NCBI GenBank assembly: GCA_963575645.1
Contig: OY754467.1
Coordinates: forward strand, 7,378,001 to 7,442,000
Direction: 5' to 3'
DNA: 64,000 bases
DNA from: Xanthostigma xanthostigma
Taxonomy: Eukaryota; Arthropoda; Insecta; Raphidioptera; Raphidiidae
The translations under genes and the position numbers were made by a program. The notes under the pieces were generated by a model, which saw only the letters and a program-made list of their open reading frames with translations, had not been told where the DNA came from and made no database searches. Positions 1 through 64,000 of the stretch are shown in pieces. Positions within the stretch are counted from its first letter, which is position 1, and every line of letters begins with the position of its first letter.

Positions 1-166
1 AAATTATTTTTGGCTTCTTTGGCTGCTCGCGCCGATCCGTGGCTTCTGGATATTGTGGGTAAATGTTCTGGGACCATACTTCTTTCAAAAACCTGAAGCT
101 GAACCTGAAGTCAACGAGAAAAAACAAAAGAAATTAGAGCGAAAAATGAAAAGACAACGCCAGTGA
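1..166 (+). CDS. TMEM208: TMEM208 (SND2 homologue), C-terminal part, last exon
   Basis: The frame open from base 2 to the TGA at 164-166 reads a hydrophobic segment with FWLLWLLAPIRGFWILWVNV followed by LGPYFF and then a lysine/arginine-rich tail (NEKKQKKLERKMKRQRQ). This matches the end of TMEM208 from memory of the human protein: FWLLAPGRA..LLWVNVLGPWF and an NEKRQRRQERRQMKRL tail. TMEM208 is a small ER membrane protein of the SRP-independent targeting route. Only about the last 54 residues are here; the rest lies outside the window to the left. The last transmembrane helix and the cytosolic basic tail are present. The polyadenylation signal AATAAA at 199-204, 33 bases after the stop, fits a short 3' UTR. 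There is no sign of decay. Confidence 0.88.
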   Translation, partial: NYFWLLWLLAPIRGFWILWVNVLGPYFFQKPEAEPEVNEKKQKKLERKMKRQRQ

Positions 167-198
167 TTTATTTATATTATAAGTTATATGTCTTTTAT

Positions 199-204
199 AA
201 TAAA
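199..204 (+). promoter_or_regulatory. poly(A) signal of TMEM208
   Basis: A canonical AATAAA stands 33 bases after the TMEM208 stop, followed within 30 bases by T-rich and TTGTTGTTG sequence of the kind that serves as a downstream element. Confidence 0.55.
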
Positions 205-737
205 TTAAGTTCTTTTTTTTTTGTTGTTGATCGTATTTTATTTTTGTGTACATTGCCAGTATTTGTAAGTGAAGAGTGCTGCTTTTTTTTTCAAGCCATA
301 GGCGCTGTGATTTTGAAGTGTTTGTGAGGACAAGATATTCAAAAAAAATACAGGCGGGACGCACCAAACTCCAGGAGTGTAAACTATATGAAAATATTAT
401 AAAAAAAAAAAAAATACATGTGGCACTCGGGGACTGCCGCGGTAAAGCTATTGCATATTCTTTTTATTTAGGGCTTTAAGTTTTTCTTCTCTATAAAACG
501 AAAATAGCTAGGTATAAATAGTGTAATTACACACCAAAACAATTATTCATTCAAAAAATTTGAACAAAAAGAACGATATTAAGAGTTTGATCATAGAATT
601 TCGCGCTATGTACATTTATATAGATATAATATCATATATACTTTCTCTGCACATAACCTAAATAATTTAGGTTATTTTTATAGCAGTATTATACCTATAT
701 AAATTCATTAATACACAAATAAAGATAGAATCAGTTA
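205..737. other. AT-rich intergenic sequence
   Basis: There is no credible coding sequence here; the short open frames lack codon structure. It contains homopolymer A/T runs and nothing I can classify. Confidence 0.5.
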
Positions 738-975
738 TGAGCAGTTATGAGCACACAAACACCGTGCCGAAGTCTGCCGAACTGAAACGACGCAAGACGA
801 TGCACGGCTGTCAACGCCGCACCGCTGTGCCGGTCGGAGTGGGGGGGTGTTAGGTTTTTTTCGTTACGGAATGGGTGTTAGGTTTTTTTCGTTACGGAAT
901 TTCTTGATTCGGTCGCCGCGCTCAAAGCCCGCGATAGAAGCTATGCAATAGCTTTAAAAAAAACGAACGTTGTGC
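738..975. repeat. GC-richer dispersed-repeat segment with a 28-bp tandem duplication
   Basis: A GC-rich block in AT-rich surroundings. The 28-bp unit containing GTGTTAGG-T7-CGTTACGG is present twice head to tail (about 845-872 and 873-900). A short palindrome (AAGCTATGCAATAGCTT) follows at about 929-945. The family is unknown to me. Confidence 0.45.
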
Positions 976-1198
976 GATTTTCATTTGTTTTCAAGGTCAT
1001 AACGAAATTCCCTGCACATTATTTCAATTCACTGTCAGCGTGTCAATGTCAGTGTATTGAAAACAGTTCACTTTTGTATAATTTTGTTACGTATTTTATT
1101 TTTTAAAAGTGTCAACAAAATGCCACACTTATTGATATCTGTTCGTTTATGATTTTTGCAAATAAAAATCAGATAAATAATTTTTTCTTGCAGATTAC

Positions 1199-1818
1199 TA
1201 GTGATGTGTCGCTCCTGAGCGAGTCGTTCATAATAAACGACTCCTTTCTGGGAGCGGAGCGAGTCTCTCTTTCTTTTGTGAATGACTCACTCCGAGCGCC
1301 ATTGCTCTGTGCTGAGCTGTTCTGTACTGTTGCATTCGCACATTTACAGAGCGCACACAGCACAGACCACAAAGGCACTAATGAATTTTGCACGCACGGA
1401 GTTATCTTTGCTGAGTCATTTAATGTTGAATGACACACTTTAAGTGTAATAGTACTAAGCTTACAGTGACTTAAACCATTCACATTGACGTCGTTAACAA
1501 AGATATTATAATATTGTAACAATAAACATTATTATTGTTAAGCTTTTGTTATACTTTATAGTTTATCCGAAATGCCAATAATATAAGATCAGAAACATAT
1601 TAAAATGAGCTCAGAGCTGAGTGTGTGTATTGTGCTGTGCAATGCTACGTGACTTCTGAGCATGCATGATGACAGTTCACACCTCTGCAGTCTGCACTCT
1701 TGTGTAGTGCGTACTGTCTAGTGTCACTCCTTTGAACGACTCCCTCTGAGCGACTCTTTTTAGTGAGCGGAGTGCACGGAGCCAGCTCCCAATAAAGAGT
1801 CATGTGGACACATCTGTA
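1199..1818. mobile_element. hAT-type non-autonomous element (MITE), 620 bp
   Basis: The 8-bp target duplication CAGATTAC flanks it exactly (1191-1198 and 1819-1826). The termini are imperfect inverted repeats (TAGTGATGTGTC against TACAGATGTGTC). The interior is rich in repeated GAGCGAGTC and GAGCGACTC motifs. The 8-bp duplication and the terminal sequence place it with hAT. No transposase is encoded; the opposed open frames of 94 and 117 codons inside it are by-products of the near-palindromic composition. Confidence 0.85.
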
Positions 1819-2667
1819 CAGATTACGCTCCTAGAGTTTGGTGCGATCTTCCCGTTTCACCTGTATGTAAAGAACTTTTTCGATAATAATTAAATTATTG
1901 ACAAAGTAATTGAAATTGGATAAATGAATTTCGGATCTTTAGTTACAATTAAAATGTGTTTCTTTTTATTAGAGAAGGCACGGCTACCACAGAAAAAACC
2001 TTGGGGGGGGGCACGTGCCCCAATGTCCTCATGTAGTCAGCGCCAATGGCTGAGTCACTTTTACATGTTTTTTGTTTTCAATGAGTGGAAGATTGAAACC
2101 TAATTTGTTAACTTTTTTTACAATAAAAATTATTATTAAAAAAATTCATAAATTATTTGATTGGCCCATTGGCTTGCAGAGGAAAGGTGTCCAATTCGAC
2201 GCGGCTGTGAAAGTAACTCCAACTAGCTAAAAGAGAAAAAGAAGAACACAAGAGTGAAGTTGCCGTTTCTCCCCATGTAGGCAGCCATTTTCGTCCGACT
2301 TTCCGAGCTCCTGATTGGTTCCCTTTTCTATCTTTCTCAAATTAATATTTAGGGCTTCAATGAAAACTTACAAAAATGATGGCCATTCAAATATTTAAAA
2401 CGTGATATTTCTACGAAAACTCATTACCTTTACGGAAGTACAGATCTACGAATAAACAATAATTTTACACATTTCCACTAATAAGAAACGACAACAATAA
2501 ATATCTTATTACATATTCGCAGACAGAGGTCGTATTTTTATACACTTCCATAGTAATGTGAACCATAAATAAAGGTACATACACATCAGTGCGACAATAG
2601 TTTTCTGAAAGTAAGAGTTGCCCAAATCCGTTCAGGAAAATCAGAAGCTTGATTCTAGGGAAAACTC
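1819..2667. other. intergenic, unclassified
   Basis: AT-rich sequence with a moderately GC-rich patch at 2160-2330. No coding sequence or ended element was recognised. Confidence 0.4.
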
Positions 2668-3337
2668 ACTTTTATTCTATACTGAGCATAGGAATAAAAT
2701 CGCAATCGAACCATTAGACTTAAGAAATTTCTATATTGCTCCCTCCTGTGCCAAAAGCTGGGTACGCCCATGTTAACGTCATAGAAAAAGACAAAGTTTT
2801 TGAAACAGACACTTTATTTGCTTTATTCAGATTGAATGCAAGTACATCAACCAATCCTATCATCGGAGAAATCAGGGAATTACATCGAATAAAGAGACGC
2901 AGATATATTTTCGATACGCTTTGTTGCCTTCGCTCACCGCACATCATATATCTAACTATATGAATCATAGCCTATTTACTCAATGTGCGGTGAGTGAACG
3001 CAACAAAGCGTATCGAAAATATATCTGCGTCTCTTTCTTCGATGTAATTCTCTGATTTCTCCGATGATAGGATTGGTTGATGTACTTGCATTCAATCTGA
3101 ATAAAGTATCTCTGTTTCAAAAACTTTGTCTTTTTCTATGACGTTAACATGGGCGTCTCCAGCTTTTGGTCCAGGAGGGGGCAAATTAGAAATTTCTTAA
3201 TCCGGGTCTCCCCGTGCTTGTTTTGCCCTCCTGGATACGCCAGTGCTTACGGCGTAAAAAAGACAGAAGTACCTATATATTTGTACCCTAATGGTTCGAT
3301 TGCGATTTTATTCCTATGCTTAGTATAGAATAAAAGT
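2668..3337. mobile_element. long inverted-repeat (foldback) element, family F1, complete
   Basis: Left arm 2668-2945 and right arm about 2966-3337 are inverted copies: ACTTTTATTC at the outer left and GAATAAAAGT at the outer right. The inner ends meet at the GCACCGCACAT / ATGTGCGGTGAG junction near 2940-2990. The right arm holds about 70 bp that the left arm lacks, so the left arm has an internal deletion. The two arms could pair almost end to end in RNA or single-stranded DNA. Single arms of the same family recur at 11978, 18885, 19572/20478 and 35162. There is no coding capacity. Confidence 0.8.
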
Positions 3338-3969
3338 ATATGTATTCCGCGTACCGCTACAATATTTATCGCAAGTTTGAATCTACCTTTAATTCACATT
3401 ACATCGACTGTATTGTATCTTCAATCCGCCCCACCTCGCAGCCCCAACTTCGTATATACAATTATTCTTATACTAAATAATCCAGGTATCTCGTACTGTT
3501 TTCCGGACACTCTTCGCTAATGATGTGAAACAGCTGACAATATAAACATTGCAATAGCGGACAGTCACTTGTTTAACAATTGTTGAAACAATAACGCAAC
3601 GATACCTGTAGTGAGCGCGAGTGGTATTAAAATACTTCAAAAGATTCTGGTAAGTAACCAATTAGTCAGTGTATTTTAAGAATTAATTTTATTTGTCAGT
3701 TATAATCGTTTTTATATTTTTTTAAATTTTTACGTGTAGTTAGTAGTATCTATTTTTTTTTGCGCAAGAATCCAACAATTGAACACTTGTTCAATTTTTC
3801 ATTTAAAGTATGAAAATATTTGATGTTCACGTTACAGAGACTCCGTGTACCTCAAACAAATTTTCGGATTATTATTTTTAATCCTATTAAACGCTATTCG
3901 TTTACAAATTAAAGTCCAAAAATAAGAAATCAATTTTTATGAGAACTATATTTGAAAATGATGAAAGTA
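3338..3969. other. intergenic, unclassified
   Basis: AT-rich; no gene or bounded repeat recognised. Confidence 0.4.
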
Positions 3970-4383
3970 CAGTGTAAACTCCATTTAACGTCACTCGATA
4001 TAACGACAAACTCCTTAAAATGTCGAAATTACTTAACTCCAGTTGGTTTACCATGTTGCTCATACAATGATACACTCTAAATAACGACACACCCACTCTA
4101 AATAACGACAACAATACGTCATCATTAAGCTATAAATAGTACCTACTTGTTTGTTATTTTGTTGCTTTGTTGTCGGAATCATGCGTACCGAATATTATAA
4201 GAAATTCGTTATTTTTGTTTGTTGGGATTATCTTTCATATGTTTAGCTCAGCTACTTATTGATAAGTTATCATATAAAAATATTAATGGATTATTTTTTC
4301 TCTCCGCGTTTAACGATAACTCTCAATAACGCCACAAAGTGCACAGTTCCTTGAGTTACGCTATATACCTAGAGTTCACACTG
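3970..4383. mobile_element. pogo/Tigger-like MITE, 414 bp
   Basis: The element is bounded by TA dinucleotides (3968-3969 and 4384-4385) and has CAGTGTAAACTC / GAGTTCACACTG inverted ends, the CAGTG start and TA target typical of the pogo branch of Tc1/mariner. The subterminal TAACG and ATAACGAC repeats also fit. A second copy in opposite orientation lies at 7135-8395. Confidence 0.78.
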
Positions 4384-4699
4384 TAACTTCGCAACAAATT
4401 TCGCAAATTAGCGCACGGAGCAAATATCAACTGCCCCCAGCAATCAAAATTTTTATATTTTGACCGATAATATAATTGTTGTACCTAATAATAAAACTAT
4501 ATATTTTTCTAAAAATAAAAAAAAAATCGTGCGTATACTTATATGTACGAGCGTTATAAGTAAGTTACACTACTTCTATTTTGTTGGTAGCCTTTTCTAC
4601 GAGCAACTTTGAGATTTTAGATATAGGGATAAGTATCCATTGAATTCACAATCTTAAAAATTCTTAAGATCTAGAAATATGTTTTCGAGTGCGCTAAAT
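4384..4699. other. intergenic, unclassified
   Basis: AT-rich; nothing recognised. Confidence 0.35.
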
Positions 4700-5466
4700 C
4701 CGAATATGACATTATTATTTTATACAGGGTGACACCTTCCAACATTACCTAGTTTTCGACTATTTTTTTATTTCTAAAAAAAGGACAAAAGTTGAACATG
4801 GAACATGCTTTTGAAATCTCAAATCAATGGATATCCCTATATCTATAAAATCTCGCTAAACATATCTGTAGCTAAAAAACTATTGGTTTTTAGGCTATGC
4901 GCCCGTGGACACTTTTTCTTAGTGACCTTTAAACTATGAAATGAAACCGCTTTCGATCAATTTAACCGAGAACCAAATCCAATAAGGTTTGTACAGGGTC
5001 CTTTAGCATATTTATGGGCTATGTGCACGGAGGTGGAGTTACAAATTTTTCGATGCGAGCGTTTGTGGTGAGCACTAGGGGAAACTTCGAACTCCAATTT
5101 TCCGTATGTCAGTGAGCAATGTTTATTAAAAGTGAAAGTAGTTATAATTTTATAAAGTTTTTTAATTACAAAGAAAACAGGAAAACTAAGCGATCTGGAA
5201 ATGCTTGTTGTGTTCCGAGCTGTTGCGCTGATCGCGATTTAAGTAAAATAAAGACCATTGGCGCCCTAATTTGACGTTCCGCTGTCAGTGTAAACAAATT
5301 AACATCAGTTTTCATTATTACATTTTTTTTTTTGACACATCATGGCCAACTAAAGTTTTTGACTTATCACCTTAGAAACATGTCGCGATTTCCATAAAAA
5401 GTTAGTTCAATAATTCTCTATTACCCACTAGCGGCGCTAATAGGCTTCGTGCACACAGCCTTATGC
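4700..5466 (+). repeat. dispersed repeat R5 (long copy)
   Basis: Bases 5018-5462 recur in reverse orientation at about 46196-46642, and bases about 4807-5010 recur in reverse at about 11700-11890. The two matches together imply one dispersed element at least 0.65 kb long. No terminal repeats, tails or open frames identify the class. Confidence 0.6.
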
Positions 5467-5998
5467 GATCGCACCTATTCCAAGACTCATAGTCACAAAA
5501 ATATTGTTTCATAATTTTTTTTCCGGAATGAAAATTTATTTGCTGGCACAGTACAAAACTGTCAATTTTCTTCTGTCGTAACGAAAGACAACAGTTTATT
5601 ATGTTATTGTAACAAATTCATATTTTCGCTTCACATTGTTTCCAAATGTTTATCAACAATTCAACGTTCTATTTTAATTCCTTGAAATGTATTAAACAAT
5701 CTGAAAAGTAGCACGTTTGCAATAGTTGGCATCAGCAATTAATTTTTATATCAACACAAATTTACATATGGACGCTTTTTTTGCACTATATTTTTACGAT
5801 TCGGCTTTTTCGAAATTATTATTATTATAAACAAATAATAATAAATACTTGTTCGTGAATTAAATTTTAATCTAATTAATCGAAAAATCTGTATAAATTA
5901 GAGGTTTGGAATATCTGGTATTTAAGAAGGAATAGTCGTGCAGATGTCAAAACAAATCCTTTTTCAGAACAACAAAATATGGTTATTCCTTGCAGAAA
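5467..5998. other. intergenic, unclassified
   Basis: AT-rich; no feature supported. Confidence 0.4.
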
Positions 5999-6757
5999 TC
6001 TATACTAATATATAAAGCTGAAGAGTTTGTTTGTTTGAACGCGCTAATCTCAGAAACTATACTGGTTCGAATTGAAAAATTTTTGTTGGATAGCCCATTT
6101 ATCGAGGAAGGCTATAGGCTATATAATATCACGCTACGACCAATTGGAGCGGAACATCAATGAAAAATGTTGCAAGATGTATCTCAAAATTTGTCCGTCC
6201 TACAAATATTATCAGGTGAAATGCCCTAACTAAATATTGCAATATTAGCGCATCACATTCACAAACTCGGATAGCTCAGTCGGTAGAGCATGAGACTCTT
6301 AATGCCAGGGTCGTGGGTTCAAGCCCCACGTCGGCGAATATATTTTTATTTTTTTTTATTTTCTACATTGCTTTCTTTAAAGGCTTACATTTCAATTTTT
6401 TAAAACTTTATTACGACTAATTAAAACTAAATAAATCTAATTAATAGCACATTTGAAAACTGTTAACTAAAGGTACCTATATAAAAATAATTTTCCTACG
6501 GTGTTTAAGTTTTTAATTATATATTTATTATATTTTATTAAGTACAGTAATTATTGTATTAAAAGAAATTTATTAGGTACTTAAAAAAAGTATAAATACT
6601 GCTTTTTAACGACAAAAATTTTTGATCGGTAACTCCGATCATTATGAAATTTGGACACAACATTCATCTCGGTAAACTAAGATAAATGTGCGTACTCATG
6701 TCCCTCCCTTCCCCATTCGTTCTTTTGCACCCGGGTGAAACCGGACGGGACCGCTAG
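5999..6757 (+). mobile_element. Helitron family A, non-autonomous, full length (759 bp)
   Basis: The 5' end is TCTATACTAATATATAAAGC and the 3' end is ...GGACCGCTAG after a GC-rich potential hairpin (CCCGGGTGAAACCGG). It is inserted between A (5998) and T (6758) with no target duplication, all as expected for Helitrons. It encodes no Rep/helicase. In the middle (6271-6340) sits a tRNA-Lys(CTT)-like sequence. Confidence 0.8.
6268..6340 (+). repeat. tRNA-Lys(CTT)-like sequence inside Helitron A
   Basis: The sequence resembles tRNA-Lys: a TAGCTCAGTCGGTAGAGCA D-arm (box A), a GACTCTTAAT anticodon loop carrying CTT, and GTGGGTTCAAGCCCCACG as T-arm with box B. The acceptor and anticodon stems do not pair fully, so I do not call a working tRNA gene; it is a captured or ancestral tRNA carried by the element. 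Confidence 0.7.
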
Positions 6758-7134
6758 TATAGATATTTGGTGTTTGGAACTTGCACTAAAAGTTGCTGGC
6801 CCATGCAGGTAAAGTGTGCGCGGTCTTTAACACTAAAAATACTGCAGAAAACTCCGTTAATTTTAACGATGTAAATGAAAATACAAGTTATGTGAGGAAT
6901 AGTTACATTAACATTAAAAATGCAAAATCAACATGCTAGTGCAAAAAACAATTGATTTCAGAACAAGTTAATTAGCATACTGTGATCTACTTAGGTAATT
7001 TCCTTTATTTATTTCCTCACAATCGGAAATGCAAAACTGGATCTGAAAGATTTGCTAATACTGAATAGCATAACTGTACAAGTACAATTCTGAACTGACA
7101 ACAAACTTGGATTGTTACCATATACAGTGTAAAC
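6758..7134. other. intergenic, unclassified
   Basis: AT-rich; nothing recognised. Confidence 0.35.
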
Positions 7135-8395
7135 TCTTTATAGCGACACTCAAAGGACTGTGCATTTATTGAGAGTTGTCGTTGAAAGGAGAAGAAATAA
7201 TCCATTAATAATTTTTGACGTGATAACGTCTTATAAATTGATGAAACACCGGCTGCACACACGAAAAAGTGTAACGTTCCGCCTGACCCTGTGCGTGCAA
7301 GCGAGAGTGCAGTATAAGCGATAGAGAGGCACGATCGGCCCAAGCGTCGGCTTGTACGCATTTCTCTCTCTTCTCGCGTGACGTCAGAGAGTAGTGTGCG
7401 TTCAACATTTTTTTCGGCTGTTCCAGCGAAAGCTATATCTGACAGATGGCCTTTGTTTTATAAACCGTGGAAATTAAGACTTAAAATCAAGATATCTAAT
7501 AAAAATGTCATAAATTATCGAATTTTTAAAGCAATTTTTCAGATAATACATCGTTATTTGTTCGTTTTTGCACGGATATTTTTTGTGTCATATAATTATT
7601 ACCGATTCATCCAAGCCAAAGTTTAACTGAACGCACTCTCATCCAATAGCGATAATGGCAATATGGCGCTAATAATAATTAATAAATGTCATTTTATTTT
7701 GTTAAAAATAACTGATCGCCGTCATTATGGATAAAATATGATATTATTCACAACGAATGGAAATGTATTGATCAATTGATAGTTTGTACACAAACGCAGC
7801 TACATTTTGTATCAAAAACAAATCTTGGGAGATATCTGCATTTCATAACAGCAGATAAATTATAAGGTTTCTTAACAAATATATAATATATATACATTCT
7901 TTTAAATGTCTTTTATAATTGCTTAAAAATATGTATTTTGCTTTGGTTGATCAAATTATTAGTCGGTAAAAATATAGTTTAACAGCTACTAAAATTTAGG
8001 TTATGTATTATTAAATATGATATTCGAGCGGAATACGTTATCACGTAAAACTATCGTCCGTAAACCGACTTTAAAGACAACCATTTTTTACTAAAATATG
8101 TATTTCCTTATAATGTATAAAATTTACAACAGTCAAACAAACATTCATACTATCACAAAGCAGCTGAGCTAAGCATATGAAAGATAATCTCAACAAACAA
8201 AAGAACGGATTTCTTAGAATCTTTGGTACGCGTGATTCCGACAACAAAGCAACAAAATAACAAACAAGTACTGTTTATTGCTTAATGATGACGTGTTGTT
8301 GTCGTTATTTAGAGTAGGTGTGTTGTTATTTAGAGTATATCATTGTATGAACAAGGTAAACCGATTTATTTTAGTAATTTCGACGTTTGACACTG
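7135..8395 (-). mobile_element. pogo-like MITE, second copy, split by another insertion
   Basis: CAGTGTAAACTC starts at 7135 after TA, and the other end GACACTG is followed by TA (8396-8397). The outer parts, about 7135-7212 and 8148-8395, align in reverse with the 3970-4383 copy. The middle is a foreign insert. Orientation is given relative to the first copy. Confidence 0.68.
7213..8090. mobile_element. nested repeat with GACGTGATAACGTC-type ends
   Basis: It begins TTTTTGACGTGATAACGTC and closes with the inverted CGTTATCACGTAAAA near 8032-8050, followed by ATCGTCCGTAAACC. A short copy with the same two ends lies at 10923-11178. Its left 200 bp (7213-7405) are nearly identical to that copy, so this is a dispersed family inserted into a pogo-like MITE. 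The exact right boundary lies between 8050 and 8147. Confidence 0.55.
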
Positions 8396-8485
8396 TATTT
8401 ATACAAGTGTTTCTAGATATGCGAATAGTCTCGAGGTCAATTAAGATTTTATCTGGAGGCGAAATCCATTTAAAAATATTCAATA

Positions 8486-8792
8486 CTAGCGGTCCCGTCC
8501 GGTTTCACCCGGGTGCAAAAGAACGACGAACATTCATCTTAGTTTACCGTTCAAATTTCATGATGATCGGAGTTACCTTTCAAAAGTTTTTGTCGGACGG
8601 AGAAATTTTGAGTTACATTTTTCATTGGTGCTCCGCTTCTGTTGGTCGTAGCGTGATATTATATTATAGCCTATAGGCTTCGTCGATAAATGGGCTATCC
8701 AATAAAAAAAATATCAATTCGAACCAGTAGTTCTTGAGATTAGCGCGTTCAACCAAACAAACAAACTCTTCAGCTTTATATATTAGTATAGA
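8486..8792 (-). mobile_element. Helitron family A, internally deleted copy (307 bp)
   Basis: In reverse orientation it has both canonical ends: CTAG at 8486-8489 next to A, and the TCTATACTAATATATAAAGC start reaching 8792 next to T. The tRNA-Lys-like core and its surroundings are missing. Confidence 0.78.
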
Positions 8793-9131
8793 TGGCAGCC
8801 CTATGCGAAGCGTTTGCATTGACAGTATATACGAGGTTTGAGGAAGAAAAGTGTGGTCGTGTTTATAGTAATCCTTCAAAACGAAATAATATTGAAGGGA
8901 AAAAATCGCGAGTAGGTACCTACTGGCTACTGGTCACATCGTATAAAAAATGTAGCAAGCTTTAGTGATAAGGTTAATTTTGTTGCACGAAAACAACATG
9001 TATAATCAGCTGACAGCTGTTATTTTTCAATTTTATAATTTTATATCAACATTTGCAATTTGCATAGGGTAGTTCACTGAAATGCTTGGTAGTTGGCTAG
9101 CGTGTTTTTTTTAGTTTTTTAAACTATAATT
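8793..9131. other. intergenic, unclassified
   Basis: No feature supported. Confidence 0.35.
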
Positions 9132-10011
9132 TATTTGATAATAAATAATAACGGGAAATGGAACTTTATTCTGTAAAATATATTTTTATTTTTATTGCCA
9201 ACGTTTCGTCTTAACTTCAGATTTCCTCAGGACTCTATAATTGACAGATAAAATACATTATTGATATAATAAGGAATTAAAATTTAAAATTAATAACATG
9301 ATATTGAAAATCTGTATATTACCAAAATTGTAGATTATTGCACATTCGTCTTTATCTGTAACCAGTCACTATTATTTATTTTTGGAAAATCCATGGTTTT
9401 TTTATTTTTTTTTCCACAAAATAATTTTAAATTTTTTAAAATATTAAAAAACGTCTGAAAATTTAAAATGTCAAAAAACGTCTAAAATTTTTTAAAATGT
9501 CGAAATGTTCATTAAGTAAACATTATGTAACCTCAATTTACACTGCATGAGTACATAGACATACCAATTTTTTTGAACAACTCAAAATTATTTTCATTCC
9601 GAACTATTTGCTGCATTCTGTTTTTTTGTTCTGGTCTTTTTGTAAAGATTCAATAAATTATTATAAGCAGCACTAAGCCGTTGTGTGTCAGTTCTGAAAT
9701 TAACTGTATCATGTAGATATATTTGAATCATCTCGCTTAATTTCGCTTGATTTTCCAAAAATAAATAACAGTGACTGGTTACAGAGAAAGACGAATGTGC
9801 AATAATCTACAATTTTGGTAATATAGGTACAGATTTTCAATATCATGTCATTAATTTTAAATTTTAATTCCTTATTATATCAATAATGTATTTTCTCTGT
9901 CAATTATAGAGCCCTGAGGAAGTCTTAAGTTAAGACGAAACGTTGGCAATAAAAATAAAAATATATTGTACAGAATAAAGTTCCATTTCCCGTTATTATT
10001 TATTATCAAAT
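9132..10011. mobile_element. inverted-repeat element with two hammerhead-like motifs (880 bp)
   Basis: The left arm 9132-9391 and right arm 9749-10011 are inverted copies, about 260 bp each, around a 350-bp AT-rich centre. The right arm carries CTGAGGA (9914-9920), a short self-complementary GTCTTA..TAAGAC stem and GAAACGTTGG (9937-9946). The left arm carries the same motif on the minus strand (9197-9231). No coding sequence. Confidence 0.72.
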
Positions 10012-10282
10012 TCACATAAGAGGAACGATAGCAACATAAAATATGAACTATAATTTATTTTCATAAATTTCAGTCTCAAAACGACATCAAAAGTTTTTTT
10101 TTTCAAAATTTTCAACTCAATTTTTTTCCAAAATTTCAAAATCAATTTTTTTTTCAAAATGTTTAAATTTAAATTTATTTTTATGAAATAATTGTATTGT
10201 CTTCGGCCCTTGACACGTGTGCAAATTTTCAAGTTAATCAGACTTTTTGAAGTTGGTGAAAATTACGCTGAAAGATTTCTTT
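10012..10282. other. intergenic, low-complexity A/T-rich
   Basis: Dominated by long T/A runs; the 78-codon frame on the minus strand is lysine/leucine low complexity and not a gene. Confidence 0.4.
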
Positions 10283-10316
10283 ACATACATAATACATACA
10301 TACATACATACATACA
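10283..10316. repeat. (ACAT)n microsatellite
   Basis: About eight near-perfect ACAT repeats. Confidence 0.85.
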
Positions 10317-10695
10317 GGTCAAGCTAATATAAGCGTGTTAAAACGTTAAACCAGCTAACTTAACGAGCGAATAGACGTTTTCGTATCAAAAAATTTTCAA
10401 AGCAGCCGATGCTAGTTGTAAATATAGTAGGTACTATACTTCTCTACGGATTGTTTCACTGCCAAACCAAAAATTTACCCTGTATCGTGTGTCTGTCAAC
10501 ATCATCAGTTTATTGACGCCTATATATACTAGCCTTAATATGTAAGTCAATGTTAAATGTAAATAATTGCAATGAATGCTGTTTTTTCAATGCTAAGGTT
10601 CATTATAAACCTGATTGCACTTTTCAAGAGCAGTCGATTTATTGTTTACTTGTTTTTGTGTTGTTTTATTAATAACTGCAGTAACACCACGTCTT
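10317..10695. other. intergenic, unclassified
   Basis: No supported feature. Confidence 0.35.
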
Positions 10696-10779
10696 AAACT
10701 AAGATGAATGTGCGTGCTCATGTCCCTTCCTTTCCCATTCGTTCTTTTGCACCTGGGTGAAACCGGGCGGGACCGCCAG
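10696..10779 (+). mobile_element. Helitron family A, 3'-end fragment
   Basis: The last ~84 bp of family A (GATGAATGTGCG ... GGTGAAACCGGGCGGGACCG). The terminal CTAG has become CCAG. The 5' part is missing. Confidence 0.65.
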
Positions 10780-10922
10780 CTCTTCATATTTGAACACCAA
10801 ACTTCCTCCCAAAATTTGGTTTCTATCCGCTCATCGTATCTACAGAAAGACGACAAACAACATACAAACAGAAAAATATATACTTTATCCAATTTGTTTG
10901 TACTCAGGGAACTTAACACGAT

Positions 10923-11178
10923 TTTTTGACGTGATAACGTCTTATAAATTGATGAAACACCGGCTGCACGCACGAAAAAGTGTCACGTTCCGCCTGAGCC
11001 TGAGCGTGCAAGCGAGAGCGCGGTATAAGCGATAGAGAGGCACGATCGGCCCAAGCGTCGGCTTGTACACATTTCTCTCTCTTCTCGCGTGACATCAGAG
11101 AGTTTATCAATGTTTCTTTATGACGTTATCACGTAAAACTATCGTCCGTAAACCGACTTTACAGACAACCAATTTTTT
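10923..11178. mobile_element. short copy of the GACGTGATAACGTC-ended repeat
   Basis: TTTTTTGACGTGATAACGTC at the left and GACGTTATCACGTAAAAC at the right are inverted ends. The body is nearly identical to 7213-7405, and the flank ATCGTCCGTAAACCGACTTT is shared with 8051-8080. No coding potential. Confidence 0.6.
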
Positions 11179-11639
11179 TGTTAAATATTAAAAAACGAAT
11201 TTGACCTAAATTAGTACCTTGGAGAGTTGAAATTGTAAAAATAATTAAAAATATGAGTTGGCGCTAGCGCCGAACAACCGCAGCTGTTGGTGGCCTTAAG
11301 AAGTTTTCCAAATCGAGAATGATGATTAATACGGGATTTTGAACAACAATTTTTTTATAAATTCAACGAATTTGTGGTCATTTGCTTCAAGGGTAATAAA
11401 AGAAACGTAGATATATAAAACTTTATCTGTGTCATAAAATTAAGAAAAAAATTTTCATAATAGTGCTCTTTACTGAATAACAACCATATAACACGTGCGT
11501 CAAAAAATTTCCGTTAATTTTTATTCTAACTATAAAAATACACAATTCTGATAAAAATCATAAAATTTAAAGTCAACATTTGCATATTTACTCAATAGCT
11601 TAGATCACATTTCAAATATCTTCAATGTTACGATTTTCA
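11179..11639. other. intergenic, unclassified
   Basis: AT-rich; nothing recognised. Confidence 0.35.
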
Positions 11640-11895
11640 AATAAAGTCGGGTCGTAGTGCAAAATTTCAAGGTCGCCGTAAACAAATTACATTAATATTG
11701 ACCTTTCATTAATGATAAAGGACCCCGCACAAATCTTATGGGATTTGGTTCTCGGTTAAATTGATAAAAATGGTTTAAATGTCAAGGAAATGTGTCTATG
11801 GGCGCATAGCCTAAAAACCAATAGACTTTTAGCTACAGATATGTTTAGCGTGATTTTAGATATAGGGATACTCATTGAATTCTAAGGTCATTCGT
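11640..11895 (-). repeat. dispersed repeat R5, partial reverse copy
   Basis: Bases about 11700-11890 match about 4807-5010 in reverse orientation, including a GGGCGCATAGCCTAAAAACC block. Confidence 0.55.
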
Positions 11896-11977
11896 GCTCC
11901 GCACAGGCTGATGTTTGTTAAATTCAGGCTCCTAAAAAAAGTTCATGCTTATGTTTTTTAAATTTAGGTTAAGTCAT

Positions 11978-12336
11978 ATACTTTTATTCTATACTGAGCA
12001 TAGGAATAAAATCGCAATCGAACCATTGGGGTGCAAACATATACTTCTGTCTTTTTTTACACTGTAAGCACTGCCGTCTCCAGCATATCAAAACAAAAAC
12101 GGGGGACTCGGCTTAAGAAATTTCTAATGTGCTCCCTCCTGGGCCAAAAGCTGGGTACGCCCATGTTAACGTCATAGAAAAAGACAAAGTATTTGAAACA
12201 GAAATACTTTATTCGGATTGAATGCAAGTACATCAACCAATCCTATCATCGGAGAAATCAGGGAATTACATCGAAGAAAGAGACGCAGATATTTTTTCGA
12301 TACGCTTTGTTGCCTTCGCTCACCGCACATTGAGTA
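11978..12336. repeat. foldback family F1, single arm
   Basis: Outer ACTTTTATTCTATACTGAGC end and inner GCTCACCGCACAT end of the element seen whole at 2668-3337. The partner arm is absent. Confidence 0.7.
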
Positions 12337-13097
12337 GATACAGACAATGATTCATATAGTAAATTATTAAATATATGGGTTAAGTTTACTAAAAAAAAAA
12401 TGAAATTTGTCTTCGCGAACGCTGATATTTCTCATAAGTAACTTAAGTTACTAAAAAAGGAAGTCTTTTCTTTCAGCCCCAGATCTACGATTTTTACGAA
12501 CCGGAGCAAAAACTTGATAATAGCGCCCCATCTCTCCAGCGTTTGAGATAAATTACTTAAAAACCTCACAAATATATAACGGTTGACAGTTTTCGTGGAC
12601 GGGACATAAGAACCCTTTAATAAATTTGCACTCTTTATTATCAATTACCATATTATATTATGGTTTTAGCGCTCCCTGAAACTGCCACCTGGGGCGGGTA
12701 CCCCGGATTGCTCCCCCAGATCCGAGGCTGCCTACTTTAAATACCTCTCTACCGTCTATAACCTGTCATAAATAAATAAACATATTTTATTCAAGCGAAT
12801 GAAGTCGTGGGCGAAAGTTAGATATTAAAATATTGTTATTAGTTTTTTTTTATTGTTGCATAACAAAATTGTCTCATATTGTCGTAGTTTCCTTACTTTA
12901 CGTAAAGACGTAGTCATCAATGCATTATTTAAATGGCGATATAGTTTGTTGGTACTTTTTTAGTCATTGCATCATTTAATGACCGTAATGCAAGTAATAC
13001 ATACATGTGTACATATACTATGCATCAAAGTTTTTCTAATTTTGGTATATCTACACATAATAGTTCAAATATACACCGTGCTTCATTATAGCAAGTT
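12337..13097. other. intergenic, unclassified
   Basis: Contains a GC-richer patch at 12660-12740 resembling the edge of a repeat. No gene recognised. Confidence 0.35.
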
Positions 13098-13235
13098 CCG
13101 AGCGGTGTAGCGTAGTGGTGAGAGTACTAGAATCGCATTCGGGAGGTACTGGGTTCGAATCCCGGCCGAGGGCAGATGTGGCTGGGACTGTTTCCGACTG
13201 CCTCTCGCCGAGAAACGGTAATTCCTGTACCAATG
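13098..13235 (+). mobile_element. tRNA-derived SINE (family S1), 3'-truncated
   Basis: CCGAGCGGTGTAGCGTAGTGG (box A region) then TCGCATTCGGGAGG and GGGTTCGAATCCCGG (box B), followed by the family body CAGATGTGGCTG...CTCTCGCCGAGAAACGG. It matches the full copy at 45337-45765 over the first ~140 bp only; the body and (ATT)n tail are absent. Confidence 0.75.
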
Positions 13236-13996
13236 ATGACGATTCACGTACTGCTACGGTATTTATTTGTATTTAAATTTTGGACGTTAATTTTGTACCA
13301 TCCAGTCCATGTGTGTTTATCTATACAAACAACTTGCATATGTCTAACATTATTATGTTTTGTATGTTTGTACAATATTGGAAGTCATAATATATTACTT
13401 TCTCTAAAAATGTATAAATGATCAAACAGTGTACAGCTGGAAAATCTGTTTCCTGTTCCTTATAACCGTCTAGAAAATTTTAATAATATATCGTTCCAAA
13501 AAGTTTAAAAAAAATTTCCATGGAATAAAAACACTTTTCCCTGGCTTTTTATTTTAGACCAAGAGCGATAGGTATACTGCGACTGATGAAAGTATGCCTG
13601 TCGAAAGAATGTGTATAGCCTATGGGTTTCGCTGCAGAATTCTCCGTTTCCTCAGCAGACGTTATTGTAACTTTTTCTTTCGTAAAATTATTAGGTCAGA
13701 ATTTTCCGAACGAAAATTACCCAAAATCACTTTGAATGGAAATCTCCTTAAGGTCAAAAAATAAGATAAAAAAATGTTTTTTTCAATTCTTACTTCAAAT
13801 GGCATTATAATCACATTAGCTACGATAAAATTTGGGTAAATTTTGACAATTATTTTGGTGAATTTTTACAATTTTTCGGGATATTTAAAAAAAATGGGTG
13901 AATTTTGACAAAAATTTGAGTTAGCTTTGATAGTTTTTTGAGTGAAGTTTGGTCAGATAACCATGTTTTATTCTGATTCTGATGTTATTAAAAATG
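13236..13996. other. intergenic, unclassified
   Basis: AT-rich; no supported feature. Confidence 0.35.
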
Positions 13997-14229
13997 AATT
14001 TTCTTCATACCTCGATCGAAAGTACGTACTTTCGTCCCTTATAGCAGGGACGAAAGTTTGACATTTACTCCCTGTTATTTATTATATTAAATGACAGCGG
14101 TAACCCTAATTACGAGTATAAATACGCATGAGAAATTTTTTCCTCCCGCCGTTCTCACTGGGAGTAAATGTCAATCTTTCGTCCCTGCTGACGAAAGTAC
14201 GTACTTTCGAGCGGATATGAAGAAAAATC
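13997..14229. mobile_element. palindromic MITE with GTACGTAC core motifs
   Basis: Inverted ends (TTCTTCATACCTCG... against TTCTTCATATCCGC...), each carrying GAAAGTACGTACTTTCG, with GGGACGAAAG blocks on both arms and an AT-rich loop. Confidence 0.65.
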
Positions 14230-14327
14230 GTATACACCACACGGGCCTTAAAAGTTGAAGTCTCGGCCCTGCGCGTCATGATGCCCTCGTCGAAAATTCA
14301 ACTTTCGGCCCTTGTGATGTAATATAC
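14230..14327. repeat. short inverted repeat with GGGCC motifs
   Basis: GTATAC-CACAC-GGGCC..AAGTTGAA at the left and TTCAACTTTCGGCCC-TTGTGATG-AATATAC at the right pair as a ~98-bp hairpin directly abutting the previous element. Confidence 0.55.
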
Positions 14328-14730
14328 TATTTAAACTCCAATTTAAAGATTTTTAATCTAACAAACAATTGGACCCCATTGAACTTCAATAATCTAAGAT
14401 TAGATACATCTATTTGTTGGTACTTTGATATTTGAACAAGATCTCGTAAACTCGGGAAGAAACCCGGCAAAACAAGAAGACTGTATTCTAATCACGATTA
14501 AATTATTATTATTTATCTGACCTTTTTTAATGTCATAGATGACTTTTATTCAGTTTTTAACAATGTTTCTTATAGTCGTGAATGCATTTCACGAGAAAGT
14601 TTTATAATAACTGGAATATAAAAAAAAATACGCATATAAATGATAAATATATAATTACTTTAATAATAACCAAATGAAAGTCTCATAAAGTCAACGTTCA
14701 GAACAATAAAAATTGTATGTTTTTTTTTAG
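14328..14730. other. upstream region of the CRAL-TRIO gene
   Basis: AT-rich and probably intronic: a T8-AG acceptor at 14722-14730 precedes the 5' UTR of the first coding exon, so a further non-coding exon should lie upstream. I could not place it. Confidence 0.4.
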
Positions 14731-14765
14731 AATTTTTCAAATATAAACTAACCAATCACAACATC

Positions 14766-17700
14766 ATGACATATCCGTGGATTACGTCGGAGAAAAAGAT
14801 CGAAGACGAAGGCGACGAAGACAAAATTGCTTTCTACAAGGAAGTCGCCAGAACTGCTGCGAAGGAACTGCGAGAAGATAAAAGCACCAGGGAACAGAGC
14901 CTGCAGCAAATGAGGGAATGGATCAAAAGGAACAGGGACTTGGAAAACTGTAGAACAGGTTCGAAATTTTCTAAATAAACATTTTTAATGGTCTATTGGG
15001 CACCTCAAAAATAAACGCTACTCCCAATCTCTTACATCATCCAAGTACCTGGTGATTTAAAAATATATTGTGTTCATCAGAAAACAAAATTTGCTGCCAG
15101 TTCAAAATTCCTTCAATAAATTAGCCACATTTTACTATTGTTTTCTTCTATCAATTACGGCATTATTTTACGGGGAGCCGCAAGTGAGTGCAGTGGTCTA
15201 TTCATATTACAAAAAAAGACTATGAGAGCATTGTTTAAGCTCAGTCCACGAACCTCATGTAAACCTTATTTTAAAAACTATAAAATTTTAATTTTTTATT
15301 CAATGTATGTTTATGAAGTGTCTGTGTTTGTGAAATCACATTCAAATTATTTTAATACAAATATTTCGATACACAATAAGAACACGAGACGAGCTGGCAA
15401 CCTGTGTACTACACTGCCAAAATCCTCTATGTATCGAAATAATGTAAATTTTAATTTAGTTGACATTTTTAATAAAGTTCGGAGTGAAATTAAAGACCTG
15501 CCTCTATCACCTTTTAAAAGACAATTGAAAAAATATTTAATAGAAAAATGTCTCTATTGTATTGACGAGTTCTAATTTTATCTGTATTTTAATTATTATT
15601 TATGTAAGGTATATTTCACAGCTTTTATGCTATTTTCGAAATAAATATATCTATCTATCTATCTATATATTATTTGTTCTTACGTAACCACAGTGATTAC
15701 GGAATTTATAAGCGCTGTTTGTAATCACCAATGTTTAGCATGCTATTAAATAGTCACTTTACTTAGCAGAATAAGAAACAAATGATTATCCAGAGTGCGT
15801 ATTTTGTTAAACACTCGGTAACCACCGTGTAGGTTATCGTTAGTGAAATAAACCAGAAAAATATTGCAGTGCGAATATTAAATATGTCAATTGTTTCTTT
15901 AAAAGTTTGCAATTGTTTTTACAGATGATTCGTTTCTGCTTCGTTTTTTGCGCGCCAAGAAATTCAGTATACCGATGGCCCAGCAAATGATATTGAAATA
16001 TTTGAATCTGAGACAAACCTTTCCACATATGGTGATGAACCTGGATTTTCTTTCTCCGAAATTGAACCAACTTATCAATGATGGGTAAGTATTCGATTTT
16101 CAGACATTATTAACAATATTGTTGACATGACCCTGCAAGAGCGCAGCTACTGTGGGGCAGATTGGAGCGCCTGCCTCCTCTGGTTCCCTTTGGGGGCGTC
16201 CATAAATTACGTGAGATGTTTAAGGGGGGGAGGGGGTCGAGTCAAATCTCATCTAATCTTACGTTAGAGAGAGGGGGGTCTCGGCAAATATCACGCAATT
16301 TTTTTTTTGATTGAAACAAAAAAAATTATACTATTTTGGTCCATTTAATCCAGATTGTACATGCTTAAGATTTAATCTTAAGTGTAATCATAATACGATT
16401 AAGATCATTCACTAATTCGTTCGAAAGAAAATAATTTCATTCATATTTCGACGTTATACATCTACTGACTGTCAAACCACCATATTTGTTTTATACCAAA
16501 TAGCTCAATTTAATCTGAATTTACGGTACAAATTTTTTTTTTCTTTTTACAATAACAATCCAACGCATTTACGTAAGAAACCCACATTTTGAAAAATCTC
16601 ACGTGAGATTGGGGGATGGGGTTGAATAAAATCTCACGACATCTCACCAGGAGGGGAGGGAGGGACAGAAAATTCAAAAAAACACCTCACGTAATTTATG
16701 GACGCCCCCTTTGATGCGTCGGGAAAAATGAATTATTATTTTACTTGGAGTATAAGAAGACCAGGACTAACAAGCACTGACTCAATACAAATTGTGACTG
16801 TTTTTATAGTAAAAATTAATTGTGGTTTTAAATTATTGGAAAAGAACTACGGTCAGAAATACCAAAGAGCAATTAAACTGTTAAAAATAATTTAAATTGT
16901 AGAATAAAACGATTAGTATCGAAGAAGTTTTTGCGACATGTTTTATTGGTTCGGTAATAAGTATAATTACGATATTTACGATTGTTAACGAATTTATTAC
17001 CATTTTCTTATAATTAATGTGGATAAAAACGTGTTGTATACCTACTAAATTATTTCTAAAACCACGATGATTTCGTTCGTAAAGGGTGACCAGTAATTGC
17101 TCGTATTCCTCTCGGGAAAAGAAACTGTGACTAATTCAGAAAGATTTAACCTTATATCACTTGGGGGTCGGAAATGCGTCATTTTTTTTATGATAATGAC
17201 ACTTCTGTGAAAATTTTTTATTTTTTTTATTGTAAGTTTTAACACACAACATAAAATCTAACAGTAAATTTCGCGGTTTTTAGCTTTAGAAAGGTTGGTC
17301 AATTAGTAAGCTATCAGATCGTGGAAAAATTCAATTCAAAAAGTGGGTAATTTTTTTTAATTTTTAATTCCCAAAATTCGGATTTTTCTAAAAATATAAC
17401 CGAAGTAATTTTTTTCGAAAATTTCCGACTCCCAAGTGGTCACTCCAAATTAGTCATAGTTTCTTCTCCCAAGAGGTATACGAGCAATTACCGGTCACTC
17501 TGTATATGGTAAAAAATAAGATATAAATGTCAAATGGAAAACTTATTATGTTATTTGGAAATCATCTTGAACTGTAAGCATGATAAACAAAAGAAATTCG
17601 TGGCATTTTCTCTGCAGAGAGTAAACTTTGCATAACGAAACCTGTCTAACAGTTGCATAAAGCCAACTACAGACGGTCGATGTTGATACAAGAACATTCC

Positions 17701-20700
17701 ACATTTATATGTGACACTAGCGGCTCGTAAAACTCTTCTGGAAATATTATATTGACCTTCCCATCGTCACAGCAGAACTATCAAAGTACATTGTTTTGGT
17801 GTATCTCTAAAGATTTGGCCAGCGTTAGCCATGTAAGCGTACGAAAACAGTTTTTTTTTGACAAAGCTACGTCTTATATCAGTCATTTTGTACAAAATAT
17901 TTACAAATTGTATACAAAAACCTTCCTCGTTTATCGCTCTTTCTATTAGTGAAAACCGTTTAAAATGTCGTTCGCTAGGTTTGTAGTTTATATCGTTCAG
18001 ACAGTAGAGCTGTAAAAGTAACGAGAAATTGTGTACCCGTATGTATTCATTACTTAAAGAACCAGTACCCGTTACTTTCGTATCGTTACGTTACTCGTTA
18101 CTTTTCACACGACATACAATCGTGTATAAGCATCGCATCGAGGCGCGTCGCATACGTGATACGGTATGACTTCGTTCGTATAACGTATAACCGTATAACG
18201 AGTCGAAGTTCGAACTGACATGGTTACGACAGATGCGAGCAACGAAATGAATTTGTAAGTAACGATTCGTTACTTCAAGTCAGATGATGTACCCGTTACT
18301 CAGTAACGAATACATACGGTTTGTTACAGCTCTATCAGACAGTATGTAGTCAGCCTTAGAAGAAGGTTTGATAAATGATTTTAAAAGAATGCCTTTGATA
18401 TTATATTCAATTCAATAAGTATGTCACCATTGATACAATAACTATAATGATAGTTAACTTAATTGCCTAATTTATTGCTTGTAAAACACAATATACAAAC
18501 GAGATTTTATATTAAGTTGTTGTAATATTGTAGTACTTGCCCTTGGGGTTTTTTGCCCTCAAGCAGAACCGCTTAGCAACAGACAGAATTACATAATTGT
18601 CAGCACGTGGGGTGTTGTGAGCGCGAAATTTTGAAAACCGAGCGGGATTTTAAAAAGTAAAGTTCATTATAGACGCTCGACTGCTCTGGCTGTTAGCGTC
18701 CGACACCTTAAAATATTCATGATGGCTATCGAAGTACAATAAAACAAAAATTGATATTGCTGTTACAATATTTCAGATATATTATTGTATCGCCATTTCG
18801 TGACGACCATGGCCGCCGTGTGATCATACACATACTTAGTAAGTATCATATATTATGTAATAATTACTATATCGAGCATTGTCTATTTACTCAGTGTGCG
18901 GTGAGCGAAGGCAACAAAGCGTATCGAAAATATATCTCCGTCTCTTTTTTCGAAGTAATGTCTTGGTTATTCCGACAATATGTTTTATTTTAATATTGCG
19001 CTTGATATAATCAAAATCCAGAAGGCTTTAATCAGGAGATCCAGCTCGTGTCGCATGAACCAATATGGCGTCAGCTACTGGGAAACGCACACACTTTTAT
19101 GGCTTACATGTATGTATAGTGTCTGTGAAGTTAAACAACTTTGGTAACTATGGCGAAAACAGGTGTAAAGAACCGAAGTTTTCCCAGGTAGTGATAACAG
19201 CGCCATCTCGCGTGCGTCAGAAAACGGTCCGTCTCCAAACACAGCAAGCATAGTAAGCTAGGTCTTCTGGTTACAGCCTTCTTGAGCAAAACAAACATCT
19301 CTAAAATAAGTAGCTCGAATAAACCCAATCCGTATATTAATTATCATCGTCTGTTTTTAGGAAACTTCGACCCTTATAAATTCTCCAGCGCCGAAATGGG
19401 TGCCATGCACGCTCTGGCATACGAAACGCTAGTTGATAACGAAGAGGATCAAGTGATGGGATTCACGCATGTCGGTGATCTTTCTGGCGCGTCTATGTCT
19501 CTCGTTTCTTTGTGGTCGCCGAATGAATTTGCCACCGTCGTCAAATGGGGCGAGGTAACTAATATTTTTTAATAAGCGTATATCGAAAATATATCTGCGT
19601 CTCTTTTTTCGAAGCGATTCCTTGGTTATTCCGACAATATATCTATACTCTATACTAATATATAAAGCTGAAGAGTTTCTTTGTTTGTTTGTTTGAACGC
19701 GCTAATCTCAGAGACTACTGGTTCGAATTGAAAAATTTTTTTTTGTTGGATAGCCCATTTATCGAGGAAGACTATAGGCTATATAATATTAGGCTACGGC
19801 CAATTGGAGCGGAACATAAATGAAAAATGTTTGCAAGATGTCTCAAAATTAATCCGTCCGACAAATATTATCAGGTGAAATGCCTTAACTAAATATTGCA
19901 ATAGCGCGCCTAGAGTACAAGCCCGGATAATTCAATCGGTAGAGTGCAAGACTCTTAATGCCAGGGTCTAGGGTTCAAGCCCCACGTCGGCGAATATATT
20001 TTTTATTTACTACATAGCTTTCTTCTAAGGCTTACATTTCACTTTTTAAAATTTTATTACGACTAATTAAAATTAAATAAATCTAATTAATAGATCATTT
20101 GAAAACTATTACAACTATAGGCATTAGGCACCTATTTAAAAATAATTTTCCTACAGTGTTTTCAATTAAATATTTATTATATTAAAAGAATTTTATTACG
20201 TAAAAAAAGTATAAATACTGCTTTTTAACGACAAAAACTTTTGAACGGTAACGCCGATCATTATGAAGTTTGGACACAACATTCATCTCGGTAAACTAAG
20301 ATGAATGTGCGTACTCATGTCCCTTCCTTCCCCATTCGTTCTTTTGCATCCGGGTGAAACCGGGCGGGACCGCTAGTATGATATATATTAATATGGAATA
20401 TATCTCTCTTTATCAAAAGTCGTATGTCTTTATCTATAGCGTTAGCCAATCAGAACCAACGAGCTCTTACGATATAAGACAGAAGTATATGTTTGCACCC
20501 TAATGGTTCGATTGCGATTTTATTCCTATGCTCGGTATATAATAAAAGTATATATGGTAAAGACTATTCGAATGAATTTTTTGTTTCTTTTAACAGCAAT
20601 CATTCCCAATGCGTCACAAATCCATACACCTGTTGCATTTGCCAGGAGCTTTCAAATACGTACTGGATTTTGCCCGTGGCAGGTTCAGTTCAAAAATTAA

Positions 20701-22512
20701 CAGTCGGCTAACGGTAAGTTGTTTTTTTAGTCTATTTGCCGTATGGCATGTACACTATTGGCATCGATCGGATGGCGGGACCTAGAAGTCGGACCAAAAT
20801 TTTTCGACGTTTCCGTAGATTCCTGAACATTTTGGCCCCATTATTGAAAATGTTTTATATGTATGTATACGTATATTTATGTGTACGAGCAATAACTTTC
20901 GAAAGAGCTAATTGATTTTGACATTAATTGGTCTACGTATTGGAATCCACCGCCGCACAAAACCTATGTATAATGGGCTTAATCGGGCCATATTAAGGGT
21001 TGTTTTTAGGGGTTGGAAAAGGTTCTTGGGCCCAAAAATATCGAAAAAATCCTCAGAATCGTTTCAAAATAGAAATTTAACCTATTAGTAAAAATTAAAA
21101 TGTGCTGCTAAAATGTTTATAAAACCCGGCCGGACAGGACGCGTGTTGATATCGGTATTAATTTTGAACATTATCTTTGGATACCAAGGGCGTAGATATG
21201 GGGGGTAAGAGGGATAATTACTCCCCCCCCCGAATCATAATAATAAAAAAATATAACTGAATATAATACGAATAAATGGCTTAAAAATAAAATTCAGAAA
21301 TACTTTTTGAAGAAGAATTTGTAAAATTATAAGTTTGGGAATTAATATTTTGCTTGACACCTTCCTTCCTGAGTATTCTTGTGTGATATTAATAAAACTC
21401 AAAAAATTATTGATTTTTTTGCTTTACCCTCCCCTACTCCCCAGAAAAAAAATATCTTTGCCCTTGTTGGATACCAAGTTTCATCAATCTCGAGTGATGT
21501 TGAAATAAACAGACAAATGTACAGAAAATCAAAATCAATAATAACTTTGGCTTGCAAAACACATTGTCAATAAAATCTGATTTCGACTCGAAAAGAATTT
21601 CCCGAGCAACTAAAGTACTTTATTTTTGATCTGCGCATGTGCGACTTTTAACGGCAAAAGTCAATTTTCGTATTAAACAATTATTTACTAACTAGAGTGA
21701 CCTGTGCGAATTATTCGCACTAATTATTATATATATTTAATTCGTTTCTAATTTTGCACACTGATTATAACGTTCTTCTTTTTGTTGTATTACAATATGA
21801 AGCTCAGATAACAAGATCGAAGAAATATTTTACTAAAATTGTCTTATAGAGGCGCATGTAGCAAAAGCGTTGAGCTAAGCCGTCAGGTGGCATCATGCAG
21901 CATTGCTGTGACGTTGTTCAGCGTTGCTCGCTGTTTCAAAATTAAAACCGTCAGATGACAGTATGCAGTATTGTGTCTGTTGTATTACAATATGAAGGTC
22001 AGATGACAGATTGAAGTGTTGACGTTGTTTCAAAATTAAAGCCGTCAGATGGCAGACGTTGTTCAGCGTTGCTGTATTTTAATTAATTTACAAAAACAAA
22101 ACCAATAATACATTTTTTAGTTGTCGACGTCAGTAAAGCAAGCAATTATTTGTAAAATTGTATATAATTTATGTGGAGAAATTGTGAGGTTTTTTTCTAA
22201 AAAGGGAGGCAAACATCTTTAACCTTAGCGTATTAATATATATGATAATTGCAGGTACATGATTCAATAACGGATCTGCACACAAAGGTTGATCCGAAAG
22301 TTCTTCCCAAAGAATACGGCGGAAGCATTCCAATGTCTGTGATGATTGAAAAGTGGAAAGAAGAAATGCAACAGAAACGCGACGGTGTTTTGAATTTGGA
22401 CAAAATGAAACTGTTGAGCACCCAGGGAATAATCTGTCGGCGAAACAAAACTACACACGAAAATGGAATCAACACGATGTGCGGAAGTTTCAGAAAATTA
22501 GAAGTCGATTAG
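14766..22512 (+). CDS. CRAL-TRIO domain lipid-transfer protein (alpha-TTP / clavesin-like), complete, 6 coding exons
   Basis: Spliced model: 14766-14958, 15925-16084, 18777-18838, 19361-19554, 20597-20713, 22255-22512 (984 nt, 327 aa); every junction has GT/AG and keeps frame. The start follows an AG acceptor at 14730 and 35 bases of leader. Residues ~1-118 are the CRAL-TRIO N-terminal helical domain, with the signature DDSFLLRFLRAKKFSIPMAQ at the exon 1/2 joint. Residues ~119-265 are the lipid-binding CRAL-TRIO fold (DDHGRRVII; NFDPYKF; MGFTHVGDLSGASMSL; SIHLLHLPGAFKYVLDFA; DLHTKVDPKVLPKEYGGSIP). A short charged tail (IEKWKEEMQQKRDG) follows. Family members are soluble and carry hydrophobic ligands such as tocopherol, retinal or phosphoinositides; the ligand here is unknown. 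Length is normal for the family. It is intact. The introns hold a LINE tail, MITEs and Helitrons, and the last acceptor abuts a Helitron. Closest named type: alpha-tocopherol transfer protein-like. Confidence 0.93.
15135..15672 (+). mobile_element. 5'-truncated non-LTR retrotransposon (CR1/Jockey-like), in intron 1
   Basis: One open frame (about 15138-15575) reads the C-terminal end of a LINE ORF2 after the reverse transcriptase: YGIILRGAASECSGLFILQK, SCKPYFKNYKILIFYS, LPLSPFKRQLKKYLIEKCLY. It is followed by ~70 bp of 3' UTR and a (TCTA)n tail (15645-15668). Everything upstream of the thumb/tail region is missing. It lies in the sense direction of the host gene. The same end domain occurs in the larger LINE at 38.7-44.2 kb, but that one has a different tail, so this is another subfamily. 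Confidence 0.75.
16192..16709. mobile_element. TIR-bearing MITE, 518 bp, in CRAL-TRIO intron 2
   Basis: Inverted termini GGGGGCGTCCATAAATTACG (start) and CGTAATTTATGGACGCCCCC (end), continuing into GTGAGAT-rich subterminal repeats. No open frame of note. The flanking direct repeat is short (TTT), so the superfamily is not fixed. Confidence 0.78.
17084..17500. mobile_element. TIR-bearing MITE in CRAL-TRIO intron 2
   Basis: About 60 bp at each end are inverted copies (GGGTGACCAGTAATTGCTCG at the left, CGAGCAATTACCGGTCACTC at the right), both continuing through GAAACT(G/A)TGACTAAT. Confidence 0.65.
17717..18342 (-). mobile_element. Helitron family C, 5'-truncated copy split by a hAT MITE
   Basis: CTAG (17717-17720) next to A marks the 3' end in reverse orientation. 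The body matches 23932-24479 up to the GTTCAGACAG target, where the hAT element sits. Beyond it the Helitron sequence stops, so its 5' end is lost. Confidence 0.55.
18005..18334. mobile_element. hAT-type MITE, 330 bp, inserted in Helitron C
   Basis: Perfect 8-bp target duplication TCAGACAG (17997-18004 and 18335-18342). Inverted ends TAGAGCTGTAA / TTACAGCTCTA. The interior is built from repeated GTTACTCGTTAC-like words. Confidence 0.85.
18885..18989. repeat. foldback family F1, inner arm fragment in CRAL-TRIO intron 3
   Basis: CAGTGTGCGGTGAGCGAAGG ... CGTATCGAAAATATATCTCC, ending in a CTTGGTTATTCCGACAATAT variant shared only with the fragment at 19572. It starts 46 bp after the exon 3 donor. 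Confidence 0.6.
19572..20556 (+). mobile_element. foldback family F1 arm interrupted by a Helitron, in CRAL-TRIO intron 4
   Basis: The inner part (19572-19648, ATATCGAAAATATATCTGCG ... CCGACAATAT) and the outer part (about 20470-20556, CACCCTAATGGTTCGATTGC ... ATAATAAAAGTATA) are separated by a complete Helitron A. The arm begins 18 bp after the exon 4 donor. Confidence 0.55.
19649..20376 (+). mobile_element. Helitron family A, full length (728 bp), in CRAL-TRIO intron 4
   Basis: 5' TCTATACTAATATATAAAGC, 3' CGGGCGGGACCGCTAG followed by T. It contains a decayed tRNA-Lys-like core at 19921-19993 (GACTCTTAATGCC; GGTTCAAGCCCC). The 5' neighbour is C rather than A. Confidence 0.75.
21692..22245 (-). 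mobile_element. Helitron family B, full length (554 bp), abutting the last CRAL-TRIO exon
   Basis: In reverse: starts TCATATATATTAATACGC (22245 backwards) and ends with the hairpin GTGCGAATAATTCGCAC, eight further bases and CTAG (21692-21695). Flanks are A (21691) and T (22246). Only TAATTGCAG (22246-22254) separates it from exon 6. A second copy, with the same ends, is at 49491-50062. No Rep/helicase coding. Confidence 0.82.
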
Positions 22513-22566
22513 AAGTGTAATTATTATTATTATTTATCATTATTTGCTCGTAATAACTAAGCAGTC

Positions 22567-22685
22567 AGAGAACTTTAACAGAACAGTCACTGCCTTGCGC
22601 AGTAGCTACAACAAAACTGTTACTTCGATCTTTGAGATCCTGCGCAGTAGCAAGCCTGACGGTTCTGTTGCCGTGCTCAGACCTA
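22567..22685. repeat. MITE family M1, divergent copy
   Basis: Shares the arrangement AGAAC...ACAG-TCACTGCC..GCGCAGTAGCTA-CAAAACTGTT with 26588-26736. It lies just past the CRAL-TRIO stop and may be in its 3' UTR. Confidence 0.4.
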
Positions 22686-22728
22686 AAATAGATATAGATT
22701 AGTAGAAGTTTTGTTACAAAATATGTAT

Positions 22729-23238
22729 TGAAGGAGATTTATTTGGTTGAGGAACAATAGAAATAAGCTTTACCAAAGTATCGCTTGTGGCCAGCGTTTC
22801 GAAAATTATATTTTCATCATCAGGGCCTCAATGCAAGTTGAGATGGTAAATTGTGTAGATTATTGTAGTATACATGATCATTTAAAATTACGAATTTCAA
22901 CAAAATTTTTAATTTAAAAATATCGTAAGAGTTTTTTTGATAAAATTCCAATGTGAACATAAATATTGTACATAAACATAAATATTGTACAATATTTATG
23001 TTCACATTGGACAGAACAATTTTATCAAGAAAACTGTTTTACGATATTTTTATATTAAAAATTTTGTTAAAATTCATAATTTTAAATGATCATGTATACT
23101 ACAATAATCTGCACAATTTACCATCTCAACTTGCATTGAGGCCCTGAGGATGAAAATATAATTTTCGAAACGTTGGCCACAAGCGATACTTTGGTAAAGC
23201 TTATTTCCATTGCTCCTCAACCAAATAAATCTCCTTCA
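22729..23238. mobile_element. inverted-repeat element with hammerhead-like motifs (510 bp)
   Basis: Arms of about 245 bp (22729-22972 and 22990-23238) in inverted orientation. Plus strand of the right arm: CTGAGGA (23144-23150), GAAAATATAATTTTC stem, GAAACGTTGG (23167-23176). Minus strand of the left arm: CTGATGA, the same stem, GAAACGCTGG (22792-22822). No coding sequence. Confidence 0.75.
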
Positions 23239-23613
23239 CTAGATATAGAAAAGAAATGTAAGTTAGAGCCAGGGGCAATGTTTTCTAATGAAAATTGTAA
23301 TTTTCAGGAAATAAAATACGAAATTCTCTCTAAATTTTATGTAAATGTATAAGGGTGGTTTTTAATGTGGCAAAAAAATTCGTAACATATTCAGTTCAGA
23401 ATTCGTCATAATTGAAAATTGTATTCACCAAAGCTTATATATAACTTTAATCGTAAATTACTATTTTTTAAAAGCTATTTAGATATCATTGTGACAAGAA
23501 AATGTAATCTTTATGTTTTATTTAATATGAAATAAATATTTTTTTAATGTTTACTTAATTTTTTTTCTTTAAAAATAATTTAACAAATAAATCTGGCATC
23601 TTGTTTTGTATTG

Positions 23614-23772
23614 TATATGTTACCGGCCAAACCCGATTTCAGGACAAACTAGTTTGGCCTAGGTCAAACTAGTTCTACAAACCAGTTTGGCCTAGGCCAA
23701 ACTAGTTTGTCCTAGTATGAATAGTAGGCCAAACTAGTTTGTCCTGAAATCGGGTTAGGCCGGTAACATATA
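23614..23772. mobile_element. palindromic MITE, 159 bp
   Basis: Near-perfect inverted halves: TATATGTTACCGGCC and GGCCGGTAACATATA at the ends, CCCGATTTCAGGACAAAC and GTTTGTCCTGAAATCGGG inside. The AAACTAGTTTGG block occurs several times in the centre. Confidence 0.75.
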
Positions 23773-23931
23773 TATGGAAAGCAGGTTGACGCAGTAATTT
23801 AGCGCTTTGTGAATTCGATAAGCGTTTAAAGCGTTCTCAATAGTAGCACACCTGTAATTGCGACAAGTTTTGCTTTTTAAAATTTTGTTGTCTCAATTAG
23901 GCCGTCTATTATTATTACATACTAGCAGCCA

Positions 23932-24479
23932 GTCCCGGTTTCACTCGGATGCAAAACTGTTCTGGAAATATTATATTGACCTTCCCATCTACACAGCAGA
24001 ACTATCAAAGTACATTGTTTTGATGTATCTAAAGATTTGGCCAGCATTAGCCATGTAAGCGTACAAAAACAGTTTTTTTTTTTTTGACAAAACACCGTCA
24101 TAGTTCAGCCGTTTTGCACAAAATATTTACAAATGATATACAGAAACATTCCTCGTTTATCGCTCTTTCTATTAGTGAAAACCGTTTAAAATGCCGTTCG
24201 CTAGGTTTGTAGCTTATAGCGTTCAGACATTGGAGCTGTAAAAGTATACAAAAACCTTCCTCGTTTATCGCTCTTTCTATTAGTGAAAACCGTTTAAAAT
24301 GCCGTTCGCTAGGTTTGTAGTTTATAGCGTTCAGACAGTAGAGCTGTAAAAGTATACAAAAACCTTCCTCGTTTATCGCTCTTTCTATTAGTGAAAACCG
24401 TATGAAAATCCGTTCGGTAGTTTTTGAGTTCATCGCGTTCAGACAGACGCGGCGGAGAGACTTTATAGATAAACTATAC
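23932..24479 (-). mobile_element. Helitron family C with internal 108-bp tandem repeats
   Basis: In reverse it starts TCTATAAAGTCTCTCC (ending at 24479 next to T) and ends CTAG (23932-23935 next to A). The middle holds 2.9 head-to-tail copies of a 108-bp unit (24137-24244, 24245-24352, 24353-~24450). The 165-codon minus-strand frame is an artefact: the unit length is a multiple of three, so any frame open in one copy stays open. Confidence 0.7.
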
Positions 24480-24847
24480 TGTGGTTCTGAAATAATAGAG
24501 AGTGAGTCATCATTATAGTACGGTTTGCTTAATGGAGCGGTGAAGCAATCAATGTAAAACATACCCGTCCTACACATAAAAACGGTACTGCTCACAGAAC
24601 AGTAATGTACTCAGTACTGCTTATATTGTGAAGTATAAATACGTGAATTCACTGTCTACAATTTATAATAATAATAACTAATCAAGGAATTGGAAATGTA
24701 ATTGACGTAATTTTTCTCTACATTATTTAATTATCCTTGAAACCTGTTTCCAGTAATATGTGAAAAATGCAATGAATAATAATATAAACGCGATTAATCA
24801 AATACAAAGGAAATTTCTTAACTACAAGGCGTTCGGAATACTATAAA

Positions 24848-25344
24848 TCAACTACAATTTTATTGCCGCGGCTTCGCACGCGATTGAGACGAAACACGGA
24901 TGCATTCACATTATTTGGCACAGTTACTCCTTTCTCGACGTAGGCCCCCCTAATAAACTTCAAAATTGATGACATTCACGTGATCAACGTCCTGACAAAC
25001 CTTGAAAATGACACCCATGTTGATTTTTAGACTATTTACTTCTTTTCACCCTCTGAAGGAGTTGTTTTTGAAAAAGCATGAAAAACATGTTTATTTATTT
25101 GTTGATAGGAGCAATCCTGCAAATTTTCGAATTGATGCATCCTATCTTATATGATTTCTCTATGCAAATATTGAACTCCCGTTACAACCTTTTAGGGGTT
25201 GAATTTTCAAAAATCTGTTCTTAGCGGATGCCTACGTCATAATAACTATCTGTGTGCCAAATTTCAGCCCAATCCGTCCAGTGGTTTGAGCTGTGCGTTT
25301 ATAGATTAATCAGTCAGTCAGTCACGGTTTCCTTTTATATATTA
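24848..25344 (-). mobile_element. Helitron-like repeat family D, cut by Helitron A
   Basis: In reverse its 5' end reads TCTA (now at 25964-25967, beyond the insertion) then TAATATATAAAAGG; the other end is GC-rich (GCCGCGGCTTCGCACGCG). The layout resembles common arthropod Helitron-like repeats. The 3' boundary is uncertain. Confidence 0.45.
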
Positions 25345-25963
25345 CTAGCGGTCCCGTCCGGTTTCACCCGGGTGTAAAAGAACGAATGGGAAAGGAAGGA
25401 ACATGAGTACACACATTCATATTAGTTTACCGAGATGAATGTTGTGTCCAAATTTCATGATGATCGGAGTTACCGTTCAAAATTTTTTGTCGATAAAAAG
25501 CAGTGTTTATACTTTTTTTAACTAATAATTTTTTTTTAATTAATTAAATAAAATTAAAATAAATTTTAATGTAAGCCTTAGAAGAAAGCAATGTAGAAAA
25601 TAAAGAAAAAAATAAAAATGTATTCGCCCAACGTAGGGGTCGAACCCACGACCCTGGTATTGACAGTCTCGTGCTCTACCGATTGCGCTAGCCGGCGTTG
25701 TATTCTTACATCGCTAATATGAGTATACTTAGTTAGTGCATTTCACCTGAATAGAAACTTATTTTTTAGATACATTTGGAACATTTTTCATTAATGCTCC
25801 GCTCCTAATGGTCGTAGCCTGATTTTATATAGCCTATAGCCTTCCTCGATAAATGAGCTATCCAACAAAAAAAATTTTTTTCAATTTGAACCAGTAGTTC
25901 CTGAGATTAGCGCGTTCAAACAAACAAACAAACAAACTCTTCAGATTTATATATTAGTATAGA
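25345..25963 (-). mobile_element. Helitron family A, full length (619 bp), reverse
   Basis: CTAG at 25345-25348 after A, and the TCTATACTAATATATAAA start reaching 25963 before T. The core at about 25627-25698 is tRNA-Lys-like in reverse (GGCTAGCGCAATCGGTAGAG; GTGGGTTCGACCCCTACG), the best-preserved T-arm of the four copies. Confidence 0.8.
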
Positions 25964-26323
25964 TAGATAAATAAAATTTTAAGTAACAACATTTATTTCA
26001 CAACCCGTTATAAATTGCTGCTTTTCGTGTGAATTATTTTATATAATCACTCGAGTTATTTTAATGATCAAATAATTTTCACTCGAAATATCCCATCTCT
26101 AGAACTGACCTTAGCTGTCAAGCGTCTATAATCTATAGTTATAAGAACACACTGTAAAAATGGTAGTCTACCTTCGTGCATAAATTTGTAACAAAAGTAG
26201 GAGTCTGTTTTAATTGGAAGGAACTGAATAAAGAAAATTTTTATACATGTCGTTTTGCAAATATCTCTCTGCTTACGATTAATATCGCGTGGATTTCGAA
26301 ACGACGTGCACAGTTTCATAGCC

Positions 26324-29300
26324 ATGTCGAATTTTAAAAACATATTCGCTTTAGTTTTTGTCGTAAATGTGGGTGTTTGGTCTGAAAATGTCAGTGATAC
26401 ACGTGATTCAAGTAACTGGTTCGAAGATTTTCCAGTTTTTCCAACTGCGTTTGCCAAATCCGACTTGATAAGTGATCCAACGTGTAAAAAGGATTGTCAA
26501 CTTTATATCAACAACTTGAAAAATTTTACGCTATGGGCAACATCAAGTAATTTATTTTTGTAATAAGTTTAGTTTTTTTAAATATAGGTATGTTCCAGAG
26601 AACGGACACGAAACCGTCACCGTCATGCGTAGTAGCTAAAACGAAACTGTTTGTATCGGTTTTGGAACACGTTTTGGCTATCTGCGCATGACGGTGACTG
26701 TTTCGTGTCCGTTCTCTGGCTGCTTGGAACATACCTTATATTTGCTAAGGCCTCTTGTTAACGACAACGGATAACGGCCCGATTTTTATGACGGGCAACG
26801 GGCCGACGCGCAATGTTCAATAAGTTAGTGCGGGTGTTTGTTAACGCGACGGGCATGTAACCGTAGCAACAAAACTCAACGGATACACGCACGTCGCCCC
26901 TCGGCGCGACGGCGGTCGTTCCGATACAGTGGACCACGTCATTTCATAGAAGTCTGTTGACGACGACAGATGTGCGCGCACGTTTTTACCTATACCTACC
27001 TTGTGCTGCTCATTGTGAATATGGAGTTTAAAATTGATATTGACATGAATTTATTAATTAGCCTTGTTCATAATAGGCCAGTGTTGGGACAAGACTTTAG
27101 AAAATCACAAAAATAAACAAGCAAGACATAACGTACTTGCACTTCTTCGCCCTTCAAGTATAGAACTGATATCGATAACAACGGACGCACTCACGTATAT
27201 TAGCGGATCGTGTAGAAAGGTAACCGTTTCGCATCGGCCCGTTACCCGTTGCCTAAAACAAACGTTAACAAGAGCTCTAAGCCTCTAACGCTTCTCGTTT
27301 AATTTTAGAGTATTTACCGCGATTCATATTTTCGATTTAGTATTTTTTCAATTTCATTTTTTCACTAGTTTTCGGTTTAGAAACCGGGAAACTTTATACT
27401 TATAACAATTTTTTTCTGACAACACATAGACCAGATAGAATCGGCGTTGTTGCCCCGAATTTCATTCGGATTCAAATGTTTTGCTAGAATCAGTTCAGGA
27501 TACCGTACTGATTATAAAAACACATGCTAACAGGCGGTTACCTGGTGTGACATTGTTTAAATCGATTTTTATAACAATAAGAAGAAGGAAAAAAATTCAA
27601 ACAAATAATTTTTTTTTAAGTTTTTGCCCGATTTTCAATAAAAACGTTAATATTTAAAGTTGATGTTATTAATGTCATTAATTTTTAAAAATTGAAAAAA
27701 TGCCGATTTTCCGTTTTCCTTGTTGTGCGAAACAATTGTTATAAAATATATATTATAGAGTAGCTACTGTTTGCTACAATTGTTAAGAAACATCCATTGT
27801 TACAACGCTATCAACATAGAAAAAATAGTTTATTTTTTCAAACAATGTCACCGTCGGGATACGAACCCCGAATCTTTCCACTCTCGCGGTGGACTGAGTT
27901 ACATTACACCACAGTGACACAACTATCAAGCTATCATTCTAATTTTATAGCATTGGTAACTGATTTTTTCACATTATGCGAGAGCCAATTATATTAGTTA
28001 ACGCTGTGATGGTTCATATCTAGCGTTAGCTAATATAATATATAAAAAACTAGCGGCTCTGTACGTGCTTCGCTACGTATAAAGTGAAATAATAAAACAA
28101 TTTAATTGGAACATCTATCTATCTATCTATCTATCTATTTTATTAATTGCTAGCTATTTTAAAATATACATGGGCGTATATGTGTGTATGTCGAGCACTC
28201 CGGCTGCGCCGTCGTGCTCGAAAAAAAATAGCGTAAAGTATTCGTGGATAACTGGTCTTTAAAACACTTGCACTATTTCGAGCACTCCGGCTGCGCCGTC
28301 GTGCCGAGCAGTTTTAAACGATATTCAGTTTTTTTACATCCTCGATCTAGATATATGGTTGTTAAGTTCGTTGCGCCATCTATTGAATATTCACTCAATC
28401 CAGTCAACAGGTTCGCCATCTTATATGGTTGTATTATGACTGTCAAGGAATAGACAAATAATTTGCAATAAAATAATATTGCGACTATAAATTGAAATGT
28501 AAGCTATCCTATCTTTCAAGTTGAGTCGAATTGCACACGGTGTGCAAATCAAATTTAAAATCGGTTCAGTAGTTTAGGAGTTCATCGCGGACAAACATGT
28601 GACACGTAATTTTTATATATTAAGATAAACTAATTTTTCTATGTTGATAGCGTTGTAACAATGGGTGTTTCTTAACAATTGTAGCAAACAGTAGCTACTC
28701 TATAATATATTATAATAATTACTAACTGTAACTAAACTCATCTAAATAAAATATATAGATAAATTAAAATCTTGCGTATTCTATATAATTTAAAATGTAA
28801 ATTCGAATTTGTTAGTGTTTGATTCGTCCACAAAAATGCCAACTGGAGTTTTGGGAGGTCGAGTTTTCGATCTCGGCAATTTTGACGAATGTTTAAGCGC
28901 CAGGGCAGATTACGGAAATGGAGGGATTTTAAAAGGAGAATATTGTTTATTCGAAATACACTATCATTTGAAAAACACATCGAAATTAACTGAAGATCCA
29001 TTCAAATTGACGTTTAATCAAATGAAGTCGGCTTGGGAAATGATACAGGTATGGTAAACCAAGGGCTTTCTAAAATCTAGATTAGTTGTCGTGCGTCTGT
29101 AATTGACAATCCCTCTTTACCCTAGTCCAGGGGTGGGGAACCTGTAGCACGCGTGCCACAGGTGGCATGCGACAGATTATTGTGGGTACTGCATTGATTG
29201 AGGTGCAAAATCAAAATACACCCATCCCCCGATTTACACGGTACTTGTTTTACACGTTTTCGCTTTTACACAGTTTTCCAAATAAGTTTTTTTTTGTTTT

Positions 29301-32300
29301 TATCGCACTCTACTAAATGCTACTGTGATTGAACACGTGCGCTGTGTACACATCTCACGGGGAATCCCGAGCTTATGTGCTGACTTGCTGCACACGCACA
29401 CTATGTCTGTATTTCTTCGCATAAAATTAAAGTGTTTCCGTAATACTTATATTACATATTTTAACCTGTCAATGCATTTTATTTTTATTTCTGTGTACAC
29501 CTAAAAATATTGAAAAAAAAAATCACAACTGTTAAATGGCAAAATTATGCATTTTCTGCAAGCTTTTCGATTTACACGGTTTTGACTTGAAAATTTTTAA
29601 TTTTCGATTTACACGGTTTTCTTAGGAACGTATCTACCGTGTAAATCGGGGGATAGGTGTAATTAAAAATATGCTAGATGTCAAAAAAATTATCAATCAC
29701 CAAATAACAAATACGAAAAAGTTTCACGGCGCTCGGCGTATTATCGAAATTATTATTTTCATCTGTTTGATTCATTTTTTTGACAACTAAATTTCTTTGC
29801 CTGCTTGTCGGCACGCCATGGCTAAATTGGTACGTAGATGTAGAAAGTTTCGCCACCCCTGCCCTATAGTCGGACGTTTGAAAAAATATATTTGCAATCA
29901 AATGTATATTTAATTTCACTGTTTCTTTTCAAATAAGCGCTCAGACAACTTTCCATTTTCAATAAAATTACAACTTTAAAGTAGCTGAAAAATGCGCCTC
30001 CGAGCTTTAGAGTCCATAGCAGCGCGTGTGGCCGGCGTGCCGGCCGAGACACGTCCGACCGTCCGAATTTCCAACCGGCGCCCGCGTCAATTTCACAATT
30101 CCGCACGTCGTACGACGCGTTTCAAAGACGCGTGTGGCCGGCTATTCGTTTGAACACTCTTTTTCCAGTTCCGAATAGCATACAGGTACCTACGTCTCAA
30201 AACGACGCGTGTGGCAGTCAGCAAGCAAACAGGCTGAGACACGTCCGAAATCCTTATCTGCTCGCGCATTAATTTCACAGCTCTGCGTGTCATACGACGC
30301 ATTACGCAGCGACGCGTGTGGCAGGCAATCCGGGCGAGACACGTTCGACCGGCCAAAATCTCAACCATCGCCCGCTCGTGTCTGTCAGAGCAAACCATGC
30401 GATTTTAATATACAAATATATATATTTTTTAAACAGTATCGTGGCGATTACACTAAAGTAAGGAAAGACATAATCACTTCTGCTATCTGCATCCCGTCGT
30501 CCTGTGCCGGTAAGGAAATTCAGACCGTGATGACGAACGAATTGAAGCCGTTGGCTGAATCACATGAAATTGAATTTTATATTCATGTTCCACACGATGG
30601 ATGCACTGTCAGAAACGACTGGAGCTTGTCGTCTGATGTAAAAGCATTTTGGTAAATATTTTACTCTAATAATCTTTCAAATTTGTTTTTAATAAAAAAA
30701 ATCTGTATGAAAACTTATCGCCAAGCTAAGCGAACGAGTATAATTAAGGTAGACCATCAAAAATACCAACAGGCAACCGCTCTCCTGACTCCACCTTCAG
30801 GACACTGACATGAAAATTCAGTTTTATCATGTGTGCAATGTTTCAAGGCAATCAGGTTTACGGTAGTGGATCAAAATTAAGTTAGACTCCAACTTATAAG
30901 TAAAATTAAATGAAAGGATTGTAAAAATATCCGAGAAAAGCGAATTTCTTCATCTGATCATATTTGTAGAAATAGACGCCCTGATTCCAATAATTCCAAG
31001 AAAACTTCTGTACCTATCTATTTCCCTTTAAAAGTTTTTTTTTGTAGGACTTATAGAATACCTTTAACTCCTAAACGAAAACAGATACATAAATCTATAT
31101 AAGCACTGTCAAAAATTAGAGAGATTTCGATTTTTTGCTAAAATTAGCGTTTTTCTTTTTAATAATTAATTAATCATTATTACTTTCAGCGCGGTCGTAA
31201 TAATTTTGTTCCTATTAATTATAACTGCTACATTCTGTACTTATCTATTTCCCTTTAAAAGTTTTTTTTGTAGGACTTATAGAATACCTTTAACACCTAA
31301 ACGAAAACAGATACATAAATCTATATAAGCACTGTCAAAAATTAGAGATTTCGATTTTTTGCTAAAATTAGCGTTTTTCTTTTTAATAATTAATTAATCA
31401 TTATTACTTTCAGCGCGGTCGTAATAATTTTGTTCCTATTAATTATAACTGCTACAGTTGTCGATGGATTGGAACGCACGTTATCAAAGAAATTCTTGAA
31501 CGAGACTATAAAAAATGTTCTGGACTGTTTTTCAATGATCAACAATTTGGAAAAGCTTTTGGTAGTGAATGCTGATGAAACGTCACGGTTGAATATCATT
31601 CATGCTATCAAAGTCATCATGTTATTAAACATTATACATGGACATCGAGTGTTTCAACATTACGGTCATCCGATAGTCGAATCCTATTTTCTGGAATACG
31701 TGAGTATATGAATGAATGTTACTAGGTTTGGACACTGATTATTAAAAAAAATCATAGCAAAACATCAAATCACTAGCAATTTCATCTCGACGTAACTTAC
31801 CATCATCACAAGATGTTCAAAATATAAATGTAATTAAATTATTACTCCTTTAAAATAACTGCTTTTCATGCACTTAATTCAGTCGTTAAAATTATCAATT
31901 TCAAGCCGGTGACAATTCGTTTTAGTTGCACAAATGAGCTGACTGTTGATAATGAAGGAAATACTGAAAATGAAGACAAAAAGCCAGTATTTTATAGGAT
32001 GCAGGACAAAAATTGTGTACAAAGGGCGGAATGCGATTTGACCCGTGTGGCTGTTACACTCGCTGGTGCTCGTTTATCAAACGTTACACTGATTAAAATA
32101 ATCTTCCTTACACCCTAGATACACAATCTATTTTAATCATCGCAAACGAATTTGTAGGCAGAAAAACTGACTGTTCTCACAATTCCGGGTTTTGGGTGTT
32201 TGTTCTAATCTCTGCAAAAATTACGGAAGGAGAGGAGTTGACTCCCAGTGATCCTTCCGGCCTTGGTCAAACAGATTTCTTGTATATTTCGAATATTCAA

Positions 32301-35300
32301 ATATCCATCTATATTTTGAATTCCAGACGTACAGAGACCCGAGTTATTTCATGCTGTACAACGGTCTGGTCATTGTCGATGCATTTTTTGCCATGAGCAG
32401 TACGTTAATTGTTTATCATCTAATGAAAAAAATATCCGAAAGAAAATCAATCAATCTTTTCTACGTTGCGGTACTCCGGTACGTGAGACTGGTGCCACTT
32501 TATATGCTGGTGGTGTTCTTTAATGCCACGGTATTGTGGTATTTGGGCGATGGGCCGTTCTGGAAGAAAATAATCGGTTTGGAGCGCGACAGATGCGTTC
32601 GTAGTTGGTGGACCAGTTTGGTTATGATTAATAATTACTACGAGCCAGAAAATATCGTAAGTCGTTCAACATTTTTTTTTCTAGAAAATTTTAGCGATAA
32701 TCTATAGTAAATTCCCTCTAAGAACGACTGTCTCCTCAGTTCTGCTTCTAACTGTAATTCCTTGCTTAATATATCCGGTGGATCTATTGCTTATTATTAT
32801 ATTGGAGCTACGACTGCGATGAAATAGCATTTTTTGGGTAACTTACGATGGTGAAAACAGGAAAATATTTTTGAGAATCGATTTTTTGAGTTATTGCCGA
32901 AATTGACCTTTTTATGGAACAAAAAATTCTGATATTCTTCTGTTCTTCTCTTTTCTTTGGTCTATCTCTACAAGATTGATGATCTAGGTAGTAAATCACC
33001 AATCTTGAGGAGAGATGATTTATGGTATTGCATTGACGAGCATCTATAATCGCAATATCTATCTTCAAATAAAGATTACAATAACAAAAATATTAAGAGC
33101 ACTGTGGTTTGAATCTAATCAAAAAATAGAGAATAGTTACTTCTTACCACAACAAGATTATTAGTGGATGTACATTTCGAGAGCTATGCTCTCATCTTCA
33201 GCAATACACTAAACAAAAGTTTAGTGTATTGCTGAAGATGAGAGCATAGCTCTCGAAATGTACATCCACTAATAATCTTGTTGTGGTAAGAAGTAACTAT
33301 TCTCTATTTTTTGAAAAGATTACAATATCTATCTTCATTGCTTGATACAAATTAATGGAACAAAAATGACTGTATGTTTTTTTCAGTGTATGTTCACGTC
33401 GTGGTACATATCTGTCGATTATCATTTGTTTATCGTGGGAATGCTGATCACATACATTATTGCAAAATTCAAATATATCGGATACTGTTTATTAGGCGCT
33501 ATGACAGTAGTATCGAATATTATTCCGATTCTGGTAATGTACCATCAAAAATCCGAAGCATTCTTACGAATTACACCCGAGTAAGTATTAATTTAATTGC
33601 ATTTCATCATTACATTATTTATAATTTCATTTTCTCTTAAACTACCAAAAAGCTGCAATATCTTAATAGGTCTTTTCTAGAACCTGATAAAGTATGGATG
33701 GCAATCTCCAGCAAGGTAATAAGGTACATCAAAAGCATTCTACCCGACTGGGAAAAAAATATCTATTAGGTCGCAGTGATTATGAGGCATATTTATTCTT
33801 ATCGCCTCATGTAAATCTAATTTTATTTAATCAATTTATGTTACCCAATAATTAAAAAAATATTTTCTTCGATTAATTTCAGACTAACGGATGTGCGATT
33901 AAATTCGTATTTTCAAAACATCTACATCCCTTCTCATATGAGAGCTAGTCCATATATGCTAGGAATAATCACTGGACTTATTTTATTCAAGTTTAAATTT
34001 ACGAATCGACTTTCTACGGTATGTATCTATTTTAAAATTTATACTAGCTACCAATTTCAGAATTTACCAATGGGGGCTTGTGAACATTTTAAATGGGTAT
34101 TCTGCAGGGTTAACCGGAGATACCATCTAACACGGGGTTAATTAAATTATGAATCACATACATGTTTATGATGTAGTAATTATTAACTTTTTTTTAAACA
34201 CTGTTGACAACAAAATACAGTCTACACCAGTGGTTCCCAAACTTATTTGGCCTACCGCCCCTTTTCCAGAAAAAATATTACGCCCCCTGGAATTTTTTTT
34301 TAATTTTAATAGAAATTAAACAGAAAGATATAATATTATTAGTGTTTCTACTTTTTTCGTAAAATATAGTAAAGAAAGGTGTAAATTTAAGTTTGAAATT
34401 ATGAAACTATTTATTGAACTCAGAAATCATCGTCCCCAAATGCACCTATGGCCCCCTGGATTACTGCAGCGCGCACCAGGGGGCGGCAGCGCGCACTATG
34501 GGAATCACTGGTCTACACTATATATTGCAACACTAGTCACTACTGCTATAAGCCTAGTATCGTGTATCATGTATGTGTAATATGTTTGTACTGTTGGATT
34601 TTTAAAAGAAGACCGGTCTATGGAATGTAGTCCTATGACCTTATTGCAGAAGAGCGCACATGTATTTTATATTACATAATATTAGTAAAAGATAATGATC
34701 CTAGAACCGCTTCTATGCAATAAGGGAGTCCAGTCGACCAAACGTTTAACAATTGTGTTATCGCGATAATTGTACTATTGCTAACAGTACAAAAAAATCA
34801 TACACCAGACAGTACATAGGTGTGCGTTCACGAACCAAGTTGAGGGGTGTTGTCTGAATATCATCAAAATGGAAAGTAAAAAAGGGAAAAACAGTTAGAA
34901 GTGGCGCTAGGGAGGTCATAGCGAATTTAATTAAAATGTGCGAGTTAGAGGCTCAAAGTAATGCCTTAAAATTTAAAGCTATACATTGTTTGCATGCCTT
35001 GCTATGCGCCGCCTATGAATTCCGATAATTTGGGAACACATCAGCGACTTCTTGCCCTTTCCCCACCGGTCTTCTTTCGCCGATCGCACAGTACTGAGAC
35101 ATACATACCGCCGACTCTGTCGCCGAGTCAAAGAAGTTAACTGAATAATATAGATTCAATCCATATACTTTTATTCTATACTGAGCATAGGAATAAAATC
35201 GCAATCGAACCATTAGGGTGCAAACATATACTTGTCTTTTTTACGCCGTAAGCACTGGCGTATCCAGGAGGGCAAAACAAGCACGGGGGACCCGGCTAAA

Positions 35301-37669
35301 GACATTTCTAATTTGCCCCCTCCTGGGCCGAAAGCTGGGTACGCCCATGTTAACGTCATAAAAAAGACAAAGTTTTTGAATCAGAGACACTTTATCCATA
35401 TCATCGGAGAAATCAGGGAATTACATCGAAGAATGAGACGCAGATATATTTTCGATACGCTTTGTTACGTTCACTCACCGCACATTGAGTAGATAGGCAA
35501 TGATTCATATAGTTAATTAATAAATACAAGATTTAATCGAACACGTTATCAATTGTGAGTTAGGAGTTACACGGTGTACACTGGGGGTATCTGGTGATGT
35601 TGCTTCAGAGTGCAAAACAGCGCCTGAACGCAAGACAGTCTACCACACAAAACACACACGAGTTTTGTGGTTTGCCAGTAGCTGTTAAACTTTAGCGTTG
35701 ATTGTGAATTATTACATTATTTCCTGACATTAAATATTTCTTAAATATGGAAAATAAAATTCATTCCAAAATGAAAAGTATCTAAGAATTTGCTTGTTCT
35801 GCAGCTCTGGATCGCTCTGGTAGCTATACGGTATTTTACAATCTAATTCTAAATTCGATTTCAGATAACCAGTTGGGTGCTAATAATCAGTTTGCTGGTC
35901 ACAGCTCATATTCCTCATGTGTTGGGTTATTATTACATGCTCCCCAGCAGTCCCACCGACCCTCTGTCCAACGCCATTTTCAACAATATCCAACGTTTGG
36001 TGTACACTGGGAGTATATGCAGTATCATACTCGTAATTGTTTATGGAGACGTTGGTAAATATAATAAATTTACGTTCTTGAAGTGAAACTTTTTTAGAAA
36101 CGACTGAAACCACTGAGCTCTGCGAAAGCATTGTTGTAGTAATCGCTACAGGAAGCTAGTGTGGATGTCCACAGTCGATGCGTCTAGAAGTTTCACTTCC
36201 GTAGTGTGTAGTGTAAAATACACGATCCGTTTCTTTTAGTTAAAAATATTACTAAAGCGAACAAAATCAACAAGAACAAGAACTTTTGAAAGAAAAATTA
36301 CTTAATTTTAGCTTTTATAACTTCTTCTATACTGACTGACTGACAGAAAACCCAAAGATCAAAGCCTAAACCGGTGGGTCTAGAACCCTGAAATTTTGCA
36401 CAGAAGGCCCTTATATGAGCACTAAGAAAGGACTTTTTTAAATTGTGAAAAATAACTCTAATAATTTAGAGTGATGATGATCCTGTTTAAATGTTGTAAG
36501 ATTAAAGGATGAATCCTGGTGGCATAGGATCGATGAACTGAGCAAATACTGAAGGTTTTTTTATTGCATTTTATTGTCCGACGTTTCGGCAAACTTTATG
36601 ACATCTTCGGAGAAATTTAAAGTTCATCCCCTAAGGAGGTTAAATATCTAATCTATAAATTAAAAAAAATGTCAAATGTCCGCTAATTTCAAATGATACT
36701 AAAAACTGGCAGACATTCGATAAATAGCCAGCGAATAATAGTGTAATACGGTGGAGCAGAGGGCTCCACTACTGACGTATAAAACATTGTTTCAACTCAG
36801 TAGCGTGCTGAACCGCGGGTAGCGGCTAGTCATTGAATAAAAAACAATTGATATTCGTTTATATGTCTTTTCAGAGCACCTCAGAAAGATAATGTCATCA
36901 AGGCTATTCATTATTATGAGTAGATTGGCGTATGGAGCCTATTTAGTACACTTTATTCCACAAATATTTGACCTTGGAATCCAAAGGTCGCCACGATATT
37001 TTCATCCATACATCCAGGTAAATTATATTACAATTTAAGAGCTTCATATTCTAAAACCCGCTGCACACGAGGATGGTTTGGCCGCTGAAATCGCGGCTGG
37101 GACTTATCTTGGCTACCGTGCTGGCTGCGGGGATGAAACTGACGTTACTGCGGGCTCCACTGCGTGGGAACAAGTTGGATTTCAATATTAGACCCGGGGC
37201 TATTTTGCGTGCTTGATCCTCTGCTAACTTTGAGCAAGACCTAATCAGAAAACAAGAGTTTGTAAGTGGCACGGGCAAACGTTAAAACAAGCATGGCGTC
37301 GTAGTGCGTGTTCTGTTCAGAGACAATAAACGCCCACTTTTGTTAACATTCGAACTGTCAATAAAAAACCAGCTTCAAAACAAGCATAGTGTGAAACCAA
37401 CACACACAAACCGTGACAAAATTCAGCGCCACAGTACGCTTGGAGACTAGCAGCGAATCTAGCGGCAAAACCAGCCTCGTGTGTCGCGGCCTGACTACGG
37501 AATCGATTTGAAAAATTCTTTGGCTGAATTATTGAATGAAAATGATTTTATTATATTTCAGATATGGAACACAATAGGTGATTTGGTGGTTACGTACGTT
37601 GCTTCTCTAATCTTAGCTATGTTGGTTGAATATCCAGCGAAGAATCTTATTTCAAAGTACTTGAAATAA
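26324..37669 (+). CDS. nose resistant to fluoxetine (NRF-6)-like multipass acyltransferase, gene 1, complete, 10 exons
   Basis: Model: 26324-26546, 28816-29048, 30437-30651, 31414-31699, 32327-32656, 33387-33580, 33883-34018, 35865-36054, 36875-37017, 37562-37669 (2058 nt, 685 aa), all GT/AG and in frame. The start at 26324 gives a signal peptide (FKNIFALVFVVNVGVWS); an in-frame ATG at 26255 would bury it. Residues ~40-220 form the extracellular NRF domain with spaced cysteines (GNFDECL, GEYCLFE, ICIPSSC, DGCTV). Residues ~225-685 form an acyltransferase-3 multipass domain (NGLVIVDAFFAMSS, RYVRLVPLYMLVVFF, WWTSL, CMFTSWYISVDYHLF, RLAYGAYLVHF). The usual HGxR of the family is HAIK (287-290), with the histidine at 301 kept. 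The family acts in membranes in lipid or drug transport or acylation; the true substrate is unknown. Tandem paralogue at 55134. Introns are full of MITEs. Confidence 0.92.
26588..26736. mobile_element. MITE family M1, hairpin copy in NRF1 intron 1
   Basis: GGTATGTTCCAGAGAACGGA at the left pairs with the end TCCGTTCTCTGGCTGCTTGG, and the inner ACCGTCATGCG..AGTAGC block pairs with CGCATGACGGT. It is a ~149-bp imperfect palindrome. Confidence 0.65.
26749..27285. mobile_element. PIF/Harbinger-like MITE in NRF1 intron 1
   Basis: Ends GGCCTCTTGTTAACG / CGTTAACAAGAGCTCTAAGC are inverted, with a short indel. The 3-bp target duplication TAA flanks it (26746-26748 and 27286-27288). Interior rich in GGGC-type words (ACGGGCAACGGGCC). 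No transposase. Confidence 0.6.
27847..27918 (-). repeat. tRNA-like sequence (72 nt)
   Basis: In reverse: acceptor GTCACTG...CGGTGAC pairs over all 7 positions (one G-U). TGGTGTAATG resembles box A. TCCAC-CGCGAGA-GTGGA makes a 5-bp anticodon stem with a 7-base loop. GGTTCGTATCC is box B, with a paired T-stem. Position 33 is G, not U, so a working tRNA is unlikely; it is a tRNA-derived repeat. Confidence 0.6.
28050..28625 (-). mobile_element. Helitron-like element (576 bp), in NRF1 intron 1
   Basis: In reverse: TCTTAATATATAAAAATTAC at 28625 (before T) to CTAG at 28050 (after A). It contains a (ATCT)n run (28110-28138) and two copies of a GC-rich near-palindrome, CGAGCACTCCGGCTGCGCCG... (28192-28222 and 28276-28305). 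Non-autonomous. Confidence 0.65.
29128..29861. mobile_element. hAT (Charlie-like) MITE in NRF1 intron 2, with a nested element
   Basis: CAGGGGTGGGGAACCTG at the left and CGCCACCCCTG at the right are the usual Charlie-type hAT ends. The flanks CCCTAGTC / CCCTATAG are an imperfect 8-bp duplication. Confidence 0.6.
29218..29660. mobile_element. TIR MITE nested in the hAT element
   Basis: Ends ACACCCATCCCCCGATTTAC and GTAAATCGGGGGATAGGTGT are inverted; the TTTACACGG word recurs four times inside. Confidence 0.7.
30015..30400. repeat. GC-rich ~110-bp tandem-like repeat in NRF1 intron 2
   Basis: Three related blocks each begin G(A)CGCGTGTGGC and contain GAGACACGTCCGA, CGCCCGC or CGCGCAT, and CAATTTCACA (starts near 30024, 30204, 30312). 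It is far more GC-rich than the rest of the intron and runs to 36 bp before the exon 3 acceptor. Confidence 0.6.
31006..31456 (+). repeat. tandem duplication (~225 bp x 2) across the NRF1 intron 3 / exon 4 border
   Basis: Copy 1 is 31006-31232 and copy 2 is about 31233-31456, with only a few base and indel differences. Each contains the last ~180 bp of intron 3, a TTACTTTCAG acceptor and the first 43 bases of exon 4. Only copy 2 continues into the real exon (31414). The acceptor in copy 1 (exon start 31190) would read 14 correct codons and then run to TAA in repeated intron. Confidence 0.88.
33119..33313. mobile_element. inverted-repeat element with hammerhead-like motif, NRF1 intron 5
   Basis: A nearly perfect 195-bp palindrome with arms of ~92 bp. 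The right arm reads CTGAAGA (33232-33238), a GAGAGCATAGCTCTC stem and GAAATGTACA; the left arm is its complement. Confidence 0.75.
34228..34510. mobile_element. hAT MITE (283 bp), NRF1 intron 7
   Basis: Perfect 8-bp duplication GTCTACAC (34220-34227, 34511-34518). Ends CAGTGGTTCCCAAAC / GGGAATCACTG, the classic hAT form. Interior C- and G-rich near the right end (GGGGGCGG). Confidence 0.88.
35162..35500. repeat. foldback family F1, single arm in NRF1 intron 7
   Basis: ATACTTTTATTCTATACTGA at the outer side through GGTGCAAACATATACTT and CTGGCGTATCCAGGAGGGC to CACCGCACATTGAG at the inner side. It retains the outer block that the left arm at 2668 has lost. Confidence 0.65.
36490..36680 (-). repeat. 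fragment with hammerhead-like motif, NRF1 intron 8
   Basis: Reverse strand: CCGAAGATG (about 36604-36612) through GCCGAAACGTCGG (36579-36591). The flank TGGCATAGGATCGA (36520-36533) matches TGGCATAAGGATCGA in the element at 62594-62813, so the two are one family. The first box is changed (CCGAAGA instead of CTGAAGA) and the stem is poor. Confidence 0.5.
37056..37493. mobile_element. TIR MITE in NRF1 intron 9
   Basis: CCGCTGCACACGAGGATGGT at the left and ACCAGCCTCGTGTGTCGCGG at the right are inverted (about 50 bp with mismatches). GC-rich interior for the first 150 bp. The target duplication is not clear. Confidence 0.65.
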
Positions 37670-37897
37670 CATAAGTCACAACGAAAAATTCAAATTTTAA
37701 TTGAAAAGTATTGGTTAGGTTTCGAATACTATCACGTCTGGATTAACGTGGCCTTACTGTACTTTCAATTTCTTTTTGCTTCAAAAATTTTCTGCGTTCT
37801 TTTTGGTATCTACGTGAGGAACCGTACGTTCTGTTATTACCATAATTATATTTACATACAATGTATTTAAAGATAAATTTGGAAAAGACCGATAAAC

Positions 37898-37903
37898 AAT
37901 AAA
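37898..37903 (+). promoter_or_regulatory. candidate poly(A) signal of NRF gene 1
   Basis: AATAAA 229 bases after the stop, ahead of the SINE at 37993. It is the first good match downstream. Confidence 0.4.
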
Positions 37904-37992
37904 TAGAAGCACGTTCTGGAAGTTTTATTAATGAGTCATTTTTCAAATATTCAATGAATTTATTTACGACCTGTCCTTGCCAGGCAAAAATA

Positions 37993-38405
37993 ATAATAAT
38001 AACTTTATGTCATAACAGACGCTATTCGCACCATTACTATTTTTTTTACCACACTTCCCGTTGTTTTTTACAATTTTTAAACTTCAACTTAATTAATAAC
38101 AATGGGCGAATGAAGGAATTTTAAGACATTAGGATAAGGTAGGCAAATTTTGGGCATAGGAGTTTGAAAGGTAATTGGCCATGGCCTTGAATAAGGAATC
38201 ATCTCGATATTTATCTGGCATTGTTGAGGGAAACCATGGAAAACCTCAACAAGTTGGCCAGTACAGGAATTACCGTTTCTCAGCGAGAGGCGGTGGGAAA
38301 AACTCCCGCAGCCACTTCTGCCCCCGCCGGGATTCAAACCCACTAACTCCTGAATGCGAGTCTAGTGCTCTCATCGCTACGCCACCCCGCTCGGTCTCAC
38401 TACGT
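37993..38405 (-). mobile_element. tRNA-derived SINE (family S1), reverse copy
   Basis: In reverse: the head CCGAGCGGGGTGGCG at 38394, box B in the GTTTGAATCCCGGCGGGGG area, the body TGGCTGCGGGAG...GGCCATGGCC, and an (ATT)n tail at 37990-38003. A 12-bp duplication CAGGCAAAAATA flanks it (37981-37992 and 38406-38417). About ten extra bases sit between the duplication and the tRNA head. Confidence 0.8.
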
Positions 38406-39734
38406 CAGGCAAAAATATTGTAGTTCAAAATTTGAAAATGTGTTTCGATATCTTCGAAAGCAAAGCAGAGGTTCTAAAATAAATATCGGACTACCTATAT
38501 ACTGAAGAATTTCCTTGTACAGTATGACGCATCCCCCGTCCAGGTATCATACAAAATATTTAGAAACGAAAATTACTCGCCAAGATTCGTTAAAATTTAA
38601 AATAGTAGCTTCGATAACGCTCTAAGCTGTTGAGCGTCTTTAGAATCCTTTTGCGAGATCAAAAAAGAAGAAGGTTTTCAATTCGACCCGTTTGTAAGTG
38701 TTGGATGTGTCCACGCATAATTTTGTGAAAAGTAAACCGACTTGGACGATTTTTTGTTAGTTTGAAAGAGGACACTCCTCATGCAAACTGAAAAATTACT
38801 ATATATGAAATAGAGGAACTTGAAAAAATAAATCTCAATTTGGTACAAGAAGTGAATACGCTGAAATTGGGGCATAGCATGGCCAGTCGAGACGCAACGC
38901 AAGGTAGGTAATACTATAGATGCTAAAAGAAAACTTCCTCAGATATCAAAGTCGACTAATATTACTTCCATAAAAAAAGTTACTGAAGCTACAGAGAATG
39001 CAACAGCAAATCAAGAGCGAATAAAAACTCGTTCACAGTCTTCTTAGTCCGTATAGTCTTCTGCTACTACCACCAATAATAATAATGCACAAGCAAGTGG
39101 CTCAGAAGAAATAGAAAATGATGGCTTCATAAAGGTGACGCGAAAGAAGAGGAAAATAATTGTAGGTAACTCTGAAGAATCAGACACTATAACGGCAGTA
39201 GAGGCAAAATTGTGGATATTCTTAGGTCGTATGAAACAGGAAACCACTGAAGATCAAATCTTCAACTCCTGGGTACGATTATGAAGTTACAAAACTAGAG
39301 ACCCGAGGAGCAACTGGATGCTTTAAAAATGGAGCAAATAAGGGTTTAGAAGACACGTTATACGATGGAAAGTTGTGGCCTAAAGGGGCGGTTGTAAAAA
39401 GATATTTCTTTCGACGATCGGAACTTGGGAAAATATGACTCAAGAATACAATAACAAGACCACAATACACAAATGGTTTTCAAATTATGCATCAAAACAT
39501 ACAAAGTATTTTTAATAAAATTAATCAACTTGAAATTGCTCTAAACACAGAGAAAATAGATATACTATTACTAACAGAACACTGGGGAAATGAAGACAGT
39601 ATTAGCTCAATATATATTGACAGCTACTGTATGTGTACAAAATACTGTCGCGACTCATATAAGCATGGAAGTGTGGCCATATACAAAAAAGTTAACTTTT
39701 CACCTTTTGTAAGATTCATGTTTTACTGCAGTCA

Positions 39735-40283
39735 CTATACGAAAATTTCCGTTTGCTCATAAATCCACTTATTTCCGCTAGATTGAGCTAGTGTCACTTT
39801 ATATTTTGAAAGAATTGCCCATGGTCGTGTATGATATAACGACACTATTTTTATTGTGTCAAAGCAGTTGTTTGGTACGTACGTCGCTGTAAGTGAAAAA
39901 GTGACACATTTTGTTAAATGACAGTTTACTGATTACAGTTGCTACAAAAATTAATGCAAGTAAGTAAATACATAAAATGACACATTTTGTTTAGTGACAC
40001 TTTTTGCAGTTGAAGTCTCCAATTTACTGATTATTGGTTATGATAACAATGACACTAAACAAAAAATTATTTTTGAAAGGTCTTTTTTTTAATAACTTTA
40101 TTTTTAACATTGTGGTCAACAAATAAATTAAAACAATAATAAATTGTCTCATTATTAACGAAAGAATCTCTATAAGCAGTATTTTAATAGTAACTTTTTT
40201 AGGACAAAACAATATTATTAAAACTAAAAAGTGCTCTACTGTAAAATGTAATTTTTTTCCAAATGTCACTTTTGTTTTCAACG
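39735..40283. mobile_element. unclassified insertion in the LINE endonuclease
   Basis: The endonuclease frame breaks after GSVAIYKKVNFSPF and resumes at CVVYRAPDTG. The ~550 AT-rich bases between contain repeated GTGACAC / TGACACATTTTG words and no tail or clear ends. Confidence 0.5.
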
Positions 40284-41073
40284 TGCGATATGCGTAGTAT
40301 ATAGGGCTCCAGACACAGGTGTTATTGAATTTTTCAGTTTAGCTGAACAACTCTTTAATTATTTGAAACCAGAAAAAAATAACATCATAATAATGGGCGA
40401 CCTAAACATCAATTATTTGCATGATAACACAATAAAAAATGAACTTTACGATCTATTATATTCAAATGACTGCATTAACGTGATTACAGAACCGAACGAG
40501 AATAACACAAGAAACTAGCACATCAATTGATTATTGTATTGTTAATAAAAGAATAAAATATGAAGAAATAGCAGTACTCAATTTGAACTTAAGTGATCAT
40601 CTAGCACAAAAGCTTCACTGTGGCTGTAACACAACCCATTACAATAATAATGACAACCAGTCAGTAAAACATATTAGACAATACACTCCAATGAATTTAC
40701 AGTTATTCCACTGGATGTTAAGAGATGTGGACTGGACTGAAGTATATAATTTTGAAAATGTGAACGACACATTTAGGATTTTTCAAGAAAACTTCCAGTA
40801 TGTTTTTAATGTATGCTTCCCAATAACCACGTTAAAAATCAACACTAACTTGAAACGCCCACAATGGATAAATAAAGATCTAATTGTTGAAGGACAAAAC
40901 TTAAAGGACTTGTTTGAACTAAAAAAAGACTTCCCATCAAATCAGCTTGAAACATTGTACAAAATAAGGAAAAAGAAATACTTGAAAAATATTAAATTAT
41001 TAAAAAATACGTACATACACAACATAAGTGACACTTCTGGTAACAAAACAAAAGAAAAATGGAACATTATAAA

Positions 41074-41673
41074 TGTAACAGTACGCCCCTGTGCAGTAAA
41101 TATGCCAATCTTGCATTACTATTATGATGGGTGTCAAAACGACACAACAATAGAACTAAAGTTTATTAACCGGCGATAGCTAAAATCCAAAAATAGGATT
41201 TTCGGTGGCACGGGGCGTTAATCCAGCTAATAAAAGTAGACCGAGCTAACGCTCGCGAGTTCAATGGAATTCAAGAGTTCATTGAGTTCAATTGAAGACA
41301 AAAGTTGATGATAGTGAGACGACGGATGATCAGGCAACTGACCGTCCGTCGTCAGTTCAGTTCAATGGAATTCAGAAAGTCATTCAGTTAAAATCATTCA
41401 AGTCATTAATTCAGTAGAGTTCAATTGAATTCACGGATGGTAGACGGTGAGACAACTGACCGTTCGTCGGTCAGTTAGTCAGTCAGTCAGTGTTAAGTGG
41501 TTAAAGTTTAGTTGATATGTTTATGAATGAATTACAACTGGTAAGCAACTTCATTGATTTTTATTATGTTTCTCTATTTCAGAGTATAAATTCTAATATG
41601 ATCAGATATTATCATCCCGCCTCCTATAAAAACTCGGCCCAAGGTCAATTCAAAGACCCGCTCTACTTTTACA
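41074..41673. mobile_element. solo LTR (fossil), ~600 bp, probably Gypsy- or BEL-type
   Basis: TGTAACAG...TTTTACA: TG/CA-type ends flanked by the 4-bp duplication TAAA (41070-41073 and 41674-41677), in the middle of the LINE reverse-transcriptase region. No internal viral region or second LTR is present. It is younger than the LINE it sits in. Frequent GTTCAATGGAATTCA-like words inside. Confidence 0.68.
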
Positions 41674-42037
41674 TAAAAAAGACTATAGGAAAACAAAAGC
41701 AGCATAGTGACATAACAGAGATAGTAGATGACAATGACAATAAAGTTACTGACCAAGAGGTAATAGTAAATCTATTTGGTGATTATTACTCTACAATCAC
41801 TAGCAGAAAGCTACTCCTTGCTTATGGCAATAACTTAACTAGAGCTAGTACGATATCACCTCAATTACATCAACAGACAATGTTTATCTACCCAACAACA
41901 ACAGATGCAGTTCTTAAAGTAATTAATACAATAAAAAATTATACTAAAGCTACTGGAATTGATGATGTTCCATCTGCAGTGATCAAATATGTTAAAGATT
42001 TAATTGCTGAACCATTAAAACATATTGCCAATCTATC

Positions 42038-42604
42038 AATGCAGTTAACAAAAAAACAGACATCGAAAAATTAAGCAAAGTGTATGACAATATCCTAAAA
42101 TAAAAGAACCAATGTAGACAGACATTCTAATAATTTTGAACTTTTAATGTTTGAAGGACGAATTTAATATAAAGGTTAAAAAGGTTAAAAAAATATATAA
42201 TTGTATATCAAATAATACGATTTTAATTTTAATTTTAGAATATTAAAATTTTACAAAGTGCTAAGGATATATTTTTAAAAAAATTTTTAAAAGTTTTTTT
42301 TTTATTTTTATGAAGTTTAGTTTTTTTAAAGTTTTTAAATGATGGACAATCATGTTTTTAAATTAATTTATGTTTTTAACTTGTGACTTTTATTAGACAT
42401 TTTTAAAGTAAGCCGTAATAAATAATTATTTGATGTACAAAATTTTATAAAATTTTTTTTTTTAATTTTAAATGTTTAGTTTATGTTTAGATGTGTAGAG
42501 TTTTGTTTGTTTGTTATAGGTCCTGAAGAAGGCAATAATTGTTTGCCGAAACGTTGACTATAAATATTGTTTTAAAATTTTGCCTTGTATCCCGTTAACT
42601 TCAT
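42038..42604 (+). mobile_element. Penelope-like fragment with hammerhead-like motif (tentative), inserted in the LINE
   Basis: A 9-bp duplication CAATCTATC flanks it (42029-42037, 42605-42613), and the LINE frame is continuous across the duplication. Near its 3' end lies CTGAAGA (42523-42529), a GGCAA..TTGCC stem and GAAACGTTG (42548-42556). Its first ~60 bases read KTDIEKLSKVYDNILK and stop, which could be the end of a longer protein. The ends are weakly inverted (ATGCAGTTAAC / GTTAACTTCAT). The assignment to Penelope rests on the motif and context only. Confidence 0.5.
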
Positions 42605-44208
42605 CAATCTATCTTGGGTAACTGGAATATTCCCAAAGGAATTGAAAACTGCAAAAATAGTGCCAATATATAAAAAAGGTGATAAGCTTAAAATAGATAA
42701 CTATCGGCCAATATCACTTTTAACAATATTTACTAAAATTATAGAAAGCCTCATGTACAATAGACTTATACATTTCACACAACAGTATAATATAGTAACA
42801 GAATGTCAACACGGTTTTCGACCCAAGCGCTCTACCTGCACGGCTTGCTACTTAAGCAAATGGACCAGAAATACTTCACTTGTCTACTATTCTTCGATTT
42901 GTCAGCTGCTTTTGATACAGTGTGCCATCAGTTTCTTCTAGAAAAAATCAATAAACTTGGTATAAGGGGCACTACAAACGATTGGTTTAGAACATACTTA
43001 GAAAATAGAACAGCAATTATTAGCATAGATCAACACAAATCTATTAAATACGATATGAAAACTGGAGTTCCACAAGGCAGTAATTTAGGCCCAATTATGT
43101 TCCTACTTTACATAAATGATTTACCAAACTACATAAGCTGTGGAAAGGTCACAATGTATGCAGATGATACAAGTATACTAGTAACTGCAAAAACACTTCA
43201 AGATTTAGAGTTTTATGTTAACAAATCACTTGAAGAGTTCTACACCCGGTGTAAAACAAATCACCTAATTATTAATCTTAACAAAACGAACTATGTTGTA
43301 TTTGACAGACCAAATGTGTGTACTAAAATAAATGTGTCCTATAAGAATACTGCCATAGATGAAGTATTTGAAACCAAGTTTTTGGGGATAATGGTGGACA
43401 GTAAGATACAATGGAAAGAGCAAGTTAACAGCGTATGTAAAAAACTGAACAAAATACATTACTATTTGAGATCTTTAAAAAGTATTTTTGACACTTGAGC
43501 ACTGTTAAGTATATGCTATGCGTTTACATATAGCAACATAAAATATTGTGTGATTTTATGGGGACATGCATCAGAATCCATTCGAGTATTTAGAGCCCAA
43601 AAAAGGATTATAAGATTAATATTCGGAGCAAAATACAATGAGTCCTGTAAAAAATATTTCATAGACAACAGCATAATGACTTTTTATAGCATTTATATAT
43701 TTGAACTACTGTTATACGTTAAAGACAATATAAATAATTGCACATACCGCTAAATTTTTTTAATTGTTTTTTTTTTAAATCTATTTTCTCAATTTTTTTT
43801 CATTGTAATATGTACCTACAGTGGAAAACTTGCGGGATGTGCACTTTTGGTTTTGCCAACTATTTTAAATTTGGATCAGATATCCATAACTATAGCACCA
43901 GAACAAGTGATATGATTTACATAGAAAAATATAATACAACACGCTACAGTAAAGCGCCAATATGTAAAGGATGCATTCTATATAACAAATTGCCAAATGA
44001 AATAAAAAATATAAAAAATAATAAAAAATTTAAATCAGTCTTGAGGATCTACCTTGTTAATAAATGTTTGTACGAACCAGAATTGTAATTTTAGTACTAC
44101 TTTATGTATTTGACTTGTGCATACTTATTTAAGTCTTAGCACTAATAAACTTATTATTATTATTATTAATCGCATGTAAATTTTGATAATTGAAGTGAAA
44201 CTTCTTTA

Positions 44209-44436
44209 GCGAAGGGGGTATTGAGGAGTTCCTTAAAGAACGATTACGGGATGCTGTTGATGCGATGGTGTTTTTGTTGCGCGGTGAAAAGCGAAGGGGA
44301 TATTGAGGAGTTCCTTAAAGAACGATTACGGGATGCTGTTGATGCGATGGTGTTTTTGTTGCGCAGTGAAAATCAAACGGGCTATGGGGGAGTTCCTTAA
44401 AACACGATTACGGGGTGCTGTTGATGCGATGGTGTT
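44209..44436. repeat. ~82-bp tandem repeat, 2.8 copies
   Basis: The unit GCGAAGGGG-TATTGAGGAGTTCCTTAAAGAACG ... GATGCGATGGTGTTTTTG repeats at 44209, 44291 and 44374. Copies 1 and 2 are nearly identical; copy 3 has diverged. No frame stays open, so it is non-coding. Confidence 0.8.
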
Positions 44437-44512
44437 TTAGAAATTATCAAATTCTCACACTATTATTTTATTTTAATAATATCGATTGACCGCAAGAGGC
44501 ACTATTTCAATA

Positions 44513-44640
44513 ATAGTATATTGTGCGACTAGTGAGAGAAGGAGAAGATTCCATGAGCGTGAAATTTGCCGCACGAGTTAGCGAGTGCGGTAACACGCGA
44601 GTGGAATATTCTCCTTCGATCAATGGTCGCACATAATATT
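44513..44640. repeat. palindromic repeat abutting the next MITE
   Basis: GTGCGACTAGTGAGAGAAGG at the left pairs with CCTTCGATCAATGGTCGCAC at the right, with GGAATATTC and GTGCGGTAACACGCGAG near the centre. Confidence 0.55.
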
Positions 44641-44962
44641 TTATTCAACTAGCACGAGTAATATGTAATCGGGGCCTTGATAAAAGAGGGAAAAATAATA
44701 AATCACTTCATTGATTGACGTACCCACCGCCCTCGATGCACACAAGATGGCCCTGACTTTCGCTGAATTGCGATGCTGTTTTCATATATACAAATCGCTA
44801 CCGCGTTCCTATTGGTCAAGAAACTATGCAGTTATTATTCATTATCGTACAGTTTCGGCTCATTATTAGCACTCTACGCGTCAACATGAAGTAATTTATT
44901 ATTTCTCCCGAATTTAGCAGGGCCCCGAAATTATATATTACTCACGCGTGTTGAATAAAAGT
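44639..44962. mobile_element. TIR MITE with GGGGCC subterminal block
   Basis: TTTTATTCAAC...GTAATATGTAATCGGGGCC at the left and GGGGCCCCGAAATTATATATTAC...GTTGAATAAAAG-type sequence at the right are inverted over ~40 bp. Confidence 0.65.
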
Positions 44963-45336
44963 ATATTAATCCAAGAAATCAGTACACGTAAATAGTGCTG
45001 AGAGATGCATTTTTCTGTTTCATTTTAATCAATGTCCAACAATACGGAAATGAGAGAGATGATTATTGCATGATACTATTTCGTAATTCAGGCGTAACCA
45101 ATTATTGAAAGTATTTTAAACGAATATTATATAATATCTTCGAAAATCCAAGTATCCAAATGCTGATCAGCTCAGTGTGGTAATTATTCTACGTTATTCC
45201 ATAGAAATGAAATATGGAAATTACGTTCCGATTAATAAATTGTAAGGTAGGTCTTTTTATTCGGAAAGGTATACACTGTCCAAGCCGGGTTGAAAGTGCG
45301 TCACAAATCACAATAAACCGTATATTACTGAGTTGG

Positions 45337-45765
45337 ACCGAGCGGTGTGGCGTAACGGTAAGAGCACTAGACTCGCATTCGGGAGGTACCGGGTTCGAAT
45401 CCCGGCGGGGGCAGATGTGGCTGAGACTTTTTCCTGCCGCCTCTCGCCGAAAACGGTAATCCCTGTACCGGCCATCTTGTTGAGGGGGTCCATGGTTTCC
45501 CTCAACAATTCCAGATAAATATCGAGATGGCTCCTTATTCAAGGCCATGGTCGATTACCTGTCAAACTCCTATGCTAAAAATTTGCCTGTCTTATCCTAA
45601 TTTCCTAAAAATTCCTTCATTCGCTCATTGCTATTAATTAAGTTGAAGTTTAAATATTGTAGAAAATAACGGGAAGTATGATAGATGGAAAATAGTAATG
45701 GTGCGAATGGCGTCTGTTATAACATGAAGTCGTGAAACGGACGTTAAACGCATTATTATTATTAT
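45337..45765 (+). mobile_element. tRNA-derived SINE (family S1), full length, 429 bp
   Basis: Perfect 16-bp target duplication TATATTACTGAGTTGG (45321-45336 and 45766-45781). The tRNA head ACCGAGCGGTGTGGC...CTCGCATTCGGGAGG...GGGTTCGAATCCCGG has box A, box B and a CGC (Ala-like) anticodon loop. The body contains CTCTCGCCG, GGTTTCCCTCAACA and GGCCATGG. It ends in (ATT)n. It depends on a partner LINE for mobility. The intact duplication points to a fairly recent insertion. Confidence 0.92.
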
Positions 45766-45781
45766 TATATTACTGAGTTGG

Positions 45782-46195
45782 GATGGTAACGTATTCATCC
45801 ATTTTATTAGGATGTTTGATCTAAATGTTCCCCACAAGTGAATAGGCTATTTGATACTATAAAAAATAAATGATTATATTAACACGATAGTTTATCGAAT
45901 AAAATCGGTTTGTATTCACAAAAACAGTTCTAATGGTTTGAAGTGTGACGTCAGAGTTGTAGTAAACGCACATTTATAACCTATAATAAGCGCACGTGAG
46001 TAAAGACTAAACGAGTCTCGTATAAATACGGTCTTACTTGCACTTGTTTGTATACTACAAAATAGACGTCACAGTAAGTATACGTGGCGGTTCGTTTTTT
46101 CTTGGCACCAACTTATATATTTAAAATTTTGAGTGCTGTTTCATCCGATAAAATGATTACATTTAAGCGAAATAAAAATTCCTCTGTACTAATAG
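45782..46195. other. intergenic, unclassified
   Basis: A TATAAATA box-like word at 46021-46028 has no gene downstream. Nothing else recognised. Confidence 0.35.
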
Positions 46196-46642
46196 GCTGT
46201 ATGCACGAAGCCTATTAACGCCGCTAGTGGGTAATAGAGAACTATTGAACTCACTTTTTATGGAAATCGCGACATGTTTCTAAGGTGATAAGTCAAAAAC
46301 TTTAGTTGGCCATGATGTGTCAAAAAAAAAAAAAATGTAATAAGGAAAACTGATGTTAATTTGTTTACACTGACAGCGGAACGTCAAATTATGGCGCTAA
46401 TGGTCTTGATTTTACTTAAATCGCCATCAGCGCAACAGCCCGGAACACAACAAGCATTTCCAGATCGATTAGTTTTTCTTTGTAATTAAAAAACTTCATA
46501 AAACTATAACTATTTTCACTTTTAATAAAACATTGCTCACTGACATATTATGGAAAATTTGAGGTTGAAGTTTCCCCTAGTGCTCACCACAAACGCTTGC
46601 ATCGAAAAATTTGTAACTCCGCCTCCTTGTACATAGCCCATA
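46196..46642 (-). repeat. dispersed repeat R5, reverse copy
   Basis: Matches 5018-5462 in reverse over its whole length, with small indels and an A14 run. Confidence 0.7.
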
Positions 46643-48207
46643 CTACGATATAAACATTTTAAGACAGTTCAAAAATAAGAGTTAAAGAGCTTATTCTAGT
46701 TAAAAATGTTTCGCGTGTTATCTGATGCATACAAATGCTAGAGGATTGTACTTGAATCATATGTCCTGGAGTTTAATTTTCAATTTCAATAGCTCAGCTA
46801 TATAGTAATTGAAATGCTTCTGTAATGAAACATTTGCAATTTAGAGTAAGATGATTCGTGTTCTCTCTTATTCATTAATGCACAGTTTGAAAAGAGCGAG
46901 TATGAAGAAGGCAATAGTTCATTGCGCCAATAATACAATAGCATCATCAGATACTGCAAAAATATATTTACTACGTTTACATGTAAACGATTTACAAGAA
47001 CTATTCAATTTATTGTTGTTCATATTGAGAGGTGCATAATATTTTCAAATGCATTCTTCCATTTTGCGAGACTGTCTCTCAAATATGAAATTCAACTATT
47101 CGTACTTGGTGATTGGGTCACTACTTACTTTAAGGGTTCCCGAAACGATCATTTATGTTTAAGTGATTGGAGGTGATGATGGGCAATTGAAGCTCCAATT
47201 AAAGGTGTATCATTCGCGCATGCTTCAGTCGATTTAATGTCAATGCGGTGATATCGCTTCAATTGCCTAAAGTAAACGATCATTTTTCTCATCAATCGCA
47301 ATTGACCGACTCGGGGATACTTTAGATCAGCCACCTCAATACGGCCCTCGGCCAAAATCTATCCAGTGAGGATTCCAATCTATTCTGAAAATAACTACCT
47401 AAAATATGACTTACATCAATCAGCTTATCAAAAACAAGAGACCTCAGGTGTCTGGATACTAAAGCTCAAAATAATTGACCCTTTTGTCCCTTTTTATTAC
47501 CTTTATATGAAAATTGATTTAAGGATGTGTATAAGGTCAAATTGTGTAGTACATCTAATTAAATTTTCAAAATCATAAATATATAAAAATTTTCATTTGC
47601 GAAGACTTTGTGTTAATTTTAATGATTTTTTATGATAGATTTTCTAAAAATTTTCCTATAATTAAATAATATGAACAAATATTTAACATTTAATTTGACT
47701 ACTGTGACTTTAGTCAAAAACAATCAGGCAACATGGCTGTCCACGTGGTCTTCTGACACTCGGAAACATAACGTGGAGATAGAATTTCTGACCTCAAAAA
47801 TTTGAAGCTATGGATACTATAAAAATAATAATAAATAAAAATGTCAAATCAAAATTCAAAGAAAATATTTATTTATTATGAATTATTATCAAGCAATCAA
47901 AATGGTGATTAAGAAATCAATTATCATTACACAAAGTAATAAACTGATACATAAAGTCAGTAATTAAAGTTTACTTTTGGCAGATTTTTGTTAAAGCAAA
48001 GTTTTTTCAAATTAATTGCAGATAATCTGTACGAACATTTTAGTTTTCCAAACAAAAATAAATATCTCAAATCTTTTGCATACTTTTGTTACATTACAGC
48101 GTTTATCCGTTTTGTGTTCTAAATGCACATAAATCTCAAAAATGACAGGTCCAGAATAATTGACAGTTGGTTCACGTGATATGACATTTCATAAATGCGA
48201 TCTTTAT
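46643..48207. other. intergenic, unclassified
   Basis: Two short frames (62 codons at 46851-47039 +, 68 codons at 47149-47355 -) show no recognisable domain and no splice support. I do not call genes here. Confidence 0.35.
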
Positions 48208-48352
48208 TGTATAGGACTGTTTATATGATAACGCACGTTCAACGCGCCACCAACGCGCGTTATCATATAAACAGTCCTATACAATTGTATAGAAACTGTC
48301 AACGCGCGTTGGGCCAACGCGCGTTGAACGCCTCTCATATAAACTAGGCCTT
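48208..48352. repeat. hairpin repeat with AACGCGCGTT words
   Basis: TGTATAGGACTGTTTATATG at the left inverts as CATATAAACAGTCCTATACA (48208-48284). The same words continue to 48352 (CAACGCGCGTTG twice, then CTCATATAAACTAGGCC). Probably two nested palindromic MITEs. Confidence 0.55.
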
Positions 48353-48733
48353 AGAAGAAAGCTATGTAGTAAATAAAAAAAAAATAAAAAATATATTCGC
48401 AGACGTGGGGCTTGAACCCTAGACCCTGGCATTAAGAGTTTTGCACTCTACTGATTGAGTTATCCAGACTTGTACTCTAGGCGCGCTAATATTGCAATAT
48501 TTAGTTAAGATATTTCACCTGATAATATTTGTCGGACGGACTAATTTTGAGACATCTTGCAACATTTTTCATTTATGTTCCGCTCCAATTGGTCGTAGCC
48601 TAATATTATATAGCCTATAGCCTTCCTCGATAAATGGGCTATCCAACAAAAAACATTTTCAATTCGAACCAGTAGTTTCTGAGATTAGCGCGTTCAAACA
48701 AACAAACTCTTCAGCTTTATATATTAGTATAGA
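48353..48733 (-). mobile_element. Helitron family A, 3'-truncated reverse copy
   Basis: The canonical 5' end TCTATACTAATATATAAAGC reaches 48733. The decayed tRNA-Lys-like core lies at about 48402-48474. The 3' hairpin and CTAG are absent because the copy ends at the GCGCGTT hairpin. Confidence 0.7.
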
Positions 48734-49490
48734 AGTATAGATATAGATAAGAAAGAGAGAGAGGTTGTAGATTATAGACGCTCGGCAAGTTCTGTGATAC
48801 GAATTTGTGTGCATATAAACGTATTGATGATGACACAGCGGTTCAACTGGTTTGGACGAAGTGTAAATATTTACCATTTCACTTTCTTTCTACTACTTGA
48901 CCATTTCTCTCGCTTTTAATAGCAGGTAATTTCACCTCTATGTAATCTTGTAATAACGGTGATCAGAAGTAGCTATTTATATTATAATGCCAGCGTATTA
49001 TATTTATGTATTGTAATAGTTAAGGCGACTTTTCAATTAAGTGAGTTTTTCTACGTAAAAGCAAATTTACACAACTAAAATACATTAGTTCAGTACAATG
49101 ACGAACTCAGTTTCCACTAATTCGAAAGTTAGAAGGACTCGGAGCGGATAAGGAGACAGACAGTTTTGGCCCGATTAAAAAAAAAAAAATAAAAAATAGA
49201 AAAAGTCAAATAATTGATAATTATTCGTATTTTTAAATGTTGGGTGTTTTTGGACATTTTCTTAGCAGTGGAAATTTTCAACTTTTCTACTTTAGTAATT
49301 TTTTATTAATTTTTGACAATAGGAGAATTATTTTTAAAGACTTTTACGTGAATCATTATCTATTTTACAATATTATCAATAAAAAATAAGGCTAGTTCTA
49401 ACTATTCTGGAGATACAAGCAAAAAATTTCAGTTTTCTAACTCTTTTTTAATGTTTTTTAACAAGTTCCAGTAATCGCATGAAGGTACAA
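48734..49490. other. intergenic, unclassified
   Basis: AT-rich with long A runs; nothing recognised. Confidence 0.35.
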
Positions 49491-50062
49491 CTAGTGTGAC
49501 CTGTGCGAATTATTCGTACTAAATAAGTATAACAATTATCACTTTACAAAATTATTTTTTAAATATGATTGCAGGTATTCAATTCGTTTCTAATTTTGCA
49601 CACTGCTTATAACGTTCTTCTTTTTGTTGTATTACAATATGAAGCTCAGATGACAGATCGAAGAAATATTTTACTAAAATTGCCATATAGAGGCGCAAGT
49701 AGCAAAAGCGTTGAGCTAAGCCGTCAGATGGCATCATTCAGCATTGCTGTGACGTTGTTCAGCGTTGCTCGCTGTTTCAAAATTATAGCCGTCAGTATTG
49801 TGTCTGTTGTATTACAACAGATGACAAATCGAAGTGTTGACGTTGTTTCAAAATTAAAACCGTCAGATGGCAGACGTTGTTCAGCGTTGCTGTATTTTAA
49901 TTAATTTACAAAAACAAAAGCAATAATAAATTTGTTAGTTGTCGATGTCAGTAGAGCAAGCAATTATCTGTAAAATGATATATAATTTATGTGTAGAAAT
50001 TGTGAGGTTTTTTCTAAAAAGGGAGGCAAACATCTTTAACCTTAGCGTATTAATATATATGA
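49491..50062 (-). mobile_element. Helitron family B, second full-length copy (572 bp)
   Basis: CTAG at 49491-49494 after A, the 3' hairpin (GTACGAATAATTCGCAC in reverse) and the TCATATATATTAATACGC start at 50062 before T. Closely similar to 21692-22245 throughout. Confidence 0.8.
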
Positions 50063-50489
50063 TGATGATAATTTAACAGATTATATAATATCATTGACGA
50101 CACGCAAGGAAGTCCGTAGGTTCCTATCTGAGAACTGGTGAAAGTGTCAGCTGGATTTTGAATTTAATAAATTAACGGAATAAAGATATTATTATTTTAT
50201 AAACTTATAAAATCAGATTTATATAATTAGGGTAACATAACACTGATGGCAGATTAACAAATATTCTCGATAAAAAATTAGAATTAAAAAAAAACTAAAA
50301 AAAAGCACTTTTTATAGCATTGTTGACTAAAACGTAAAAAATAATTAAGTATATTATTCGTAGGAATTTCACTTTAACGGTGTGTGTGACTGCGTGGAGG
50401 GATCCAGGGGCTTTACCCCCTCCCCGGGCACACATACGTACACGGTTACAACGTTAAAAATATTAGGGGGCATTTGCCCCAAAAACCCA
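50063..50489. other. intergenic, unclassified
   Basis: Contains a GC-rich spot (GGGGCTTTACCCCCTCCCCG, 50409-50428) of repeat-like nature. Nothing named. Confidence 0.35.
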
Positions 50490-50850
50490 TGTAATAATAA
50501 TAATAATCTTTATTTATATAATACAATAATTGTATGTAAATAGCGTCAATGGTCTTTAAAATTATTTTAAGTATCGTTCGAGATTATAGTTTGATTCTTC
50601 GATCAATTTATTTTTCAGTTTTTTTTTTAAATTGCTTATCACATTTCAGGTGTAGTGGTATTTGGTTATGTTCCACCAAGGTTAACGAATGTCCGATAAA
50701 AGATGACCACGCGAAGAGGTTACACGCATTCATGTTTTTTTTTCCTATGTGAATCGGGTTTACAACATTATGAGAGTATGGATCGACCTTAAGTTGTATA
50801 GTTCCATAAATAAAAATATAGTTTCCGCAGTCTGATCTATGCATTTATGA
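50490..50850 (-). mobile_element. possible 3' end of a non-LTR element, reverse
   Basis: On the minus strand a 78-codon frame (SHNVVNPIHIGKKNMNACNL...HLKCDKQFKKK) is followed by a stop, ~90 bp and a (ATT)n tail with AATAAAGATT. The layout of coding end, short 3' UTR and (ATT)n tail looks like a truncated LINE, but I do not recognise the domain. Confidence 0.35.
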
Positions 50851-51085
50851 TCTAATAACACTTACTTATATTATGTAAGCAAATCAACTAAGTGGGGACT
50901 ATGTAGATCGAGTGCCCCAAACAATTTTTTGTTAACTTGCGGCATTTGTTTTCAGTAAATTGAATGAAAATAATATACAACAGTTATCAATGTGTCCGTC
51001 GTTTTGTTGTTGAATAAATGGCTTTCAAAAATTGAGAATTTCTAATAATTTATCCTTTCAAACCATACATTATATCATTTTAGGA

Positions 51086-51243
51086 ACGACTGCCGCAAGA
51101 AGTAATAATTATATAATTTATTTTTGTGAATCTACAATTTATCGTGTTCATCCAAAAAAATTAAAATATCGTGTTAAGTGCATAGTGAAAAATTGTTTGA
51201 AACGAGATACTTTTTTATATATTTGCGATTTGAAGGAAAAATG
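51086..51243 (+). pseudogene. possible FLYWCH-like zinc-finger exon remnant
   Basis: After TCATTTTAG the frame reads YFCESTIYRVHPKKLKYRVK then CIVKNCLKRDTF. It has aromatic, cysteine and basic spacing vaguely like FLYWCH zinc fingers found in host-transposon fusions and MULE elements. The histidine pair is not evident and it stops soon after. No neighbouring exons were found. Confidence 0.25.
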
Positions 51244-51429
51244 TGAGTAATAAAATTTTAATCGGTTTATGTTTTATTATAGTAAAATGATATTTTATTT
51301 ACATGTTTTTTTGGATCACTACATTTTTGTCTAGGGCCTAAAAATATTAATTTTAAAGCTCCGTTTTTTTACCATTAAACTAAGAGTAGTATTTAAATGA
51401 GTGACTGTAAATTACAATTTTGGGTAACA

Positions 51430-52160
51430 AAAATAATCAATTTGGGTTACTGTATTACTAAGTGAGCGACTGACTGCGCGTGACGAGAAAATAATAGTTG
51501 AGTGACTAAATTACTAAGTGAGCGACTGACTGCGCGTGACGAGAAATCAACAAAACAGCAACTTACAAACATCCATTTGAGTTACTTAAAATACAAAATG
51601 GGAAACTTCAAAATATTTGAGCGACCTAATATTTGTTTGAGTGTCAACGTTATGTCCTGCATTTCTTTCAAAATTTGACAAATGATTTATTTATTCTGAG
51701 CGGCATTTTGTTAATAGTTAATTGCGTTTGAATAGACCTGCGTTTTCTAAAAAATATATATTTAATTGACTGTCAATTAAATATACATTTTTTAGAAAAC
51801 GCAGTTCTATTCAAACAATTAACTATTTAATTCGCATACCCCGTTATCGTTCACCCCGGAATTGTTTTTTTAAAAACTCAACATTTGCCCCTTTCCGTTT
51901 CACTGCGAGACAATTCGCATACCCCTTTATCAAAAAAAGCGGTGGTTTTCAATCTTCATGAAAATGTGAGTTTTAAGTTGTAGTCTCAAAGTGAAAAAAA
52001 AAATAAAAAGTAAAAACAAAAGAAGATATCTGCTTCAAAATTACCGAGGGCATTCTAGTCGCTCACTTAGTAATTTAGTAGTTCACTTAGTAATTTAGTC
52101 GCTCACTTAGTAATTTAGTCGCTCACTAAGTAATTTAGTCACCCAACTATTATTTTAATA
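51430..52160. mobile_element. inverted-repeat element with 20-bp tandem repeats
   Basis: The left side AATAGTTGAGTGACTAAATT-ACTAAGTGAGCGACT (51491-51527) is inverted at 52118-52154. The right arm contains four 20-bp repeats of GTCGCTCACTTAGTAATTTA (52058-52137); the left holds two GTGAGCGACTGACTGCGCGT repeats (51463, 51520). A second palindrome of ~110 bp (51710-51829, arms around TTAATTGACTGTCAATTAA) lies in the loop. Confidence 0.6.
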
Positions 52161-52270
52161 TGTCAAGTTATTAAAACAGTATCTCATCATCAATCACCAA
52201 ATTTGTTTTTTTATTCGACCGTTTTATAATTCCCCTTAAACTAATGTGTTTCATTCACAAGAACAAGATT

Positions 52271-52319
52271 GTCACTGATAAAGATTCAGGTTCGAATCTT
52301 GGCAGTGACATTTTTTTTT
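52271..52319 (+). ncRNA. tRNA-like minihelix (acceptor + T-arm only) with oligo-T end
   Basis: GTCACTG (52271-52277) pairs perfectly with CAGTGAC (52303-52309). Between them AAGATT...AATCTT forms a T-arm-like stem around CAGGTTCG, giving box B GGTTCGAATCT. T10 follows at once. There is no room for D and anticodon arms. It shares the GTCACTG acceptor with the tRNA-like sequence at 27847. Whether it is transcribed is unknown; it is more likely a shrunken tRNA-derived repeat. Confidence 0.35.
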
Positions 52320-52567
52320 CTTATGACTCAAAAAGTTAATGAGTTACTAAATAAAAAAAAATTATTTATTTTTATTAAAGGCACTATACATAATATGTTA
52401 CGGTTACTTGGGCCTATTATCAACTCATATTTTAAATTTATTATGGTAGTCGCTTATTATTTCATATAAAAACAGCGTTTATGCTGAACTTTTATTAATA
52501 TTTATGATATATTCCAAAAAAATTATTTTAAATGGGACTGTTAAAACTCGCTGGTCACTCGGTCTAA

Positions 52568-53349
52568 TAGGCCCCACTCACGATCAAACTTTATGCCACA
52601 GTTCAGTGTTCAAACTTATAGTTCAGTGAAGCATGATAATGTGTGGGACAAATAAACACTGAAACCAACACTGAAGTCAGGCATGAACTCATCAAATGCA
52701 TCTTGATTTTTGAACGACTTTTAGTTCAGTTTTCAAGTAAACTGCTGTGTGTGTGGGTTTTTTTTCAGTTCAGTTTTTGGAGTTCTGTGTTTTGTACAAC
52801 CAGAAGCCAAAAATCTCAATGTTGCTGCAAATCTTTCTTGTGCAGAAATAGATTTTCGCATATTTGTGTCCTGGTTCCTTAATAAATAGGATTACTAATT
52901 CCAGTAAATAATTGTAAGTTAATTCATCCATTCGTAAATAATTATTCCAATCAAGCGGTTCAAGATGTAATTCATTAATTAAATAAACATGACTTCTTGA
53001 ATCACGCATTTCTAACAAATTTTTCACCCATATTCTTCTTTTTTTTCTTATTTCCCTGTTTTAAATGCAATCCCATAGCTATGAACAGCCAATCCTCACC
53101 ATTTAAATAACTCATTTAGTTCTTATTAATTATCTATAGTATAATATTATAGTATGTATATAATATATATTTTATATATCTATACTCGATGAGTGTATGC
53201 CAACAACTGAACCAAACTGAACACAAAAAATTTTAAAAAATGAGCAGTTTGCATGAACTGTGTGTGGTACCAGTCAGTCTTTCGATTAATCGGCCCAACT
53301 TCACTGAACACTGAACTGTGGTATGAAGTTTGATCGTGAGTGGGGCCTA
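52568..53349 (-). mobile_element. PIF/Harbinger element relic (782 bp) with N-terminal transposase fragment
   Basis: Ends TAGGCCCCACTCACGATCAA and TTGATCGTGAGTGGGGCCTA-type inverted repeats of ~42 bp, flanked by the 3-bp duplication TAA (52565-52567, 53350-53352) as expected for this superfamily. On the minus strand (53027-52770) MRDSRSHVYLINELHLEPLD then WNNYLRMDELTYNYLLELV resembles the N-terminal FRM-x-F-LL region of Harbinger transposases. The catalytic DDE part is gone. Confidence 0.78.
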
Positions 53350-53482
53350 TAACATAATGTTACACTCGTACATAAAATTACAATCTGCGTAAGTACATAA
53401 AATACTATTTTATAATTTATCAACTCGAATATAAAAGACATCCCCCTATGAAATTTTTCTCAAAATCGGTTGTAGTCTTATT

Positions 53483-54498
53483 AGTCCAAGCTCCCATGAC
53501 AGAAAAAGTTACCCCATCGAACACCTCAAAATTATAAAGTGAAAATGGCTGAAAAACATGTTACGCCCGCCAGACTAGTAAACATTTGTCAATTGTTATT
53601 TTTTATGAATTTTTGAATTAAAAAAAAACATGATTTTTTTTCCAAAACACCTGCTTGAAATTTATACAATTTGTATTTTGTAGTAAATAGGTAATGTACC
53701 ATTTTTGAAAAAAATTGTCTGGCTGACAATTTTTGTTAATAAATTTGTCAGACTTCATTTGTTATAATTTTTTTTTTATGAAGTCTGTCATAGTAAAAAA
53801 CATGTTTTCGCTGACAGACCAATTTTTATGCAAAAAATAGATGTCAAACCTTCCTTCAGAAAAAAATTAATGTTTTGACACGGCCCTTGTAAAAGCTGAT
53901 TTGTTTATGAAAAAACGCTGTCACGGCGCTTAAAAATTGAATCTGACATGGTAAAAAACATTTTTTTAGTGACAGGCATATTTTTATGCATAGAGGACAT
54001 CTTAAACATCAGTTGTTTTTTTTTTTAACAAGGTGTTCTTAAATGCCAGTGATTGATCTTGATGCATTGATGCTGTGCATTCAAAATGAAGTCTGACTTT
54101 ATTAACAAAAATTGTCAGCCAGACAAGTTGTATTAGATAGATGAGATCTTAAAATTTATTTAAAAAAAAATTCAAGGAGGTGTTATGAAGTGAATTTTCA
54201 TAAAAAAAATAATTTATAACAAATGAAGTCTGAAAAATTTATTAACAAAAATTGTCAGGCATACAAATTTTTTCAAAAATGGTAATTATTTACTACAAAT
54301 TGCATAAATTTCAAGCAGGTGTTTTGAAAAAAAATCATATTTTTTTTTTAAATTCAAAAATTCATAAAAAATAACAATTAACAAATTTTTACTAGACTGG
54401 CGGGCGTAACATGTTTCTTACATGTTTTTCAGCCATTTTCACTTTATAATTCTGAGGTGTTCGATGGGGTAACTTTTTCTGTCACGGGTGCTTGGACT
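53483..54498. mobile_element. 1-kb foldback element upstream of NRF gene 2
   Basis: AGTCCAAGCTCCCATGACAG at the left and CTGTCACGGGTGCTTGGACT at the right. Arms of ~300 bp (53483-53790, 54205-54498) match in reverse almost throughout (GTTACGCCCGCCAG / CTGGCGGGCGTAAC). The centre repeats TGTCAG and GACTTCATTTG words. Confidence 0.78.
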
Positions 54499-55133
54499 AT
54501 ATAGATTATAGACGCTAGATAAAAAATCTGTTGTAAATTTTTTAAGAGCTATAGGGCATCACTATAGGATTTGAAGCTCCGGTGGCCCGAATCCAAGTCT
54601 ATCTCTCTCTACCTGGTCCATTTTTATTGAGAATGCATTGAAAAAAAACGAATTATCCTTTATTTATTATTATACTTATTCCTAGAGTGGGCCCTAGAAG
54701 GTATGAGCCACCTCCAGTTACATGTTACGTCTACGAACGGACAGACAGACGGACAAGACGAAATGAACGTTCCTAGTGGCTAGGAATCCTAAAACAGGAC
54801 TCGGTATAATCTCACATCATTTTTTTGTATTTCCAAGGTCTTAACTTGTTTTTAGACGATTCTTGCATAACACTAATTAGAACATTTATTAGAATAAATA
54901 ATAATATTATTAGAATAATTATAAATTAATAAAATTGAAAATAAATCATTCTAAACAATAAAATCTGATAGAGTTCTCACAATAATAAATATTTCTAATA
55001 ATAATTAATTAAGTACGCAATATTGTAATAAAACCTGCATTTTAAAATAATTAAAAAATACCGTTTTTGTAATATATTTCATTTTTTACAGCTCCTATAA
55101 TAAATTTAGACATTTTTTAATAATATAATTAAA
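54499..55133. other. upstream region of NRF gene 2
   Basis: A repeat-like piece at 54560-54820 (GGACAGACAGACGGACAAGA, then CTAGTGGCTAGG) is followed by very AT-rich sequence to the start codon. No TATA/initiator pair is convincing; the 5' UTR may begin within the last 60 bp (a TTTTACAG acceptor-like site at 55084-55091). Confidence 0.4.
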
Positions 55134-58100
55134 ATGATGCGCAACATAATAAAAAACATTACAGTTTTTTTCATTTATCTTGCGTTTATCATTTCGCAAA
55201 GTTCAGCTTTTTTGCAAAATGATTCGACTGTAATTGAACTAATAAACGAGCCCAGCAGATCAAAATGGTTTGAAAATATTCCAATGTTGCCTGTAGTTTT
55301 TGGATCGTCAAAATCAATTCAAAATGTCAGATGCAAAGATCAAACTAAATTGTATATGGAAAATTTGAATAAATTTAAACTGTGGGCATTTAAAAGTAAG
55401 TTATGCAGACGAACCGTTTTCTAAAAATAATATTTATCTTTCAATCTAGACTTTGGGCAGTACGGTTATTTCCCAGAATAATTTTACACAAACAAGTCGA
55501 TAAGCAATACACAAAAACCAACAATATTCCTTAATTGTTGTTCAGTTTGTTATCCCAATAGTTAAAAATTACAAAATAATCACACAACATATATTTGTCT
55601 AAGATTCAACGTGATAAGTTAGGTTATGTACAATCAAAATTCTTACCTTGTAAATTATAAATCACAGATACAACTAATTACACTTTCACAGAAAAGTTTT
55701 ACACATTTTAAGAGTTCAGGCACACTTTTTTAGTTTTCTGGCACTATTATTTTGTTTTAGAAACAAAAGTTAAACCGCTTGTCAAATTTTATATTTGGCT
55801 ATGCGTTTTAGCGCGCAACTGACGCAAATAATATTGTTACACAGTTACCTAACCTGCTTGACGTTTGATTAATACCGCGAACTTTTCACAAATCTGTTTT
55901 TCAAAAAAATAATACCGAAATCAAAAGATTGTTAGAAGAATTAAAATGATCTTTAATACATCATACTAACGTGCAGCAATTCTTGATATTATGTACTTTT
56001 GTTCATAATTTCATTTTGTTATAAAAATTCTCCGTTCAATTATAGTTCAATTAAAAAAAAAGTGTATCTACTTATTAATCCTATACTTTTTGGAACACAT
56101 GAATTCTCTGTGGCAAATTTGAAAGCCAAATTTTCACTTTTAGTGTTCGATTCTTCGACTAAATTTCCAAGTGGCGTTGCGGGGGGTCAATTATTTGACA
56201 TTGGAAATTTCGATGAATGCACAAGAATTAAAAATGTACAAATAGAAAATAACATCATTCAAGGAAAATATTGCTTAGTCAAAGTTCAATATGGCTTGCA
56301 AAACGATTCATGGCTGGAGCAGAATCCGTATTTATTTGATTTCAACCTGCAAAAATCTGCATGGGAAAAATTACAAGTGAGTGAAATTAGTAGGTATAAC
56401 GATGAATTTTTCTTAGCCGAAGGGACATAAAAAAATCAAGTTACACATATAACTTCCTCCAGAAAGGCTAGCGGAGCCTGATTTTCGATTTTCTCCTCGG
56501 GGACAATGAAGACTCGTGGCAAAAATTCAACTTAGAGAATTATTAAAATTATGAAAAGTTCGACTGAGATTTAACTCTATTTGTATAAATTATGGCACCA
56601 AATTTTTGTCAATCCATTTGAACTGACGTTCGAGAACGGTTGGGCCGATTTTGACGAAACTTGATAAAATACTAATTGGTATGCTAACTAAAAGTGTTAA
56701 AGTACTTCTTATCCCGCCACATTTAAGTTTAAATGAGGTTCCTGCCGTAGCCAACATAATTGCTAAATACTGTGGTCACAATATACAAAACGAATCACTT
56801 GAATCCATTTTCTTGTTAGCCCACAATAATTTAACTTCTAATAATTTACAGTACCGCGGTGATGTGACGAAGTACAGAAGAGATATTTTAACTTGGGCAA
56901 TGTGCATTCCATCAGCATGTTCACCGAGTGATGTTGAATCAACATTAACAAAAGAACTTCAACCGTATTTGAACGCACAAGGCGTTGACATTCGAATTAC
57001 AGTTCCTTCAAGTGGTTGTACGATCTCAGATGATCAACAACCATTTCCGTACATCGTGTTGAGTTTTTGGTAGGATTTCAGTATGATTTTAAAAGTTTCT
57101 TATCATTAAGCTCAACAAAATTTTATATCAATAATCAATTTTGTAAAAAAGAGAGATATTGTTGGAAGGTGATGTCCTGATTCATTTCCTGTTAGGCTTT
57201 TTAAATCTAAATATTAATAAAATCCAGCCGCTAAAGGGTTAAGATTGTTAAGAATGATTATTCTAAACATTTTAGCATATTCATATCTAGCCATGAAAGA
57301 CCTATTTATTAATTGCATAAAACAGTGAATAATAAAATTATTGTAATCGCATATTAAAATGTACGCAGTTTCCAGGCGACATGAAAGTAGCAAATTTAAA
57401 TGCCACTGCCGGAACTCGAACTCCAAAAAGTCTAGAAGATTCTTGACAATTTATTGACTGATTTTCCAGGTCGGTTTTCATTGCCTTGATTATTATCTGT
57501 GTGGTTGCCACAGTCAGAGAAGATAAATTTGCAGTTGATGGAATTTTACAATGCTTTTCTTTCAAGAGAAATATAAAGACTTTGATAAGTTTCAAACCAA
57601 TGCATCGCGGACTAGACGTAATGCATGCCGCCAAATTTGGTTTAATGCTCTTAGTCGTTGGAGCTCACATTGGAGTCAAATATCATGGTCATCCATTAAC
57701 CGACGCTACAGCAATGGACGCCGTAAGTATGACTAAAGACAAAGAACTATTATCTTCCAGTTCCATGTTTCGGAAACAGTTCTTCAAAGTTCCATTAAGT
57801 TGTACAACGTTTAGAGAATACAATCTAGAGAATGTTTTTCAATCCGGGATTACGGGATTTTTGATGCGTAATCCCGGGATCCCGGGGCTATCCCGGGATT
57901 AGACTATGTGGTTTCTAATTGGACTCAAATATAAAAACATGAGTAATTTCTTAAAAAATGTTTTTAAAATAGACAAAACAAAAAAAAACTTTACTTTTGC
58001 AAGAAATCAAAAAGACAACACAAAAAAACTATTTAGAATTTAGAAAATACAATCACAGAAATATCAAAGCATCCAATGTTTGACTTCCAAGCCTGCTTCG

Positions 58101-61100
58101 TAGTTTATTGCTAACATAAGCTGAAAACGCTCGATCAGGTTCTGCGCTCGTTGGAGGAATAGACAATAGATACTTACATGCTGTTTCTAAGTGATATCCA
58201 CGAACTTCTCCATTTCCGAACAGGCTTATTTCACGTCTAATACTATTTGCCAACCCCGATTCATTTTGTACTTGTACTTCAGGATCTGGAGATTTCATAC
58301 GTATCGTACCGCGTATTTAAGGATTGTTTTTTGTCGTTATGTAATAAATAATATTAATATAATCTAGGAAAGGTAATTGTCAAGGCGCAACGGATTACGG
58401 AATACAAACTAGATCTGTTTTTGGCAATCCCGAAAATCCTGAGACTAGCCAAGTACGATCCCGGGATTTTCGGGGCCAGAAAAGGGCCGGGATCCCGAGA
58501 TTCGGGATCCCGGGATTGTATTCTCTAACAACGTTCCTCTACACTAAAAATTATAGAAACAGAACTAATTGTTCGCCATGAAGTGTAATGGATCGTTAGT
58601 TCGCGTTGGCGTGATCATATTGAATATTAAAAGTAATCATAAAATAACAAATCACTCCTTACTTCACGAGTTTCGGCGGATGTTTACATTAACAGAAGAT
58701 GATTTTGTTTTAATCATCTCCTGATGCTGATTAGTGAAACAAAGTTATTCTAAAGTGAAACTGACATCGAGAAGAAATAAACGGTTTGATGTTTTGTGAC
58801 TATTTTTAATTAATATGCTTGGTATTATTAGCAATTATAAAAGAATCAAATGGAGCGATGAGGAACGTTGTGTAAGGAAACCTAGTTGGAACTTCTTGTT
58901 GTCGTGGGTCATGACAGTAATAGTAAAATCAATTTGGCGAAAAAAAATCATTTCGTATCAAAACCACACAAAAAGGTGAAACTTGGTGAGTCGTTAGAGA
59001 ATGATGAAAAAAAGGTTACCTGGCAATGGCCACCTGGTACCTGTTCAAATAGTCAAAAAAAACTCAAAAATATTTTGAAATGCATTTTTCTCGAAAACTA
59101 TGCATTTTACAGAAAAATTTATTGAACAAAAAATGTAGAGGGCATCGTTATCTACAATTAATGTCATTGGTGCTATGTTGTACAACAAAAAATGTGCGCA
59201 GTAGGTGGCGCTAAAGTGCCAAAAAAAGTGTTTTTCCACTTTTTTGCCCTGAAATTTTCATTTTTCAGTTACGATTCAAATGGAAAAATTGTTCCTTTTT
59301 ATTTTATAAACAACTTTTATTTCAACATTTTTTTCATACAACTTATTTTCACTTCAACAAGCTGCAGCTCTGAAACGGTAAGTTGTATGAAAAAAATGTT
59401 GAAATAAAAGTTGTTTACAAAATAAAATGGAACAATTTTTCCATTTGAATCGTAACTGAAAAATGAAAATTTCAGGGCAAAAAAGTGGAAAAACACTTTT
59501 TTTGGCACTTAAGCGCCACCTACTGCGCACATTTTTTGTTGTACAACATAGCACCAATGACATTAATTGTAGATAACGATGCCCTCTATATTTTTTGTTC
59601 AATAAATTTTTCTGTAAAATGGATAGTTTTCGAGAAAAATGCATTTCAAAATATTTTTGAGTTTTTTTTGACTATTTGAACAGGTATTTGAACAGGTACC
59701 AGGTGGCCATTGCCAGGTAACCTTTTTTTTCATCATTCTCTAACGACTCACCAAGTTTCACCTTTTTGGATGGTTTTGTTGAGGTTTTTGCCAGATTGAC
59801 TGTACTATAAGACGCAGATGTTCGTTGTCTCCACTACAACTCACGGTCGAGACAATGAACGTTTACTTTTCCTAGTGTAACAAGGCTTCATCTTCGTCGT
59901 ACCATTCGGTACGGCACTCGGTGGAGACACTTTGCTTCCCGCAACCATGCGAAACAAACCAAACTGAAGCGTTCCTCAAGTTGAGTTGCATCAATGAATA
60001 CGAAAAGATGTTGAGCTAGGTTCCAAAATGTGGAAACAAATAAGAAAATCTCGTTCCGACTTACGAAATCAAAGATTTTATTTTCCATTTCAGACCTACA
60101 GATCGATGATTGCTGTAGTTCTTCATTGTGGTTGGGTCGCGGTTGATGCATTCTTCGTTATCAGTGCCGTAATAATGTCTTACAATTTACTAAATCAGTT
60201 GGATAAGAGACCGGTGAATCTAACTTCACATATTTTCTTACGCTACGCCCGTCTCACTCCAACTTATATGATTGTCGTATTCTTTATTGCAACTAGTTTT
60301 TATTATACGGGAAGCGGTCCGTTTTGGAATAAGTATGTTGGATTGGAGCAAACCAGATGCAGTACAAATTGGTGGACTAGTTTGTTGTACATTCAAAATT
60401 ACTATGATAGTGCCAATATGGTAAGTTTTTAGTCGGGTTGGCCTAAGAGCCGGGAAGCTAAGTTTTTGTGTTTATTTTCACAATGTTTGCTTTATATATA
60501 GAAGATTTCTAATGCTTGACTCGATGTCCTCTAGCCAAGGTATCAGTACCGTAAAGGGGACACTAACATGGAATATGGAAACATATTTTTATTATGCAGA
60601 ACGAAAATATACGCCCGTTTGAGAACACAACTTTATAATCTGAGAAACACTGAAGGGTTCTTTGTAGCGTAATCATTAATAATGTTGATGTGCATGAGTT
60701 CAAAAGCGTATAACCTTATTTTTGTGAATATCCAATTTGATAAATGCGGATATTCTAAATTTTATTACGGCACTTTGATCACGTGTTTAATATCAAAGCA
60801 ATTTTAATTAATTATTGCGGTCGATGTCTCTCAGATTTTGGAGTTTTGTTTCGCAATCTAGCAAAATATTAATAGTATTTTATTTTTAGTGCATGTTTCC
60901 ATCCTGGTATATAGCCAGTGACTTCCATCTTTTTATTATTGGAACAATTTTAACTTTCATATATTCATGGAATTATAAAGTCGGACTTTTAGCTTTGTCA
61001 TCTTGTATTTTAATTTCAATTATTATACCATTTGTCGAAATTCTGGTTGACAAAGCTGATCCATTTTACATCTTTTTACCAGAGTAAGTCAAATTCGTTA

Positions 61101-63153
61101 TTCGCTGTTAGGTGATCAATTTTTTTTTGGAAAAACACAGCAAATGTTTTTATGAAAATGTTTCAGAACTGAAGATATGAGAAACGATGCATATTTTCTC
61201 AAATTTTATATACAAACTCAGTATAGAGCGACGCCATATTTGATTGGTTTGTTGACAGGAATTTTCTTTCATAAAGTCAAGAGTGAACAACACATACCAA
61301 AAAATTATAAACCTAAGGTATTTCGATTAAATAAATTGCTGGTCGAAATTAACGAAGCACTCGGTAAAAGAATTAATTAAACTAAAGCGGAGTAAATTTC
61401 AAAACATCAGATAGCCGTCAACGAATTTGACGAAGACCCGAAGGAAGACTCTCTGCCTGCAATAATAATGTCTCTGGAACTATATGCAGTTGTCGAAACA
61501 AATTCCTTCCACCATCATCAAATGGTTCCCAATTAATCTCCAGGTCTTCGTCATATTGGTTCACGGCGTCTGATAATTTCAAAACTCAGAACAGCGCCTG
61601 AACGCAAGAGAGTCTGCCACAAAGGACACACGAGTTTGGTGGTCTTCTAGTGGCTGATAAACTTCAATGTTGCTACTATTACACTATTTCCTAACATTAA
61701 ATATTGGTAAATGTGGAAAATATATTTTATTCTAAAATTGTGAAGTACCAAAATTTTGGCTGCTCTGCAGCGCTCTTGAAGGAACCGCCACTAATTAAAA
61801 AGATAGAAGAAGAACTGAGTGCTACGTTAATTTTTGTATATTTATTATCACTAAATTAATATTTCTTGTGATTATTTTATCTAATTATTTTAGGTAACAT
61901 CAATGGTAATTTTCACTGTATGTATGATATGGTTTTTTGGGTGCATGATGAGCGGTTATCCATTCATTATTCCTGGGAAGAAATATACTGCCTTGGAAGC
62001 GGCCACTTATAACATCTTCCATCGAATTGCTCTCGCCATTGGTACCGTTGGCATATTTTGTATTTTCGCTTACGGAAATATGGGTATGTTTTTTGTGACA
62101 AAATAAGAAAATGTATATCGTCGTTGGTTCTGTAATACCTCGTATGTGCAAAAAGTAAAATTTGCAGGAAAGGCCAAAAAGTGGTTATTTCAGCAATGGA
62201 TGGTAAGAACTAGCAATTTCAGAGGTATATTACTAATTCATACTTATCTTTACTATACGTGTTTAATTAAGACGAAGAATTTTCTTAAAAAATATTTAAC
62301 GTTAATTTCGGATTTATTGGCACATGGGAGGAATTATTTGATACAACTTTTCACATAAGAGTTACTTCCTCTTGTTGGTTACTGTAAAATTAATTTGGAG
62401 GTATTACTAGTGTATAGAGCTCCGTTTCCTGAATCTTTTCATTTAAAAAACGTAAAATCTACCAACTATGCACATAAGAGCTATTACAGAACCAACGACG
62501 ATATGCCGTAACCCGAACTCAAAATTTTAAATGTTTATAATATGAAGATTGACTCTATTCAATAAATAGAGTAACTGTGATCCATTGAAGTTAATGATGA
62601 GTATTTGGAAAGAATTCCGTGGCATAAGGATCGAAAATGAAGCAATACTGGACTTTTTTAAACTTGCATTTAATACATGTGACAGCATTTGAACACTCTG
62701 AAGATGATACAAAACGTATCGAAACGTTAGTATTAAATGCAAGTTTAAAAAAGTCTCAGTATTGCTTCATTTTCGATCCTTATGCCACGGAATTCTTTCC
62801 AAATACTCATCTTTAAATGTTTATGTTTCAGGATTTTTATATAGATTGTTTATTGTGAAACCGTTTGTAATTCTGGGTCGACTGACATTTGGAGTCTACA
62901 TTGCACATATTTTACCTCATTTATACACAATTGGGACCCAAAGAGCTCCAAACTATTTTAGTTTTTATACTTTCGTAAGTATTGTTTTACATACAAAATA
63001 CCAACTGACCTTCTTTGAAACGTTTTTTATTTTTTATAGGTGGAATCTCTGATAACAGATGTCGTGCTGTCTTTTCTATTAGCGCTTATTTTGGCATTGA
63101 TAGTTGAACTACCTACGAGAAATCTCACCAATTTGTATTTTAGAAAGAAGTAA
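55134..63153 (+). CDS. nose resistant to fluoxetine (NRF-6)-like multipass acyltransferase, gene 2, complete, 10 exons
   Basis: Model: 55134-55395, 56144-56376, 56852-57069, 57470-57722, 60094-60420, 60890-61083, 61167-61317, 61894-62083, 62832-62974, 63040-63153 (2085 nt, 694 aa), all GT/AG and in frame. Signal peptide MMRNIIKNITVFFIYLAF... at the start. NRF domain: KLYMENLNKFKLWA, FDSSTKFPSGVAGG, GNFDEC, KYCLV, MCIPSAC, GCTI. Acyltransferase-3 region: VDAFFVISAVIMSY, RYARLTPTYMIVVFF, WWTSLLYIQNYY, CMFPSWYIASDFHLF, LGRLTFGVYIAHI, and the last helix ending in LPTRNL. HGxR is HAAK (290-293), with the histidine at 304 kept. Exons 2, 6, 8 and 9 equal those of gene 1 in length (233, 194, 190, 143 nt) and all phases agree, so the two are tandem duplicates, now quite diverged. 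The role is inferred from family only. Confidence 0.92.
57812..58527 (-). mobile_element. hAT element relic (716 bp) in NRF2 intron 4
   Basis: Perfect 8-bp duplication ACAACGTT (57804-57811, 58528-58535) and TAGAGAATACAATC inverted ends. Both subterminal regions are full of CCCGGGATC words. On the minus strand (58298-58053) a frame reads LLSIPPTSAEPDRAFSAYVS then RSRLGSQTLDALIF, the hAT C-terminal dimerisation domain. The rest of the transposase is missing. Confidence 0.88.
58959..59777. mobile_element. 0.8-kb hairpin (foldback) in NRF2 intron 4
   Basis: Arms of ~385 bp in inverted orientation (58959-59345, 59378-59777), over 90% similar by eye: GGTGAAACTTGGTGAGTCGT at the left, its complement at the right, meeting at a ~30-bp loop with AGCTGCAGCT. 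The opposed short frames are mirror artefacts. Confidence 0.82.
62594..62813. mobile_element. inverted-repeat element with hammerhead-like motif in the loop, NRF2 intron 8
   Basis: Arms 62594-62674 and 62732-62813 pair almost perfectly (TGGCATAAGGATCGAAAATG and its complement). The loop on the plus strand holds CTGAAGA (62698-62704), a GATAC-AAAAC-GTATC stem and GAAACGTTAG (62721-62730). Confidence 0.72.
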
Positions 63154-64000
63154 CCAACGAATAGATCTTATTTTATTTTAATTATTCATGAAATTTGAAA
63201 ACAGTTACGCTTCTATTCCTCAAGAGCGATAAAGCAGGAATAGTTTCGTGTCGATTCGGCACGTCATCCTATGCTGGAAATCAATCAACTTTGAGCCGTC
63301 GTGTCGTCTCGAAACCGATTAAAAGAACCTAATGCCGTGACGATCGATAGTATATTTAACATATTATGACGCCGGCAGAAAATATTCCCTTTAAAAACTT
63401 GAATACTTAAATATTGTTTGGTTCTACTATTTCCACTTTGGGTATAAGTATGGGCGTTTTATACAAAAATTAAGTGTGTCTTAAGATTGGACTGGAAGTG
63501 TTAAAGAAAGCTTTATATTATTTTGAAATTTTATTGGTCATTATTTTTTAAGGGCAAACTAGTTCAAATTATTTATAAAAAAAAAAAATAAAAATGTTTT
63601 AAAGTGAATTTTTAATATTTTAAGTGTTTATTTGATAAGAATGTAATCTATGCACTTGAACCTAATTTTGAAAAATGTTTGATGTTCTAATATTGATAAA
63701 ACTTTGTTGTTCTTGAAATGCGCCATTTTTTGCTTGTAAATGACAATTTATTGTTTACATTTTTCTGGAGACTTCTTTAGTCAAATATTTTTTATTACGT
63801 TTCGCAAAAAAAAATTAAGTACTTAGTACATCCCCTGCATTTTTTTAAACTCTAATGTCATATTTTTTGCGAACTGTTATATATTTCCATTTTTAAACCA
63901 TGTTCTAAATGTTTGAGTAAAATATTCAATTTTAGTCAATTATAAGTAATTAGTGAAAATCTCATATTTTAAGGTTAATAATAAGTGATATTTGTTGAAA
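63154..64000 (+). other. 3' UTR and downstream of NRF gene 2
   Basis: AT-rich with no further gene. AATAAA at 63587-63592 is a possible poly(A) signal 434 bases after the stop. Nothing else seen to the window end. Confidence 0.4.

Follow-up and report, generated by a model that had tools for sequence, protein, structure and literature searches.

The minimal type I hammerheads found in Penelope-like elements (PLEs) were reportedly treated by Cervera and de la Pena in 2014 and by Lunse, Weinberg and Breaker in 2017. Hammerheads cleave after an NUH triplet in which H is not G, and in the canonical form, to our knowledge, A9 is directly followed by stem II. In three reviews (PMC6155905, PMC7761336, PMC6466107), the hammerheads of PLEs are described as minimal, lacking helix III, possessing a palindromic stem III and cleaving as tandem dimers. 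For PAc, a Poseidon PLE of Anolis carolinensis, it was reported that the protein cuts and extends both DNA strands, that two internal start sites on the RNA bound the tail, and that the ribozyme cut only together with the protein and was dispensable for insertion in vitro (PMC11167929). The mode of PLE insertion, and the reason for the inversion of the copies and for tails on only some of them, is an open question (PMC3846280, PMC11167929).

The window analysed here is a stretch of 64 kb out of a eukaryotic genome of 623 Mb. The motif recurring in it is very probably the minimal type I hammerhead of PLEs, represented by several families, whose palindromic insertions probably came from two-sided priming. 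It is the published PLE minimal hammerhead and not a new ribozyme. What is added to the known is the support by covariation and by the GUH rule, an extra conserved nucleotide, and the rule that of the two ends of a palindrome one is short and the other tailed.

A covariance model of the motif, which was built from 20 copies, revealed nine copies in the window with E <1e-5. They lie at 9904, 62688, 42513, 23134 and 33222 and, on the reverse strand, at 9187, 22780, 33158 and 36567; the scores of five of the nine are not independent, because the model had been trained on these five copies, among others. One more match (28980-29026, E 0.5) was left uncounted. The layout that an earlier note on this DNA had claimed for eight places was present at all of them, the copy at 36579 being decayed, as had been said. 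Two of the sequences had to be revised: the copy at 33232 exhibits the layout but ends at 33262 and reads GAAATGTA and not GAAACGTT, while at 22795-22823 the layout stood and the box was corrected to GAAACGCTGG, the base before H17 being altered. The copy at 33158-33211 (reverse strand) is the inverted partner of the one at 33232 and had escaped the earlier note. For the family D copy, no inverted partner was found. Taken singly, the boxes showed a modest excess over chance, CTGANGA occurring 29 times in the window (17.3 expected) and GAAACGTTGG with at most one mismatch 10 times (4.1 expected). By a strict pattern search of the genome, however, the combined layout gave 22,811 matches versus 621 for the backwards pattern.

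Table 1. Hammerhead copies and palindromic PLE insertions in the window.
Feature	Position	Strand	Details
Family A hammerhead core	9914..9944	+	stem I GCC/GGC; stem II GTCTTAA/TTAAGAC; CTGAGGA is followed by an extra A; cut predicted at 9944/9945
Family A hammerhead core, inverted partner	9200..9230	-	predicted cut 9200/9199
Family B hammerhead core	23144..23174	+	stem I GGCC/GGCC; cut predicted at 23174/23175
Family B hammerhead core, inverted partner	22795..22823	-	CTGATGA; GAAACGC, base U16.1 changed
Family C hammerhead core	33232..33262	+	stem I TTAGTG..TG / CA..CACTAA; belongs to one family with the motif that lies downstream of RT+GIY-YIG frames
Family C hammerhead core, inverted partner	33171..33201	-	absent from the earlier note
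Family D hammerhead core	42523..42555	+	stem I GGTC/GACT; immediately 5' of a LINE-like RT fragment
Family E hammerhead core	62698..62728	+	stem I CACT/AGTA; predicted cut 62728/62729
Family F decayed hammerhead copy	36567..36620	-	covariance model 34.5 bits, E 7.1e-6
Family A palindromic PLE insertion	9137..10045		arms at 9133-9391 (-) and 9749-10011 (+), head to head; flanked by the 15-bp target duplication AACTATAATTTATTT (9122-9136, 10046-10060); the right end carries the tail, about 10012-10045
Family B palindromic PLE insertion	22699..23239		tail on left end; 10-bp target duplication TAGATATAGA at 22689-22698 and 23240-23249; this 10-mer occurs three times in the window
Family C palindromic PLE insertion	33084..33314		tail on left end; 13-bp target duplication AAAGATTACAATA at 33071-33083 and 33315-33327
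Family E palindromic PLE insertion	62539..62811		tail on left end (by eye); 13-bp target duplication TTTAAATGTTTAT at 62526-62538 and 62812-62824

Stem I, which the earlier note had been unable to place, was tested at the register demanded by a hammerhead cut after GUH. Its positions 1 to 4 were paired in 26, 23, 22 and 11 of 26 hand-picked family representatives, a level that none of 2000 shuffles matched, and registers moved by one or two positions gave no excess over shuffles. The representatives had been drawn from listings requiring the two boxes only, not the stems, and from copies near GIY-YIG frames. An unedited set of 16 hairpin groups, in which chance-like matches were retained, had 45/64 cells of stem I and 54/64 cells of stem II paired, and neither value was reached in 2000 shuffles. 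In an alignment of 20 rows (one of them partial), 84.5% of the cells of both stems were paired and the covariation score amounted to 0.845, compared to 0.229 for shuffled and at most 0.232 for slid alignments; pairs changed on both sides were not in excess (7 versus 6.7 in shuffles). Stem I was thus located in the hammerhead register and covaries, and the covariation of stem II, which had been named as a check, was found in the hairpin groups as well as in the 20-row alignment. The two covarying stems support the reading as a hammerhead-like RNA.

Stem II pairs well only if one nucleotide is skipped after CUGANGA. With the canonical register, pairing in the 16 hairpin groups dropped from 54/64 to 23/64 cells, which is chance level, and on the 20-row alignment it was likewise not above shuffles (38.8% paired). 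This register was slightly over shuffles in 34 distinct hairpins (64/136; 27/2000), as was one skipping two bases in the 26 representatives (44/104; 26/2000). The unpaired U or A before the stem, which had been recorded as a caution, proved to be a constant feature, since it is kept in 25 of the 26 representatives (14 with A and 11 with U, the remaining one having G).

The search pattern required the CUGANGA and GAAA boxes and did not require stem II; as the core boxes were demanded by the pattern itself, only the GUH rule is free of search bias. Among 21,176 genome matches with U16.1, the position H17 before the predicted cut was occupied by H in 20,975 and by G in 201, while the backwards-pattern control had G there in 41 of 213. 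The U before H17 was absent in 1,635 of the 22,811 matches. Almost all genome matches with U16.1 thus carry the NUH triplet of type I hammerheads, a rule of which the earlier note had made no use.

Stem I comprises 3-5 bp, in some families with an inner loop and a second helix. A stem III hairpin of the type I hammerhead was not detected in the copies, which merely possess the palindromes ACGU, AUGU or ACGAUCGU at this place. Behind GAAA, most families have (A)CGU and family C has (A)UGU; the CG of ACGU was fixed by the search pattern, and the U was free and present in 21,176 of 22,811 matches. In one family (L073, L077, L085), GAAA is separated from the cut triplet by a more extended palindromic stem III, ACGAUCGU. 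Because stem III is only a palindrome, cleavage of the predicted RNA after GUH would be expected chiefly in dimers, either tandem or intermolecular, and may be aided by the PLE protein. The predicted fold of a family A single strand contained stems I and II as proposed, and that of family B formed other pairs in the core. Co-folding of two copies yielded long duplexes, in which the dimeric hammerhead was not seen.

The Rfam hammerhead models gave no match in the window, neither at the gathering score nor at E up to 10. Such a match had been suggested as a check, and its failure speaks only weakly against a hammerhead, since the copies lack a stem III hairpin and carry an additional nucleotide in the core. 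The Rfam models therefore overlook all copies in this window. Two miRNA-like Rfam matches (33163-33270 and 22945-23011) coincide with palindromes and were rejected. A tRNA match above the Rfam gathering score (34 bits) at 6272-6329 is possibly a tRNA-derived repeat.

The window has six loci with the motif, four of which represent short palindromic insertions that comprise the ribozyme region and whose arms both read outward (Table 1). They are not working elements. All of them are flanked by exact target duplications of 15, 10, 13 and 13 bp, respectively, which were recognized by eye and then located. Thus, pLTRs with a tail, inverted copies and a target duplication, as known for PLEs, are present. 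Two further long and near-perfect palindromes (59038-59686 and 2821-3106) were seen, in neither of which a motif copy was found.

With regard to the element type, the earlier note had brought up PLEs and retrozymes. The former are supported for family C by its linkage to RT+GIY-YIG frames, and the latter, being direct tandem repeats, are not supported by the orientation of neighbouring motifs. A search of the genome for GIY-YIG gave 37 matches among the 150 candidates scored out of 521. Of 30 excised loci, L021 to L038 belong to the family C type, with an overlap between L035 and L036; the family C motif was present in 16 of these 18, and in 13 it was situated 236-257 bp downstream of the longest frame and on the strand of that frame. 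RVT_1 and GIY-YIG resided in one frame in all three family C loci scanned, RVT_1 of L021 being below the cut-off. The window copy of family C has the motif of L021 and nearly identical flanks. Other motif families occurred near GIY-YIG matches in L009, L015, L016, L018 and L020. GIY-YIG frames of a different kind were observed in L010, L011, L013 and L014, with no motif match in the 3.2-kb locus. An own RT+GIY-YIG frame was found for family C alone; families A, B, D and E are presumably PLEs by virtue of the shared ribozyme, and for A, B and E the tail and the palindromic architecture point in the same direction. Pfam was applied to 8 of the 24 listed frames of the window and disclosed RVT_1 in two frames at 42576-43498 and a sub-threshold US10 match, but no GIY-YIG in these eight. 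The RVT_1 match (E 1.9e-23), which was classified by eye as a LINE-like RT fragment, directly follows the family D copy, and this PLE copy appears to sit in a LINE.

The head-to-head arrangement prevails among neighbouring motifs. At 100 listed places, neighbouring motifs within 1.2 kb were head-to-head in 19 cases, tail-to-tail in none and in the same direction in two; within 3 kb, the numbers were 20, two and three, respectively. To describe the palindromes, we classified each outer end as short or, if longer by a tail of 30-40 nt, as tailed. One tailed and one short end were found in 26 of 27 classifiable pairs of family A (28 pairs), the tail lying about equally often on the left and on the right (13 each). 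The same combination was seen in family B (24 pairs) in 20 of 21 classifiable pairs when coordinates were used and in 20 of 22 when these pairs were aligned locally, in family C in 28 of 29 classifiable pairs (33 pairs), and in family E in all 13 classifiable pairs (16 pairs). In these four of the five tests, for which 40 candidates per search were scored, tailed copies were favoured because the query carried the tail. The fifth test used a family C query without the tail and comprised all 23 head-to-head clusters that had not been listed before; 22 of them (19/20 and 3/3) followed the rule. If each end were chosen at random with a probability of 1/2, at least 22 of 23 would be expected with about 3e-6 (24 in 2^23), and 19 of 20 with 2.0e-5. 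Exceptions were two tailed ends at C7:35614960 and, weakly, in L121, and two short ends in L090, in L136 and at C2:18471352. L090 is a nested or mosaic structure, in which a family C palindrome lies between inverted copies of the GGTCC hammerhead family. By eye, the palindromes of L129 to L132 likewise had one tailed and one short end. Clusters with a single arm numbered 7 in family C, 16 in family B and 24 in family E, and few partner arms were found for a tail comparison in the major GATCC family. A strict one-tail rule is not stated in the available parts of the literature searched, which did not include Cervera and de la Pena 2014, Lunse 2017 and Craig 2021.

The inner ends of the arms vary independently; in 9 of the 28 family A pairs they lie over 100 nt apart in the element, and in family C both arms mostly reach an identical inner point. 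At least 9 bases were shared by the flanks in 21 of 23 palindromes of the tail-less C sample (4% for swapped flanks of 20), at least 8 bases in 14 of 20 of family A (18% for swapped flanks), and at least 9 bases in only 9 of 24 of family B (1.4% for swapped flanks). The target duplications indicate that the clear palindromes are single insertion events. Arm divergence within family A palindromes was on average 0.019, compared to 0.022 for others (permutations 0/5000); there is little variation in this family, and the partners of a palindrome are often not the closest arms. In family B, 35 discordances between the arms of one palindrome were counted at 13 informative sites (53.9 expected), and 13 at the six sites with a minor frequency of at least 0.19 (33.9 expected). 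This sharing of variants suggests a common source RNA or locus in family B, and gene conversion could mimic it.

A scheme consistent with these structures would begin with a staggered break made by the PLE enzyme, leaving two 3' ends. One of them would prime at a near internal site of the RNA and the other one at a far site; both cDNAs would be extended toward the 5' end of the RNA and halt at different points, and the two 5'-truncated cDNAs would then be joined head to head. A stricter version, which we put forward tentatively and regard as possible yet not as the probable case, is that PLE integration is an obligately asymmetric, two-ended target-primed reaction, in which a dimeric enzyme with two reverse transcriptases works on one RNA. 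The start sites, 30-40 nt apart, would then each be primed by one side of the staggered break, every insertion would end short on one side and with a tail on the other, and the length of the tail would reflect the spacing of the two active sites. With PAc, no difference between top and bottom strand was seen regarding the start site, and ribozyme mutants left the insertion unaltered (PMC11167929). By analogy, strand-indifferent start sites of this kind count against a coupled two-sided model. A genome that harbors motif copies in the thousands, with many situated in short palindromes, offers a natural data set for PLE insertion.

Instead of priming at both DNA ends, the palindromes may have been produced by fold-back self-priming of one cDNA or of an antisense RNA. 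Self-priming was put forward for head-to-head inverted PLE copies of rotifers (PMC3846280), and the arms of one family B palindrome share common variants beyond random pairs (13 versus 33.9 discordant). The same sharing is equally expected, however, if one RNA is copied at both ends or if the arms undergo gene conversion, and the inner ends of 9 of 28 family A pairs differ by over 100 nt. Since fold-back copying predicts two equal outer ends and one short and one tailed end were observed, we do not favour this explanation and consider it rather unlikely. Together with the target duplication, the near-strict rule on the ends constrains the mechanism in quantitative terms and speaks against self-priming of the plain kind. 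Much less probable still is that the palindromes are foldback or MITE-like DNA transposons with a chance hairpin in their inverted repeats: inverted arms and target duplications would fit, but the arms are internally truncated, each outer end takes either of two alternative positions, RT+GIY-YIG frames adjoin the family C motif, and both stems as well as the GUH rule are features of an RNA. Similarly, it is very doubtful that the copies are metazoan retrozymes, i.e., non-autonomous tandem repeats with type I hammerheads. Minimal type I hammerheads do occur in non-coding dispersed repeats, and retrozymes are thought to borrow PLE enzymes (PMC7761336); yet they are direct tandem repeats of 150-450 bp (PMC7229834), while same-direction neighbours made up only 2 of 21 pairs within 1.2 kb at the 100 listed places, and the absence of the stem III hairpin from these copies is contrary to what is expected of a retrozyme.

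A further alternative concerns the role of the motif. The boxes and stems could serve the PLE reverse transcriptase as a protein-binding or start signal, the inherited hammerhead shape no longer cutting here. That insertion by PAc was unchanged by ribozyme mutants and that no RNA-seq ends were found at its cut site (PMC11167929) is in line with such a signal, as is the fact that the predicted cut is not enriched for arm ends: 0 of 72 in family A and 1 of 64 in family B ended within 2 nt of it, BLAST ends being fuzzy. A binding site need not, on the other hand, retain the core and the GUH rule with H17 rarely being G, and both are kept across families with unrelated stems. We therefore judge a pure signal to be improbable and retain the reading as a ribozyme. 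A single palindrome transcript would be unable to form a tandem dimer, because each strand holds one sense and one antisense copy; tandem dimers would be possible only from tandem full-length elements or from two RNAs. Arms holding the whole ribozyme would have been copied from uncut RNA, and any cutting would occur at the RNA of the full-length element. As arm ends are not enriched at the cut and the PAc ribozyme is dispensable in vitro, the palindromic copies are read as footprints of insertion. The left arm of the family E insertion (62539-62676) ends, by eye, at most 1 nt from the predicted cut, as if cut RNA had been the template.

Compared with the minimal hammerheads of PLEs as described in the reviews, the motif has the same type I core, the same stems I and II and a palindromic stem III implying dimers, the same location in PLE pLTRs and thousands of dispersed copies; the difference is a single unpaired nucleotide, A or U, that separates A9 from stem II in 25 of 26 representatives. 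PAc resembles the elements described here in having RT and GIY-YIG in one frame, a pLTR with a hammerhead, and two RT start sites bounding a tail of 30-40 nt (PMC11167929). The distance from A9-U-G to the cut is 25 nt in family C and, reckoned from its start codon, 26 nt in PAc (PMC11167929), and the position of this start codon suggests that PAc has an extra U as well. PAc is, however, a different element in a different host, and the ATG in the family C hammerhead opens no long frame, its fourth codon being a stop. The rotifer Penelope elements (PMC3846280) share the head-to-head inverted pLTRs, target duplications of 8-10 bp and a 31-bp tail on one of the inverted pLTRs. There, few large elements are concerned, the tail is termed optional and self-priming is proposed, whereas we found many short palindromes with, almost strictly, one short and one tailed end.
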